DNA of 64,000 nucleotides. Origin: Liolophura sinensis. Taxonomy: Eukaryota > Mollusca > Polyplacophora > Chitonida > Chitonidae. The DNA is taken from the NCBI RefSeq assembly GCF_032854445.1, contig NC_088305.1:27738628-27802627 (forward strand). The letters are read 5' to 3'. Below the pieces are notes generated by a model. The model did no database searches. It saw nothing but the letters and a program-made list of their open reading frames with translations, and had not been told where the DNA came from. The translations under genes and the position numbers were made by a program. Below are positions 1 through 64,000 of the stretch, piece by piece. Position 1 is the first letter of the stretch; every line of letters starts with the position of its first letter.

Positions 1-116
1 CAAGACTTTTGTATAACATTTCACAATGTCTTTTTCATACTAAATTTTATATATAAAAAAAAATATATTCAGCTTTGAGTTTGTAGTTTATTTTTTGGAT
101 TTTCTTAAACCTAATT

Positions 117-334
117 AATTTATTTATTTGATTGCATGGCGTTTTACGCCGTACTGAAGAATATTTCACTTATACAATGGCAACCAGCATTATGGTAGGA
201 GGAAACCCACGACCATCCAAAGGTTGCTGGAAGACCTTGACGTGGACATGAACTCACAGTGACCCTTCCGTAGGAGGCTCCTGGATCATTGCTCCATGCT
301 GGCTTGCTAACGCCCTCAGCCACGGAGGTCCCAC
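117..334 (-). mobile_element. tRNA-derived SINE, family A
   Basis: Read on plus it starts with the (ATTT)n tail and the TTTTACGCCGTACT core, and ends in a tRNA-like head (CCACGGAGG). The element's sense strand is therefore minus. Confidence 0.75.
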
Positions 335-1018
335 TAATTAATTAATTATATTAGTACTTCTAAGTCTACTTACCTTTTGCTCATTCGTAAGTCACTTCTA
401 CCTTGTAACATTTTTTTTTTATAAAATAAACGAGTTTTGGAGGTAAGAGATCCCGCTTGACATTGCCTAGAATTGTAGAGCTTTTCCATCGGATTGTAAC
501 ACTTTTTTCAGTCCAACTTCCAACTAATCTTGGTTGACCTTCTGGGCTACACATTTCAACACAAAGCAACAACTTAAATCCAACTGAATCACTCATGGAT
601 ATCTTGTACATGTGAAATCTTCTGGGTAAAAACCTTTGTTGGTTTTTGACCTGTTTACCAGCATTGCCTAATGTTGTGAAAGCTGCATGTTACCTTCATG
701 ACTTTGTACTCATGACTCCCTCCCCCCACCTTCTCACCTTTCTACCTCCCATTGTACTTTGGAATCTCATGTCATGCAAATAATGAGCAGACATTATGGG
801 CAGTCAGTACCAAGCTCATAAACCTCGGACCTCAGAGACAGACACAGATGAACTCTGCCCTGTTTATGAACTGTTTCTGCATTTATGTAGTCATCGTTTG
901 AACATAACCTGGATTGTCCACACAGAGTTTGACTTACTTATTAGGTTGGTGCTATACGCTGTACCGTACCGAATAAACCAGTCGTGCCAAAAAAAAAACA
1001 GATTTCCCTGTGTAAACT

Positions 1019-1395
1019 TGAGGGCCTTGAGAAAACGACAGGGCCCTGAGTAAACCAGAGGACCCTGAGAAAACTAGATTGCCCCGAGTAAACCAGAGGG
1101 CCAAGAAAACCAGAGGCCCTGAGTAAACCAGAGGACCCTGAGAAAACCAGAGTGCCCTGAGTAAACCAGAGGGCCAAGAAAACCAGAGAACCCTGAGAAA
1201 ACCAGAGGGCCAAGAAAACCAGAGGCCCTGAGAAAACCAGAGGGCCAAGAAAACCAGAGGCCCTGAGAAAACCAGAGTGCCCTGAGTAAACCAGAGGGCC
1301 AATAAAACCAGATAGCCCTGAGAAAACCAGAAGGCACCGGGTAAACCGGAGTGCCCCGAGTAAACCAGAGTGCCCCGAGTAAACCAGAGTAACCG
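1019..1395. repeat. Minisatellite, ~20-24 bp units
   Basis: Units of the type CCAGAGGGCCCTGAGTAAA or CCAGAGGCCAAGAAAA repeat about 16 times. The same array resumes at the right edge of the N gap (5596 on). Confidence 0.85.
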
Positions 1396-1461
1396 TACTT
1401 CATCAGAAGTCTATGTACTTGTATATACATGTCCTTGTGTTGCTCACCACCTGAATTTGAG

Positions 1462-1710
1462 GGTGTTCATCTTTTGAGTTTAGAGCTTTTCATGTTTCGA
1501 GTTTGTGGGTTTTCATCACCCAAGTTTTGTTCATCGTTTTTGTTCATCATATAGGTTTGGGGTGTTCGTCAGAGAGTGGGGTGTGTGCATCATCCAAATT
1601 AGCCAGTTTTCATTATCTTTGGGAGTGTTCATCACATGAGTTTGGGGATCTTTATTATCTCAGCGTTCTTCATCATGTCTGTTTGACATTGTTCATCATC
1701 TGAGTCTGGG
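1462..1710. repeat. Degenerate GTTCATCA-type repeats (copy A)
   Basis: Loosely repeated units around GTGTTCATCATCTGAGTTTG, irregular spacing of about 25-35 bp. The matching copy is at 5685-5925. Confidence 0.55.
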
Positions 1711-3454
1711 ATTCTATTTACAATGCAGTCACATTTTCATGGTGCAATTTGTCGCATAAACATATCAAAGACAACCACTAGAATGAAATTCCTCACCGTC
1801 TATGACAAATCATGAGAATGCAGCTTTAAAGAAGCTTAAGGTGAAGACAATGAATGCAACGTTTTAAGTTAATTAACTTATAATGACATAACCATTTCTT
1901 AATCACCAGCACAGCGTATTTAATATGCCTAATTATATACACCCAAATGTATAGAGACATTATACATAGATAGCAAAGCATACAAACTCAAGATTTCAAA
2001 ATGCCCCAGGAAATCATTACATCTTTCATTCATATACAATGCATGTGTAGTCTGAAGAATTTGACAAATGTTCTTCTAAAATGACAACTCATCCACAAAT
2101 AGATTCTTAAAACTTTTCAAGTGTAAATAAGGAAATATCAGATGAAATAACAGTGGTTATAGTATGGAGTGCACATCACAACTATTATCTTAGAGAAAAC
2201 TGAATTATCATAGCGATTTCCAGCACACGTCAGTAAGACAATATCACTCATTCAGGCCTGTCAAACTCTGAATCGATGAAATCAAAAGGCCAAAGGGAAA
2301 TTCAAAAATTTTCAGCTTTTGCTTCTAAACTGCATGACAACTGTCCATCACATAGAGAGTGCCATCTTTGTATTTGTACTGCAGACGACAATGACACAGT
2401 GATGCCATTTGGCGCAGCTAAGCGAAAGATGAATTCTCATTGGCTAAAATTCCTGATAAGGTTGCTGTCATGTTTTATTAGGCTCAGAGGTGGCTATCAC
2501 TGCCTGCTAACTATTCCGCGTAATCTTAAATAGTTTATTTTCATTGTAGTTCAAGGTCAAACGCAAGAATCTGACCATAACTCACAAACTGTAGACAGAA
2601 TATAGGGAGAGGTCATCAAAACCCCTAGCTAGGCATTTTTAGAGGGGTGTTGCATCTTGCCCCTAAAATGTGCACCCTGCCTGTTTTTTTGTCAGACACA
2701 ATGTTAATAGATAGGCAGTGGAAACTGCCACCCAGGTCATTTCTTGAGGACTGTACCTTTGCATTCTGCCCCTTTTGATTTCTAGTTAGGGGCCTGTCAT
2801 CCCAAACATTAATATTTAGAGGACCAGATTCTCAATAATTTCAATAATTAAGACTACAATTGTAATTAAGATTTCAATTAAGACTTCAATTGTAAACTAC
2901 TAGTACTACAATTCCGTTTCGATAAAGAATGTCATTGTGATGTAAGTACACACGCACTCAGTATATGAACATATTTCACAGATCTGCTCCACTGTGCCTT
3001 GAACTGAAGTGACGCCACCCACAGATGTAGATTCTACATGAGCATTTAAGCATTGTCTTAGATGAAGTCTTTGGTCTGATAAAGTTGGATAATATAACCT
3101 ATTAACAGATGTCTTCATAGTGTTAAAAGCACTGTGCCCTGTATCTCACAGCATGCACTATACAAGAACCGACAAACAACATTTCTTGGCTGCATCAATA
3201 TGCTTCATATACTTCAAACTAAAAATATGTCCAATCTCAAACTAAAAAATGATCTCATTTTAGACACACTGACAAAATACAATACTGAAGGATACCATTA
3301 CATACAGAAAAACAAATCATGTTCAAATTTTAAAATTTAGAACAATTCAAACTTAAAACAGGGTTTAAAAATAGAAGAAAAATAAACATGTCATTTCACA
3401 AAATTAATAGATAGTTGATTTTTCAAAACGATATTGGCTCAAATTTGAAAAGAC

Positions 3455-4873
3455 TTATCTGCTACGACTTCTATACCTTGAACGTCCATTACGAGCTGGG
3501 CTAGATTGAGGAGATCGCCTTGGTTTGTACTTTTGCTGATTTTTGGCATAACTGTTAATTTTTCTAGACATATCATGTTCACTGTCACTACTATCAGAGT
3601 CCCGTTTACGCTTCTCTCTCTGTCTCCTGTCTTGTCTCGCTTGCTTAACGCCCCTATCAATAGAAGAGTCTGAGTCCCGTCGTTGCCTTCTAGGTTTTTC
3701 AACAGAGCTGGAATCTCTTTGCTGCCTTCTGGGTTTTTCAACAGAGCTGGAATCCCTCCGTTGCCTTCTGGATTTTTCAACAGAGCTGGAATCCCTCTGT
3801 TGCCTTCTGGATTTTTCAACAGAGCTGGAATCCCTCCGCTGCCTTCTGGATTTTTCAACAGAGCTGGAATCCCTCTGTTGCTTTCTGGATTTTTCAACAG
3901 AACTAGAGTCCCTTTTTTTCCTTCTGGGAATTTCAACTGAGTCCTTACGTGACTGCCTTGGATTTTCAAAAGAACTAGAATCCCTCCCTTGCCTTCTGGA
4001 TTTCTCCACAGAATCTCTTCTCTGCTTTTTGTCTCTGGCCGTTTCCTCAGCATACCTTTTGTCCCGCCCTCGCTCTCTTGTCTCATTTGAAGATGAATTT
4101 CTTCGGTGTTTTCCATACTTCTCTACAGATTGTCTCCCTTGAGGATCTCGCCTGGCGTTATTATGAGAACTCCTAGGATGGGAAAGCGTCATGTCACGTC
4201 TATGTCTGTCATCATGATGCTGACCACCACTTCTACTTCTTTCTCTTTTCCTCTGGAATTCTTCTCCATCAGACTCTACAACAACATGAACAACACGAAC
4301 TTAATTTACTTATTTATTGCCAGGAGTCTCTCACCAATGCGGCCGCTGTGAGTTCAAGTCCAGCTCATGCTGGCTTCCTCTCAGCAACCTGCAGATAGTC
4401 GTGGGTTTCCCCCGGGCTCTGCCTGGTTTCCAACCACCATAATGCTGGCCACCGTCGTATAAGTGAAATATTCTTGAGTAAGGCGTAAAACACCAATCAA
4501 ATAAATAAATGAATACTTATTTATTAATCTCACTGTTGCTGAATTGGGGCTGAACACTGTACAAAAAAATATTTCAGTCATACGATGACAGTGAGTTACA
4601 TGCATGGAGGAAAACAGAGAATTAGACTAGATTTTGGAGGTTGCAAGGTACCCTTATACTATACCCTTTAGGGCCATTTTGGCTCAAAATGAAGAGTTCT
4701 GTGAGAAGCTAGTCACAAGTCCAAAACCTTTGGGGTTTGATGTGAAGTGAGTGGCACATATAAAGTTATCTCACCTGAGTCAGATTGTGAGTCACTGGAA
4801 GACTCTGAAGATTCCCTTTCGATTCGGCGTTTTGACTTCTTGGATTTGCGAGACTTCCCTTTAACATCTTGGT
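3455..4873 (-). CDS. CIR1: Second copy of CIR1 terminal exons 9 and 10 (distal, intact frame)
   Basis: Exons 4873-4775 and 4275-3455 repeat the last two CIR1 exons about 4.2 kb further downstream. Exon 9 has the same length (99 nt). Exon 10 keeps the same six RDSSSVEK-type repeats but ends [13 protein letters not shown]-stop, whereas the proximal copy has an extra T in the coding strand and ends ARNWTFKV-stop. If joined to exons 1-8 this version would give 554 aa. The arginine-serine ending fits the RS-like tail better, so it is probably the ancestral reading frame. No copy of exon 8 lies next to it because an N gap interrupts. It is probably the other allele of the same locus misplaced by assembly and not a second gene. 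A real tandem duplication is the alternative. Confidence 0.85.
4319..4515 (+). mobile_element. SINE family A in last CIR1 intron (copy A)
   Basis: Truncated in the tRNA-like head but with the B-box-like GAGTTCAAGTCC, body and (AATA)n tail on plus. It lies within about 50 bp of the exon 10 acceptor, on the upstream side in gene orientation. Confidence 0.8.
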
Positions 4874-4964
4874 CTGTTAACAGAAAGAATTTGATTTCAA
4901 AACAACTTCAAAATGCATTATCTTCAGTGACACAGGTAAACTTTTTGCAGTGCCCAAGGTTCTA

Positions 4965-5395
4965 AGATTTAAGGTTAAGTGGCCAGAGGAAACACCGCAG
5001 AGGGGTATGCTCACCCACCTGAATCACTGCCAGCTTTTGTGTGTTTGTAAGAGTGTAAAATTTGAGGTCAGGTAGACAGAGGAAACACTGCACCATGCTA
5101 TGCTCATCCACCTGTATCACTGCTACCTCTTCTGTGCTTGTACGAGTGTAAAATGTGATGTCATGTGGACAGAGGAAAGATTGCACCATGCTAATTCTTC
5201 TATGTTTGTAAGAGTGTAAAATTTGATGTCAGGTGGACAGAGGCAAGATTGCACCATGCTAACTCTTCTATGTTTGTAAGAGTGTAAAATTTGCATTTGG
5301 GTGGAAAGGAAACACTGTAGAAGGCTATGCTCACCCACCTGAATCACTGCTACCTTTATCTGTGTTTGTAAGAGTGTAAAATTTGAGGTCAGGAG
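4965..5395. repeat. CIR1 exon-8 donor minisatellite, left copy (cut by gap)
   Basis: Start of the same array as 9167-10270: units with CACCCACCTGAATCACTGC and TTTGTAAGAGTGTAAAATTT. It is interrupted by the N gap. Confidence 0.85.
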
Positions 5396-5595
5396 NNNNN
5401 NNNNNNNNNNNNNNNNNNNNNNNNNNNNNNNNNNNNNNNNNNNNNNNNNNNNNNNNNNNNNNNNNNNNNNNNNNNNNNNNNNNNNNNNNNNNNNNNNNNN
5501 NNNNNNNNNNNNNNNNNNNNNNNNNNNNNNNNNNNNNNNNNNNNNNNNNNNNNNNNNNNNNNNNNNNNNNNNNNNNNNNNNNNNNNNNNNNNNNN
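5396..5595. other. Assembly gap of 200 Ns
   Basis: An uninterrupted run of exactly 200 N. The round number suggests a default scaffolding spacer and not a measured distance. Both flanks are low-complexity tandem repeats: the CIR1 donor array on the left and the CAGAG/CCCTGAG minisatellite on the right. Confidence 0.99.
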
Positions 5596-5684
5596 AACCC
5601 CGAGTAAATCAGAGTAACCGTACTTCACCAGAAGTCCTATGTACTTGTATATACATGTCCTTGTGTTGCTCACCACCTGAATTT

Positions 5685-5925
5685 GAGGGTGTTCATCTTT
5701 TAGAGCTTTTCATGTTTCGAGTTTGTGGGTATTCATCACCCCAAGTTTTGTTCATCGTTTTTGTTCATCATATAGGTTTGGGGTGTTCGTCAGAGAGTGG
5801 GGTGAGTGCATCATCCGATTTAGCCAGTTTTCATTATCTTTGGGAGTGTTCATCGCATGAGTTTGGGGATCTTTATTATCTCAGTGTTCATCATGTCAGT
5901 TTGATATTGTTCATCATCTGAGTCT
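5685..5925. repeat. Degenerate GTTCATCA-type repeats (copy B)
   Basis: Duplicate of 1462-1710, with small indels. Confidence 0.55.
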
Positions 5926-7670
5926 GGGATTCTATTTACAATGCAGTCACATTTTCATGGTGCAATTTGTCCCATAAACATATCAAAGACAACCACTAGA
6001 ATGAAATTTTTACACCGTCTATGACACATCATGAGAATGCAGCTTTAAAGAAGCTTAAGATGAAGACAATGAATGCAATGTTTTAAGTTAATTAACTTAT
6101 AATGACATAACCATTTCTTAATCACCAGCACAGCGTATTTAATATGCCTAATTATATACACCCAAATGTATAGAGACATTATACATAGATAGCAAAGCAT
6201 ACATACTCAAGATTTCAAAATGCCCCAGGAAATCATTACATCTTTCATTCTTCATGCATGTGCAGTCTGAAGAATTTGACAAATGTTCTTCTAAAATGAC
6301 AACCCATTCACAAATTGATTCTTCAAACTTTTCAAGTGTAAATAAGGAAATATCAGATGAAATAACAGTGGTTATAGTATGGAGTGCACATCACAACTAT
6401 TATCTTAGAGACAACTGAATTATCATAGCGATTTCCAGCACACGTCAGTAAGACAATATCACTCATTCAGGCCTATCAAACTCTGAATCGATGAAATCAA
6501 AAGGCCAAAGGGAAATTCAAAAATTTTCAGTTTTTGCTTCTAAACTTTATGACAATTGTCCATCACATAGAGAGTGCCATCTTTGTATTTGTACTCCAGA
6601 CGACAATGACACAGTGATGCCATTTGGCGTAGCTAAGCGAAAGATGAATTCTCATTGGCTAAAATTCCTGATAAGGTTGCTGTCATGTTTTATTAGGCTC
6701 AGAGGTGGCTATCACTGCCTGCTAACTATTCCGCGTAATCTTAAATAGTTTATTTTCATTGTAGTTCAAGGTCAAACGCAAGAATCTGACCATAACTCAC
6801 AAACTGTTGACAGAATATAGGGAGAGGTCATCAAAACCCCTAGCTAGGCATTTTTAGAGGGGTGTTGCATCTTGCCCCTAAAATGTGCACCCTGCCTGTT
6901 TTTTTGTCAGACACAATGTTAATAGATAGGCAGTGGAAACTGCCACCCAGGTCATTTCTTGAGGACTGTGCCTTTGCATTCTGCCCCTTTTGATTTCTAG
7001 TTAGGGGCCTGTCATCCCAAACATTAATATTTAGAGGACCAGATTCTCAATAATTTCAATAATTAAGACTACAATTGTAATTAAGATTTCAATTGTAAAC
7101 TACTAGTACTACAATTCCGTTTCGATAAAGAACGTCATTGTGATGTAAGTACACACGCACTCAGTATATGAACCTATTTCACAGATCTGCTCCACTGTGC
7201 CTTGAACTGAAGTGACGCCACCCACAGATGTAGATTCTACATGAGCATTTAAGCATTGTCTTAGATGAAGTCTTTGGTCTGATAAAGTTGGACAGTATAA
7301 CCTATTAACAGATGTCTTCATAGTGTTAAAAGCACTGTGCCCTGTATCTCACAGCATGCACTATACAAGAATCGACAAACAACATTTCTTGGCTGCATCA
7401 ATATGCTTCATATACTTCAAACCAAAAATATGTCCAATCTCAAACTAAAAATGATCTCATTTTAGACACACTGACAAAATACAATACTGAAGGATACCAT
7501 TACATACAGAAAAACAAATCATGTTCAAATTTTAAAATTTAGAACAATTCAAACTTAAAACATGGTTTAAAAATAGAAGAAAAATAAACGTCATTTCACA
7601 AAATTAATAGATAGTTGATTTTTCAAAACGATATTGGCTCAAATTTGAAAAGACTTATCTGCTACGACTT

Positions 7671-10600
7671 CTATACCTTGAACGTCCAATTACGAGCTGG
7701 GCTAGATTGAGGAGATCGCCTTGGTTTGTACTTTTGCTGATTTTTGGCATAACTGTTAATTTTTCTAGACATATCATGTTCACTGTCACTACTATCAGAG
7801 TCCCGTCTACGCTTCTCTCTCTGTCTTCTGTCTTGTCTCGCTTGCTTAACGCCCCTATCAATAGAAGAGTCTGAGTCCCGTCGTTGCCTTCTAGGTTTTT
7901 CAACAGAGCTGGAATCTCTTTGCTGCCTTCTGGGTTTTTCAACAGAGCTGGAATCCCTCCGTTGCCTTCTGGGTTTTTCAACAGAGCTGGAATCCCTCCG
8001 TTGCCTTCTGGATTTTTCAACAGAGCTGGAATCCCTCCGCTGCCTTCTGGATTTTTCAACAGAGCTGGAATCCCTCTGTTGCTTTCTGGATTTTTCAACA
8101 GAACTAGAGTCCCTTCTTTTCCTTCTGGGAATTTCAACCGAGTCCTTACGTGACTGCCTTGGATTTTCAAAAGAACTAGAATCCCTCCCTTGCCTTCTGG
8201 ATTTCTCCACAGAATCTCTTCTCTGCTTTTTGTCCCTGGCCGTTTCCTCAGCATACCTTTCGTCCCGCCCTCGCTCTCTTGTCTCATTAGAAGATGAATT
8301 TCTTCGGTGTTTTCCATACTTCTCTACAGATTGTCTCCCTTGAGGATCTCGCCTGGCGTTATTATGAGAACTCCCAGGATGGGAAAGCGTCATGTCACGT
8401 CTATGTCTGTCATCATGATGCTGACCACCACTTCTACTTCTTTCTCTTTTCCTCTGGAATTCTTCTCCATCAGACTCTACAACAACATGGACAACACAAA
8501 CTTAATTTACTTATTTATTCCCAGGAGTCTCTCACCAATGCGGCCGCTGTGAGTTCAAGTCCAGCTTATGCTGGCTTCCTCTCAGCAACCTGTGGATGGT
8601 CGTGGGTTTCCCCCGGGCTCTGCCTGGTTTCCAACCACCATAATGCTGGCCGTCGTCGTATAAGTGAAACAATCTTGAGTAGGGCGTAAAACACCAATCA
8701 AATAAATAAATAAATATTTATTTATTAATCTGACTGTTGATGAACTGGGGCTGAACACTGTACAAAAAAATATTTCAGTCATACGATGACAGTGAGTTAC
8801 ATGCATGGAGGAAAAACAGAGAATTAGACTAGATTTTGGAGGTTGCAAGGTACCCTTATACTATACCCTTTAGGGCCATTTTGGCTCAAAATGAAGAGTT
8901 CTGTGAGAAGCTAGTCACAAGTCCAAAACCTTTGGGGTTTGATGTGAAGTGAGTGGCACATATAAAGTTATCTCACCTGAGTCAGATTGTGAGTCACTGG
9001 AAGACTCTGAAGATTCCCTTTCGATTCGACGTTTCGACTTTTTGGATTTGCGAGACTTCCCTTTAACATCTTGGTCTGTTAACAGAAAGAATTTGATTTC
9101 AAAACGACTTCAAAATGCATTATCTTCAGTGACACAGGTAAACTTTTTGCAGTGCCCAAGGTTCTAAGATTTAAGGTTAAGTGGCCAGAGAAAACACCGC
9201 AGAGGGGTATGCTCACCCACCTGAATCACTGCCAGCTTTTGTGTGTTTGTAAGAAAGTAAAATTTGAGGTCAGGTAGACAGAGGAAACATTGCACCATGC
9301 TATGCTCACCCACCTGTATCACTGCAACCTCTTCTGTGCTTGTACGAGTGTAAAATTTGATGTCACGTGGACAGAGGAAAGATTGCACCATGCTAACTCC
9401 TCTATGTTTGTAAGAGTGTAAAATTTGCAGTTGAGTGGAAAGGAAACACTGTAGAAGGCTATGCTCACCCACCTGAATCACTGCCAGCTTTTGTGTGTTT
9501 GTAAGAGTGTAAAATTTGAGGTCAGGTAGACAGAGGAAACACTGCACCATGCTATGCTCATCTACCTGTATCACTGCAACCTCTTCTGTGCTTGTACGAG
9601 TGTAAAATTTGATGTCAGGTGGACAGAGGAAAGATTGCACCATGCTAACTCTTCTACGTTTGTAAGAGTGTAAAATTTGATGTCAGGTGGCCAGAGGAAA
9701 GATTGCACCATGCTAACTCTTCTATGTTTGAAAGAGTGTAAAATTTGCATTTGGGTGAAAAGGAAACACTGTAGAAGGCTATGCTCACCCACCTGAATCA
9801 CTGCTACCTTTATCTGTGTTTGTAAGAGTGTAAAATTTGAGGTCAGGTGGACGAAGGAAACATTCCACCATGCTATGCTCACCCACCTGAATCACAGCAA
9901 CATCTTCTGTGTTTGTAAGAGAGTAAGCTTTAAGGTTAAGTGGCCAGAGGATACACTGCAGAAGGCTATGCTCACCCACCTGTATCACTGCCAGCTTTTG
10001 TGTGTTTGTAAGAGAGTAAGCTTTAAGGTTAAGTGGCCAGAGGATACACTGCAGAAGGCTTCCCTCACCCACCTAAATCACTGCTACCTCTTCTGCATTT
10101 GTAAGAGTGTAAAATTTAAGGTTAAGTGGCCAGAGGATACACTGCAGAAGGCTTCCCTCACCCACCTAAATCACTGCTACCTCTTCTGCATTTGTAAGAG
10201 TGTAAAATTTAAGGTTAAGTGGCCAGAGGAAACATTGCAGAATGCTTCGCTCACCTACCTGAATCACTGCTACCTTTCCTGTGTTTGTGCTTGTGTTTTT
10301 TCTTCCCTTTTTTCTCCGAAGACTTCCCTTTCTGCATCTTGTCAAGCTTTCTGTGACAATGTACAAAAAATTTCAAAACATTGTTTTGAAGAAACTCAAG
10401 TTTCATGAAGTTCTATAAGCTGGAGCATATCAACTTGCATTTCTCAGAAGAGACTGAATGTCACAGAAGAAACATCAAACAGGGATAGCCTAAATGGCTC
10501 CCAAGCTATATGTGTGGTACTGTTTTCTACTTTATAAGTCACCTTTCCAATATCAAATGTTTGTAGCTGGTATCACAAAGCCGATAGAACTTCATCACTA

Positions 10601-13600
10601 CATTGTGCTGCACACTGGGCATATGGTCTCATGGGTCATCAGCATAAACCTTCGGCCCTTTACCAACCAGGTTATGTTAATGACTGATTGACTTTATTTA
10701 CTTATTTATTTATTTGATTGGTGTTTTACGCCGTACTCAAGAATATTTCACTTATATGATGGCAGCTAGCATTATGGTGGGAGGAAACCGGGCAGAGCCC
10801 AGGGGAAACCCACATCCGCAGGTTGCTGGCGGACTTTCCACGTACGGCCGGAGAGGAAGCCAGCATGAGCTGGACGAACTCACAGCGATCACATTGGTGA
10901 GAGACTCCTGGGTCATTACGCTGTGCTAGCGCACTAACCAACTGAGCTGTTTAAAAGCCACACTTGAGAATATTTCACTTCATGGATAGAAGAAAGCGGA
11001 CAGCCCAGAGTAAACCACCGGCCATTGGCAAGTAACAGACATACTTATCCATGTATTACATACAGACTTAAACTTGCAGAGTGAGCTCAATGTGAATGCC
11101 ACTTCGTGTAAGACAACTTATATGGCGCTACTGTAATTCCTCAACCTTTTCGCACGTTTGCAAAGTGTTTATTCAAGCATATTCTGAAGGTATTATTCTT
11201 TGTACACTGATAAAATTATACTTTTTGAGAAGCCATGAAATTGACCATTCCAACCAATGTAGTTTTGTCCTCAAAATCAAATTAAAAATGGACATAAATT
11301 GCACTGAAAGTTGCTGTTTCATATGCTAAAAGGTTGAGGAATTAAGGTAACAGTTATACCAATAGCTTAATGCCTCCAGGGCCATGTAGACTGTTACTGG
11401 AAAAGGCAGGAAATCTCAATAAAACTGCTGCCCGAGGCTGGGGTTACATGCTTGAATCCGCATGTTTGGATGTTGGCCAGGGGTTGGGGATTTCCAGGGA
11501 ATTTACCTCAATGCAGTTCCTGTTTCTATCAACTTGACTACACCCAAAATTGAGACATAAAATTATCTGCATAAAACATCAACAAAGTAAATAAATACTT
11601 AAATAAATAGATTATCAATAGAAGAGCATATTTAGACGTTAATACAGGTTTTGAACTACTATTTCCAGTCCTGGAAATGACTCTTTTTCCAGTAGGATAT
11701 TATCCTACATTCCATCCAAACCCCAACAAAACCCTCAGAATCAAGTAAAATGAACAATTTAATCACGGTCAAAATGTCAAATATAATAAGTACCCTACAT
11801 CACACTCACTTTAGCAGTTTCTTCTTCTGTTTGGGGGTCAATGACTTCAGGAATTTGACCTCTGGGTCATCCTCATCTTCACTGCCTACCAGCTTCTGAA
11901 AACAACCACCACAACGATCATGCTTGTCTTAGTGTCACAAGTTAGGCCATCGTTAGAAAATGTTCACTGGGCGTAACCTGAAAAGAAATGCTTTGCTTTT
12001 CTTTCTCTCTCAATGCTTTCAAAAATCTGCCGCAAAGTTTCTGAGTCGCTGTTTTACAAAGCTGTGACAACGCTAAGTGAAAGGCACTTACCATGGTTAC
12101 ATATGCCTTCAACCTGTGTTAACGTGGAAGTTATTCAAGGCGAAAACTGCGACCAATTTGTAAAAAGGTGCCCCTGGGATTGTCAAAACTTCGGGCAAAT
12201 GTTGCTTACTTTCCTTGACAATTTCACATTCAAGTACATGCACCATTGTTTCCTTGGTTTAAAAACAGTACTCACATTTTCATTATGGACTACAGATTAT
12301 AACTAGCTTGAACACCATAGCCGTGTGATAAAGGTAAGTGAAGAAAACTCTGACAGAGCCTACAGTGGGTCAGGTCATCACTCTCAAGCACATGCACTCA
12401 TCAAAACCCTCAGATAACCTAAATAGAGCTGTAGTTTTGTATACAAACAAAAGCCACGCCAATTGAAATTCTTATTTATTTATTTACTTGATTGGTGTTT
12501 TACGGCGTACTTATACGACGGCAGTCAGCATTATGGTGGAAACCGAGCAGAGCCCGGGGGAAACCCACGACCATCCGCAGGTTGCTGACAGACCTTCCCA
12601 CATACAAATTCTTATTTTACGAGCATGTTTTTCCATGTCGTTGGAGGGTATGAAAATAAAATCAAAACTTAAATATCGTCTGCTTTGTGAAAAATTGTAA
12701 GTTTCCCAGAGTAAATCCATTTTTTTTTCCCCAAAAAAATTTTCTAAAGGATAAGTACTGCAGTTTTACTCCCATAGATTTTCTTGTAATTATTTTTCTT
12801 ATGTCAAAAATTTTTAGACGAATTGAGGAGGTGAATATTTGTGAACTTGAGAAAGTTTCTAAAGGCAAGAGGTGTCTTTTGTGCCTCTGGAACATAGTGA
12901 GACAGGTGATTGGTAAATTAATACCAACAAAAGTTGCTTAAAAGTCACATGACAGTAAGACTGTCATTACCTTAAACAACCAAGGAGTTTGAACTCCCTT
13001 CTTGGCCTAGCTAACAAGCTCTTTTCTCAATCTCTCAACCACAGCTTACCTCGTTGGCTGCACCAGAATTCATCAACCTGGATAAGATGCTTTGCTTTAA
13101 CATGAATCCTTCCTCCTGGTAACTATCAGCCAACTGTTCAGTGCTTTGTCCAGCTGAAATACGAAATTCCACATGCACATGTAATGAAGGAATAAACACT
13201 TCATACCAAACATCATTAACCTTTTCACGTACATGTACTGACTGGGATCAGCCTATTTATTTATTTGATAGGGGCTTTACACCGTACTGTAACCAATCAA
13301 CCTTTCCACACCTCTGCTATTTATTTAAGCACATTCTGAAGACATTATTCTATGTAGAATGATACAAGTATACGTTTTGTCAAGCCCTGAAATTGGCCAA
13401 TCCAACCGATGTAGTTTTGTATCCAGAGTCTCATTATAAAAGTGCATATATTGTACTGAAAGTTGTTTATTCATGTGCGTTAAGGTTAAAGAATTAGGGT
13501 ACTGAGGAAAATTTCACTTATACGACAGCAGTCAGCATTATGAAGGAAAGTGTGGGAAGGTCTGCCAGCTGCCTGTGGATGGTCGTGGGTTTCCTCCCAC

Positions 13601-16600
13601 CATAATGCTGGCTGCTGTCATAGAAGTAAAATATTGTTGAGTACAGAGTAAAACACCAATCAAATAAAATAAATAAATATGATAGGAGGTAACTGGGGGG
13701 TCTCCTCAACTAATGTTGACGAGTTACTATAGCACAATATTGTCACTACTTAAATTACGTACCCTAATTCTAAAATTTGGGACAGATATTAGTAGTGTTA
13801 TAATATTACATATAGAATATTATATTTCTTTGCCAGTCTTTTGGGAAAGTAAAGATATGAGTATGTTGTTCATTAGATGGTCTAACCATATGAGAAAAAA
13901 GAAATTCAATATTTCTGCTAGTATATATATATATTGGCTAAAATGAGCAGACCAGGTGTCCCAAATTTTAGAAGAAATAGAGTAAACATACAAAACTGGG
14001 TAGAAATTACAGGAATGGGTATTTCATACACCTCGGCAATTATTATGCTTTTATTTTTCCACATTCAAACACAAACAATGCACTTAAAGTTACGACCAAG
14101 TTATGCTTTATATTGGCTGATGCTATCTGTTCTATATGTACAGGAATTTCATTATGGGATTTAAAATTCCTCTGAACAGATTAAAAAATTATACAACATT
14201 TATCCTGTTCATTCCGAATCAGTTCACAAAATTAAAATCAGTCTTGACAGTAGGAGCCACTTTCACAAAACTTAGCAATCAATTTTTCGTAAATTACAAA
14301 GTTTTGTGAAGGCGCTTTAATTTTGAAACTCGTCATTCGCCTTGTCATCAGAGGTCCCATCTAACAACAGTGCACTCCTAAAAAAAATCGTAATTTAAAT
14401 GGAAGAGGGACTTCAAAGGAGGTAATTCAGTGGGGAATTATTGAAGAGGGACTTACGCTGAGGCGGTTCAGCTGTCAAGTCCTCGAAGAAAAGAGGACAG
14501 ATCTTGTCTGTGTTCACGTGACCCCATTTCCTACACTTGATGCAGCGCACATTCCTCACTTCGATACCAAAGGGCTGGTCACGGATCGTCTCATCATCCT
14601 TGGCATAGCTGTAAAGCAAAACTTAGACGGTCAGAACATCAACCCTGTCACAGCGAGGTAAATCATAGCTGTAAAACAAAACTAGACAGTCAGAACATCA
14701 ATCCTGTCACAGCAAGGTAAATCATAGCTGTAAAGCAAAACTTAGACGGTCAGAACATCAATCCTGTCACAGCAAGGTAAATCATAGCTGTAAAGCAAAA
14801 CTAGATGGCCAGAACATCAATCCTGTCACAGCAAGGTAAATCATAGCTGTAAAGCAAAACTAGATGGTCAGAACATCAATCCCGTCACAGCAAGGTAAAT
14901 CATAGCTGTAAAGCAAAACTAGATGGCCAGAACATCAATCCTGTCACAGCAAGGTAAATCACGGCTGTAAAGCAAAACTAGACGGTCAGAACATCAATCC
15001 TGTCACAGCAAGGTAAATCATAGCTGTAAAGCCAAACTTTGACGGTCAGAACATCAACCCTGTCACAGCAAGGTAAATCATAGCTGTAAAGCAAAACTAG
15101 ACAGTCAGAACATCAACCCTGTCACAGCGAGGTAAATCATAGCTGTAAAGCAAAACTTAGACGATCAGAACATCAATCCTGTCACAGCAAGGTAAATCAT
15201 AGCTGTAAAGCAAAACTAGACGGTTAGAACATCAATCCTGTCACAGCAAGGTAAATCATAGCTGTAAAGCAAAACTAGACAGTCAGAACATCAGTCCTGT
15301 CACAGCAAGGTAGATCATGGGCAATGCCTTCACTCTTCAGGTTGATTATCAAAACATACTGGATTTTCTTATTTGAAACGCTTAAATGAAGCAAACCTTT
15401 AAATACAGAGTTAACATGCAAAACCAATATGTCACAAAAGGTGGCATAAGGCCACACCAACTTAAATTGCTGTTTTAGGGGCAGAATAAATCTTTTTTTT
15501 TTCCTGTTGAAGACATATTTACATGACTGATAAGCCTTGAAAACAAAAGGGAATCAAGATCAAACAACATAAAAATGTGAATTTTCAGCTTTATTTTTAC
15601 TGAGTATCTGGATTTTATTTCTGTTGGCTCACTCGTCACCAACAAGTCATTCAGAGAATACCGGTAGCTCCCCTGATTGAGCAGTTCAAGCTTGTTCAAG
15701 TCATGCGCTATGTTCAAATATTGACCTCTAAAACAACATAACCTACAATGATTGACTCTGTCATACACAGATATGATTCTCTAATTATTTAGTGCTAAGA
15801 TCTTGCCATTAAATTAACAAGAAAGACCAAAATTATTATACTGTCCCAAGTATGACTGTTTATCATATGCCCAAGGATTGCATGGCAGTGACTTCATATG
15901 TTATGGAGTTGTAAATCATAGAGGTGGTAAAAGACACTGTAGGGAATGTCAAATTTACCGCATATGCAAATCACAAACTGCATTTGGCAATCCATGTACT
16001 ATGGGTGGCAAATGCAACCCTGTGAACGGCTGAGGAAATGTTCAGTCATTAAGTTAAAAAACTTTCTTGGTCTTTAATACCCTAAATGACCTAAAATTTC
16101 ATCCATGACCAAGTTGCTCATTTTTCCAGATTCAGGGAGTTTTACTGATTTTAGAAAGGTGCTTTGAGAAATGTTTGAAAAGTAGGATGATATCCTACTT
16201 GGAAAATGTAAATTTTAGCACCAGCAGTGATATCTCATGACATTTATTTGCCCTGAAAAATTCTGTTTTGAGGTCGAATTTTTAGGTCAGTTATCTCATT
16301 AATCGCATTCACATATGTAGAGACAACACAATACCTTAACATGATCCATTAACGTAAAAACCAATATGGATGAAAGTATGTACAATCATAAACACTGCGT
16401 GGATGTGAATTCATTATGTTATTGATCATGGCACAGCTAAATGTAAACATACACGGAACAAGGATCACAAAAGCTGGCAACAGATGATCACTGCCTATCT
16501 TCCTACGTGTCTTCATCCAAAATCAGCACTGTCCAACATACATGTACATAATCAAATAACCATTTAGAGCTACGACGTATATGTAAGAAGAGAAATGATA

Positions 16601-19600
16601 CAAACACTGGGAAAAAATTGTTACGTACGCTTCTCTCGGGGCATTAAACTTCCGCTGCCATTCAAACTTGAATTCAGGTTCATCGTCTTCTTTCTGGAAC
16701 ACAATGGACATTTTTACTCTGGATATTAACCTTATGCACATGCATTACTGTATAACAGGGCTGCACCCAATTACCTCCCCTAAAGTCACTCTCCCATTTG
16801 AAAGGTACATTTTTAGGAGTAAGCTGTGGTTTGGTGGGACCTCAGAAAATGTCTGGAGGCAAGTTTCCGAGCCATCAGCAGCACTGGCTAGTTCATGACC
16901 TGGCTTTAAGGCAGATTTTAGTTTTAATCAAAATCATGACCATAACTAAATACAGCAGACAACATCACCAAACTCTTAAGCTGAAAACATTGACTTAAAT
17001 TTTTGATCTCTCAACATTTTTCATGTCATGTTTTATTATGTTCTGTTGCCTAGAAAAATAACTGTCACCATTGCGACATAACCTACATATTGCATGCTGT
17101 GATAAACATGATCCCACTTCTCGTAGTTCCATATATCAAAAACTAGTCTCGCGTTATGTCATAGTCGCTGTCAGGTAACAAGGGAGTTAATTCAGAGCAG
17201 GCCTATTCTTTATGTGAAATACAGTAACAAGATGTAAAACATCATGCAAGCAGAAGCTCATCAGTCAAGTATATCAAACAACATAAGAATAAATGTGCAT
17301 TTACCGATTTTAAAAACTCCTCCAGCATCAATAGGATTGTACTATTTTTGTTTAAGAGTTAACATTGCTTTTAGCAATATTTTGGTCACATGAAAACAGT
17401 GTTTCCTTTTAGCAGGCTGGCATGGCAATATATTCAGTAGTGCCTCACTGGAATACCATGCCAAAGACACCAGACACAAAGTCAAAGTCAAAATATACTG
17501 ACACAAGGCTGACCACTACTTGGCCTACCTCCTAATGCTAAATACTACCAACTGCAGCAGAATTGCCCCTAACAGTCTACGCATGACCAACATCCATCTT
17601 GTAACCAGGCCATCTGCTTGCAAATGAATGATTATGGCGTAATGCCACTTAGTCAGTATTGTAGCCAAGTTGTTGCAACATCGGTTTACAAAGCAGACAA
17701 TCTAACGTATTGGTCATAGGAGTTTTATGTTAAAATTGTGCATGATGCTTCCAGAGGACTGCATGAAACAAAGGTAAGCTATAATACTGACCTCCTTCTT
17801 CTTTAGTCCTGGTGGAGGGTCATACATGAAACTCAAACCCAGCTGTGCTTTCTCATCACCCAGTAATGCCCTGGTCAAACAAAGTCCACACTCAACAGTT
17901 AGCAAATATTTCAAATACAATTAACACAAAATGTAAATTCCGAAAACTACTACAAATCACTACTTTGACCCTTTTCTATCACACAACAATGACATATCTG
18001 ACAAAATAAAAAGCATGTTTAATAATTACTCATATGCTAACTTCCCCAGACATGATTTATGTGTCTCCAACGACAGGTAAAATTTTTTTTTTCCTTTTCG
18101 CTTTAGAAAATCATGAGGGTAGGCATGTGGAAATTTCTGTGCTTGTAATGTCAGTGGCATGTACCTATATAAAACCAATCTGTATGACTATATTCCATCC
18201 GAAGCAACTTTATCAGCAGTGAATTAAGTATTCATTTTTACGAAATATGGGCGGGAGTTGACAGAGAGTCCTTCAAACGCGCGTGTGTATTTGTTGCTTT
18301 AAACTCAGTTTGACATCATCTGCTGGTAATTTGCAAGTAAGGATTCCTGGTATGCTAAATTCTGTTATAGCTTTGGACACAAAGAGCTCTGCATTTTAAT
18401 CAATATTTGACATGCCACTCCACTTGTATAATGGTACATGTACTGGGGTATTCACACTTTATCAAACTTTCTCCTCAATTCCCATTTTAATATCACAAGA
18501 TGGCGATCATAAAACAATCAATGTGCACCTGCTGTGAAGTACATGTACCCCATTCATTATGATCAAACCTGAGGGAAACATGAACTGTTGGTGGTAGGAG
18601 CATACAGACTGCTCAGTGAAGCATGAACTTAATTACATGTGTGGACTGTCCCCATAACCCCCTGGCCACCCCTGATGTCCTCACGCAGATTATAAGATAC
18701 ATTTGGCAAGTCGGTGGGCGAAACTGGGCATTAAATGAACTGGGTAAAAAAAAACTGGTTTTGATCAGCTGCTCACCTATTGCTGTACATTTCTTGTTCT
18801 CTCTGATATTGATTCAGCAAGTCTTCCTGTTTCTGTTTGTCATGGGCATGTTTCTGCTGGGCCATCCATACCTGATTAAATGAATAACGTCATACGGTCA
18901 ACAATCTAAAGCTTTGCATGCCGGTTTATACTGTCCAAAAATCTCAGTTGGCAGCGACATGAAAGAAGAGGGTGATTAGCCACAACACTCGTTGCATTAA
19001 TCTCCATGGAGGCTTGGGTTGATCCAGCTGCCTGGTCACACATGCGTGCCGTGTAGATGGTGGCCATTGCATACATGATAAGTCAGCAGTGACAGGGACT
19101 TTCAATAAATATGGATGGATATTTACCTTTATGATGATCGACATCTCCGGATATTCACAATCAAGTGCCCTAGGACCCTAAGCATTGTAAAGGAGTGGCT
19201 GGTTTGGCATGATAGGTTAGTAACAAACTGCTTTCCGAAATTTTACAATTCATCCTACTGGGCTGAAGCGGACTGATCCATGACTACGTGTAGCCCTACC
19301 AGCGTTGTCATCCAGGGTTAGGCTACAGCACATGGTGTTCATTCCAAACCAATGATGTTTAACACATCGAATTTCTACCAGAAAAGGGATAATCAGTTGC
19401 TCTTGAATGATAACTTTATTTACAGACGAGAGCAATTCTGCTAGCCAGACGAGAGCCAAACTCTGCTAGGCGTTGGGTTACTCATGTTTTCGACTGAAAA
19501 TCGCCAAATGCTGTACAGGCCTTCCAAACAACAACGACACTGGCCAATTTCGACTGTCGACTTACTCTTTTGATATTCTCTTTGCTCGATGGATGGAAGA

Positions 19601-19637
19601 ACTTCTTGGTCATGTAATTATTGTATCCCTTCCCCAT
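7671..19637 (-). CDS. CIR1: CIR1, corepressor interacting with RBPJ (10 coding exons, proximal 3' copy)
   Basis: Exons on the minus strand, 5' to 3': 19637-19566, 18871-18777, 17870-17792, 16693-16629, 14608-14457, 13153-13050, 11895-11810, 10350-10259, 9075-8977, 8476-7671. All junctions are GT/AG and phases join, giving about 549 aa. The start [20 protein letters not shown] matches the Cir_N domain (human begins MGKSFANFM). Other family signatures are [33 protein letters not shown] and a CX2CX4HX6C zinc knuckle (C126, C129, H134, C141). The acidic [18 protein letters not shown] segment precedes Lys-rich and Ser/Arg-rich tails. The last exon has six tandem 13-residue repeats of the form [15 protein letters not shown]1 is known as a nuclear corepressor linking RBPJ to HDAC complexes and associates with splicing factors. 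The tail is longer than in human (450 aa). In this copy one extra base near the end changes the last residues (see the duplication entries). Confidence 0.93.
8520..8716 (+). mobile_element. SINE family A in last CIR1 intron (copy B)
   Basis: Same insertion as 4319-4515 in the duplicated segment. Sharing the insertion shows that the two copies diverged after it arrived. Confidence 0.8.
9167..10270. repeat. Minisatellite of ~91-bp units carrying the CIR1 exon 8 5' splice site
   Basis: About ten full and three shortened units. Read on the gene strand, each full unit ends with the last ~20 nt of exon 8 (GGTAGCAGTGATTCAG type) followed by GTGGGTGAG, a donor like the true one (GTAGGTGAG) at 10259. 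The true exon is the right-most member. Many units also have a CAG just before this exon-like piece, making 20-21 nt micro-exon-like modules. One, 9793-9813, is 21 nt and in frame. Confidence 0.85.
10685..10955 (-). mobile_element. SINE family A, near full length
   Basis: (TTTA)n tail, TTTTACGCCGTACTCAAG core, body with GCAGAGCCCAGGGGAAACCC, then a tRNA-like head ending ACTAACCAACTGAGC. Sense strand minus. In CIR1 intron 7. Confidence 0.85.
11130..11354. mobile_element. MITE-like element with terminal inverted repeats (family M1)
   Basis: About 225 bp bounded by AATTCCTCAACCTTTT and its inverse AAAAGGTTGAGGAATT. No coding capacity. Further copies are at 13287-13499, 28520-28689 and 38225-38405. 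Probably a non-autonomous DNA transposon. In CIR1 intron 7. Confidence 0.75.
12450..12900. repeat. Dispersed repeat R3 (interrupted by a SINE)
   Basis: Shares AAGCCACGCCAATTGAAATT, ATGTCGTTGGAGGGT and TTTCCC(A/G)-type blocks with 15449-15625, 25726-26000 and 46527-46815. Class unknown. Confidence 0.6.
12478..12605 (-). mobile_element. SINE family A inserted in repeat R3, with target-site duplication
   Basis: Flanked by a perfect 12-bp direct repeat AAATTCTTATTT at 12466-12477 and 12606-12617, the expected product of LINE-type target-primed insertion. It has tail and body but a truncated head. Confidence 0.85.
13252..13545 (-). mobile_element. SINE family A split by a MITE
   Basis: The tail part 13252-13286 ends ACACCGTACT-like and the body resumes at 13500 (TACTGAGGAAAATTTCACTT). 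Between them lies an M1 element. Confidence 0.7.
13287..13499. mobile_element. M1 MITE-like element inserted in a SINE
   Basis: Flanked by TA on both sides (285-286 and 500-501). Removing it restores the SINE core. Internal sequence matches the 11130 copy (CACATTCTGAAG, CCAACCGATGTAGTTTTGT). TA duplication fits a Tc1/mariner-type mobiliser. Confidence 0.75.
13547..13679 (+). mobile_element. SINE family A, inverted relative to its neighbour
   Basis: GTGGGAAGGTCTGCCAGC, then the body and (AAATAAAT) tail on plus. It abuts the minus-sense copy ending at 13545, so the pair can form a foldback. Confidence 0.75.
14600..15312. repeat. Minisatellite of ~60-bp units carrying the CIR1 exon 5 3' splice site
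   Basis: About twelve units in intron 4, directly abutting exon 5. Read on the gene strand each has TTTTGCTTTACAG followed by CTATGA, against TTTTGCTTTACAG then CTATGCC at the real exon 5 start (14608). Each unit also has TTCTGAC, a branch-point-like motif, about 20-25 nt before the AG. Confidence 0.9.
15449..15625. repeat. Dispersed repeat R3
   Basis: GGCCACACCAACTTAAATT, GGGGCAGAATAAATC and GTTGAAGACATATTTACA blocks are shared with 46527-46815. In CIR1 intron 4. Confidence 0.6.
16062..16290. repeat. Dispersed repeat M2 (possible MITE)
   Basis: Contains TACCCTAAATGACCTAAAAT at one end and the palindrome AGTAGGATGATATCCTACT. Related sequence is at 37085-37292, with shorter matches near 11660-11720 and 40150-40200. 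In CIR1 intron 4. Confidence 0.5.
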
Positions 19638-19973
19638 CTTGCTTTTTTCAGAGGACAATCACAAGATCAGCAAAACTGTGAACGTTAAAGAGCTTCCACT
19701 CCCTGTCGTCAACTTTACGTTTCTTAAACCGGACGTGTCATAAACAACGTCCCTCTCTTCCGCATTTAATGATCACATTACATTAAAGTATATTTACCTA
19801 CTAAACGTGCGTTGAAAACGGTTAAAAATATTTCTTAATTATTTTAAGGTATCATTAGTTTGATAATTTTATCAAATGAAGTACGGAACTTTCCATTTGT
19901 GCGGACCGGCATTTCGTCTGCTCGAGACGTACATGTATACATGACTTACTGTTTCCTTTCGCCGATCTATACG
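19638..19973. promoter_or_regulatory. Shared CIR1/OXNAD1 intergenic promoter region
   Basis: Only 336 bp separate the divergent start codons of CIR1 (19637, minus) and OXNAD1 (19974, plus), so one bidirectional promoter probably serves both. No TATA box is placed convincingly for either side. TTCCG motifs (ETS-like core) are present near 19758. That the region is a promoter is inferred from gene arrangement only. Confidence 0.6.
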
Positions 19974-22900
19974 ATGACCTTTGTTTTACCCGCAACGCTA
20001 TTTAGAAGACAGCTTCGTCGCATGTATGTGTGTTTTCTTAATCCGTGTCCTGGATAAACGAAGCCACATAAATGCAAAGAGATCTCTGGAAATGAAAGAA
20101 AGGTTTTGGATAAATAATTCGATGCAGGTCGCTGCCAGGTGATCAAAAAGAATCAAAACGACTGGAAGTACTCAAACATTGAAGATTAGGAAATCAGTGA
20201 TAACGTCATGTGCATCGTATCTAACATCAGACCACTCAGACTAGACAGAGCTTGATTAGTTCAAATATAGTTTAGGCACCCTTCTGATTGGCACAGTTAT
20301 CAGTTTCACTATTTGTACACTAATTAAACAACGTTAAATGTACTACATTTACCTCCATTTTTTAGATTTCTGACCTTCGGTTGGTAGATGTCGACCAACA
20401 AGTAAATGTCAGAATGTTAAGTAAGGAGAGAGATCGTTTAGCTCGCTGAAGTATTTGTACATGTACATGTAAGTAAGTTAATAACAAAAAAGTCGGGATC
20501 ATTTTGGATCCCAAGCTATTGCCCCCCAAATCATTTGAACAGGTCAGGATATGCCCTAAATCTGACCCTGCCATTGATTTTTGTTATGTTAAACTATGTC
20601 ATACGAGGCAAACATTTCACTCACCATGCACGATTTCAGTATCAGTAACATGCATGTCCGATGCATTTTTATGCAGACCTTCTGCCTCTCTTCATGTGTT
20701 CCTGTCAGCTTGTCTAGATCAGCGCGTCTGGATTTGTATTTGTTCTTTTACGTTAAGAAATTACATGTAAATTTCTTATTTTTTAAAGATGGCTTCTTTG
20801 AAAATAAATTGATATGTTTTACTTACTAGCCATACATTTACTCACACTAACACGCCACTCCAGTTCTTAGGCTAACAATTAATTTGTTCCTAATAAATCT
20901 CAATGTGTTTTTGTTTCAGTCTAAATAGCTCTGTAATGAGTATGCAGACCTCGGCCAAGCAAGCTCGACCAGATCATCTTGAAAGAACAGCCAACAACAC
21001 AAGGGAAGATGTAAGATAAACATTTATAAGTTAAAATGAAATAATGTAAAAATGAATAAGAGAAAATGACGTGATATCACAGACATAGATGTACACACAA
21101 TTAACGGGCCCTACACAAATACATTGATTGCACAACATATGCTTTTTATTATTTAAATCATATTCATACATGTAATTTATAAATTTTTCATGTTACTATG
21201 ATGTTATTTTCCTACATAAAAACAAGCCAAGTGTGATGAAAAAATAGTCATTAACCTTCGATCTAATTTTTAAGAATTTTATTATATTGGGTATATATTT
21301 TAGTATAAATGATGTAAGTATCAATATGCATGCAGGTTTATAGGTATATATAACCACTTTGGTGGACTAATGGTTAGAGAGTCTACCTCCCGGTAGACTC
21401 GGGATCAAACCCAGGTCGAGTCATACCAATGACTTTCAAAATGGTAGTTGTTGCTGAGCACTGAGAGGTTAGAGCAAGGAAACAGGATTGGCTGGCTTGG
21501 TGTCAGTGTAATGTGACTGGATTGGTACCATGTCTGGTGTCTTTGGCATGATACCTCAGTGGCAGAAGCACTAGCTTTGGCGGCATGGACTGCCCTGCCA
21601 CAAGAAGACACCGTATATGTACACACACCTGATGACTCCTGGTCGTCATATGACTGAAAAATGAGTAAGTGTGACGTTAAACCCAAAGCATTCATTCATT
21701 CATTCATTTAAGTTATGTTACTACCACAACTATGGGATATTCCTGTGTTCTATAAATTCACAGGAGGGCAGTGGTGAAGTGCATCTTACCCAAAACTATA
21801 TATTACACCATGGCTATAAAGAATATCAAAAAATTATTATCTCATCTAAGAGTGACATCAGAGAACATTGTTAATGTTTAGAAATTATAGTTCAGTTGCT
21901 TTTAATTAATTCTCGTCATACACCAACCTAGGTAAAATTGTATTGATTTACCCTGTCATCCTATATAGAGGTGGTGACACACTGCAAAGGGGAATCGCTA
22001 TGCTGCTGATAAGGCTGTAACTGTATTACAAAAAACAAGACTTTCTTTACAGGTGATTTCCCCTGCCACAGTGACATCTATCACACAGCTGTCAGCCACA
22101 GTGAAGGGTCTAAAGTTGAAGGTTCATGACTTGCGACTGAGGTTTAAAGCAGGACAGTGGTAAGACTGACGTGACAAAAAATGTTTGGAGAATGCCGTCT
22201 TGTATGGAGAATATACCGTGCAGTATTTTGCATGATTGTGATGTATGACAGGTTTTATTATTCATACCTGGTGTGGATGATTTTGCAGGATTGATATGAC
22301 TGTGTGGTGGATAATTTACAGTGTCAGTTTCACTGTGCCACATGTGGATGATGTTACAGGGTTGATATGGCTTTACCAGGTGTGGGTGATGTTACAGGGT
22401 TGATATGACTATAGCAAGTGTGGATGATATTGCAAGGTTGATATGGCTTTACCAGGTGTGAGTGATGTTACAAGGTTGATATGACCATGCCACGTGTGGA
22501 TGATGTTACAGGGTTGATATAACTATAGCAAGTGTGGATGATGTTACAGGGTTGATATGACTATAGCAAGTGTGGATGATGTTGCAAGGTTGGTATGTCT
22601 AGAGCAGGTGTGGATGATGTTACAGAGTTGATATGACTATAGCAAGTGTGGATGATGTTACAGGGTTGATATGACCATGTCAGGTGTGGATGATGTTACA
22701 GGGTTGACATGACTATAGCAAGTGTGGATCATGTTACAGGGTTGATATGACTATAGCAGGTGTGGATGGTGTTACAGGGTTGATATGACTATAGCAGGTG
22801 TGGATGGTGTTACAGGGTTGATATGACCATGTCAGGTGTGGATGATGTTACAGGGTTGACATGACTATAGCAAGTGTGGATGATGTTACAGGGTTGATAT

Positions 22901-25900
22901 GACCATACCAGGTGTGGATGATGTTGCAGGGTTGATATGACTATACGAGATGTCGATGATGTTACAGGGCTGATATGACTATACCAGGTGTGGATGATGT
23001 TAGAGGGTTAATATAACTGTCCCAAGTGAGGGTGATGTTACAGAGTTGATATGACTATCCCAGGTGCGGGTGATGTTACAGAGTTGATATGACTATCCCA
23101 GGTGTGGGTGATGTTACAGGGTTGATATGACTATACCAGGTGTGGATGATGTTACAGGGCTGATATGACTATACCAGGTGCAGATGATGTTGCAGGGTTG
23201 ATATGACTATACAAGATGTGGATGATGCTGCAGGGTTGATATGACTATACAAGATGTGGGTGATGTTACAGGGTTGATATCACTATACCAGGTGTGGGTG
23301 ATGTTAGAGGGTTGATATGACTATAGCAAGCGTGGATGATGTTGCATTGTTGAGATGACTATCCCAGGTGTGGATGATGTTTCAGGGATATGACTGTACC
23401 AGGTGTCAATGGTGTTACAGGGTTGGTATAAAGGTATCAGATGAGGATGATGTTAGAGGGTTGATATGAATATACTAGGTGCGGATGATGTTGCAGGGTT
23501 GATATGACTATCATAAGTTTGGATGATGTTAGAGGGTTGTTGTAACTATACCAGGTGCAGGTGATGTTAGAGGACAGGGTTGATATGACTATACCAGATG
23601 TGGATGATGTTGCAGAGTTGATATGACTGTACCAGGTGTGGGTGATGTTAGAGGGTTGATATGACTATAGCAGGTGTGGATGATGTTTGAGAGTAGATGA
23701 TGTTACAGGGTTGTTATGACCATGCCAGGTGTGGATAATGTTGCAGGGTTGATATGACCATACCAGGTGTGGATGATGTTAGAGGGTTAATATGACTGTC
23801 CCAATTGAGGATGATGTTACAGGGATATCACTATACCAGGTGTGGGTGATGTTACAGGGTTGATATGACTATACCAGGTGTGGATGATGTTACAGGGTTG
23901 ATATAAAGGTATCAGATGTGGATGATGTTAGAGGGTTGATATGACTATAGCAGGTGTGGATGATGTTGCAGGGTTGATATGACTATCACAAGTTTGGATG
24001 ATGTTAGAGGGTTGATATGACTATAGCAGGTGTGGATGATGTTGCAGGGTTGATATGACTATCACAAGTTTGGATGATGTTGCAGGGCTGATATGACTAT
24101 ACCAGGTGCAGATGATGTTGCAAGGTTGATATGACTATACGAGATGTGGATGATGTTGCAAGGTTGATATGACTATACGAGATATGGATGATGTTGCAGG
24201 GTTGATATGACTATAGCAGGTGCGAGTGATCTAAGAAGGTTGATATGACTATAACAGGTGTGGATGATGTTACAGGGTTGATATGACTATCCCAAGTGTG
24301 GGTGATGTTAGAGGGTTGATATGACTATAGCAGGTGTGGATGATGTTAGAGGGTTGATATGCCTATATCATGTGTGGATGATGTTACAGGGTTGATATGA
24401 CTATCCCAGGCGTGGATGTGGTTGGTGGATTTTCAATGAGTTCCTCACCCCGTCAGCTGTGTGATAAGGGAATGATAGACTTAGCAGTTAAGCACAGCAG
24501 TCACCCCCCAGCCGCATGGGTCCATGAAAAGGTAGGTTATAAGTGTGACCCTCATAATGCTGTTATCACTGATGAGTGTAAATGAGTATTGTCTCTTTTC
24601 ATGAAAGCCATCAGGTGATACATTGTGACTCAATGGTCTGCCTTAACATATCAAATCAAATATGGTCAAGTAATGGTGGAAGCTAGTTTCTAGAATGTAG
24701 GACCTGGAATTTTCTTGAATCACTTATATAGATATATATATATCTTATCATTGTTTAGCCAGGCAGTCAAATTGTTGCAAGTCTTTTAACCAGAAATTGA
24801 AATGGTGTAAATACATACATGTAAATCAGTCGCTCAGTCATTGCCTGAGATGATCTTGGACTCACTTACGTTGTGTTTGTCTTCAATACATCCTGATTCC
24901 ATCCTCATGTATTATCAGACCAGGCATTCCATACAGACGGGAATTTCCAGTCTGATATTGATCCTGGGAATTCCCCCACCCACTTTAGTATTTCAGTCGA
25001 TCATCTTAAAGTGTAAACAAAGTGAAAAATTATGTGTGCCTCAAATAAAAGGTAATGGCAAACTGCATCCAGAAATACTTCTAAGGTACTTTATCAGATA
25101 TGATTTTACAGAAAATAACTATTTTCAAAAGTGATCTGTTGGCAAGTAAGGGAAATTGTGATGAAGAAAGTGGTGTGACATCAAAAATTCTAAAAAATGA
25201 AAATAGTTTTGGGTACAGTTTTGTATGGGGGCTTGAATGTCATCCATATTCTTGGGAATTCCCCCAATCTGAGGATTACCCCACCCACTTAGTCATCAAT
25301 CAACATGTATCTTCATTTTTTCTCATCTGTTTTCTCCTCCCAAGTGTAAGACTGGTGATCAGGTGACAGTACGGACAGGTGGGGATTTCTATTACGACCC
25401 TCAACCAGGGGATCTCCCTACCCACCTACTTCTGCTAGCTGGGGGCGTCGGCATAAATCCTCTCATTAGCATACTGCGTCATGTGACTGACCTCAACCAA
25501 TCAGATATGGAAAAACCAGTCCAAGCTAGGCTGTTGTATTCAGCCAGATCTGAAGATGAACTTATATATAAGGTAAGTACACTATTAAAGTTTTACTGGC
25601 CGTGGTGGCAAAGTGGTTAGAGTGTCTGCCTCATAAATGCTTGAAATTACAGGAAATGTAGGAAGACATTGCTCATTTCAGCAATGTGTTCAGATATTTT
25701 TGACGATTGTTTTTCTATGGCACTGTGGCCACTGACCAGTTTAAATTATTACTTTAAGGGCAGAATGTTGGAGCAGATAATAAAAATAAAAAATAAAACT
25801 TTAAAATCATTTATGGACTATCCCAGCAATTTTTCTCATTGAAAACCTCTTTACATGATTGGAAAGCCTTGAAAAACATGAAATTCTTAAAAACCTCAAG

Positions 25901-28900
25901 ATCGGACAGAATAAAAAGGTGGATTTTCAGTTTCATTTTTAGTCCACTTTTAGATTTTTTAGTCTTTGCTTGCCCTTAAAACACAAAATAAGATTGGTTT
26001 TGTCTGAGCATACACTTTACATAGTTCCTAATAATTGGGCATCTGAAGTGAGCTGTGGCAAGTGCCCAGGCTTACATCCACAGGTGGTATCTTCTTGGAT
26101 TTATCTATTTATATGATTGATGTTTTACGCCCTATTCAAGAATATTTCACTTATACGACAGCGGCCAGCTTTGTGGTGGGTGGAAACCGGGCAGAGACTG
26201 GGGGAAACCTACGACCTTCCACAGGTTGCTATGTCCTTGGAGGATTTTAGTTGACATGTTTTGATTTTAATGTAGATTGTTTGACCATGTTTGACTACAA
26301 ACTCCAACCTATTTTCACTAACTTTGTTCACGTGACACATAGACTTGCGGTGTTTGTTCAGCAAACGAATCTCATTTTTGTGAGTATAAATCGGGGGTTC
26401 GTATTGTGGCAGGGCGTTGAAAACTTGGACAAGCCTGAAATTTGAAAGTAACATTTCCACACCTTGAAAAGCCTGAAAAATCAGGGGGTGTGGGGTTAAG
26501 TTTGGAAAATGCTTGAAACTGAGGCAGCAGAACCAACCTGAGCTGCTGTGTATAGTATACTGACATTCTCCTGGAGATATTTGTTTCCGCTGTGTAGATG
26601 TGAAAAAAGGACAGCTCAACTAATTATGGTCATTTTACTTTGCTTTGAGTTGAGAATATTTATTCCAGGTAGCCTGGAAAATGTGAATTTTGGGCCTAAA
26701 AAGTGATAATAAAAAGCGTGGAAATTTGAACTCTTTGAAATGTACAAACCCTGATTTGTAGTAGTGTTCACAGGTCCCATAGGTGAGAGTTAAAACACTT
26801 AAACAATCTTGGACAATTTGAACAAAACTTTACAATGGACGTTCCATGATGTCTCTGATTTTTATTAATTGATTTTCTGTTCACAGGATGCATTGATATC
26901 TTTGGAAGAGAACCACAAAAATGTGAAATGTCAGTTTTTTGTCACAAAAGAACTGTGTACCCACCCTGTTTTGAAAAGTAAGTACACATAAGGTTGATTT
27001 TGTTGATTACTTTATCACAGTTCTTGTAAAGTTTCAGATCTGATTCCTAATTACTATATACTTGCCTCTGCTTTCCTTGCCTTCCTGCTGCTAAAGCATT
27101 TACTTCAGAAGAAAACACTGCATGAACATGAAGTGACAATCGGGGGAAAGACCATTAAAAACTGTCTGTAAAACTAAATTTAATTATTTTTTATAGATTC
27201 ATTTTTTTTATCACTGAAATAAATGCAGTGAAATGTTTGAATTGTGATATGATTTCCGGTGACAAGGTGCTGGGACATCACATCACTTTTTCTTTTTATA
27301 TTCATCTACAGGCAAATTTTATGAGAGTGTTATTTAAGTAATCTTTTAATCCTTGGTACTAGGAGCTATTCAAACATCAGAATGCATTTAACTTAAAGGA
27401 GAAGAAAACTTAAAAACATAAGACTATGAGCTGAAAAGAGCACATTTTTTTCGAACTGGTGGTGCCTGCTGCATAATTTTGTGATTTTTCCTTGGCATTT
27501 ATGTAAAGTCTGAAAACGGGAATGCTGGCTCCCTGTAATTTATGCTGGGGGTGTGTTACCTCTCAGCCAGTGAGTGTCCTTAAAACTGGCAGCTTGTTCG
27601 TGTAATCTCAGAATCTACGTCCAACATTCCGGTTTCCCGATCGTCAAGTGGAAAACGAACTGTACTGTTCGCTACCTTCTGAGAAGAAGAGTTCTAGCGG
27701 AAATGTACGATCTGCACTTCGGCGGTTTCCGATGGAATTCTCCTAACACAGAACTTCAGGACTAGTTCTTAGGCCAAATGGAGTCGCCGCAGCGGATTTT
27801 GGCGTCGACTTTATTTATAATTTATCATCTTGAGGTACATATTAGAATTTTTTTTATGGCATTCACCGGCAAGGAAATGCATTGTCTTTTCAATGGTGTT
27901 TGTTTGTAATTTAAGTTTTCCTCTCCTTTAATTAATCTGTATAGAAAAAAACTGAAAAAATAAATGAAAATCTTTTCAGGTGTAGATTTTAGCTGGCTTT
28001 TTAGTTTTCTGTCTGTTGAAGGGACCCTAAATTGACACCAGACAAACTCAGAATGTAGCTGGCATGCACTTCAGGTGTGATCAGAACAATAGATTTAACA
28101 TAGGATCGTCTGCATTACACACCTTCCGCTGTACTCGAAACACTTAGCCATGATGGAAATCAGTTACTGTCAGGGGAGATAACCACGAACAGGCGCAATA
28201 ATGATCTCCCTTGTGTAAAATGTTGTCTGTATGAACTAATTTTACGCTTGTATCCTGCCTTAAGTTTTTAAGGCTAACTTTTTTTTTTGTTTGCTTTAAA
28301 GTATTATTTTATTTTTAAAGTATGTATATATATTCTTTTTATTTTATACTGATACAGCTCATTTTTTTCACTCCGGAATTTAGTAGTGAAAAGTTCTGTG
28401 TTCATTATCTGAATGAAGTGATTTGAAATTTGTTATAAAATGGCTCTAATTCATAGCTAAATTTCTGTATTTTTGGGATGTAAACAAAACAAGGACATTT
28501 TTTGTTTTAATGCTATTTTGACTTCCTTGTTCCTTTGTTGATTTTGGAGACATAACAACATTGGTTGGACGGGCCCTTTTCAGGGCTTCACCAAAGTACA
28601 AGTTTATCAGTGTACAGAGAGTAATGTCTTCAGAATATGCTTGAATAAACACCTGGCAAACATGCGAAAAAGGTTGAACAATTATAGTATGAAGAATGAA
28701 TGGCTTAATGACATAATGGCAATATCTCTGTAATGGCATATCATGACATCCATGAAGAAAATCTAGATATCTCATTCATAAAATGAAAATATATAAAATA
28801 AAATATACATTTTACCTTTATGACATATCTTTTACTTTTATCTGCTCCAGGTGGGAGAATAACAAAAACAGAGATAGAAGAGGCTGTGAGAGAACTTGGA

Positions 28901-29017
28901 GCTGATCAAACTACCTGCTATATATGTGGACCTTTCCCTATGATCAAGTCTTTAGAAGGGCAGTTGTTAACGTTAGACGTACCACCTGAAAGAATACTGT
29001 ATGAAAAATGGTGGTGA
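19974..29017 (+). CDS. OXNAD1: OXNAD1, mitochondrial oxidoreductase NAD-binding domain protein (7 exons)
   Basis: Exons 19974-20023, 20920-21010, 22053-22159, 24390-24531, 25345-25572, 26887-26977 and 28851-29017 join in phase to 291 aa (human 312). The first exon encodes [16 protein letters not shown], an Arg-rich amphipathic stretch typical of a mitochondrial presequence. The exact start is inferred, because in-frame ATGs also lie upstream at 19941 and 19860. The FAD-binding half has [20 protein letters not shown]. The NAD-binding half has AGGVGINP (162-169), CGPFPM (262-267) and the C-terminal aromatic EKWW, all ferredoxin-NADP reductase family signatures. The physiological substrate of this family member is not established. 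It is head to head with CIR1. The acceptor of exon 4 is preceded by a 2.1-kb array of near-copies of itself. Confidence 0.94.
21362..21712 (+). mobile_element. tRNA-derived SINE, family C
   Basis: Head GGTGGACTAATGGTTAGAG (A-box-like) with GGGATCAAACCC (B-box-like), body, then the GACGTTAAACCCAAAGC end and a (CATT)n tail at 21693-21711. The end domain is shared with family B. In OXNAD1 intron 2. Confidence 0.75.
22263..24389. repeat. Minisatellite of ~38-bp units carrying the OXNAD1 exon 4 3' splice site and first codons
   Basis: Roughly 54 units of GATGATGTTACAG followed by GGTTGATATGACTATACCAG and GTGTG. The real exon 4 begins at 24390 directly after the last TTACAG with the same bases, encoding [10 protein letters not shown], which is conserved with human OXNAD1. 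The array thus amplifies the acceptor plus about 28 nt of coding sequence. It fills most of intron 3. Confidence 0.95.
25598..25645 (+). mobile_element. tRNA-like SINE head fragment
   Basis: GGCCGTGGTGGCAAAGTGGT TAGAG resembles a tRNA A-box region. No B box or tail follows, so this is a truncated head in OXNAD1 intron 5. Confidence 0.45.
25726..26000. repeat. Dispersed repeat R3
   Basis: Shares TTTAAATTATTACTTTAAGG-GCAGAAT, GGAAAGCCTTGAAAA and CTTAAAACACAAAATAA blocks with the 15449 and 46527 copies. Confidence 0.55.
26098..26236 (-). mobile_element. SINE family A, truncated
   Basis: Tail, core GATGTTTTACGCCCTATTCA and body to ACAGGTTGCT. Head missing. In OXNAD1 intron 5. Confidence 0.75.
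27388..27935. mobile_element. ~0.55-kb element with inverted ends (possible DNA transposon remnant)
   Basis: Left end TTAAAGGAGAAGAAAACTTA and right end TAAGTTTTCCTCTCCTTTAA are inverse complements with one mismatch. TTAA lies at both borders. Interior is GC-richer than the surroundings, with a 63-codon frame (27574-27765) of no recognised family. In OXNAD1 intron 6. Confidence 0.6.
28520..28689. mobile_element. M1 MITE-like element
   Basis: CAGAATATGCTTGAATAAAC, CAAACATGCGAAAAAGGTTG and ACATTGGTTGG match the reverse of the 11130 copy. In OXNAD1 intron 6. Confidence 0.65.
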
Positions 29018-29861
29018 GATGGAGTTGGGAGTGAGCAGGTAGACAATAATTCAAGGAAACAAACAGACCGTGGGCAAAGGTATGCCGTTCAGATTTGCAG
29101 CTGGGTTGTAAAGAATATACACTTTTTTTTTACTAAGTAATTGTTTCCCTGAACAATGTGTTCGGGTGGTAAGCCGTAGATTTCACTCTGTCCATTTGGT
29201 GTGTCCGCCCCGGCAAATTTCGGCGATCAAAACAAACTACCTCACCAATCAGACACCATGGAATTGTGTTGACCTGTGACATTTTATTTGTCACATGATT
29301 TACCAAGTCATGACACAACTTACAGAACGACAGAGAAATTTACCAAGTGTCTGTGCAAGTACGCTGTGAAATTCGGAGGTGGTAAAGTTTGTCCCTTTGT
29401 CCCTGGCTTTAATGTGACCAAGACTTCACGAACACTGAGAGCAGAAAAAGAGGAATTTTTTGTGATTTGTCACTTATTTGCCTTGTCAAATGTTGGTGTG
29501 GAATATATCTAAGCATATTAGATTTTTGGAACTATCAAAGATCAGTAAATGAATGAATTAATTCAGAGTTTGAATTAAAGCCACACTGACAATATTTGAT
29601 CCCTGTTGTGGTGAGGTACATGTTAAAACAAGGCAATAACTCTGACTCTTCAACAGGTAGCATCTAAAATTGGACCAAAAACGGACCACTTTAAAAGCCA
29701 ACTAAAACCAAGAAAAACTAACAAAAAAAAAATGTTTTTAAATATGTTAGAATATATATGTATATAATATGCAGAGAAACGATATCTTATGAAATAGGCC
29801 AGTAGCCTTTTTTTTATTAAACGACCACATTGTCAATGGCACTTTTAAATTCTTGAAATAA

Positions 29862-30005
29862 TTTATTTATTTATTTATTTGATTGGTGTTTTACGCCATA
29901 CTCAAGAATATTTCACTTATATGACGGTGGCCAGCATTATGGTGGGTGGCAACTGGGCAGAGCCCGGGGGCAACCCACGACCATCCGTAGGTTGCTGGCA
30001 GACTT
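29862..30005 (-). mobile_element. SINE family A, truncated
   Basis: (TTTA)n tail, GGTGTTTTACGCCATACTCA core, and body to GGTTGCTGGCAGAC. Confidence 0.8.
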
Positions 30006-30465
30006 GATATGAAGTAACCTTAAGTTAAGTCATCCGTTAAGTCTGCATAGAAGTGTTAAGTCTACACAGAAGTGTTACGTCTACACAGAAGTGTTAAGTC
30101 TCTAGGTTGTGTCCTATATCATAAAGGGCTTCTGAACCTCTAACTCTATTTGTAGTGAACAACAGAAATACATTGCATAAGAATGCTGATAATTTAATGG
30201 GTTTGTACAAAACATTAGCCGTTGTGTCAATAGGCAATACTTTCCACTGTCTGGTCATGCCAGTCAGATCTCAATAAATTATCTAATCAACAAAATGCAT
30301 TCTTTTGGGTGTGTTCACTTCACAGGTCCAATTTTTTCAGGTGGCAGTTGCTTGTTACTTAATTTATTTATTTATTTATTTCATGAGTGTCTTATGCCAT
30401 ACTCAAATAGATTTAAGTCTTGAAACCAGAAATAAAGTATTGTAAATACATAAATCAGTCACCCA

Positions 30466-30650
30466 GTCATTTATTTATTTTAATGGTGTTTTACGCTGTA
30501 CTCTAGAATATTTTACTCATACATCAGCCGGCAGTATTATGGTGGAAGGAACCAGGCAGAGCCCACGACCACTTGCAGGTTGCTGAGAGACCTTCCCACG
30601 TACAGCCAGAGAGGAAGCCAGCATGAGCTGGACTTGAACTCCCAGCGAGC
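30466..30650 (-). mobile_element. SINE family A, partial head
   Basis: Tail and core TTTTACGCTGTACTC, body, and GAGCTGGACTTGAACTC (inverse B box). A further tail fragment is at 30360-30410. Confidence 0.75.
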
Positions 30651-30892
30651 TTGTAATTTGAATCGAAGGTGAAAAAGTGGGCTCATGCGCCTGGAAGTTA
30701 ATCAGATTAGACTGTATGGGGAAATGTTGCGAGTTTGTCACATGATTGTGTCAGCAAGCTTGTAACAGGCTTGTGAAATTCTGTAAGTCGGATCTAAAAA
30801 TAAAGTTTTCTGGAAGCATTCCACAAGCAAACCATAACCAGACTTGAGACTCACTACAGGATTGTGAGGAAGGAACACTTAGATTAATTACT

Positions 30893-31235
30893 ACATCCAT
30901 CTGCATATATGTCCAGCTGCATATATGTCCCGCTACATATGTCCCACTACATATATGTCCATCTGCATATATGTCCCGCTACATATGTCCCACTACATAT
31001 ATGTCCATCTGCATATATGTCCTGCTACATATGTCCCACTACATATATGTCCATCTGCATATATGTCCCGCTACATATGTCCCACTACATATATGTCCCG
31101 CTACATATATTTCCATCTTCATATATGTCCAGCTACATATATGTCCATCTGCATATATGTCCAGCTGCATATATGTCCCACTACATGTCCCACTACATAT
31201 ATGTCCAGCTGCATATATGTCCAGCTACAAGTCAA
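30893..31235. repeat. Minisatellite CATATATGTCC(C/A)
   Basis: Short units such as CATCTGCATATATGTCC and CACTACATATATGTCC, about 17 bp, ordered into higher-order groups of about 46-62 bp. Long open frames across it are repeat artefacts. Confidence 0.85.
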
Positions 31236-32728
31236 AATTTCAATTAATTTATAACAAAAACAAAACAGAGAACTGATTAGATTTAAGTGACATTTATTTA
31301 CAAATATTGAACATTACAAAGGACTTGTAAGAGTTACACTTCAATGTACAGCTGCTTTGAACAATACTAACAGAAAGAGTTATCTCCCCTCTCCAAGCCT
31401 GATTGACAAGAAGAACATGGCTTTCAGGAAGGACGTTCGAACTCTCTTTACAAGGTGCGTACGATATGAAAACAAATGTGAGGCCAATATAAGAGTTCAT
31501 GTAACAACCCTTTTCAAATGTAATTAAATTTTATATTAAAGTTTGATGTATCATGAAACAAAAATTAAAGGTTGATCGCATAATGAATTAAGCACTAAGC
31601 TGTATCATATTAGTTTTCACCAGTCAAGCCATTCTGAGACACCACTAAATGTTTGAAGCCATAAAATTATTTGTTACATGTACAGCTTATTTACAAAACT
31701 GACACATCACTTAATGGAAATTCATCTAAATGTTCAAACTAAAGCAGCCAAGCATTTATTGTTTTTAGTGCAACGGTCATTCAGAAATATTTCACACTCA
31801 GTGTTGTGAGGACCACTGTCGGCCTTAGGGGGTACACCAAGCCCAAATTTACATACAAAATTTTAAAACTTACTATGAATTTCAACAAGCATGATCAATT
31901 AATTTCAAAAACATTAAACTTAAGTGTAGGTTTATTTATTTTTTTTTTTTTGACAACCAACATCCCATCTGGAGTGAAAATGTTTATTTTACAGCAAGTA
32001 AAATGACTGTAGATGAAAAGATTTCCACGCTGAGAATATCCAATTTAAAAATGTGATCATTCAACGTAATGTCCTTTAAGGACAAAGGACATTCCTAAAT
32101 ACAGAGCTACTAGAAACTGAACAGGTTTGTGTGAACATATATTTGTGTGAACAGCTCAAACTAACTCACATTTGAATTGTTTAAGCTTCAAATCTGGTGA
32201 ATCTGGGAGAATTTAAAAGCACACCCCACAATGTTTTGATGAGTTGGTACAAGATTTAAGAGGACTACAAAATGTCTACAAACCTTGAATCTAAACGAAC
32301 ATGACAAGTAAATAAGATGTTTAAAAAATCAATAATTTTAATATGTCCTCTTTTTTTATTTGAACATCAACTATGCAAAAGGTTCTTTTCCTGAATGGTG
32401 ACAAGCAGAATGATACTTTCAAATGTCCACTGAATTTTAACCAGAAAGATATCCCACAAATGTGAACCAAAGTTCATCTTACTTGCTTGTATCCCAGTAA
32501 TCTAAAGCTAACCAAGACAGATTTTGGGGGTTTTTTTTTTTGTTCTTTGGTACGTCTCATATACCTAACACAAGAACAACCTAAAAGTGTTTTCGCTTCC
32601 TGTTGAGCCTTTACATAGATAAAACATGCACACAAAATGTGAAGATCTCAAGAGGCTTTTGGAAAATGGCCACTTTTCAAGTAACAGTGATAATACAGAA
32701 AAGATCTGCGGTAAAAGCTGTAATTTCA

Positions 32729-35700
32729 TCACAGTACATAATCAAGCTCGTATCGGACATACTGGTTCTTGACATCGTTGAGGATTCTGGGATAGCTGGG
32801 AATCATGCCGTCCTGGGCGCCTATATACACTGTGTTGTAAACCTTCCAGTAAACATCTCGCACTTTCCTTGCCGGGTGAAACAAACCCTGAAACAACAAC
32901 AACCGTGCTATATTGTAAACGGGAATAATATTTGCTAATGGTGACAGCTTCAAGGTATAGTTTAGTCATGGTCTTGTTCACAGAAGATGGATGAATTTGT
33001 GTTTAATGCCGTTCAAGAATTTCTAACTTCGGTAAACTGACCCATTCCCCCAGAAAAGTTAACAAAATCCTCAGACATACAAAAAGTGAAATAAAGAAAA
33101 GCCTTTTCAGTCTGATATGCTGACAGCAATAAATAGTCTAAGCACCAAACAAACCAATTTGCACACTGACCAAACTCGTGTGTCCGCTACATCACGGACA
33201 AGTCCCATTCCTGCATCTGGTCAAAGTTTCTATTTTTAGTATGTGTGTGTCCGAGCCCTATGTCCTAATGCATGCGGGGATAGTGCATGCAGCACTTTTG
33301 ACCCAACATGCTCCAGCATAACAGTTAGAATGCACAGACCTACAGTAGCACGAAAATCCAGTCTAAGGATGGTATACTTGACCGACCTCTTTGTGTGTCA
33401 ATAATTTTGGGAAAATGCTTTTAAAAATGACAAGAAATCAACATATTATGTGCGAGATGATGTGCCCTAATAGGTCAGAAAAGTCAATCAGGGGTGCGCA
33501 TGTCTAGTGCGCGAAAACGATCGCTTCGTGTGTAAAATGTCAAAACAAGATATCATGGAATTACCCCTCATATACGACACAGAGTCAGATGAAAATTGTT
33601 CACAAGACCGCTTAGCTGTCGGCGAATGTATTTCACCTGACTTTTGCCCACAACATGCAAGTTTTCGCACGTATTTTCGTTCTCCTGGCTTACTTATCGA
33701 AAATCTCTGAGACTGATACAACACAGGAATTTTACTATGGACATCATGAATTACACTTTATCAAAAGACTCAAAACTGAAGGGGGAATACCACCCTTTCA
33801 GGTTTATAAGTGAGTGAGTGCTTGGGGTTTAACGTCGTACTTTTCAGTCCTATGATGACAAAGGAGTCCTCAGAGTGCATGTAATGTGCTTCCTTGTTGC
33901 AGGACGGATTTCCACCGCTCTTTTATCTAGTGCTGCTTCACTGAGATGATTTACCGAAGGCATGTAAGCTGTCCTTTCGAGCCATTATACTGATACAAGT
34001 CAACCAGTCACTGGACTATCCTCTTCATGCCAAGCAAGGAAGTTACAACTTCCTTTTCTTAGACGTGACTAAACCAAGGATTGACCCGGGATCTACTGTC
34101 TCCCGAAGTGGACGCCCTCCCAACTTTGCTATCAGGGCCGGTTTCAGGTTTATTGGTAGGACACCACCCATCTTCGCCAGGTACCTGACAATGCTCCAGA
34201 CAAGGTGGAGGAAACCGTCCACCTTTTACAGGTACCTGACAATGCTCCAGACCAGGTGGAGGAAACCACCCACCTTTGCCAGGTACCTCACAATGCTCCA
34301 TACAAGGTCAGGTCTGTGGTTGGTTTTTCCACCACCTTTGCCAGGTACCTTGAACTCTGGTATTAAGAGTAATTAGGTAAAGTGGGTATGGAATGCTGTG
34401 TAAATCATTACCTGTAATGTATACTGTAAAATCTTGTGGGGGCCGGTGCCCACTCTGATACCCTCTATACTGCCCATGAAGGCCTGTACCACGTGGGGTG
34501 ACGTCTCAAAGATGTTAGGCCAGACATGGTTCAGCAAGTGAGTGAGGGCATCTTCGCAGCCAAACCCAAACACCCCCAGGGCCATGTGCTGGATGGCCGT
34601 CATGCCAGTCTGACGATGGACCAGGTCTCTGGAAAATTCAACAGGGAAAAGGGATGAACAAGTGCTAATGTGCAACAGGTGCAACATACTGCAAAAAGTT
34701 GATGTTTTGTGCACCCCGGTACCTCATTAAGTGACATGCCCATGTGTAAGCATAGCTCATGTTAAAAATCTGATCGAAGGAGCGATCAACAGAAAAACAC
34801 AGAGCGATTATTAGAGCTACTCCTTGCAGCTAACAAGTACAGAATTGATTATTCAAGGTACTCATTGTAGAGACTTCAATGCTAGCAACTAGGGAGGACT
34901 TGAGTGAGACTGGGCCAAGAACTAGTCAGCCTCGAGTCTCAGTTGACCCCCTAACATATTTGGTACCAGGCGACACTCATACTGAAAGGGTCTTTAAATC
35001 ACAAATACAAACATAACAATATGACTTAAATGATTGCAGTCAGTATGAATATCATACTCAAGAATTTGTCACTTGCACATTACAGGTCAATTTTATCGCT
35101 GCAAAAAATGATTTGGGCAAACCACCCACCTTTGGCAAGTTACTGACAAATTTACCTACGTAAATTGAGACTGGGCCAAGGACTAGTCAGCCTTGAGTCT
35201 CCGCTGACCCCACGTAAAGTGATGGAGGACGAGACTGGGCTTGAACTCACACCGACACTCACCTATCCATTAACGCATCCTCCAGAAGAGGTGTCACAGC
35301 GTAGATGTAATCTTTTCCCATCTCCCCGATGTACTCAAACATGAACGACAGAGACTTCAGCACACCATTCTGAACGTTCAACTCGGGTACTCTGTACTCG
35401 TTCATCAGGCCGGGCAGCACTGTGAACGGAGAGCAGGTCTCAGCGACGATCGCTATAGCAACCGTCGTGCACACTCGGTTCTGTCTCTCCTGCACCTTCA
35501 GATTGTTCAACAGGGTGGCCAGCACGTCATGAGGACTACAATCAAACAGACATAACTTTATTTATGTAATTCTGTAATTAAGAAATGTCCTTACATTTGC
35601 AATTAAGTTATGAAATGACTCATCAAAAGCCATATTATTTATTCACCTGATCGATGATTTACCCAGTACCCAAGAAATGTTTCTTTAAGTGTGAACTTAC

Positions 35701-38700
35701 CCAATAGCTTTGGCAATGTATCCAAATGTATTGACTGTAGCTCTCCGAATGGCCTTCTTGTGGGCTTTCAGCAACTCCAGCAGCTCAAAACAGATTCGCA
35801 TCCATTCTCGTGCCGACACAAACTCCGCCCCTCTGTCGGCTATTCGACCAACAAGATCAATGCAGTTCTCTTGCACCTTTTCGTGTCTGGAAGAAAATAG
35901 ATATGACTAAAAACAACAGACGCATTAAAATCCAAATTCACATACTTTCTCTTTACCATGAAAATACTATGCTAGTTATTAGATCTTAATTTGGCCTGTG
36001 AAAAAGCCCTGTCAGAAACACATAAGGGCCTTAAAATGATACCTTTGATGTCTATAGTGAAGTTTTGGGAAAAGAAATTATTTAAAATTCACAAAAAAAT
36101 GGATAAATCAATCAGACTCAAGCAAAATGTGTCACTTGAAACTTGCTTAAAGGTGACATGAAATGTTTTTTAATTTAAGAGCAAAACGATGCAAATACAG
36201 TACCTAATTTTGAGTATTCAGGTGTTTCTTAAATAAATCATTTTTTTTTTTTGCAAGACAGAAGTAAGGATTCATATGCACAAAAATTCTTTAACGGCTG
36301 ACCCCTATGACACAGCATAGTTATACATGTCGTTGATGGATCATAATGATACATATTAATAATACTTTCAAGCCAGTTTGCAAATCACCCCTAACAAAGC
36401 CAGTTTGCAAGTCACCCTTAACAAAGCCAGCTGGCAAATCACCCCTAACAAAGCCAGTTTGCAACTCACCCCTAACAAAGCCTGTTTGCAACTCACCACT
36501 AACAAAGCCAGATTGCAAACTCACCCCTAACAAAGCCAGCTTGCAAATCACCCCTAACAAAGCCAGTTTGCAACTCACCCCTAACAACGCCAGTTTGCAA
36601 CTCACCCCTAACAAATCCCATTTGCAACTAAAGCCAGTTTGCAACTCACCCCTAACAAAGTCAGACTGCAAACTCACCCCTAACAAAGCCAGCTTGCAAA
36701 TCACCCCTAACATAGCCAGTTTGCAACTCACCCCTAACAAAGCCAGTTTGCAACTCACCCCTAACAAACCCGTTTGAAATCACCCCTAACAAAGCCAGTT
36801 TGCAACTCACCCCTAACAAAACCCGTTTGCAACTAAAGCCAGTTTGCAAATCACCCCTAACAAAGTCAGTCTGCAAATCACCCCTAACAAAGCCTGTCAT
36901 TCACTAATTTGCTCAAATTCAAAATGAGAAAAGCAATCGTTAACATAACAGGGTGCAAATAAGCTAATGTGTGTGCCATTATTTGATGCACTCCTCTCAG
37001 ATTTCCCTTAAAACACTACATGCTTTCAACGCTGTCTTATGTGCTGGCAATCCTATTTGTCTTTATTCTCTAGATCTCATTATTATCATGCATTGGATAT
37101 TTATCCTAAATTACTATAAATTTCGTCAACGACTAACCTGCCCATTTTCACTGATTCTGAGAGTTCTGCTGAGTTTAGAAACTTATTTTGAGGATTGTCC
37201 GGAACATGGTATGATATTCTACTGGAAAATTTCAGTACCAAAAATAACATTTTGTGACATTTTAGGTCATTTAGGGTATTTTAATTTTATTTGTTAGGCA
37301 ATGTAAAGCCAAAACATAGCAAACAATGTTGTGTGTGAGATACGATACTGAAGTCTCTCTACATTGCTTCGTGTGTGAACGCCTCGAGGAAAAACAATGT
37401 TGTTACAAAAGGAACAATTTACCTTCAATCAAGAAAAATATTATGTATTTAACACCGAATCCAATGAACAGATTGTAGACGAACACTTCGGAGACTGACC
37501 TGTTTTTGAGAATTGGTGTCAGGCGTGGGAGCAGATCTTTGATGGGAGGCGTCATCTTGGTCATGCCGATCACATTGACGATACCCTTAAGGGCACCTAG
37601 GATGCTGCCCAGTACCTCCGGGTACTCCTCTCCTAGGTACTCATACAGTACCACACCCAAGTGACCCATCAGCTTCTCCTGAGAGGGGAATCAGTAAGGA
37701 GAGAAGGTTAGAGGGCTGTATAAAGATAGCAGATTGATATTTCTGAGGGAAAATTTAAGCAGGTAGATTCGCAGGTAAAGGGTTACTACTTTACCTAGCA
37801 CAATTATATGTATCAATACAAATGCTCATTAAATGCTCCATCTTAAATGCTCTATTCTCCAACTATTAAGACACTGTCAAATGAAAATTTCTTTTTTCTA
37901 GAAATATAGGAATTATCTGAAATTTTCATCAAATGTATGAAGAAATAGAAGGATCTGAAAAATATACGAAAGGGTTTACTCTTCATCCGATGTACGTGTA
38001 AATCACATTCCTTTTATTATTGTTGCTTTATGACATTCTCAAAACTTTTTCACTTATACACTGGCAGTTAGTAGATCACGGCTGGTGCAAATCAAAGAGC
38101 TCAGAGTAAACCTTGGCTCAAGTAACTGAGAAACTTAGCATGTGAGATGTCATATCGGTGGAAGGAAATTCATCAGAAGGAACTTAATGCAAGACTACAC
38201 AAGAGAATACAATCCAATAATTGCTACCACTGAATTGCTACCACTGAATTTCTTAATTTGATTTTGGAGACAAAGCTACATGGTTGGATTGGCCAATTTT
38301 TTGAGCTATAATTTAATCAGTCTACACAGAATAATGCCTTCAGAATATGCTTAAATAAACACCTTGCAAACATGTGAAATAAAGGTTGGAGAATTTAAGT
38401 AGATTAGTTCTCAACAACACAGGAACTACACAACACCTGGATCCACGACCATGCACGTTTAACTTACCTCTTGGCAGGTCTTCATCACGATAGCTATCCT
38501 GGAGATCAGATCAGCTGCCTGCTGACGCACTTTTGCAGACTTATTGTTGAGACGCCAGAGGATGGTACCACAGATCTGAGGGAGGTACGGCTTGACGCGC
38601 TTCCCAAGAGCGTTCACCACTGTACCAAACCCATTCAACATCACCACATCCTGCAAAACAGTAGAAGCTATCATCAGTAACGGACAACATCACATTCTAG

Positions 38701-41700
38701 ATGATACAAAGTGCACTGATTAGCTGTTTGGGTATATACATTAACACACATCATCACATTCTAGATGATACAAGGTGCACTGATTAGCTGTTTGGGTATA
38801 TACATTAACACACATCATCACATTCTAGATGATACAAGGTGCACTGATTAGCTGTTTGGGTATATACATTAACATACATCATCACATTCTAGATGATACA
38901 AGGTGTACTGATTAGCTGTTTGGGTATATACATTAACACACATCACATTCTAGATGATACAAGGTGCACTGATTAGCTGTTTGGGTATATACATTAACAC
39001 ACATCACATTCTAGATGATACAAGGTGCACTGATTAGCTGTTTGGGTATATACATTAACACACATCATCACATTCTAGATGATACAAGGTGCACTGATTA
39101 GCTGTTTGGGTATATACATTAACACACATCACATTCTACATGGTAGAAGGTGCACGGTTTAGCTGTTTGAGAATATACGTTTACATATATCACCACATCC
39201 AATAACACACAAGGTGTAATGAGTAGGCAATACATCATTAAAGATATGTTTGATGGTCGTACCCTGCCCTCCCCTCCCCATTATGAAGTATATATTGGGA
39301 TTCTGATCAGGTTATTTTTGTTTGATTAATTTTCTCTCCACATTAATTTGTTTAAAAATACCTATCTTTTTCATTAGCAAGCACAAAAAAATTTCCCACG
39401 GACACATTTATTTCTGTTAGAGTTCGGTTATGCCCTACAAAAACTTTTTTTAGGAAGGCTTAGCTGTTACAGCATATACCTTTACATAAACATTCACTAC
39501 AACATCACTGGAATGTAAACATTTCGAAATGGTGATGGTGCACAATAAAAACTCTCTATGCACTAGATCCTTTCCGAACAGACTGACCTCTGTGGTCTGT
39601 TCCTGGAAAGCGTACAATATGCCGTCGATCAGCTGTTCCTCTAGCCGCGAGTCCACATCAGCAGCACCCAGGTTACCCAGGATCTTCTCTATCGTCTCCA
39701 TCACCATCTTCCTGTACTGTTCAGCCTCATCCTTTAGGTCGTCCACCACACGCCCAATAATCTCGGCCGCACCCACCTTGTTGCCGATCTCCACAGTCGT
39801 GTCCACAAGCTGTTGAACAGTTATACATGTTTTATGGTATGGCACTGCTTTCATTATATCTAAGAATGTCAGCATTCATCAAAATTTTATTTATCGCAAC
39901 TGAGGTCAGGCTCATGAAACCAAACGGAGATCAGAGGAACTATGTCACCTTAACAGTAACGTGACTCAAGTATCTTGCGTTTATTGCGGATATACAAGCA
40001 GGAGCTGCCATTCAGAAATATGTTTGTGCCAACATCACCATGTTTTTGCCAAAAGGTGCATTGAGATACTTCTGATATAGGTCTCCTTAAACTGGGATGG
40101 CCACAAGAGACGAGAATTCTATTCATCTTTAAGGGGAGAATTTTAAAGTGAGTTTAGAAGGTAGGAGGATATCCTACTGGAAAAAGTACTATAGGAGTAT
40201 GTCATACCTGTCTAAAAATGCACTATTTTGACTGAAATCGGACGTGATTTCGAGTAATTGTACAAACTACGCACCTGTCTGTAGTTCCTTCTGTCCAGGG
40301 CCATCCTCTGGTTCCAGAAGTGTTTGAAGAACGGAGGCAGGATCTCGTCTTTAATGTACTGAGGCTCTACACCATCTGTGGCACAACACTGCTTCACTAC
40401 CTGCAGACAGAGACAGTAGTATTGATTCACTGCTCATAACCTCCTCGTTAGAATTATCTGGAGGATTCCTTTATATGTTTGTAAATATCCTGATCCTATA
40501 CATATCAATATTTCACTTAAGAACCACTAGCTGAGTAATATTTTCTTCACAATTTTCTGTGTCTTCTCATCATGAGACTGGAACTTCAGAAACTGGAGCG
40601 AATGTTTCTTCTTCCATGTTCGCGATTCTAAATGACTGATCTCACTCAGAAGCCAGACTGATCTGACTCAGAAACCTGACTGACCTGGCTCATGAGCCAG
40701 ACTAATCTGACTCAGAAACCAGGCTGATCTAATCTGACTCATAAGCCAGACTAATCTGACTCAGAAACCAGGCTGATCTGATCAGACTCAGAAACCAGAC
40801 TGATCTGACTCAGAAACCAGGCCGATCTGACACAGAAACCAGACTGATCTGACTCAAAAACCAGACTGATCTGACTCAGAAACCTGACTGATTTGATCTG
40901 ACTCAGAAACCAGGCTGATCCGACTCAGAAACCAGGCTAATCTGACTCACCTTGAGTACAATTTTCTTCATCTCTTCATCAGGGGACTGGAACTCTCGGA
41001 TCAGGATCAGCATGACCTCACGGGTGTAGTAATTAGCATATTCTGCATCCATCAGTGGGATCAGGTAACCAATCGCTTTCAAGAAAGCTGCCAAACCCTG
41101 AAGAAGAAATATGGTGTTTAGTAATACGCTAAAAGTACTGAAAACATAGAAGAAAAAACTGGAAAACATGATGTTTGGTTGTCATCAACAAGACACTTTG
41201 GTAATAAACAAATATTTAAAATAAACAAACATATGTAACGAACAGTTGTGATTAACATTTGTAATAAACAAACATTTGTGATAAACAAATATTTGTAATA
41301 AACAATCAGTAAAAACCTTAAATCAGGCACTAGTTTAAATCTTGAAATAATCTTTCATGTGCACAAGATATACCTACATACACTACATATTTTACTAAGT
41401 TACTTCTTTCAGTAAAAACACTCATTGTTTTTTTTGGGGTCTTATGACTGTGTATACAGACTTACTTTTCCTCTATGTTGACGAATACCCTTCCAGAGGG
41501 GTTTGAGGACGCTGTCAAAGGACTCAATCCCGTAGGGCGTGGCCGCCTCGGCCAGAGCAGCCAGGGCCAGAGCTGTGATTGTACGCACCTTCTGCTGTTC
41601 ATCTACAAGTCCTACAACCCGACACATACAAACAGTTATAGGAATTCACAACAGTGAATGGTGGAGAAAGTACGCTTGGAAAATCCTAATGTGCACTGCT

Positions 41701-44700
41701 TCCTCTATTTTCACTTCAGTGGTAAAATCATGAAACAGTGCCTTTGTCCAATTAATTCAAAAAAAAAGGAAATAATGCCAAAATGATAACTTTGATTTTT
41801 TCACAGTGCAGGAGGAAACAGAGCAGAATTTGGTATTTATTTATTTGATTGGTGTTTTATGCTGTACTCAAGAATATTTCATTTATACAACGGCAGCCAA
41901 CATCACGATGTGAGGAAACCAGGCAGAGCCCAGGGGAAACTCACGACACCTGACAATCTCCACATCTCAAGAGGAAGTACCAGAGAACCCTTTAGATAGC
42001 TTGGCCAACAAATTATTGAGTATGTGCAAGGCAGCTTCTAACTGGGCCAGACAGTCATTGTGTTCAAGCAAGGGATCCTCCTGTCCATAATCTGGCCTAA
42101 CTGGAATCTGCCTTACAATGGCAGCATCTTCTCCTTCAGAGTATCAAGAGGCTGAGTATGGGGAGAAGGGTTCAGGCTGTTATCCAGGCACACGTCGGAT
42201 ACACCCGATACTGACGTAAAACGCTTTAAGAGATACCAAATGACGTTTATATTGAATAATTTCAACCACTGCTTCAAGGCTGCTGACTCCATAACCATAC
42301 TTGTACAGCCTTTGTTTCCAATCAAAACCAGTGATGATGGAAATGCATGTGTTATCATTAGAACACATGGATTTCAATCATTAGTCAAAGAGTCACACAG
42401 TTCACAACCAATCACATTTATACTCTTTAAATACAAAAGAACATTAAGTTATTTGTGTAGATTTAACCAACACTGATCAGAGCTACTCACCATATGCACA
42501 GTACTCAATACTCACAGATTAACAGTAATTTCCATAGGTGTGAAAATTTAGGCAACTTATTAAACCACAAGGGCAGACAACTCAGTAAACGACCTACCAT
42601 GTTCGATAATCTCTACCAGGTTTCTCAGATGTGGCAGAATGGCACAGCCCATGAGAATGGCGATCTGCTGCACAATCTTGATCCCAGTGTGACGAGCCTG
42701 CCATGATTTCTTACTGCGACACACAGCCTTTAGGAAGGGCAGGAGGGAGGGGATTCCTAGGGCCGAGGCGACTACAGCAAACGCTCGGGCGGTCGTGTTA
42801 CGCACATACTCGTCCATGTTGTCAATATCAGGCCTCATTGTGGAGATCATGGTAGCTAGACCAGCAGCCTGCACGAAAACAAAAAACAACGATCTTCATG
42901 TAACATTACACGCATTAGCACTAACCAATGTTTGCCACTGTTATGATATGACTACTGATGTTAACAGCATTGAAAAGGATTAAGAAATCTGACAAGTCAT
43001 TCAAGAGCAAACGAATATTATAAGTATTAATTCAGACAACAGTTTGGGATATTTTCACTTTCTTCTACGCTGTCTAATTAAAAGATTCGTGATAAATTCA
43101 ACCTCTCCTATATCCCTATCTCCTGTTTCATTTATTTATTTATTTGATTGGTGTTTTACGCTGTCAGGAGTTCATACAAGTCATTTTTCCACATACCGAC
43201 CATCACTTTCTGGATGAAATTGATTTTTTGTTTTGTTTTGACTAATTCTTTGAGATAATAAAATTGAATATTTTGGTACCTAACTATCCTTCACTGATTA
43301 AAGTAATTACCATTGCCTTTATATAAACTCAAGCTGGCCGCCTCGTTGGTACTGCAAACTGACAATTTGCCCACACTGAGAAGTTATCGTTACATGTATT
43401 TCACGATACTGGTCTAATGAAGACCTGACCAGAAAGCTTATAACACCAGTCTAGACTCACTGGAACTCACGACATAAGTAATTAGGCCTGGCCTTGACAT
43501 CACAGAATGGTCACGAAATTACCACATGGGGGTATTAACTATAATGATCTTTAAAAAGAGATTCAGAGAAGTAATACACTGCTACTTTATGTATCAATGA
43601 ATTGTCAATTCGTCCACAACGAATATGGTTGGATCTCAACGGCCTGAAGTCTTTTCTGGCACCCAACTAGGTGTTCAGTCTTTGAACAAAAAACATGCTT
43701 TATTAGCGAATCGATGTCCCTGGTAAATGTTTATATCTGGCTGATAACGTTTTTATTTCGCTGCTTTAAGCCTTTTATCAAACTTCAGACTCCCGAAAAC
43801 GAAACCTGGAGGCAAACTAAGTGCTTGCCTTAAAACAAGCTGAAGATATCAGCACCACCTAACATCAGGGGAAGGAAAACCAGTCAGAACGTGTGCCCTC
43901 ATATACAGTCACTCGCGCTACGCTAATGTCAAAAACAGAACGATCAGAAGCCGAATTTGGTCAAATTATTTGTGAGGACTGATTTGGTAGAGACCAAAGA
44001 AGCTTACTATGTGTCATGTTTGAAGTCATGTGCCACTCCCCTTCCAAAAATTACCTTCTTAAATCTAATCAACTGCAGAGTTATGCAGATTATGTACAGA
44101 GATAACTTGTAACTGAAACAGGTTGCTGTGCGAAACTTTGAATACATTCAAATTGAAATGCAAAATTTTAAATATTTCTTCCCAAAAACAACCTCAAATT
44201 GAATAAATATAACCATTTATTGAGACTACTTCTATGAGCTCCTGGCCGTACTCAAGAATATTTCACTTATAAGACAGCAGCCAGCATTATGATGGGAGGA
44301 AACCAGGCAGAGAGGGGAAACCCACGACCACACACAGGTTGCTGACAGACGGAGAAGCCAACATGTGCTGGACTTGAACTCAGAGTGATGGCATTGGTAG
44401 GAGGCTCCTTGGTCACTGAGCCATCCTGGAGTACTAACCACCTCCGCCACAGAGGCCCTACAACACTCTTACTACCTTCCCATATACATACCTTAGCCAA
44501 ATTGGAGATGATTTCTCGGCCTTCCACTCTGGCATAGTAATCCTCGTCAATCAGCAGAGGTTCAATAACAACCAGGATTTTGTGGACGTACGGACGCACC
44601 AAGTCATCCAGCTTGTACAGGATACGATCAATAACCTTCACCAACAGATGGCGCTCCTGGTCCTCCAGGGTAGGGGACATAAGCAAGGGTAGGATCTGGT

Positions 44701-47700
44701 TGAAGAGTGGACCAGCCCCGAATTCCCGAGCTTTGTCCGTGATCTGTCGCAGTGCAGCCTGAAGTTGAAAAAAAATACAAAAAACATGTTATCTCACTTT
44801 CTTAAAGCATAAAATTGGTTTCTATTTTCATCCCGTACCAGATATGCACAGTCCTCCATGAGATTTTTTTACTGCCACTCATCAAACCGGATATATACAT
44901 AACATTACAAGATGGAAGAACCAATTCATAGAATGGTCCAAGTGTGAGCCTCACTTAACGTCCATAAATATCAGAACTACTTCCATGGGCGTTGCTTGGA
45001 AGGTCAACCAATTAGTTGAAAAAGGTTAGAAAATCTGACAAGCCATACTTCACCAAGTAGATACAAAGTAGATAACTAGTAATGAAACAGGCAAAAATGA
45101 GCATTTTTGGAACTAACATTTCTAGGAAATAACTAACTAGGAAAAGTTTTCTGTGAGGCTTGATTAATTTCTTATAAGAACAACTGCAGTTTTGGCATCA
45201 ATTTTAAGTACATTATTACAGACCAAACTTTAGGTGAAATACATTACTCCCATGAAAACTGAACTAGAAACTTCTCATGACACCCAAATAATGACGCTTT
45301 TACCTTTCTCATCGGTGGTGTTCCATTCTTAATTTTTAGCAGCAGCTTCATGATCTTTCTCTCTTTCTGTTCTTCTGCAGACAATGACTCCTCATCCACA
45401 TCAACCTGCGTGGATGGGGCAAAAAACACACAACTGTTAGAAAAGAGAAACTAACAACTTGGAAACTTGGGTGTTTTACAGTATACAACCCCCTAGTTGA
45501 TCATTTTCTTTTTCCGGTTTTCTTTTTGTTTATTTGAATGGTATTTACATTACACTTTGACAATGTATTAAATCTTGAGTACTTTTTATTTTACATACTT
45601 TTAAACGTAAACATTTTTAAATTTAAATAGTTTTAAATTTTAAAAACCCAAAAGCTGTGAATGTTTATATATAGAAAGTTTTTGACTTATTGATGGTCTT
45701 GACTGACATAAAAAAAAAATACCACAAACTGTGTGGAAAAAAGGTTAACATCTTAACCTGTAAAATAAGAAAACATGCATTTTAAGACTGTCACTGAATA
45801 TCTCACCAGTAGTTTATCAAAGTACTGCATATCATCGGGTTTCATCATGGGTAGGTTCCCCTTGGGCTGCATGTCCACCATCTGTACTTTGTTGTCTGGG
45901 GTCTGCATACGAAAGCCCATGGGCGTGCCTGCCATAGGGGTAGGTGTGGCAATCAGTTTACGCCCTGGGGTTCTTATAGGGACATAGCCTGCCGGGGGTT
46001 GTAAGACCTAGTAAATACAAACGTGACAATGTAATGGATGTCGGACTGACTTCAGAATTGAACATGCACTAAAATATGTATCTTCAATGAACTAAAATTC
46101 AAGATACAACAATACACAAACACATTAAATTTACCAGAAACTTTTACAGACAGCACTGCCCAGGTACGAAAACTTCATGACTACTTCCTCAAACCTGTTC
46201 ACAAAATGTGCTAACAGTCTCCTTTATAAATGAATAGTGCAATGACATGGCATGCACCATATTTGTTGTTTGTTTACTTTTGTTTTTTCCAAGAATTGTT
46301 TTAATCTGCAGTGGGATCTATCAAAGAGTATTAATTCTTAACATTTAAAGGGATACAGGATCGTCACCAACTGGCTGGTGTGAGAGAAAGGCTAGTCTAG
46401 GTTACACCTAGGCTAAATTTTATGTATAGCACACTGGATTCCCAAATACAAAGGCAATAGACTTTAACTTATGAAATCCTATCTCCACTGTCAGCCAATC
46501 AGATTTTGTAGCAGTGTAAAGTAAGATCAGGCCACACCAATTTAAATTTTCGTTTTACAGGCAGGATGAATCTTTTTTCAATGTCGTCGGAGGGTGCAAA
46601 AATAACAATAAAACTGAAGCATCATCTGATCTGTGGGAAATGTTTCTTTCCCGTTGAAGACATATATTTACAAAATTGGAAGGTTCATAAAAAATGGAAA
46701 ATCATGAAGACTGGCAAAAATAAAAAGACAGATTTTCAATTTTATTTTAATTCCATTCTTGGGTTTTTCAGTCTTTCCTTTGCCGGTAAAACACAAAATA
46801 AAATTGTTGTCACCTATCTTGCATAAATAGTTGGTAAAATATCACTTTTAAACTTGCATACATGGCAATATCTATCTCACAAATAAAGTCTAAAGAAACC
46901 TTATAGCCTGTTGGGAAGAGGGAGTCTAGTTCCTCGTCTGACAGTGGCCTGTTTCTCTCATCAATCTCTCTCTGCCAGGTGAATGCCTGCAACTGTTCCG
47001 GTGTCATGGACATCAGGTGACCAGGAGTAGGAGTCGCCATTGCCATGGCTTTCTGTCCAGTAGGTGTCACTCCACTAGGTGTCATCCCACTGGGCGTGGA
47101 CCCACCTGGTGTTAGCCCTCCGGGAGTCATTCCGCTCGGGGTCATACTTCCAGGGGTCATACTGGGGGTCATGGCACTTGGGGTCATGGCACTCGGAGTT
47201 AAGCCTCCAGGAGTTGCCTGGCCTGGGGTCTCATCCCATCTGGATCGCCGCTTGCTTGCACCTGCGGTGGGCGTGTCTTGTATCAGGTCACCCCCACGGT
47301 CAGTTTTCGGTGTTTCTGCCCAGCCGCCTCCCCCAGGAGTACTGTGACCGGGTGTGGCATGTGCAGGAGTTTCTGGAAAATACATACAACATCATTAACA
47401 TTCTAACGATTCCAGGCTATTACATGCTCTTTAACAGCCTTTCAAAATTATAAATTAAAATTTTCTTGTACTCTCTAGCACATTAGATGCCAAAAAGCTC
47501 ATTCTTAGAGAGTGCACACCTGACTTGTTTGAAAAGTGCTTGTCACATACCTCTCTGTACAAGTTATAGTTCTCACAGTATAATTTTCTCACCTCTCTCT
47601 GTTTTTGGCGTTTCGTCCCACCGGTTTCTACGGGCACTGGGTGTGACCTGCGTATCACGACCAGGTGTGACGGCGCCTGGTGTCGCATGGCCAGGGGTAG

Positions 47701-50700
47701 CATCCCACATCCGTGTACTGGCCCCTGGTGTAGCGCCTGGCGTCTCCGAACCTTTCGCTTTCCCTGGGGTTTCATCCCACCTTGTGTTTGAGGGGGTAGC
47801 AGACTCGGCAACATCCCAACTTGATGTTTTCTTCTTGGCAGGCTGGTCATCGGCGAGCTGGTCCCATCGTCGGCGTTTGGATGCTTGTTTGGCAGAAGCA
47901 TCTCCTGCGGCTGAGTTTACTGTATGCAGATCACCCGATTTTGCTTTCTCTACCATCTGCTGCTGCAGAGATTTCTGTTCAAAAAGCAAACACACATAAA
48001 TGAGAAAACAAGAACTACAAAGAGCCAAAGACAACATTACACAAAGCTGTCCACATAGACAACACCGAAAACTGTACTTAAAATCCTTCTTTTTTTTCCC
48101 CATGAAAGCCGGCATCGGTATATGTGATGAGAAAAAAAAAAATTAGCATTGGCCATAGGTTCTTGGTATTATCCCGTATCAGACAAAACACTGCGCTTTT
48201 CATTTGGCGTCCAAAGTCTGCTGAGTTGGTTATCTCCCTTTGTTGGGTTCCAACAGTGGTCACATCGCTGAAGTGATTCACCTTTACATCGGTCTTCTGC
48301 TCTGAATTGATGGGTTTTTGCGGATAAATTCGTTACATGGTGACTCACTGATAGGATGCGCAAATATATGGTGTCACTTATCCTCATATTGGGTGAGGTG
48401 TCAATATGAGGATTACTGACACCGTATATTTGTGTATCCTATCACTGTGTCACCATGTAACTAATAGAACCACGCCTGACAGATGCTCATTAAAAACATT
48501 TCTGCTATTCAAAAGTTCACTAGAGCTTTGCCCATTGCATACCTGCTCTTGGGAAACCCTCTGTTCTTTAAGGATATCTCCATATGTCCTCAGCTTAGGA
48601 TCCGGTGTTTTGCCACCTGCAAAATATAAAGAAAAGGTCACGACACGAAGCCGTGACGGATAAAAATCTTTGAGTATACAAAATCACTTCGTTTTATCAA
48701 GATGTATCAGTTTGTTCTGGTCTTGTACACCGAGTTATATCGTGCATATTAAGTAGAAAAAATCGTGTACATTTGCAGGTATGACGAGGAATCTCCTGAT
48801 GTTGTACACAGCACAATCTTCAAAAATTCAAATTTTTGTAAAAAAAAAAAAGATATTCTTTCTGAATATGTAGAATCACCCATACCTGAATACATATGCT
48901 GCAGTATTAACATTGGTGACTGGCACACTAGCTTTCAACAGATACATTTCCAAGTCAGCCCAGCATCAGTCATACAGGTACAACAGTTCTTCACCAATTT
49001 TTAACTTTCTACACTTTTCAATTGCAGGTAATCGTTAATTTATTCCTGTACCACCACCCCCCCTACCCCCCACCCCCACCATCACCAAGATATTAAGCTA
49101 ACTGAGTGCATGTGTACAACATCTGCTTCATCCTCATCAGCTTTTTTTTTTCTCGCAGATGAAGTTCTACACCACGACTGTTTCACATTCAAGCAACAAA
49201 ACGAAAAGATATTCGTAGACTGAATTATGGTTGATGTTAACAATACCAAAGCCAAATCTGGTACCGAGCTTGATCAATGTTTGATTGACCAAGATGTTTA
49301 CTTGATTTGGTTACTGTTTGAGGCCAAGATTGAAAAGACGTTCATATATCACCTTAAAGCTTTTAGAACTATGCATTACCATTAACCTAAGGCAGACACT
49401 GGTTCAAGCAGAAAAGATATTGTATAATTTTCTCCGACACTTCTGAAAGAAAATATTCGTCATGTTCAAATGACACGAAGCATTTTTTGTGGGCCATTCA
49501 CTGAGTGCAAGATGACGGCTTTTTGCAGGCTGTGGCAGTTACTGCAAATTTCTGCTGATTAATTCTTTTCTTTTTTTTTTTGGTCTCAAGTTCAGTCATG
49601 AAGAGACTGGTAGTGGCAAGTAGAAATTCATCTGCGACACCATTGTGTTTTTTTGTGTATTGAAACAATGCGTATATTCACAAAATGACAGCACAGTGTT
49701 GGTTGTTGTTGTTATACGTACGCACTGGTCACATGTTGTCATGGCAACGTCTCATCTCTGACAAACGTCACCTAAAATAAGTCTGTAGATCAGTGTAAAT
49801 CTGGACACTTAACTAATACCTACACCACACACGCACGCACGCACAATCATTAACAAACCCTGAAGTTACTGATTTCTCTTTACAAAGCATGCATCTGTTT
49901 AAAACAGCCAAAATTTTCCAACCTCATCTTTCAGAACAACTTCAAAACAAAACCAGAGATTCAGTATCATTTGTATTAAAACCATCCTAATACTGATTCA
50001 AGAGTTATGCAATGATAAACAAACATTACTTTTTTTTTTCTTTTTTTTAAATCTTCTAAACGTAAAAACATCATAAATTTCACAATCCATTTTAAGCTGG
50101 CAATTTTGAGCCGATAGTCTACCCGATGTAGTGACAGTTGAAACAACAACAACGCTACAAAAGCGTGTTGGCCTGGCTCACTTGTTGATGGGAATGGTCC
50201 ATGCTAGAAAGGAAAGTTATACACCATTAGTATTGTTCCGCCAGTTGACCATCGTATGGCACCGCTCTACGAGCAGCACTGTTCCCCCTTTAATGGTAAA
50301 TTCAACAAAAGCTCGGACCTATCCCACTAATTAGCCCTACGCTTATAGAATCATTATCAAACACCACACAATCCAGATGTACAGATGTTTATGGAGTTTC
50401 TCTGAAAATGCTCTTGAAATACAAAAATGCAAGTGAAAACCAGGGTGTCCCACATCAAACTGGCTTTGTCAAAGCAAAAAAAAGACATAAATTTGTTATT
50501 AAGTAATCAAGCATGTGGGATTGAATTTTGGAATTTACCTTATTGCCAAGCCAAATAAGCATGTACCGGTATGTATCTCTTAACAATTGTCACCATATAC
50601 CATGCCAAACGACCTATATCTCCAACATATAAGAGACAAAGTGTCAGAATTGATTTTAAAGCATGTGTAAAGCAAAGAACTGTTTCACTGTTTTTCCTCA

Positions 50701-53700
50701 TTTCAAAGCATCACTCATTTGTAATGAATTTTTTTTTGTTGAACTTGTAAGTAAGTGAGATGATTTTAATATCATTTTGTCCGAAACAAACCACTATCAT
50801 GAGAATACTATGATATCCTAGATGTGCTGGATTTTTAGACCTGTCCTTTAAAAGAAGTCATCAACAATTCAGACACATGTGGTCTGGTAGCGGGCAACAT
50901 AGCAGGAATCAACTTTTATGACCAATTGCCCCAGGGGCGACCACTGAAAAATCCCACATGCCCATGGGCAACCATGACACATGTGGCTAGAGACTGGAGG
51001 AAATTAACAACCCTGAGCATGAGGATGTATGCTAATTTTGATGGAGATCTTCTCTGAAACTTCTGTCTACTAAACAGATTTTGTAACTAGCTTTGATGAT
51101 CAACCGTTCTCTACATAGTCAATTTACTAAGTGATAAAAACATACAATAACCATAAAATACACCTCACATATATAACAAAATCTTAAACGTCAAATCTAC
51201 AGAAAATGTGAAGACATAGAAAATGTACTAACCGTCAGCGAATGGATCATATCTTTCAGGGGAGATAATCATCTGTCTGCGGCGAGCGCGGTACTCATCT
51301 TCTCTGTCAGAGATTCTCTGAGGTCGTCTGTCAGCCAGCGGATCATAATCCTGAAACACACAAAAGTAAGGCCTTAATGGAAAAGTTACTGGTGCTCCCA
51401 CTGGTTTAAAGGAGATGTTTAATAGACACTACAATAAATATTACACATATCTTTTAACTACAAGTAAACCAACTGTTCTCTAATGTCCCCCTCTTACCTT
51501 GTCATTTGCTGTGTCATTAAGGAAGTTCAAAGGGGCCGTGTACTTCGATCCCTTGGGTAAAGCGGTGGGGTAATCATCTTCGTCCTGGTGTGGAAAAAAA
51601 AGAATCTCCTTTATGTGATTTTCCTGACTTGCACATAAACATTTCTTACAGATATGGTAACATGCTTCACATGTACAAGCATGTCACTTAGAGATCACAG
51701 TAAAAGCATTTAGTTATCATTCACTCAAGGGTTGTTCTCATTTGGTCTAGAAGATAAGCACGTTTGGTAGAAGTCAAGACTCTCATGGTATTGGCACATA
51801 TGATATGATTGTGAATTGAGGTTTATAGACAAGTAGCTATGAACCTGAGACTGGCAGTCTAAACAACCAAAGTTTTATAGTGAACTGCTGCTAATTTTGG
51901 GTCCTTGATAAGAAATGATCAAGAAACCACGAAGTAGATGGCCAGTGTCGAATCTTCTTTTCATAATCAGCTAATACATGTATCCCATCTGAATAGTCAT
52001 TGGTTCCTTGGTTTTATTTTTACCGTCCTCACAAAATTGCTTTACCAGCGATAGACAGAAGAGCAGAAGTGTGACCCCTACACCTCTCAGGTGAGGTATA
52101 ATCAATTCAGCTCTCATACCCCAAACAAGTTACCTGTCACTCAGGAAAATTTTTTTTCTAAACAGTAGTACTCACTTCCTGCTCCTCTGTGGCAGCGATT
52201 GAGGTGACATATCCGGCAAACTTGCTGGAAGAACCTCCATAAATGTCCGTGTCATAGTGACCTTCTGCTCCTAGACCAACACGATCCACGCCATTTTCAC
52301 CGTCAGCACCTTGACCTCCCTGCTCCTTCAATCCTGCTCGCCGAGCTTGGATATTTCGAACCTCGGCTTCTATGTCTGAAATACCATCAAATCACCTATT
52401 TGTTCAGGATTGCATCAAAACTACACCCACAAACACATGACAAATTTTTGGTAACAAGAGTATCGCTAAAGTACAACTATTTAGATGAGCAGAAATTTTT
52501 TCTTTCAAATAAACATTCTTTCTGAAGTCAGATGACCACATTATCAAGCAGTATTGTTTTGAAAATTATGATTACATTATAGCTGCAGCTGTGTGAATGA
52601 TTAGAGCTGATCTTGTGTAAGTCGAGTCATTGAAGTTCTATTTATTTATCTGATTGTGTTTTACGCCCTACTCAGGAATATTTCACTTATACGGCGGCGA
52701 CCAGCGTTATGGTGGGAGGAAACCAAGCAAAGCCCGGGGGAAACCCACAACCACTTACAGGTTGCTGGCAGACCTTCCCAACAACGGCCTGAGAGAAAGC
52801 CAGCATGAGCTGGACTTGAACTCACAGCGACCACACAGGTGAGAGGCTCCTTGGTCACTGCACCATGCTGTCGTGCTTACCCTCTCGGCCACGGAGGCCC
52901 CTCATGAAAAAGCTACATGTACTTCAGTCCTAAGATAAACCAGGAAGAAACAGTAAAATGATATGAAGGATACCCTATGAAACAGAGCTAACACCATGGT
53001 TAAAAAATATTTACAATGAATAACGCTATTTAAGCCCAAAAAGTGAAGAGTTCTCCAAAACAAAACTTTCGTCAGTTTCCGTAAAATTTTCCTGATGTGA
53101 CACGATAATATTCCTTATGTGACGATGAATCAGGCAGATATGATGTTGAGTAAGGCAGTTATGCTGGAATGACGTCAGGTCTTCACCCTGAAGTAGTTCT
53201 TTGAAGAGTTGGCTTTACACAATGAATATCTGAGAGGTGGGTGAGTGACAAACACAAGGCAGCACCCTAGCCGTCTACACACTGGCTACAGGGCTTTCCA
53301 GATACAGATACCTATGAATTTGCCATTTTACTCACGCTGTCACATTTTACTCGTGCAGAAATGGTGAAGAAAACATTGCCTATTATAAGTCTTATAAACC
53401 AAGTTTTGACGACAACCACAATTGACGTATGTTGCACGGATTGTTCTGTTGTCTAACGAACATTTATCATAATTTCCAGCTATTATCAGCCTTAATTCCG
53501 AGTAAGCATTATGGAAAAGGGACTTTTCTGGGTGGCAACTGTGGATCGAAAAATGGGCAGTCGCATGGTAAATTTTTGAGGGTGTGTATACAAAGAAATG
53601 CGAAGTTTGTGGTGGGCTAGATCTCAACTAATACATCGTAGGTGATTCCGTCGCAACGACATGCAAACACTCATCGAAATGGAAATTTGGGGGGGGGGGG

Positions 53701-54833
53701 GGGGGCTATGGTGGACAGAAAACAGGGCATGGTTAATTTGTCACGGGATATATGCAAAAGAAATGCGCAGTCTGCAGGAGGCTATATCATGACTAATATA
53801 TATGGCAATGAGGTGCAAACATTCATCAAAACGAAAATTTTTAGGGGCTAGTGTGGATCGAAAAGGGGCATGATTACTTTTTTTTTGGGGGGGGGGGGGG
53901 GTAAATACAAAAAATGTGCAATCTGTGGGGCAGCTATACCACGACTAATATACAGTGGGTGATTCTGTCTCAACGATGTGCACACATTCATCGAAATGGA
54001 AATTTTTGGGGGCTAATGTGGAGAGAATATCACGATTAACGTGCAGATGTTTGCTCTTGCATGTACAGAAAGTTAACAGCAAATGCCTAAGGCTTCTCAC
54101 CTACATTCTGACTGGCCACAAGACAAGTATGCAAGTACACACAGAGATTTTTAATTCGTATCCACGTGTGCTTTTCAAAGTTAATTCCTTGTATGGAAAG
54201 AAAACACACAGTCTTCAGCATATATACACCATGCTCCTACACCGGTTTCCTCCTCTTCCTTAGGGCGCCATACAATAAACAATACCAGGCAGAACTAGTC
54301 GATAAAAACAAGGTGTCATTCTATAACACAAGACTGCCATGCGATAACGCTCTTTCATGAAATGTAACCATCGGCAGTTACAATTTAGAGCTGTTTGTAT
54401 GCGACTCAACCGCCCAAAACGAAAATGAGTTAAGCAGTGCACAGCTTAACAGGACAGTAATCTCAATATGTTTTCATGACAAAACAGGACACAAATATTG
54501 TTTTGTAACCCTTTGATGAGATCCATTGGCTCCTTTAATTTTCAACGCTTGTCGCTTGTCCAGAAAGGATATACAAAGCAAACTTCCAAGAATTCTTGTC
54601 TCTGTGCGCAATTTCATACGCCGGACACCTGACATGGCCTGGACGAAAATAAAAACATTGTGATTTTAACACAGCGTCGCACTCTTATTACAAGCCATAG
54701 ATGTATTGCGCACGGGCGATGTATAGAGATGGATCTTCAGTCTGTAATTTTTGCTGTACAAGCCTTAAGTTATAGCACAGTGTGAAAATATTCAAGCACG
54801 TTTACCTTCATGCGTTCTTGCTGGCGCAGCCAT
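32729..54833 (-). CDS. SF3B1: SF3B1, splicing factor 3b subunit 1 (SF3b155), 21 coding exons, complete
   Basis: Exons on the minus strand: 54833-54806, 52375-52176, 51584-51498, 51350-51233, 48616-48543, 47974-47593, 47372-46900, 46007-45807, 45405-45304, 44758-44492, 42868-42598, 41611-41466, 41097-40951, 40400-40275, 39809-39588, 38650-38468, 37678-37500, 35886-35701, 35535-35263, 34628-34412, 32887-32729. The total is 4041 nt, 1346 aa (human 1304). The N-terminal half carries repeated RWD-type U2AF-ligand motifs (KRRRWD near 202-207, then RWDETP repeats) and a TP-rich run. From about residue 520 to the end is the HEAT-repeat superhelix, nearly identical to human. The human cancer-hotspot residues R625, H662, K666 and K700 correspond to R667, H704, K708 and K742, all conserved. 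It is the core of SF3b in U2 snRNP and holds the branch-point helix. The donor of exon 7 (GTTTCT) is unusually weak. It is head to head with COQ10. Confidence 0.98.
33810..34145 (-). mobile_element. tRNA-derived SINE, family B
   Basis: Starts on plus with (GAGT)n and GGGGTTTAACGTCGTAC, and ends in an inverse tRNA-like head (TTGACCCGGGATC, GCTATCAGGGCCGG). A second copy is at 57131-57495. In SF3B1 intron 20. Confidence 0.75.
34170..34352. repeat. Tandem repeat, ~58-bp unit, 3 copies
   Basis: CCAGGTACCTGACAATGCTC units in SF3B1 intron 20, ending about 60 bp from the exon 20 donor. Confidence 0.75.
36370..36897. repeat. Minisatellite of ~27-bp units
   Basis: About 19 copies of CACCCCTAACAAAGCCAGTT followed by TGCAACT in SF3B1 intron 17. 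A higher-order period is visible where TTTGCAACTAAAGCCAG junctions recur. Confidence 0.9.
37085..37292. repeat. Dispersed repeat M2
   Basis: ATTTTAGGTCATTTAGGGTA end is the inverse of the start of the 16062 copy. Internal CTGATTCTGAGAGTTCTGCT and TTCTACTGGAAAATTT match it too. In SF3B1 intron 17. Confidence 0.5.
38225..38405. mobile_element. M1 MITE-like element
   Basis: GATTTTGGAGACAAAGCTAC, TTCAGAATATGCTTAAATAA and CATGTGAAATAAAGGTTGGA match the 28520 copy. Near the exon 16 donor side of SF3B1 intron 16. Confidence 0.65.
38685..39140. repeat. Minisatellite of ~60-63-bp units
   Basis: Seven close copies of CACATTCTAGATGATACAAG plus GTGCACTGATTAGCTG in SF3B1 intron 15, beginning about 35-40 bp from the exon 16 acceptor. 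Confidence 0.9.
40640..40950. repeat. Minisatellite of ~21-22-bp units abutting the SF3B1 exon 13 donor
   Basis: Gene-strand units CTGAGTCAGATCAGCCTGG TTT repeat about 13 times. The true donor reads GTGAGTCAGATTAGCCTGG TTT, so the array is an amplification of the first intron bases, with the donor G replaced by C in the copies. Confidence 0.85.
41832..41950 (-). mobile_element. SINE family A, truncated
   Basis: Tail, GGTGTTTTATGCTGTACTCA core and part of the body. In SF3B1 intron 11. Confidence 0.75.
43130..43166 (-). mobile_element. SINE family A tail fragment
   Basis: (TTTA)n followed by GATTGGTGTTTTACGCTG only. In SF3B1 intron 10. Confidence 0.6.
44245..44460 (-). mobile_element. SINE family A lacking its tail
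   Basis: Core from GGCCGTACTCAAGAATA through body and full tRNA-like head (CCGCCACAGAGGCCC). In SF3B1 intron 10, about 30 bp from the exon 10 donor. Confidence 0.8.
46527..46815. repeat. Dispersed repeat R3, most complete copy
   Basis: From GGCCACACCAATTTAAATT to AAAACACAAAATAAAATTG. It shares blocks in order with 12450, 15449 and 25726. In SF3B1 intron 7. Confidence 0.65.
48332..48461. repeat. 130-bp near-perfect inverted repeat (hairpin)
   Basis: Two 59-nt arms (48332-48390 and 48403-48461) match at 52 of 59 positions with a 12-nt loop. Arms begin GTTACATGGTGAC and end TCCTCATATT. It lies in SF3B1 intron 5, about 80 bp from exon 5. Either a foldback element/MITE or a small-RNA precursor-like hairpin. 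Confidence 0.85.
52639..52902 (-). mobile_element. SINE family A, full length
   Basis: Complete from (TTTA)n tail to head. The inverse reads GGGGCCTCCGTGGCCGAGAG then GAGTTCAAGTCC, tRNA-like A and B boxes of the class II (Ser/Leu) type. In SF3B1 intron 1. The best copy for a consensus. Confidence 0.88.
53505..54030. repeat. Tandem repeat, ~170-180-bp unit, 3+ copies, with poly-G runs
   Basis: Units share CATTCATCGAAATGGAAATT, GTGGATCGAAAA and ACGACTAATATA. G runs of 17 (53689-53705) and 15 (53887-53901) occur at the same place in two units. In SF3B1 intron 1. Confidence 0.75.
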
Positions 54834-55086
54834 TTTCTCATTATTCGTTCGTGGACGAAGTGCACGTACGGTATACGAATTTAAAATTCTTCAATTTTTC
54901 GGTTATTTATCCAGACTTATGACCTTAAAATCGAAAAAAAGACTGTTCACAATTGATAAATATAAACTGAAACGCGGTATTTTAAAATTTCTTTGCTTTA
55001 TGAAAGACGGAGTTTCACGGAAATTGTCGAAGAATGTGATGACGTCACGCGTCTAAGGTCATTCAGTTGGCACAGTTGTAAAGGGA
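54834..55086. promoter_or_regulatory. Shared SF3B1/COQ10 bidirectional promoter region
   Basis: Only 253 bp separate the SF3B1 start codon (minus) from the COQ10 start codon (plus). A perfect palindromic CRE/ATF site TGACGTCA sits at 55040-55047, about 40 bp before the COQ10 ATG. No TATA box is evident. A compact CRE-containing divergent promoter would fit two housekeeping genes. The activity is inferred. Confidence 0.65.
55040..55047. promoter_or_regulatory. Perfect CRE/ATF palindrome TGACGTCA
   Basis: An exact 8-bp cAMP-response-element consensus lies in the short space between SF3B1 and COQ10. Binding by CREB/ATF family members is the established role of this motif. Its use here is untested. 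Confidence 0.6.
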
Positions 55087-58000
55087 ATGGCTAACTTACG
55101 AAGTGTTACCCGTCAAGCGAGTCGGGTATTTCGATATGTACACCAAGATTTCGTGGATAAAGAAGTGTCTAGGTAAAAGATCTGTGTTGTTCTGTAAATG
55201 TCCAACGTTTCTTGTCAAAATATCCTTGCCCGTAATTCATAAAACAAGATGTGTTTTTCCGGTGCAGAAAGTCGTTTGGGATGTCGAGTTGTTCTCTCTT
55301 GAATCAGTGACTGTAGAAGTGACATTTGTCAGAAAGTGTGCCTATCTGTATGTTATTGTAGCTTTGTCTCTATTTTACACAGCGCAACAACCAACTCATC
55401 AAAATACTCCTCAAAACATGTGCTATATATAGTTAGGTTAAACGCTGAGGTCTATTTGTAACAATTTCTGATTTAACTGAGGCAGGTAAATATCAGAAAT
55501 TGTTAAGAACTGACCTCAACGTTTAATTCAATTGAACTAGTAGTAACTCTAAAGAGTCCTGCTTTCATATCTTTGGATGGCTTCAACCTGCGTTACATGT
55601 CTTGTGTTTCCATTGTAGGTGCTTGTGTGTTTGCGTACGCCAATTGTCACATATTCAGAGGCAGACGGCTTTAACTTCACACTGCCAACATAGAACTTTG
55701 TTCTCCCTGCCAAAATTCAATCCACTGTCCACAAACAAGAGGAAGCAGTACTCAGAAAGACGAGTTTTAGGGTGAGGGTGACTGATATTGATTCATTCAA
55801 ATTATGATTTGTTACATAGGTACATTTGCCAGAAAAAAGCGGATGGTCGTGGGTTCCCTCCGGGCTCTGTCTTATTGCCTTCCATCATAATGCTGGCCGT
55901 CCTCATAATAAGTGTTATTGAGTATGGTGTAAAAAAACACTAATCATATAAATAAATATCAGAAAGTCATGAGAATGATGGTTATTTTCATTAGTACCAT
56001 AGTCCTGTTATGATTTAAAATACTTGAAAATGTTTGGTAAATAAATGAATGTTTTCCCCATTTGAGCTTCTGTAGTGAATGATGTATGTAATTAGGTGTA
56101 GCAATCACACATGCCTGACAGTATCAAGAGCCAAGGAAGTATGAAATTTTAGGTGTTTAAATCACACTCGTCTTCTGATAGTCACACACCTGCTCAAACA
56201 AGAATATTAAGGCCTACTGACCTGATCCGAGTAGTTAACTGTTAATAGTAGGTAAACTACAAAACTACCATGTACAATGTTTTTCTAAAGACTGACCGTG
56301 TGACTTTCAAGTCATTTCTCCAGAAGATAGAATTTAAGAGTGCACAGTACAATGTAAAAGTCCTGAGGCCAATTTGACTGAAACAAGTTTTGACCACTGT
56401 CATTTTGACATACACATAGAGTATTTAATGCAGATAAGATCTTAAGATAAGCCTTGTTAAGAGTTTACAGGTTTAACTGAGAGGGTTGAAAAATTGAAAC
56501 AAACTATAGGATCAGATAGCACATATCAGATTTTGACTAGCCAGAGCTGGCTTTGTGGAATCAGCCTCTGATCTGTAGCTAGGACTTGTTTTCATTTAGC
56601 ATTTTGAGTTGGTATTCTTTCATGGAAAGAAGAAAAAAAAAAAAAAGAGAACAAGCCCTGTTATACCGGTATGTACATGTGACAGTGTTGAGGCAAAGAG
56701 TCTTAACCTGCATGTAATTGTAAATTAGCACTTCCCATTATGCTATGTGCAGATGATGTCAGTTTTGTAACAGCATCACACTGGTGCTATTATTCCTTCT
56801 GATTCAGCATTTTAGCAAGACAAGATCACTGAATTTATGGTTTTGATTAAGTGTCACTCATATCTCTCAATGACATGCGTTCATTTATAGGTACAGCATG
56901 GAACAGATGTATGACATCGTGGCAGGTATAGAATTTTACCCACAGTTCGTCCCCTGGTGTACGCGAGGGGACATCATCACTCGAAAGCCCGGGATGTGCA
57001 AAGCTAAGATGGAGATAGGGTTCCCTCCCCTGGTGGAGCGCTACACATGTATGGTGACCCTAGCCAAACCACATTTAGTGAAAGTAAGTTTGAGTGATAA
57101 ATTAGTCCTTGTAGTAAAACTAAAATTTAATGAGTGAGTGAGTGTTGAGGGTTTAACGTCGTACTTAACAATTTTTCAGTCATATGACGACGAAGGAGTC
57201 CTTAGAGTGCATGTGCGTGTAATGTGCCACCTTGTTGCAGGACGGATTTCCACCTCTCTTTTATCTAGTGCTGCTTCATTGAGACCACTAACCAAAGGCA
57301 AGTAAGCCGCCCTAACTGAGACATTGTACTGATATAGGTCAACCAGTCATTGCACTATCCCCTTAATGCTGAGTGCCAAGCAAGGAAGTACAACTTCCTC
57401 TTTTAAGGTCTTAAATGTGACCCTACCCAGGGTTAACCTTGGATCTGCCGATCCCAAAGTGGATGCTCTACCAAATGAGCCATCAGGACCGATAATCTGA
57501 AATTTATGCTTGCAAATTACTTCCCCACCCAACAGTTCAAATGCATTAGAAAACTGTGTGACCTGAAGTAGCATTTACATGATTTGATGGCAAAAAAACT
57601 GAAAAACCAATCGTCATAATACTGTTGAGCTCTGTCATTTAATGTTGAAACCAGATGCAGAGCCCACTTGCATGAAGCCCTGCTTGTAACTACAATGGTG
57701 ACTTAATGCCTAGAATGCTGGTTGCCATGGTAGCTACGTGCTCTTAACGTTAAGAGGACTTCATGCACGTTATCCTAGGGAGTTCCATCATGTCCATGCA
57801 ACACCACTTCGTCCACTTTTGACAAAGTCATGGCTGTTTGATTGTTATGATTTTTGCCAGATATATTTATTTATTCTGACAGTTCAGAACATTAGGGGAC
57901 AGATATTGCCTTCAATACTTCCAGTATGCTTGTTGTTATTATCCCATGGTTTGCTAACTGTTGTTTCTCTCTGTTTTAGTCTGAGTGTACAGATGGACGG

Positions 58001-58789
58001 TTGTTTAACCACTTGTTGACCATCTGGCATTTTAGCCCTGGCCTTCCCAACAGACTGGACACCTGTACTTTAGACTTCTCGGTAAGTGTCACATGCAGCG
58101 TGTGACGTCTTCTGATTCTTGTTATGCCAGTTTCATAGCCTTTTGGCATAAGAAAGAGCAACTTTCAGTGTGATTTACACAGACTTTTATGTTTGTTTTG
58201 GAGACTACATTGGATGAGTTGGCCACCAGCAGGAATCTATGATAAGTAAGATCTACACAATAATAAGCGTGTCGGCAGGAATCTCAGAATAGGGTGGGGG
58301 CTCTCATCCACTGACGCGGCTAAAAGGCATGATTTTACGACTTTTACGACTTACAACTTTTTCTGTGAGAAAGTGTAATTATCAGAAACGACTTATTATC
58401 TATTCTTAAATTGCCTTTTGTTTTGATTTGTTTTATTTTGTCCAAAAAAAGAAAAAATCATGTGTTTTGCTGTCACTGAGTTACAGATTTTTCAAAAACT
58501 CACATTCTTATGTAGGCCTTTGTATGACAGTTTTGCCAAGTCCCGGATGCTGCGGAGACGCACATAATTATGCTCTTGTTGGTGATACAGGTACACTTAT
58601 TAACAAGTCTTTTATCTGTTTCAGGTGTCTTTCGAGTTTCGGTCAAGTCTTCACTCTCATCTGTCTCACATCTTCTTTGATGAGGTTGTCAAGACGATGG
58701 TGAACGCATTTCTGAAACGTGCTAATGCTCTTCACGGACCTCAGTCCATCAAACAGCAGAAACCCAAAGTACTATCATATGACTCTTGA
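55087..58789 (+). CDS. COQ10: COQ10, mitochondrial coenzyme Q-binding START-domain protein (5 exons)
   Basis: Exons 55087-55172, 55619-55771, 56891-57083, 57980-58081 and 58625-58789 join in phase to 232 aa (human COQ10B 238). The start [20 protein letters not shown] is rich in Arg and lacks acidic residues over its first 20 positions, as expected for a mitochondrial targeting sequence. Family signatures run in order: [77 protein letters not shown] and FFDEVV. These cover the polyketide-cyclase/START fold that binds coenzyme Q and is needed for its function in respiration. Vertebrates have two paralogues (COQ10A and COQ10B). This single gene sits where COQ10B sits in human. Exon 2 spans a poorly conserved Cys/His-rich linker. 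Confidence 0.95.
55438..55526. repeat. Inverted repeat, 34-nt arms
   Basis: Arms 55438-55471 and 55493-55526 match at about 29 of 34 positions around a 21-nt loop (TTAAACG...AATTTCTGA). In COQ10 intron 1. Possibly a foldback MITE. Confidence 0.75.
55840..55962 (+). mobile_element. SINE family A, truncated
   Basis: GGATGGTCGTGGGTTCCCTC body to (AAATAAAT) tail on plus. In COQ10 intron 2. Confidence 0.7.
57131..57495 (-). mobile_element. tRNA-derived SINE, family B
   Basis: TTAACGTCGTACTTAACAAT core, GTCATATGACGACGAAGGAG, body, then inverse head ending GCCATCAGGACCG. In COQ10 intron 3. A core fragment of the same family is at 60372-60410. Confidence 0.75.
58190..58262. mobile_element. M1 fragment
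   Basis: TTTTGGAGACTACATTGGAT GAGTTGGCC matches the M1 interior. A second fragment is at 59805-59880. Confidence 0.45.
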
Positions 58790-59582
58790 CCCTTGCTGAA
58801 TTTAGCCAATCGTCAAGACCAGCACATCCATGAAGAAGACTTTTAACCAATCAATATGCCTGAAACATTCATGTTTGGTAGAAGACTGTTGACTTCTCAG
58901 AATGTCCAGCACATTAAAAGAAGATGTTGACAGGCCTATCCATGGGAATGTGTGGTCGTCCTTTTTCTTTCTTTTTTTTTTTTTTTCAATGTTTTTAGTA
59001 TATTATAAAGTGAAATATGCTTTAATTACTGTTGCTGATAATCTTTTAATCCGTTAGCAAGGCTGGTCCCTGTTAAGTAAGCAGTCAACATTGAACTATA
59101 ATGTGTACAATTATGTACTTGTGAAAGGATGGTGTTTTCTCGCCCTGTTTTACTGACTGATAACAGTATTTGTGATGGTATTTCTCACAGAATAAGCAGG
59201 TTTCCACTGCTTGGACATGTTTAACGTTTAGATATAGGCCTAATTAAACAGGTTACAAAAGAATGTATTTGAAGGTTAGATTTCGACCCACTTTTACAAA
59301 ACTGTGTGTGCTGGTTTTTTATTTTCATTTTTTGACTTTACTTTTTATGTCATTTTAAACCTTACGTCTACATAGATCATTTCAAAGATAAGACATGAGA
59401 TATGTAATGGTTTGTGAATGGTGTTGCTCTCTTAAAACATTTTGTACACCAACTTAAATGTGTGAATACTTGTATTTGGTAACTGATGTAGTCTCGGAGG
59501 AAATGGACTACAAATTTGTCATTCACATTTAGAGAATGTGGGAAAATGAACCAATTACTTACATATATACTCTAAAGTTGGT

Positions 59583-59588
59583 AATAAA
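59583..59588 (+). terminator. Candidate COQ10 polyadenylation signal
   Basis: AATAAA about 790 bp after the COQ10 stop. The intervening sequence is AT-rich and free of obvious SINEs, as expected for a 3' UTR. Other signals may be used. Confidence 0.4.
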
Positions 59589-60459
59589 TTCTTAGAAATT
59601 TATGTCTGTATATGTATGCCATATTATTTATAGATTGTGTGATAAATACAAGATACCACATAAAATGACTGACACAAGTGGTGGTGTGTTTTGTTGTTAT
59701 CAAGCTCAGCGTGCTCATTGTTAAGGGGTTTCAATGTCATTAGTGATAACAAATTCTAATTCAACAGTTTCACACATGAAAAGCAACTTTTTTAAATTTT
59801 GATTTTTAAATGGACAGAACTGCATTGGTTGAGTTGGCCAATTTCAGAGCTCAGGGACTTTCAGAAGTAAGGTATTGCATACACACTTTTACGGTCCAAT
59901 GAACCCACAATAGGTTAATTGGACCATTTAACAGATTTGTGTTACACCAAAGAAAGTGTGACTTCAGGCATTTGTGAAACTGGCTTTAGACGTTATCTTA
60001 CTGTTACCATGGTGACCCGTGAATCTCCCTCTGGTGGTATCTATTGTACAGCGAGTCGCTTAGAATGTCTTGGAATTGTTCGCCTCGATGTTTTGATGAC
60101 TTATCTTGCTGTATAAAGTGAGTGGAAAAACTTTTATGTGATTTTTGCTGAACCAGCCACCCATCAGTACAGAAGAAATGATTGTGAACAATTTCATAAA
60201 ATTATAGGTGATTTATGGTATGCATATTCCTTCATTCACTTTTTAATGTTCCTTGCAACGTGAACAGCGGTGAAATTTAAGTCAAGGCTTTAAGCCATTT
60301 CTAATTTCTCACCGCAAATCGCAATGTTGAACGTAATGATTTACAGCATTTCATTTGATAAGCGTCATAATTGTTGAGTACGACGTTAAACCCCAAGCAC
60401 TCACTCGCACTACAATTATCAGGTTAATGGGTGGACGAAACTAGAGTGCCTGGAGAATT

Positions 60460-60582
60460 TTGTTTGATTGGTGTTTTTACGCTGTACTCAAGAATATTTC
60501 ACTTATAGGACAGTGGCCAACATTATGGTGGAAGGAAAACCCACGACCATCTGCAGGTTGCTGGGAGACCTTCCCACATATG
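60460..60582 (-). mobile_element. SINE family A, truncated
   Basis: TTGATTGGTGTTTTTACGCT core through GGTTGCTGGGAGACCTTCCC. Head absent. Confidence 0.75.
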
Positions 60583-61702
60583 GGAGTTCCTGGAATAAAC
60601 CATCAACCTTTGACAATTGCCTGACAAACATACAGGCTTAAAGCTGTAGTCAAAACAGTGAGAGCTGGATTTAAACACACTATCTCATTAGTCAAGGGCG
60701 CAGTAGCTGCCCAGAGTCTGTGTTTAACAAACAGAGCCATCCAGGCCAGGGCAAATTAGGATGCTCCTGGAGACTGAACCCCGGTCAAATGTTAGAATGC
60801 AGTAAATGAGAATAACATTGATCTTGGAACAAGGCGATTACACTGGCTTTGTGGAACAGGGTCCAGTGTCCAGTCACGAAGCAGTCACCACTAAGATCAG
60901 GCTTAGTCTTAATTAATCAATTTCTGGCATTCAGATAATTCCTGAACTTAAGCCCTGAACTTGAATAAAATTTCTAATTTTGCCATGGACGTCTTCGAGC
61001 ACTCTTTTAAGTATTCAAATGAATTCCTATTAAATGCATAGACATAATTCTACCCAATAAATTTGGTTTGAAGTTAAGACTTTTACAAAATTTCATGATC
61101 CAATTTTCCTCATTTCTTAAATCCTGTCACCTTATGGTACTGTAATGCAGACAAGTCTAATGTACAAAGTTTTGTGGAAAAAGCCTCTTATTTCCTTAGT
61201 AGTTACTCACTGCCACACACATGAAGTTTTCAGTTACATGACGCTGTTCAGTTTTATGACTGGAGGAGAGTGTCTGGGATGAACCACAGACATCTGTCAA
61301 GTCACTAATCAGCTTTGTGACATGCAGAGGTGCGAATCTTGTAGCTGGAAGACAAGTGGTCTTTAACAGGTGATAGACTGTACAAATGGCCAGGACAGTG
61401 TTGCAGTCATTAAGGTGCCACGAACAGCGAAAAGTTTCAAGCGATTCAGGTCCACCTTGTGATATTCCAAATAAAGTAGAGACCGTTGTCATGGCTACCA
61501 AGGAACACGGATACTAAATATGCTCAGAAACAGAGGCCGACTGAAACTCCGATCTCTGTCAAAGTCACCAGAGGTGAACAAACCCCTCCCACAAGCACTG
61601 TTTACCAACACCAGACTAACCCCTACTAAAACTATCCCCTTTTGCAGAGTACCATGCCACAACCGTACCAAGATGAGTCAGGTCAGTCTTAAAATTACAC
61701 AA

Positions 61703-61830
61703 CCTGGAGTTTTACGCCATACTCCTGTGTATTTCACTTAATATATGACAATGACGAGCATTAAGGTGGGAAGAGACCAGGCAGAGTGAGGAAACCCATG
61801 ACCATCCGCAGGTTTCTGGCCAACTGGAGA
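61703..61830 (-). mobile_element. SINE family A, diverged
   Basis: GAGTTTTACGCCATACTCC and CATGACCATCCGCAGGTTTC. Tail lost. Confidence 0.6.
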
Positions 61831-63200
61831 GGACGGAAGTACATATCCACCTGTACGTGATAAACAAAAAACCAAGCTTCAAGCAGACAAGCCGAACGAT
61901 TCTAATGGGAGCTAACCATTTTCAGCGTAGCTCAATATAATGCTGAAGTAGAGTAGCTGCTGTGCTGCATTACAAGCGTGGCGTAGCATAATGCTGTTCA
62001 TGTAGCATAGCGCAGTGTAACAATCCTGTAGGGCACTGATCAAGCAGCGTAGCACAGTTTGTGCAAGAGTGCTGCAGTTTTGGGGCAGCACTGCCATCAA
62101 GCAGTGTGGGGAAGTGGAGGAGACGTGAAATGCAGTATATCAGTACATTAATTCAAGTCCTGTAGTTACAGTTTGGTGTAACAATTGTGTAGCACAGCTC
62201 AGTGTAACAGCCATCAAATGTAACGGGTCATCTGGTCTAACAGCTATGGAGCAAGGCAGTCAACTACATATGGTTGTTTTGTGGCAATATGGCAGGGCCA
62301 TCTCTAGAGCCATTTTAGTTCTGGAAAATGGGGCTCCCAAACTGTTGGGTGCTAAAACTACAGGTAATCAAGCTGCATGAAAACCAACAAAACAACTAGA
62401 TGTTAATAAGATGGTTTACCAATAAAGTTCTTTCTGCATGCTGTCACAATGTCACCATTAAAGTTTGTGCTCAGAACCTTCAAATTTTTTCTAGACATGG
62501 CCCTGTATGATCATGTAGTGTACCACTGTGTAAAGGTTAAGTAGAGCAACGCAAAAAAGTGATCTCTGCAGTTGTATAGCAGAACCTAAATATTTATTAG
62601 ATAGGAATTTAACATTTTACTGTGCTATACGAGTGTTGCTCAATCAAAAAGATGTTCTGGGATATCACCATTTGAATTTTACACAATAAAACAGAAAAGA
62701 GACGTCAACACTTGCAATTGTTTTTTTTTTCTGTAATAGTAGCAAGAGTTTTAGAGTAATATTTTGCTTTTCAATCAATTTTACTTGGCTTTCTAGTATA
62801 ACTACAATACTTCAGCAACAAACAACAGACTCCTGTTAGAATATTTTCACTACAAAGATACTTATATTGCAGTAACCAGAGTAGTACAAATCTGAAATAC
62901 TTCATATGGCAAAGTCAGCATCTATTCTGGTGCTACCATGGTGTGTCCCTTTCCAATGAAAGTACTTTCTTTTCTACCCAAGAAACAAATCACAAACTAT
63001 CACACATGATTCGAGCTCATATTTGGCGACCTTAATAACGTCTGGAAATAGAACAGGAATCGCAGGCTATGACGACACAACGCATGGATATGAGAATGGT
63101 CAGCCACAAATATGGAACATTCATTGTTTTTACTCCTCATGAACAGTTTCAATGGTAAATTCACACGCACTCAATGTGTTAAGACGCAGACAAAATCATG

Positions 63201-63206
63201 TTTATT
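63201..63206 (-). terminator. Candidate HSPD1 polyadenylation signal
   Basis: AATAAA on the minus strand (TTTATT on plus), about 220 bp past the HSPD1 stop codon. It is the first canonical signal noticed downstream. Confidence 0.45.
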
Positions 63207-63427
63207 GGGTGGAAAATAGAATTTCCGAAGCACTGCCATTCTCAATGTCCACCCATTCAGCACTATCCCATGATTCCTTCCCATCATATCTCTAAAGGTT
63301 TAGAGAAAATATGATCACCCTGGTCCAGCACTAGTTTCTCCATGAGAAGAATCACTCCCAGGATGAAATATGCCGCAGGCTTCGTTTGATTGGCCAGCAA
63401 TACTGGTTTCTCCACATTTTCACTGGC

Positions 63428-63595
63428 TTAGAAATCCATTCCACCCATACCGCCCATGCCGCCCATTCCACCCATACCGCCCATTCCGCCACCCGGCATG
63501 GGTGGGTCGGGTTTAGGTATTTCTGTGACTACAGCTTCAGCAGTGGACAAAAGGGAGGCAACTCCAGCAGCATCCATTAAAGCTGTTCGCACAAC
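63428..63595 (-). CDS. HSPD1: HSPD1/HSP60 mitochondrial chaperonin, last coding exon (partial gene)
   Basis: The exon starts after a CAG acceptor at 63598-63596 and encodes [20 protein letters not shown], then [15 protein letters not shown], then GGM repeats ending GGMDF-stop (55 residues). The segment matches the C-terminal end of HSP60, whose equatorial-domain helix [16 protein letters not shown] and Gly-Gly-Met tail are diagnostic of group I chaperonins. The protein folds imported proteins in the mitochondrial matrix with HSP10. All upstream exons lie beyond the right edge. No other HSP60 exon is visible in 63596-64000. Confidence 0.96.
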
Positions 63596-64000
63596 CTGTG
63601 AAACAAAGATTCAAGTGACAACCGTCATACTCAAATCACAAATCTTTTCTGTTTTCGGAGCAGATCTATTTCTTTGGAGAAGTTTTAAGAAATAGCTCAC
63701 GTGCATATTAAAGTTAGAATCCCATAAGAAATCAGAATTTGGGCCACCAAACAAATATCTACTCTTCAAAACAAGCGCTATTTAACCAGTTTATTGTATA
63801 TTAAATACAAGCAATGTTTTAGAAACATTCAGATTTCACAGATAAAAATCAGGTTTAAATTTCATGTTTATCAGGATTGCCTTGAACTACCAAATATTTA
63901 AAAAATAAAATATTTTGAAGAATACAGCTGGTAGTATTTCAAAATTCAAAATATAAAGAATCTATTACACATATTTGGGTAAATCCATGTAGCCATGTTT
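63596..64000. other. HSPD1 intron (part)
   Basis: AT-rich sequence upstream of the final HSPD1 exon with no second exon or repeat recognised. The intron continues past the window. Confidence 0.6.

Follow-up and report, generated by a model that had tools for sequence, protein, structure and literature searches.

Tandem multiplication of a splice acceptor in the OXNAD1 gene of Liolophura sinensis, and arrays of the same kind at other splice junctions

The window, by which we mean the whole stretch of 64,000 nucleotides of Liolophura sinensis DNA that was analysed, contains CIR1 (minus strand), OXNAD1 (plus strand), SF3B1 (minus strand) and the end of HSPD1 (minus strand), as found by tblastn with human proteins. 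The human OXNAD1 query was used both in tblastn and in spliced alignment; the one SF3B1 exon that was checked matches SF3B1 in the PDB. A scan of the window with Rfam at gathering thresholds gave no match. The assembly is very likely molluscan by its genes as well: eight matches to the molluscan hemocyanin domain, which is not known outside molluscs, fall in a single stretch, and for a piece of that gene the best PDB matches are hemocyanins, KLH1 among them. Spliced alignment with human OXNAD1 places the borders of one OXNAD1 intron at 22159|22160 (donor, gtaaga) and 24389|24390 (acceptor), and most of this intron is occupied by a minisatellite. The exon that follows was numbered 4 in the preliminary description of this DNA; the label is that description's own. 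The features of the intron and its borders, with the means by which they were located, are as follows.

22116..22159, plus strand: 3' portion of the OXNAD1 coding exon that precedes the intron, last bases AAAGCAGGACAGTG (tblastn, spliced alignment)
22160..22165, plus strand: 5' splice site gtaaga of the array-bearing OXNAD1 intron (spliced alignment)
22264..24418, plus strand: 38-bp minisatellite, units made of the acceptor and about 28 coding bases (TRF, wrap-around alignment)
22279..22289, plus strand: first decoy acceptor, 22288|22289 (scoring of decoys)
24354..24358, plus strand: TTGAT, branch-point-like word at -32 from the true acceptor, A at 24357 (sequence)
24371, plus strand: T for the consensus G in the last decoy unit, abolishing the internal AG (wrap-around alignment)
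24390..24531, plus strand: OXNAD1 exon starting inside the last unit of the array (tblastn, spliced alignment, Pfam, PDB)

The peptide obtained by splicing the exon ending at 22159 to that starting at 24390 matches FAD_binding_6, NAD_binding_1 and NAD_binding_6 in Pfam, each slightly over the cut-off, and in the PDB its alignment with reductases of known structure extends through KAGQWVDMTIPG. The exon 24390-24531 by itself gave no Pfam match, and a search of genome contigs for bacterial relatives of the spliced peptide yielded 96 pattern matches, none of which was confirmed.

The array has a period of 38 bp and 58 unit slots, 56 of them full, according to TRF and wrap-around alignment; its units stand head to tail and are of the size (about 10-100 bp) by which minisatellites are recognised. 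Each is built of 10 intron bases and about 28 coding bases around the exon's own acceptor, so that, as in arrays of the IFI6 type, the units hold a splice site taken over from the exon next to them. As its last unit the array has the exon copy (24380-24417), which is the real junction, GATGTTACAG|GGTTGATATGACTATCCCAGGCGTGGAT. A strict ungapped count gave 53 copies, every one on the intron side, with AG at the exact place in 46. The full decoy units agree with the consensus at 26 to 38 of the 38 positions, and most are mutually distinct. Besides the acceptor, the consensus unit contains CAG|GT, so that both types of splice site are present in many units. Amplification of the exon start, as proposed in the preliminary description, is thus borne out, and the array lies within the range 22263-24531 given there, which was drawn too wide since it takes in the exon.

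The coding bases in the unit specify residues of the FAD domain that can be aligned with bacterial reductases. Because the copied bases correspond to a conserved part of the OXNAD1 protein, the exon is the source of the array, as had been claimed. Between the exon copy and the array consensus there are two differences, both at synonymous third positions (ATA/ATC and GGT/GGC, the codons being read by hand). A 22-mer of the unit, allowed up to 2 mismatches, gave at least 44 matches in the 609-Mb, 632-contig assembly, all of them inside the OXNAD1 array, so that the dispersed satellite which would have spoken against this origin was not seen at that stringency. At 3 mismatches there were at least 14 matches, 12 of them outside the array, and the reversed control pattern gave 7; all these counts are lower bounds, with assembly gaps read as N. 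With the exon end of the array as query, a DNA search listed 24 places; all of them fall at OXNAD1, so a second copy of the locus was not observed.

With a small tolerance in position, 55 decoy units carry an acceptor AG (CAG in 38, GAG in 11, AAG in 6), and the unit at 23338 is the only one that lacks it. The statement that every unit has an acceptor AG therefore holds for these 55 and fails at 23338. When joined to the upstream exon, each of the 55 decoy acceptors leads to a stop codon, 34 of them after a peptide of 16 residues and 5 immediately. The particular 15-letter peptide that had been predicted to precede the stop is produced by only two decoys (23119 and 23857), the 34 giving peptides of similar length. 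For none of the 156 intron AGs does the frame stay open into the OXNAD1 exon. In-frame use of an upstream acceptor was therefore rejected, and the earlier conclusion that upstream acceptors would truncate the protein applies to all 55 unit sites and all 156 intron AGs.

How the true acceptor differs from the decoys was examined with a matrix derived from the 23 other acceptors of the window; all the matrix scores given here depend on a small training set. The true OXNAD1 acceptor scores 8.5 (leave-one-out), which places it in the upper half of the 24 window acceptors, and 3 of the 55 decoys reach or exceed this value. Among the 26 listed introns of the window, it is the poorest in pyrimidines (7 of 17 positions). 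Ahead of it lies an AG-free stretch of 36 nt that holds the branch-point-like word, left by the T at 24371, which removes the internal AG. The longest such stretch before a decoy is 35 nt, so none of the 55 reaches 36 nt. In 48 of the 55 decoys a branch-point-like word occurs 15-50 nt upstream of the acceptor, which largely agrees with the claim of one per unit, but only 4 decoys have it within the AG-free stretch (6 if AGs up to 12 nt from the word are tolerated), because in most units an extra AG sits between the word and the acceptor. PMC2991248 gives an account of the AG exclusion zone and of how AGs near the branch point are bypassed. A branch-point word in a clear stretch is by itself only suggestive, as four decoys have it too, which makes about 5 of 56 sites. 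Decoy 22288 is the sole one of the 55 that combines a score at least equal to that of the true site with a branch-point-like word in its AG-free stretch. The notion of dozens of nearly identical sites is weakened by these results, with 17 of the 55 decoys carrying GAG or AAG and none attaining the 36-nt stretch.

The OXNAD1 case is one of several in this genome, which the preliminary description had missed. Two further arrays of this kind were located in the window, both in CIR1.

14604..15318, minus strand: CIR1 59-bp array copying the acceptor TTTTGCTTTACAG|CTATG of the exon starting at 14608 (TRF, junction test)
9192..10288, minus strand: CIR1 arrays of about 93 bp that repeat the end of exon 10350-10259 together with its donor, GATTCAG|GTAGGTGAG (TRF, sequence)

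The first consists of about 12 units by TRF and 10 strict copies; the second holds 9 copies, the exon end having been placed by reading the sequence. In CCT5, units of 109 bp comprise part of an exon and its donor, and in CCT3 one donor is copied in 66- and 88-bp units and another in 47- and 60-bp units. Two genes that we take, from reading their translations, to be AP-3 delta-like and AP-3 beta-like contain, respectively, one acceptor in 26 copies (47- and 49-bp units) together with a second acceptor in 3 copies, and a donor in 3 copies. It is thus the donor that is copied in one CIR1 exon, CCT3, CCT5 and the AP-3 beta-like gene, and the acceptor in OXNAD1. Taken together, the nine junction arrays have 3 to 53 copies each; all 126 copies, a non-random sample since the junctions were picked as hits, lie on the intron side, and 111 of the 126 keep AG or GT.

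In 8 of the 9 arrays the true site is equalled or outscored by one decoy or more, under a matrix that includes the true window sites. Among the 23 AG decoys of the AP-3 delta-like array, 12 have CAG, a stretch of at least 20 nt and a score not below that of the true site, 7 have a stretch of 30 nt (the length at the true site) or more, and 5 equal or better the true site in all four local features, namely triplet, score, stretch and branch-point-like word (rows read by hand). In the CIR1 acceptor array, all 10 decoys equal the 11-nt stretch of the true site. AG exclusion as a general rule was therefore rejected: it fits OXNAD1 and fails in the AP-3 delta-like gene and CIR1. Local signals therefore cannot explain everything there, and exon proximity, exon enhancers or leaky splicing must presumably act as well.

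The frequency of such copying was surveyed with one and the same function in three sets of sequences, namely the genes of the window, chaperonin gene stretches and adaptin gene stretches, a hit being a copy within 3 kb that extends at least 4 bases on both sides of the position and scores at least 20. An earlier test version, which required 6 exon bases, had found only 1 of 52 window junctions; it missed the CIR1 acceptor, because only 5 exon bases are copied there. In the window, copies were found for 2 of 52 junctions, 116 of 622 intron positions and 2 of 311 exon positions. The edges of 2 of its 26 introns (SF3B1 first, CIR1 fifth) are uncertain, as intervening exons are unmapped; their 4 junctions were kept among the 52, and none is a hit. 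For the chaperonins, 45 of 50 HMM matches were used, those in long single open frames or outside the stretches used being excluded, and the values were 3 of 85 junctions, 236 of 1272 intron positions and 30 of 527 exon positions. The program itself had returned 5 of 87 junctions; the 2 that were dropped, both scored as hits, belong to one HMM match (L034, 28-169) which runs through an array and whose edges were not trusted, and part of the 30 exon positions lies within this match. For the adaptins (31 of 37 HMM matches used) the values were 3 of 60 junctions, 107 of 672 intron positions and 4 of 357 exon positions. In the chaperonin and adaptin genes, the position of a junction was taken from the highest matrix score in the vicinity of an HMM edge and not from transcripts, and the intron positions of these two sets may contain unannotated exons.

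Pooled over the three sets, copies were found at 8 of 197 junctions (4.1%; 95% interval 1.8 to 7.8%) and at 459 of 2566 intron positions (17.9%), a junction rate about 0.23 times that of intron positions; the Fisher p of 2e-8 is to be taken as indicative, because intron positions in one array are not independent. A ninth junction with copies, the CIR1 exon-7 donor, does not count among the 8 of 197, having been noticed by eye. Junctions are thus depleted, not targeted, for copying, as intron positions carry copies more often. The idea that junctions are hot spots, prompted by the CIR1 arrays, was rejected, depletion being observed in each of the three gene sets.

We consider it likely that the OXNAD1 array arose by ordinary minisatellite growth, filtered by selection, and that the exon-proximal site is still used. 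A segment of about 38 bp across the acceptor of the exon would have been duplicated in tandem, and slippage or unequal exchange would then have enlarged it to a minisatellite with close to 60 units. As this geometry puts every extra copy on the intron side, the exon-proximal junction would stay in its place and the array would be removed as intron. Splicing would take place at the last site of the array, as the preliminary description had it. Many decoys would probably be poor competitors, given their GAG or AAG triplets or the extra AG between word and acceptor, whereas loss of that AG from the last decoy unit gives the true site its clear stretch. Any mistake would end in a stop, with nonsense-mediated decay expected to follow, and errors would therefore cost yield. 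The same process would have struck the other junctions in the genome described above. The mutational origin of the OXNAD1 array is probably ordinary.

A different explanation would be that decoys are used at a meaningful rate and tune the output of OXNAD1, the number of units setting the share of transcripts that goes to premature-stop isoforms and decay. CAG is indeed kept in 38 of the 55 decoys, all of them lead to a stop, and the acceptor AG shows no sign of purging in the full decoy units (the A is intact in all 55 and the G in 46 of them); moreover, one decoy, 22288, satisfies both of the local criteria that the true site satisfies. The survey, however, in which junctions were repeated less often than intron positions, points to cost over benefit, and we regard such tuning as unlikely.

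It might also be supposed that the decoys nearest the exon were selected to be weak, with the array moulded so as to shield the true site. GAG or AAG is found in 5 of the last 7 decoys and in 12 of the 48 earlier ones (Fisher p 0.024), and the internal AG is lost in the last unit. This cut at 7 was picked after looking, though, and cuts at 3, 5 and 10 give p values of 0.22, 0.17 and 0.054; adjacent units share changes through local copying, and the C at -3, changed in 11 of the 55 decoys, is unexceptional, as columns 6, 25, 26, 29 and 36 vary more. Protection of this kind seems to us improbable to a considerable degree.

Birth of the intron itself by tandem duplication of an exon piece (the AGGT model), with the array as its trace, might be suggested by the CAG|GT that the consensus unit holds in addition to the acceptor. 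In that case, both ends of the intron should lie within copies of one duplicated segment. The donor (22159|22160) has no junction-spanning copy by the test that found copies of 2 of the 52 window junctions, the array starts about 100 bp inside the intron, and the intron would be older than the array, since the unit covers both intron and exon bases; we think this origin very improbable. Least credible is an artefact of assembly or annotation, for while long arrays are hard to assemble and the number of units may be wrong, the units range from 26 to 38 agreements with the consensus and are mostly distinct, unlike the stutter of one read, and arrays of the same kind occur in CIR1, CCT3, CCT5 and the AP-3 genes.

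With ordinary minisatellite growth as the preferred reading, the special status of OXNAD1 is lowered, as about 4% of the sampled junctions have such arrays and their origin is probably ordinary. We tentatively suggest, aware that the odds may be somewhat against it, that a few percent of junctions, by extrapolation thousands genome-wide, lie at the edge of arrays multiplying that very site, and that the spliceosome must routinely ignore many locally equal sites. If this were true, the genome would constitute a natural mass experiment on the choice of exon-proximal splice sites. The choice among look-alike sites has been studied largely with engineered copies; here, natural arrays of 3 to 53 copies are found at both acceptors and donors of conserved genes, and OXNAD1 offers a clear read-out, i.e. 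a stop or none. The values of 4.1% and 17.9% give a first estimate of tolerance and a rough gauge of the selection that removes splice-site duplications. The lasting interest would lie in this natural series of decoy sites together with a measurable depletion.

Our literature search returned no report of acceptor arrays this large, or of a genome with such arrays at this frequency. Reed and Maniatis reportedly duplicated splice sites in test genes in 1986 and observed that the copies compete, with proximity and exon sequence deciding; those copies are said to have been engineered, whereas the arrays described here are natural and reach dozens of units. Intron gain by tandem genomic duplication is described for a potato RdRp gene (PMC4974935), and here too tandem duplication is tied to a change in splice sites or introns; in OXNAD1, by contrast, an existing intron would have been lengthened, with no new one formed. 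Human genes in segmental duplications contain variable internal tandem repeats at exon-intron boundaries, with 27 intron modifications reported (PMC2812944). Those repeats, like that of OXNAD1, are minisatellites (units of about 30 bp) at exon-intron boundaries, and in the human case they alter gene structure and affect splicing; they belong, however, to young primate duplicates and have about 4 units on average, while the present arrays, as read from the genome, lie in conserved mollusc genes and have 3 to 53 copies. Human IFI6 (6-16, G1P3) has a minisatellite that contains multiple splice donor sites (Turri et al. 1995; PMC3618361, PMC4526556), two downstream repeat units serving as donors (PMC4526556). 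In both genes the minisatellite units each carry a splice site, but the repeats of IFI6 are donors, two of which are used, and those of OXNAD1, known here from the genome, are acceptors, in about 53 copies of a 38-bp unit that is not a multiple of 3. The kind is thus already known from human genes.

Besides OXNAD1, the CIR1 gene, which lies on the minus strand, bears arrays that copy its own splice sites:

Window 9192-10288, minus strand: CIR1 donor arrays of ~93-bp units; the copied part is a CIR1 exon end with its donor.
Window 14604-15318, minus strand: CIR1 acceptor array of 59-bp units; the copied acceptor includes 5 exon bases.

Units of the acceptor array retain TTTTGCTTTACAG or a near variant of it, and AG is present in 10/10 strict copies (a stringent ungapped count, lower than the TRF unit number). 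Separately, window ~1500-5700 and 5700-10000 form an apparent tandem segmental duplication of ~4.2 kb, a region with an N run at ~5.3-5.6 kb; the duplication includes coding sequence resembling CIR1, which holds coding repeats of its own, 39 bp (13 protein letters) long.

Two minus-strand arrays were seen at or near SF3B1 splice sites. The 22-bp array (window 40634-40949) starts directly at a donor, AAG|GTGAGTCAGAT, and the consensus of its units reads CT where the donor has GT. The 64-bp array (38684-39198) ends ~34 bp upstream of an acceptor and contains an exon-start-like word (AATGTGATGATG versus GATGTGGTGATG).

Conserved genes outside the window also carry junction-spanning arrays, the AP-3 names being presumptive and based on reading the translations:

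L029 (chaperonin gene stretch), 2711-3531: CCT5.
L034 (chaperonin gene stretch): CCT3.
L047 and L046 (adaptin gene stretches): AP-3 delta-like.
L041 (adaptin gene stretch): AP-3 beta-like.
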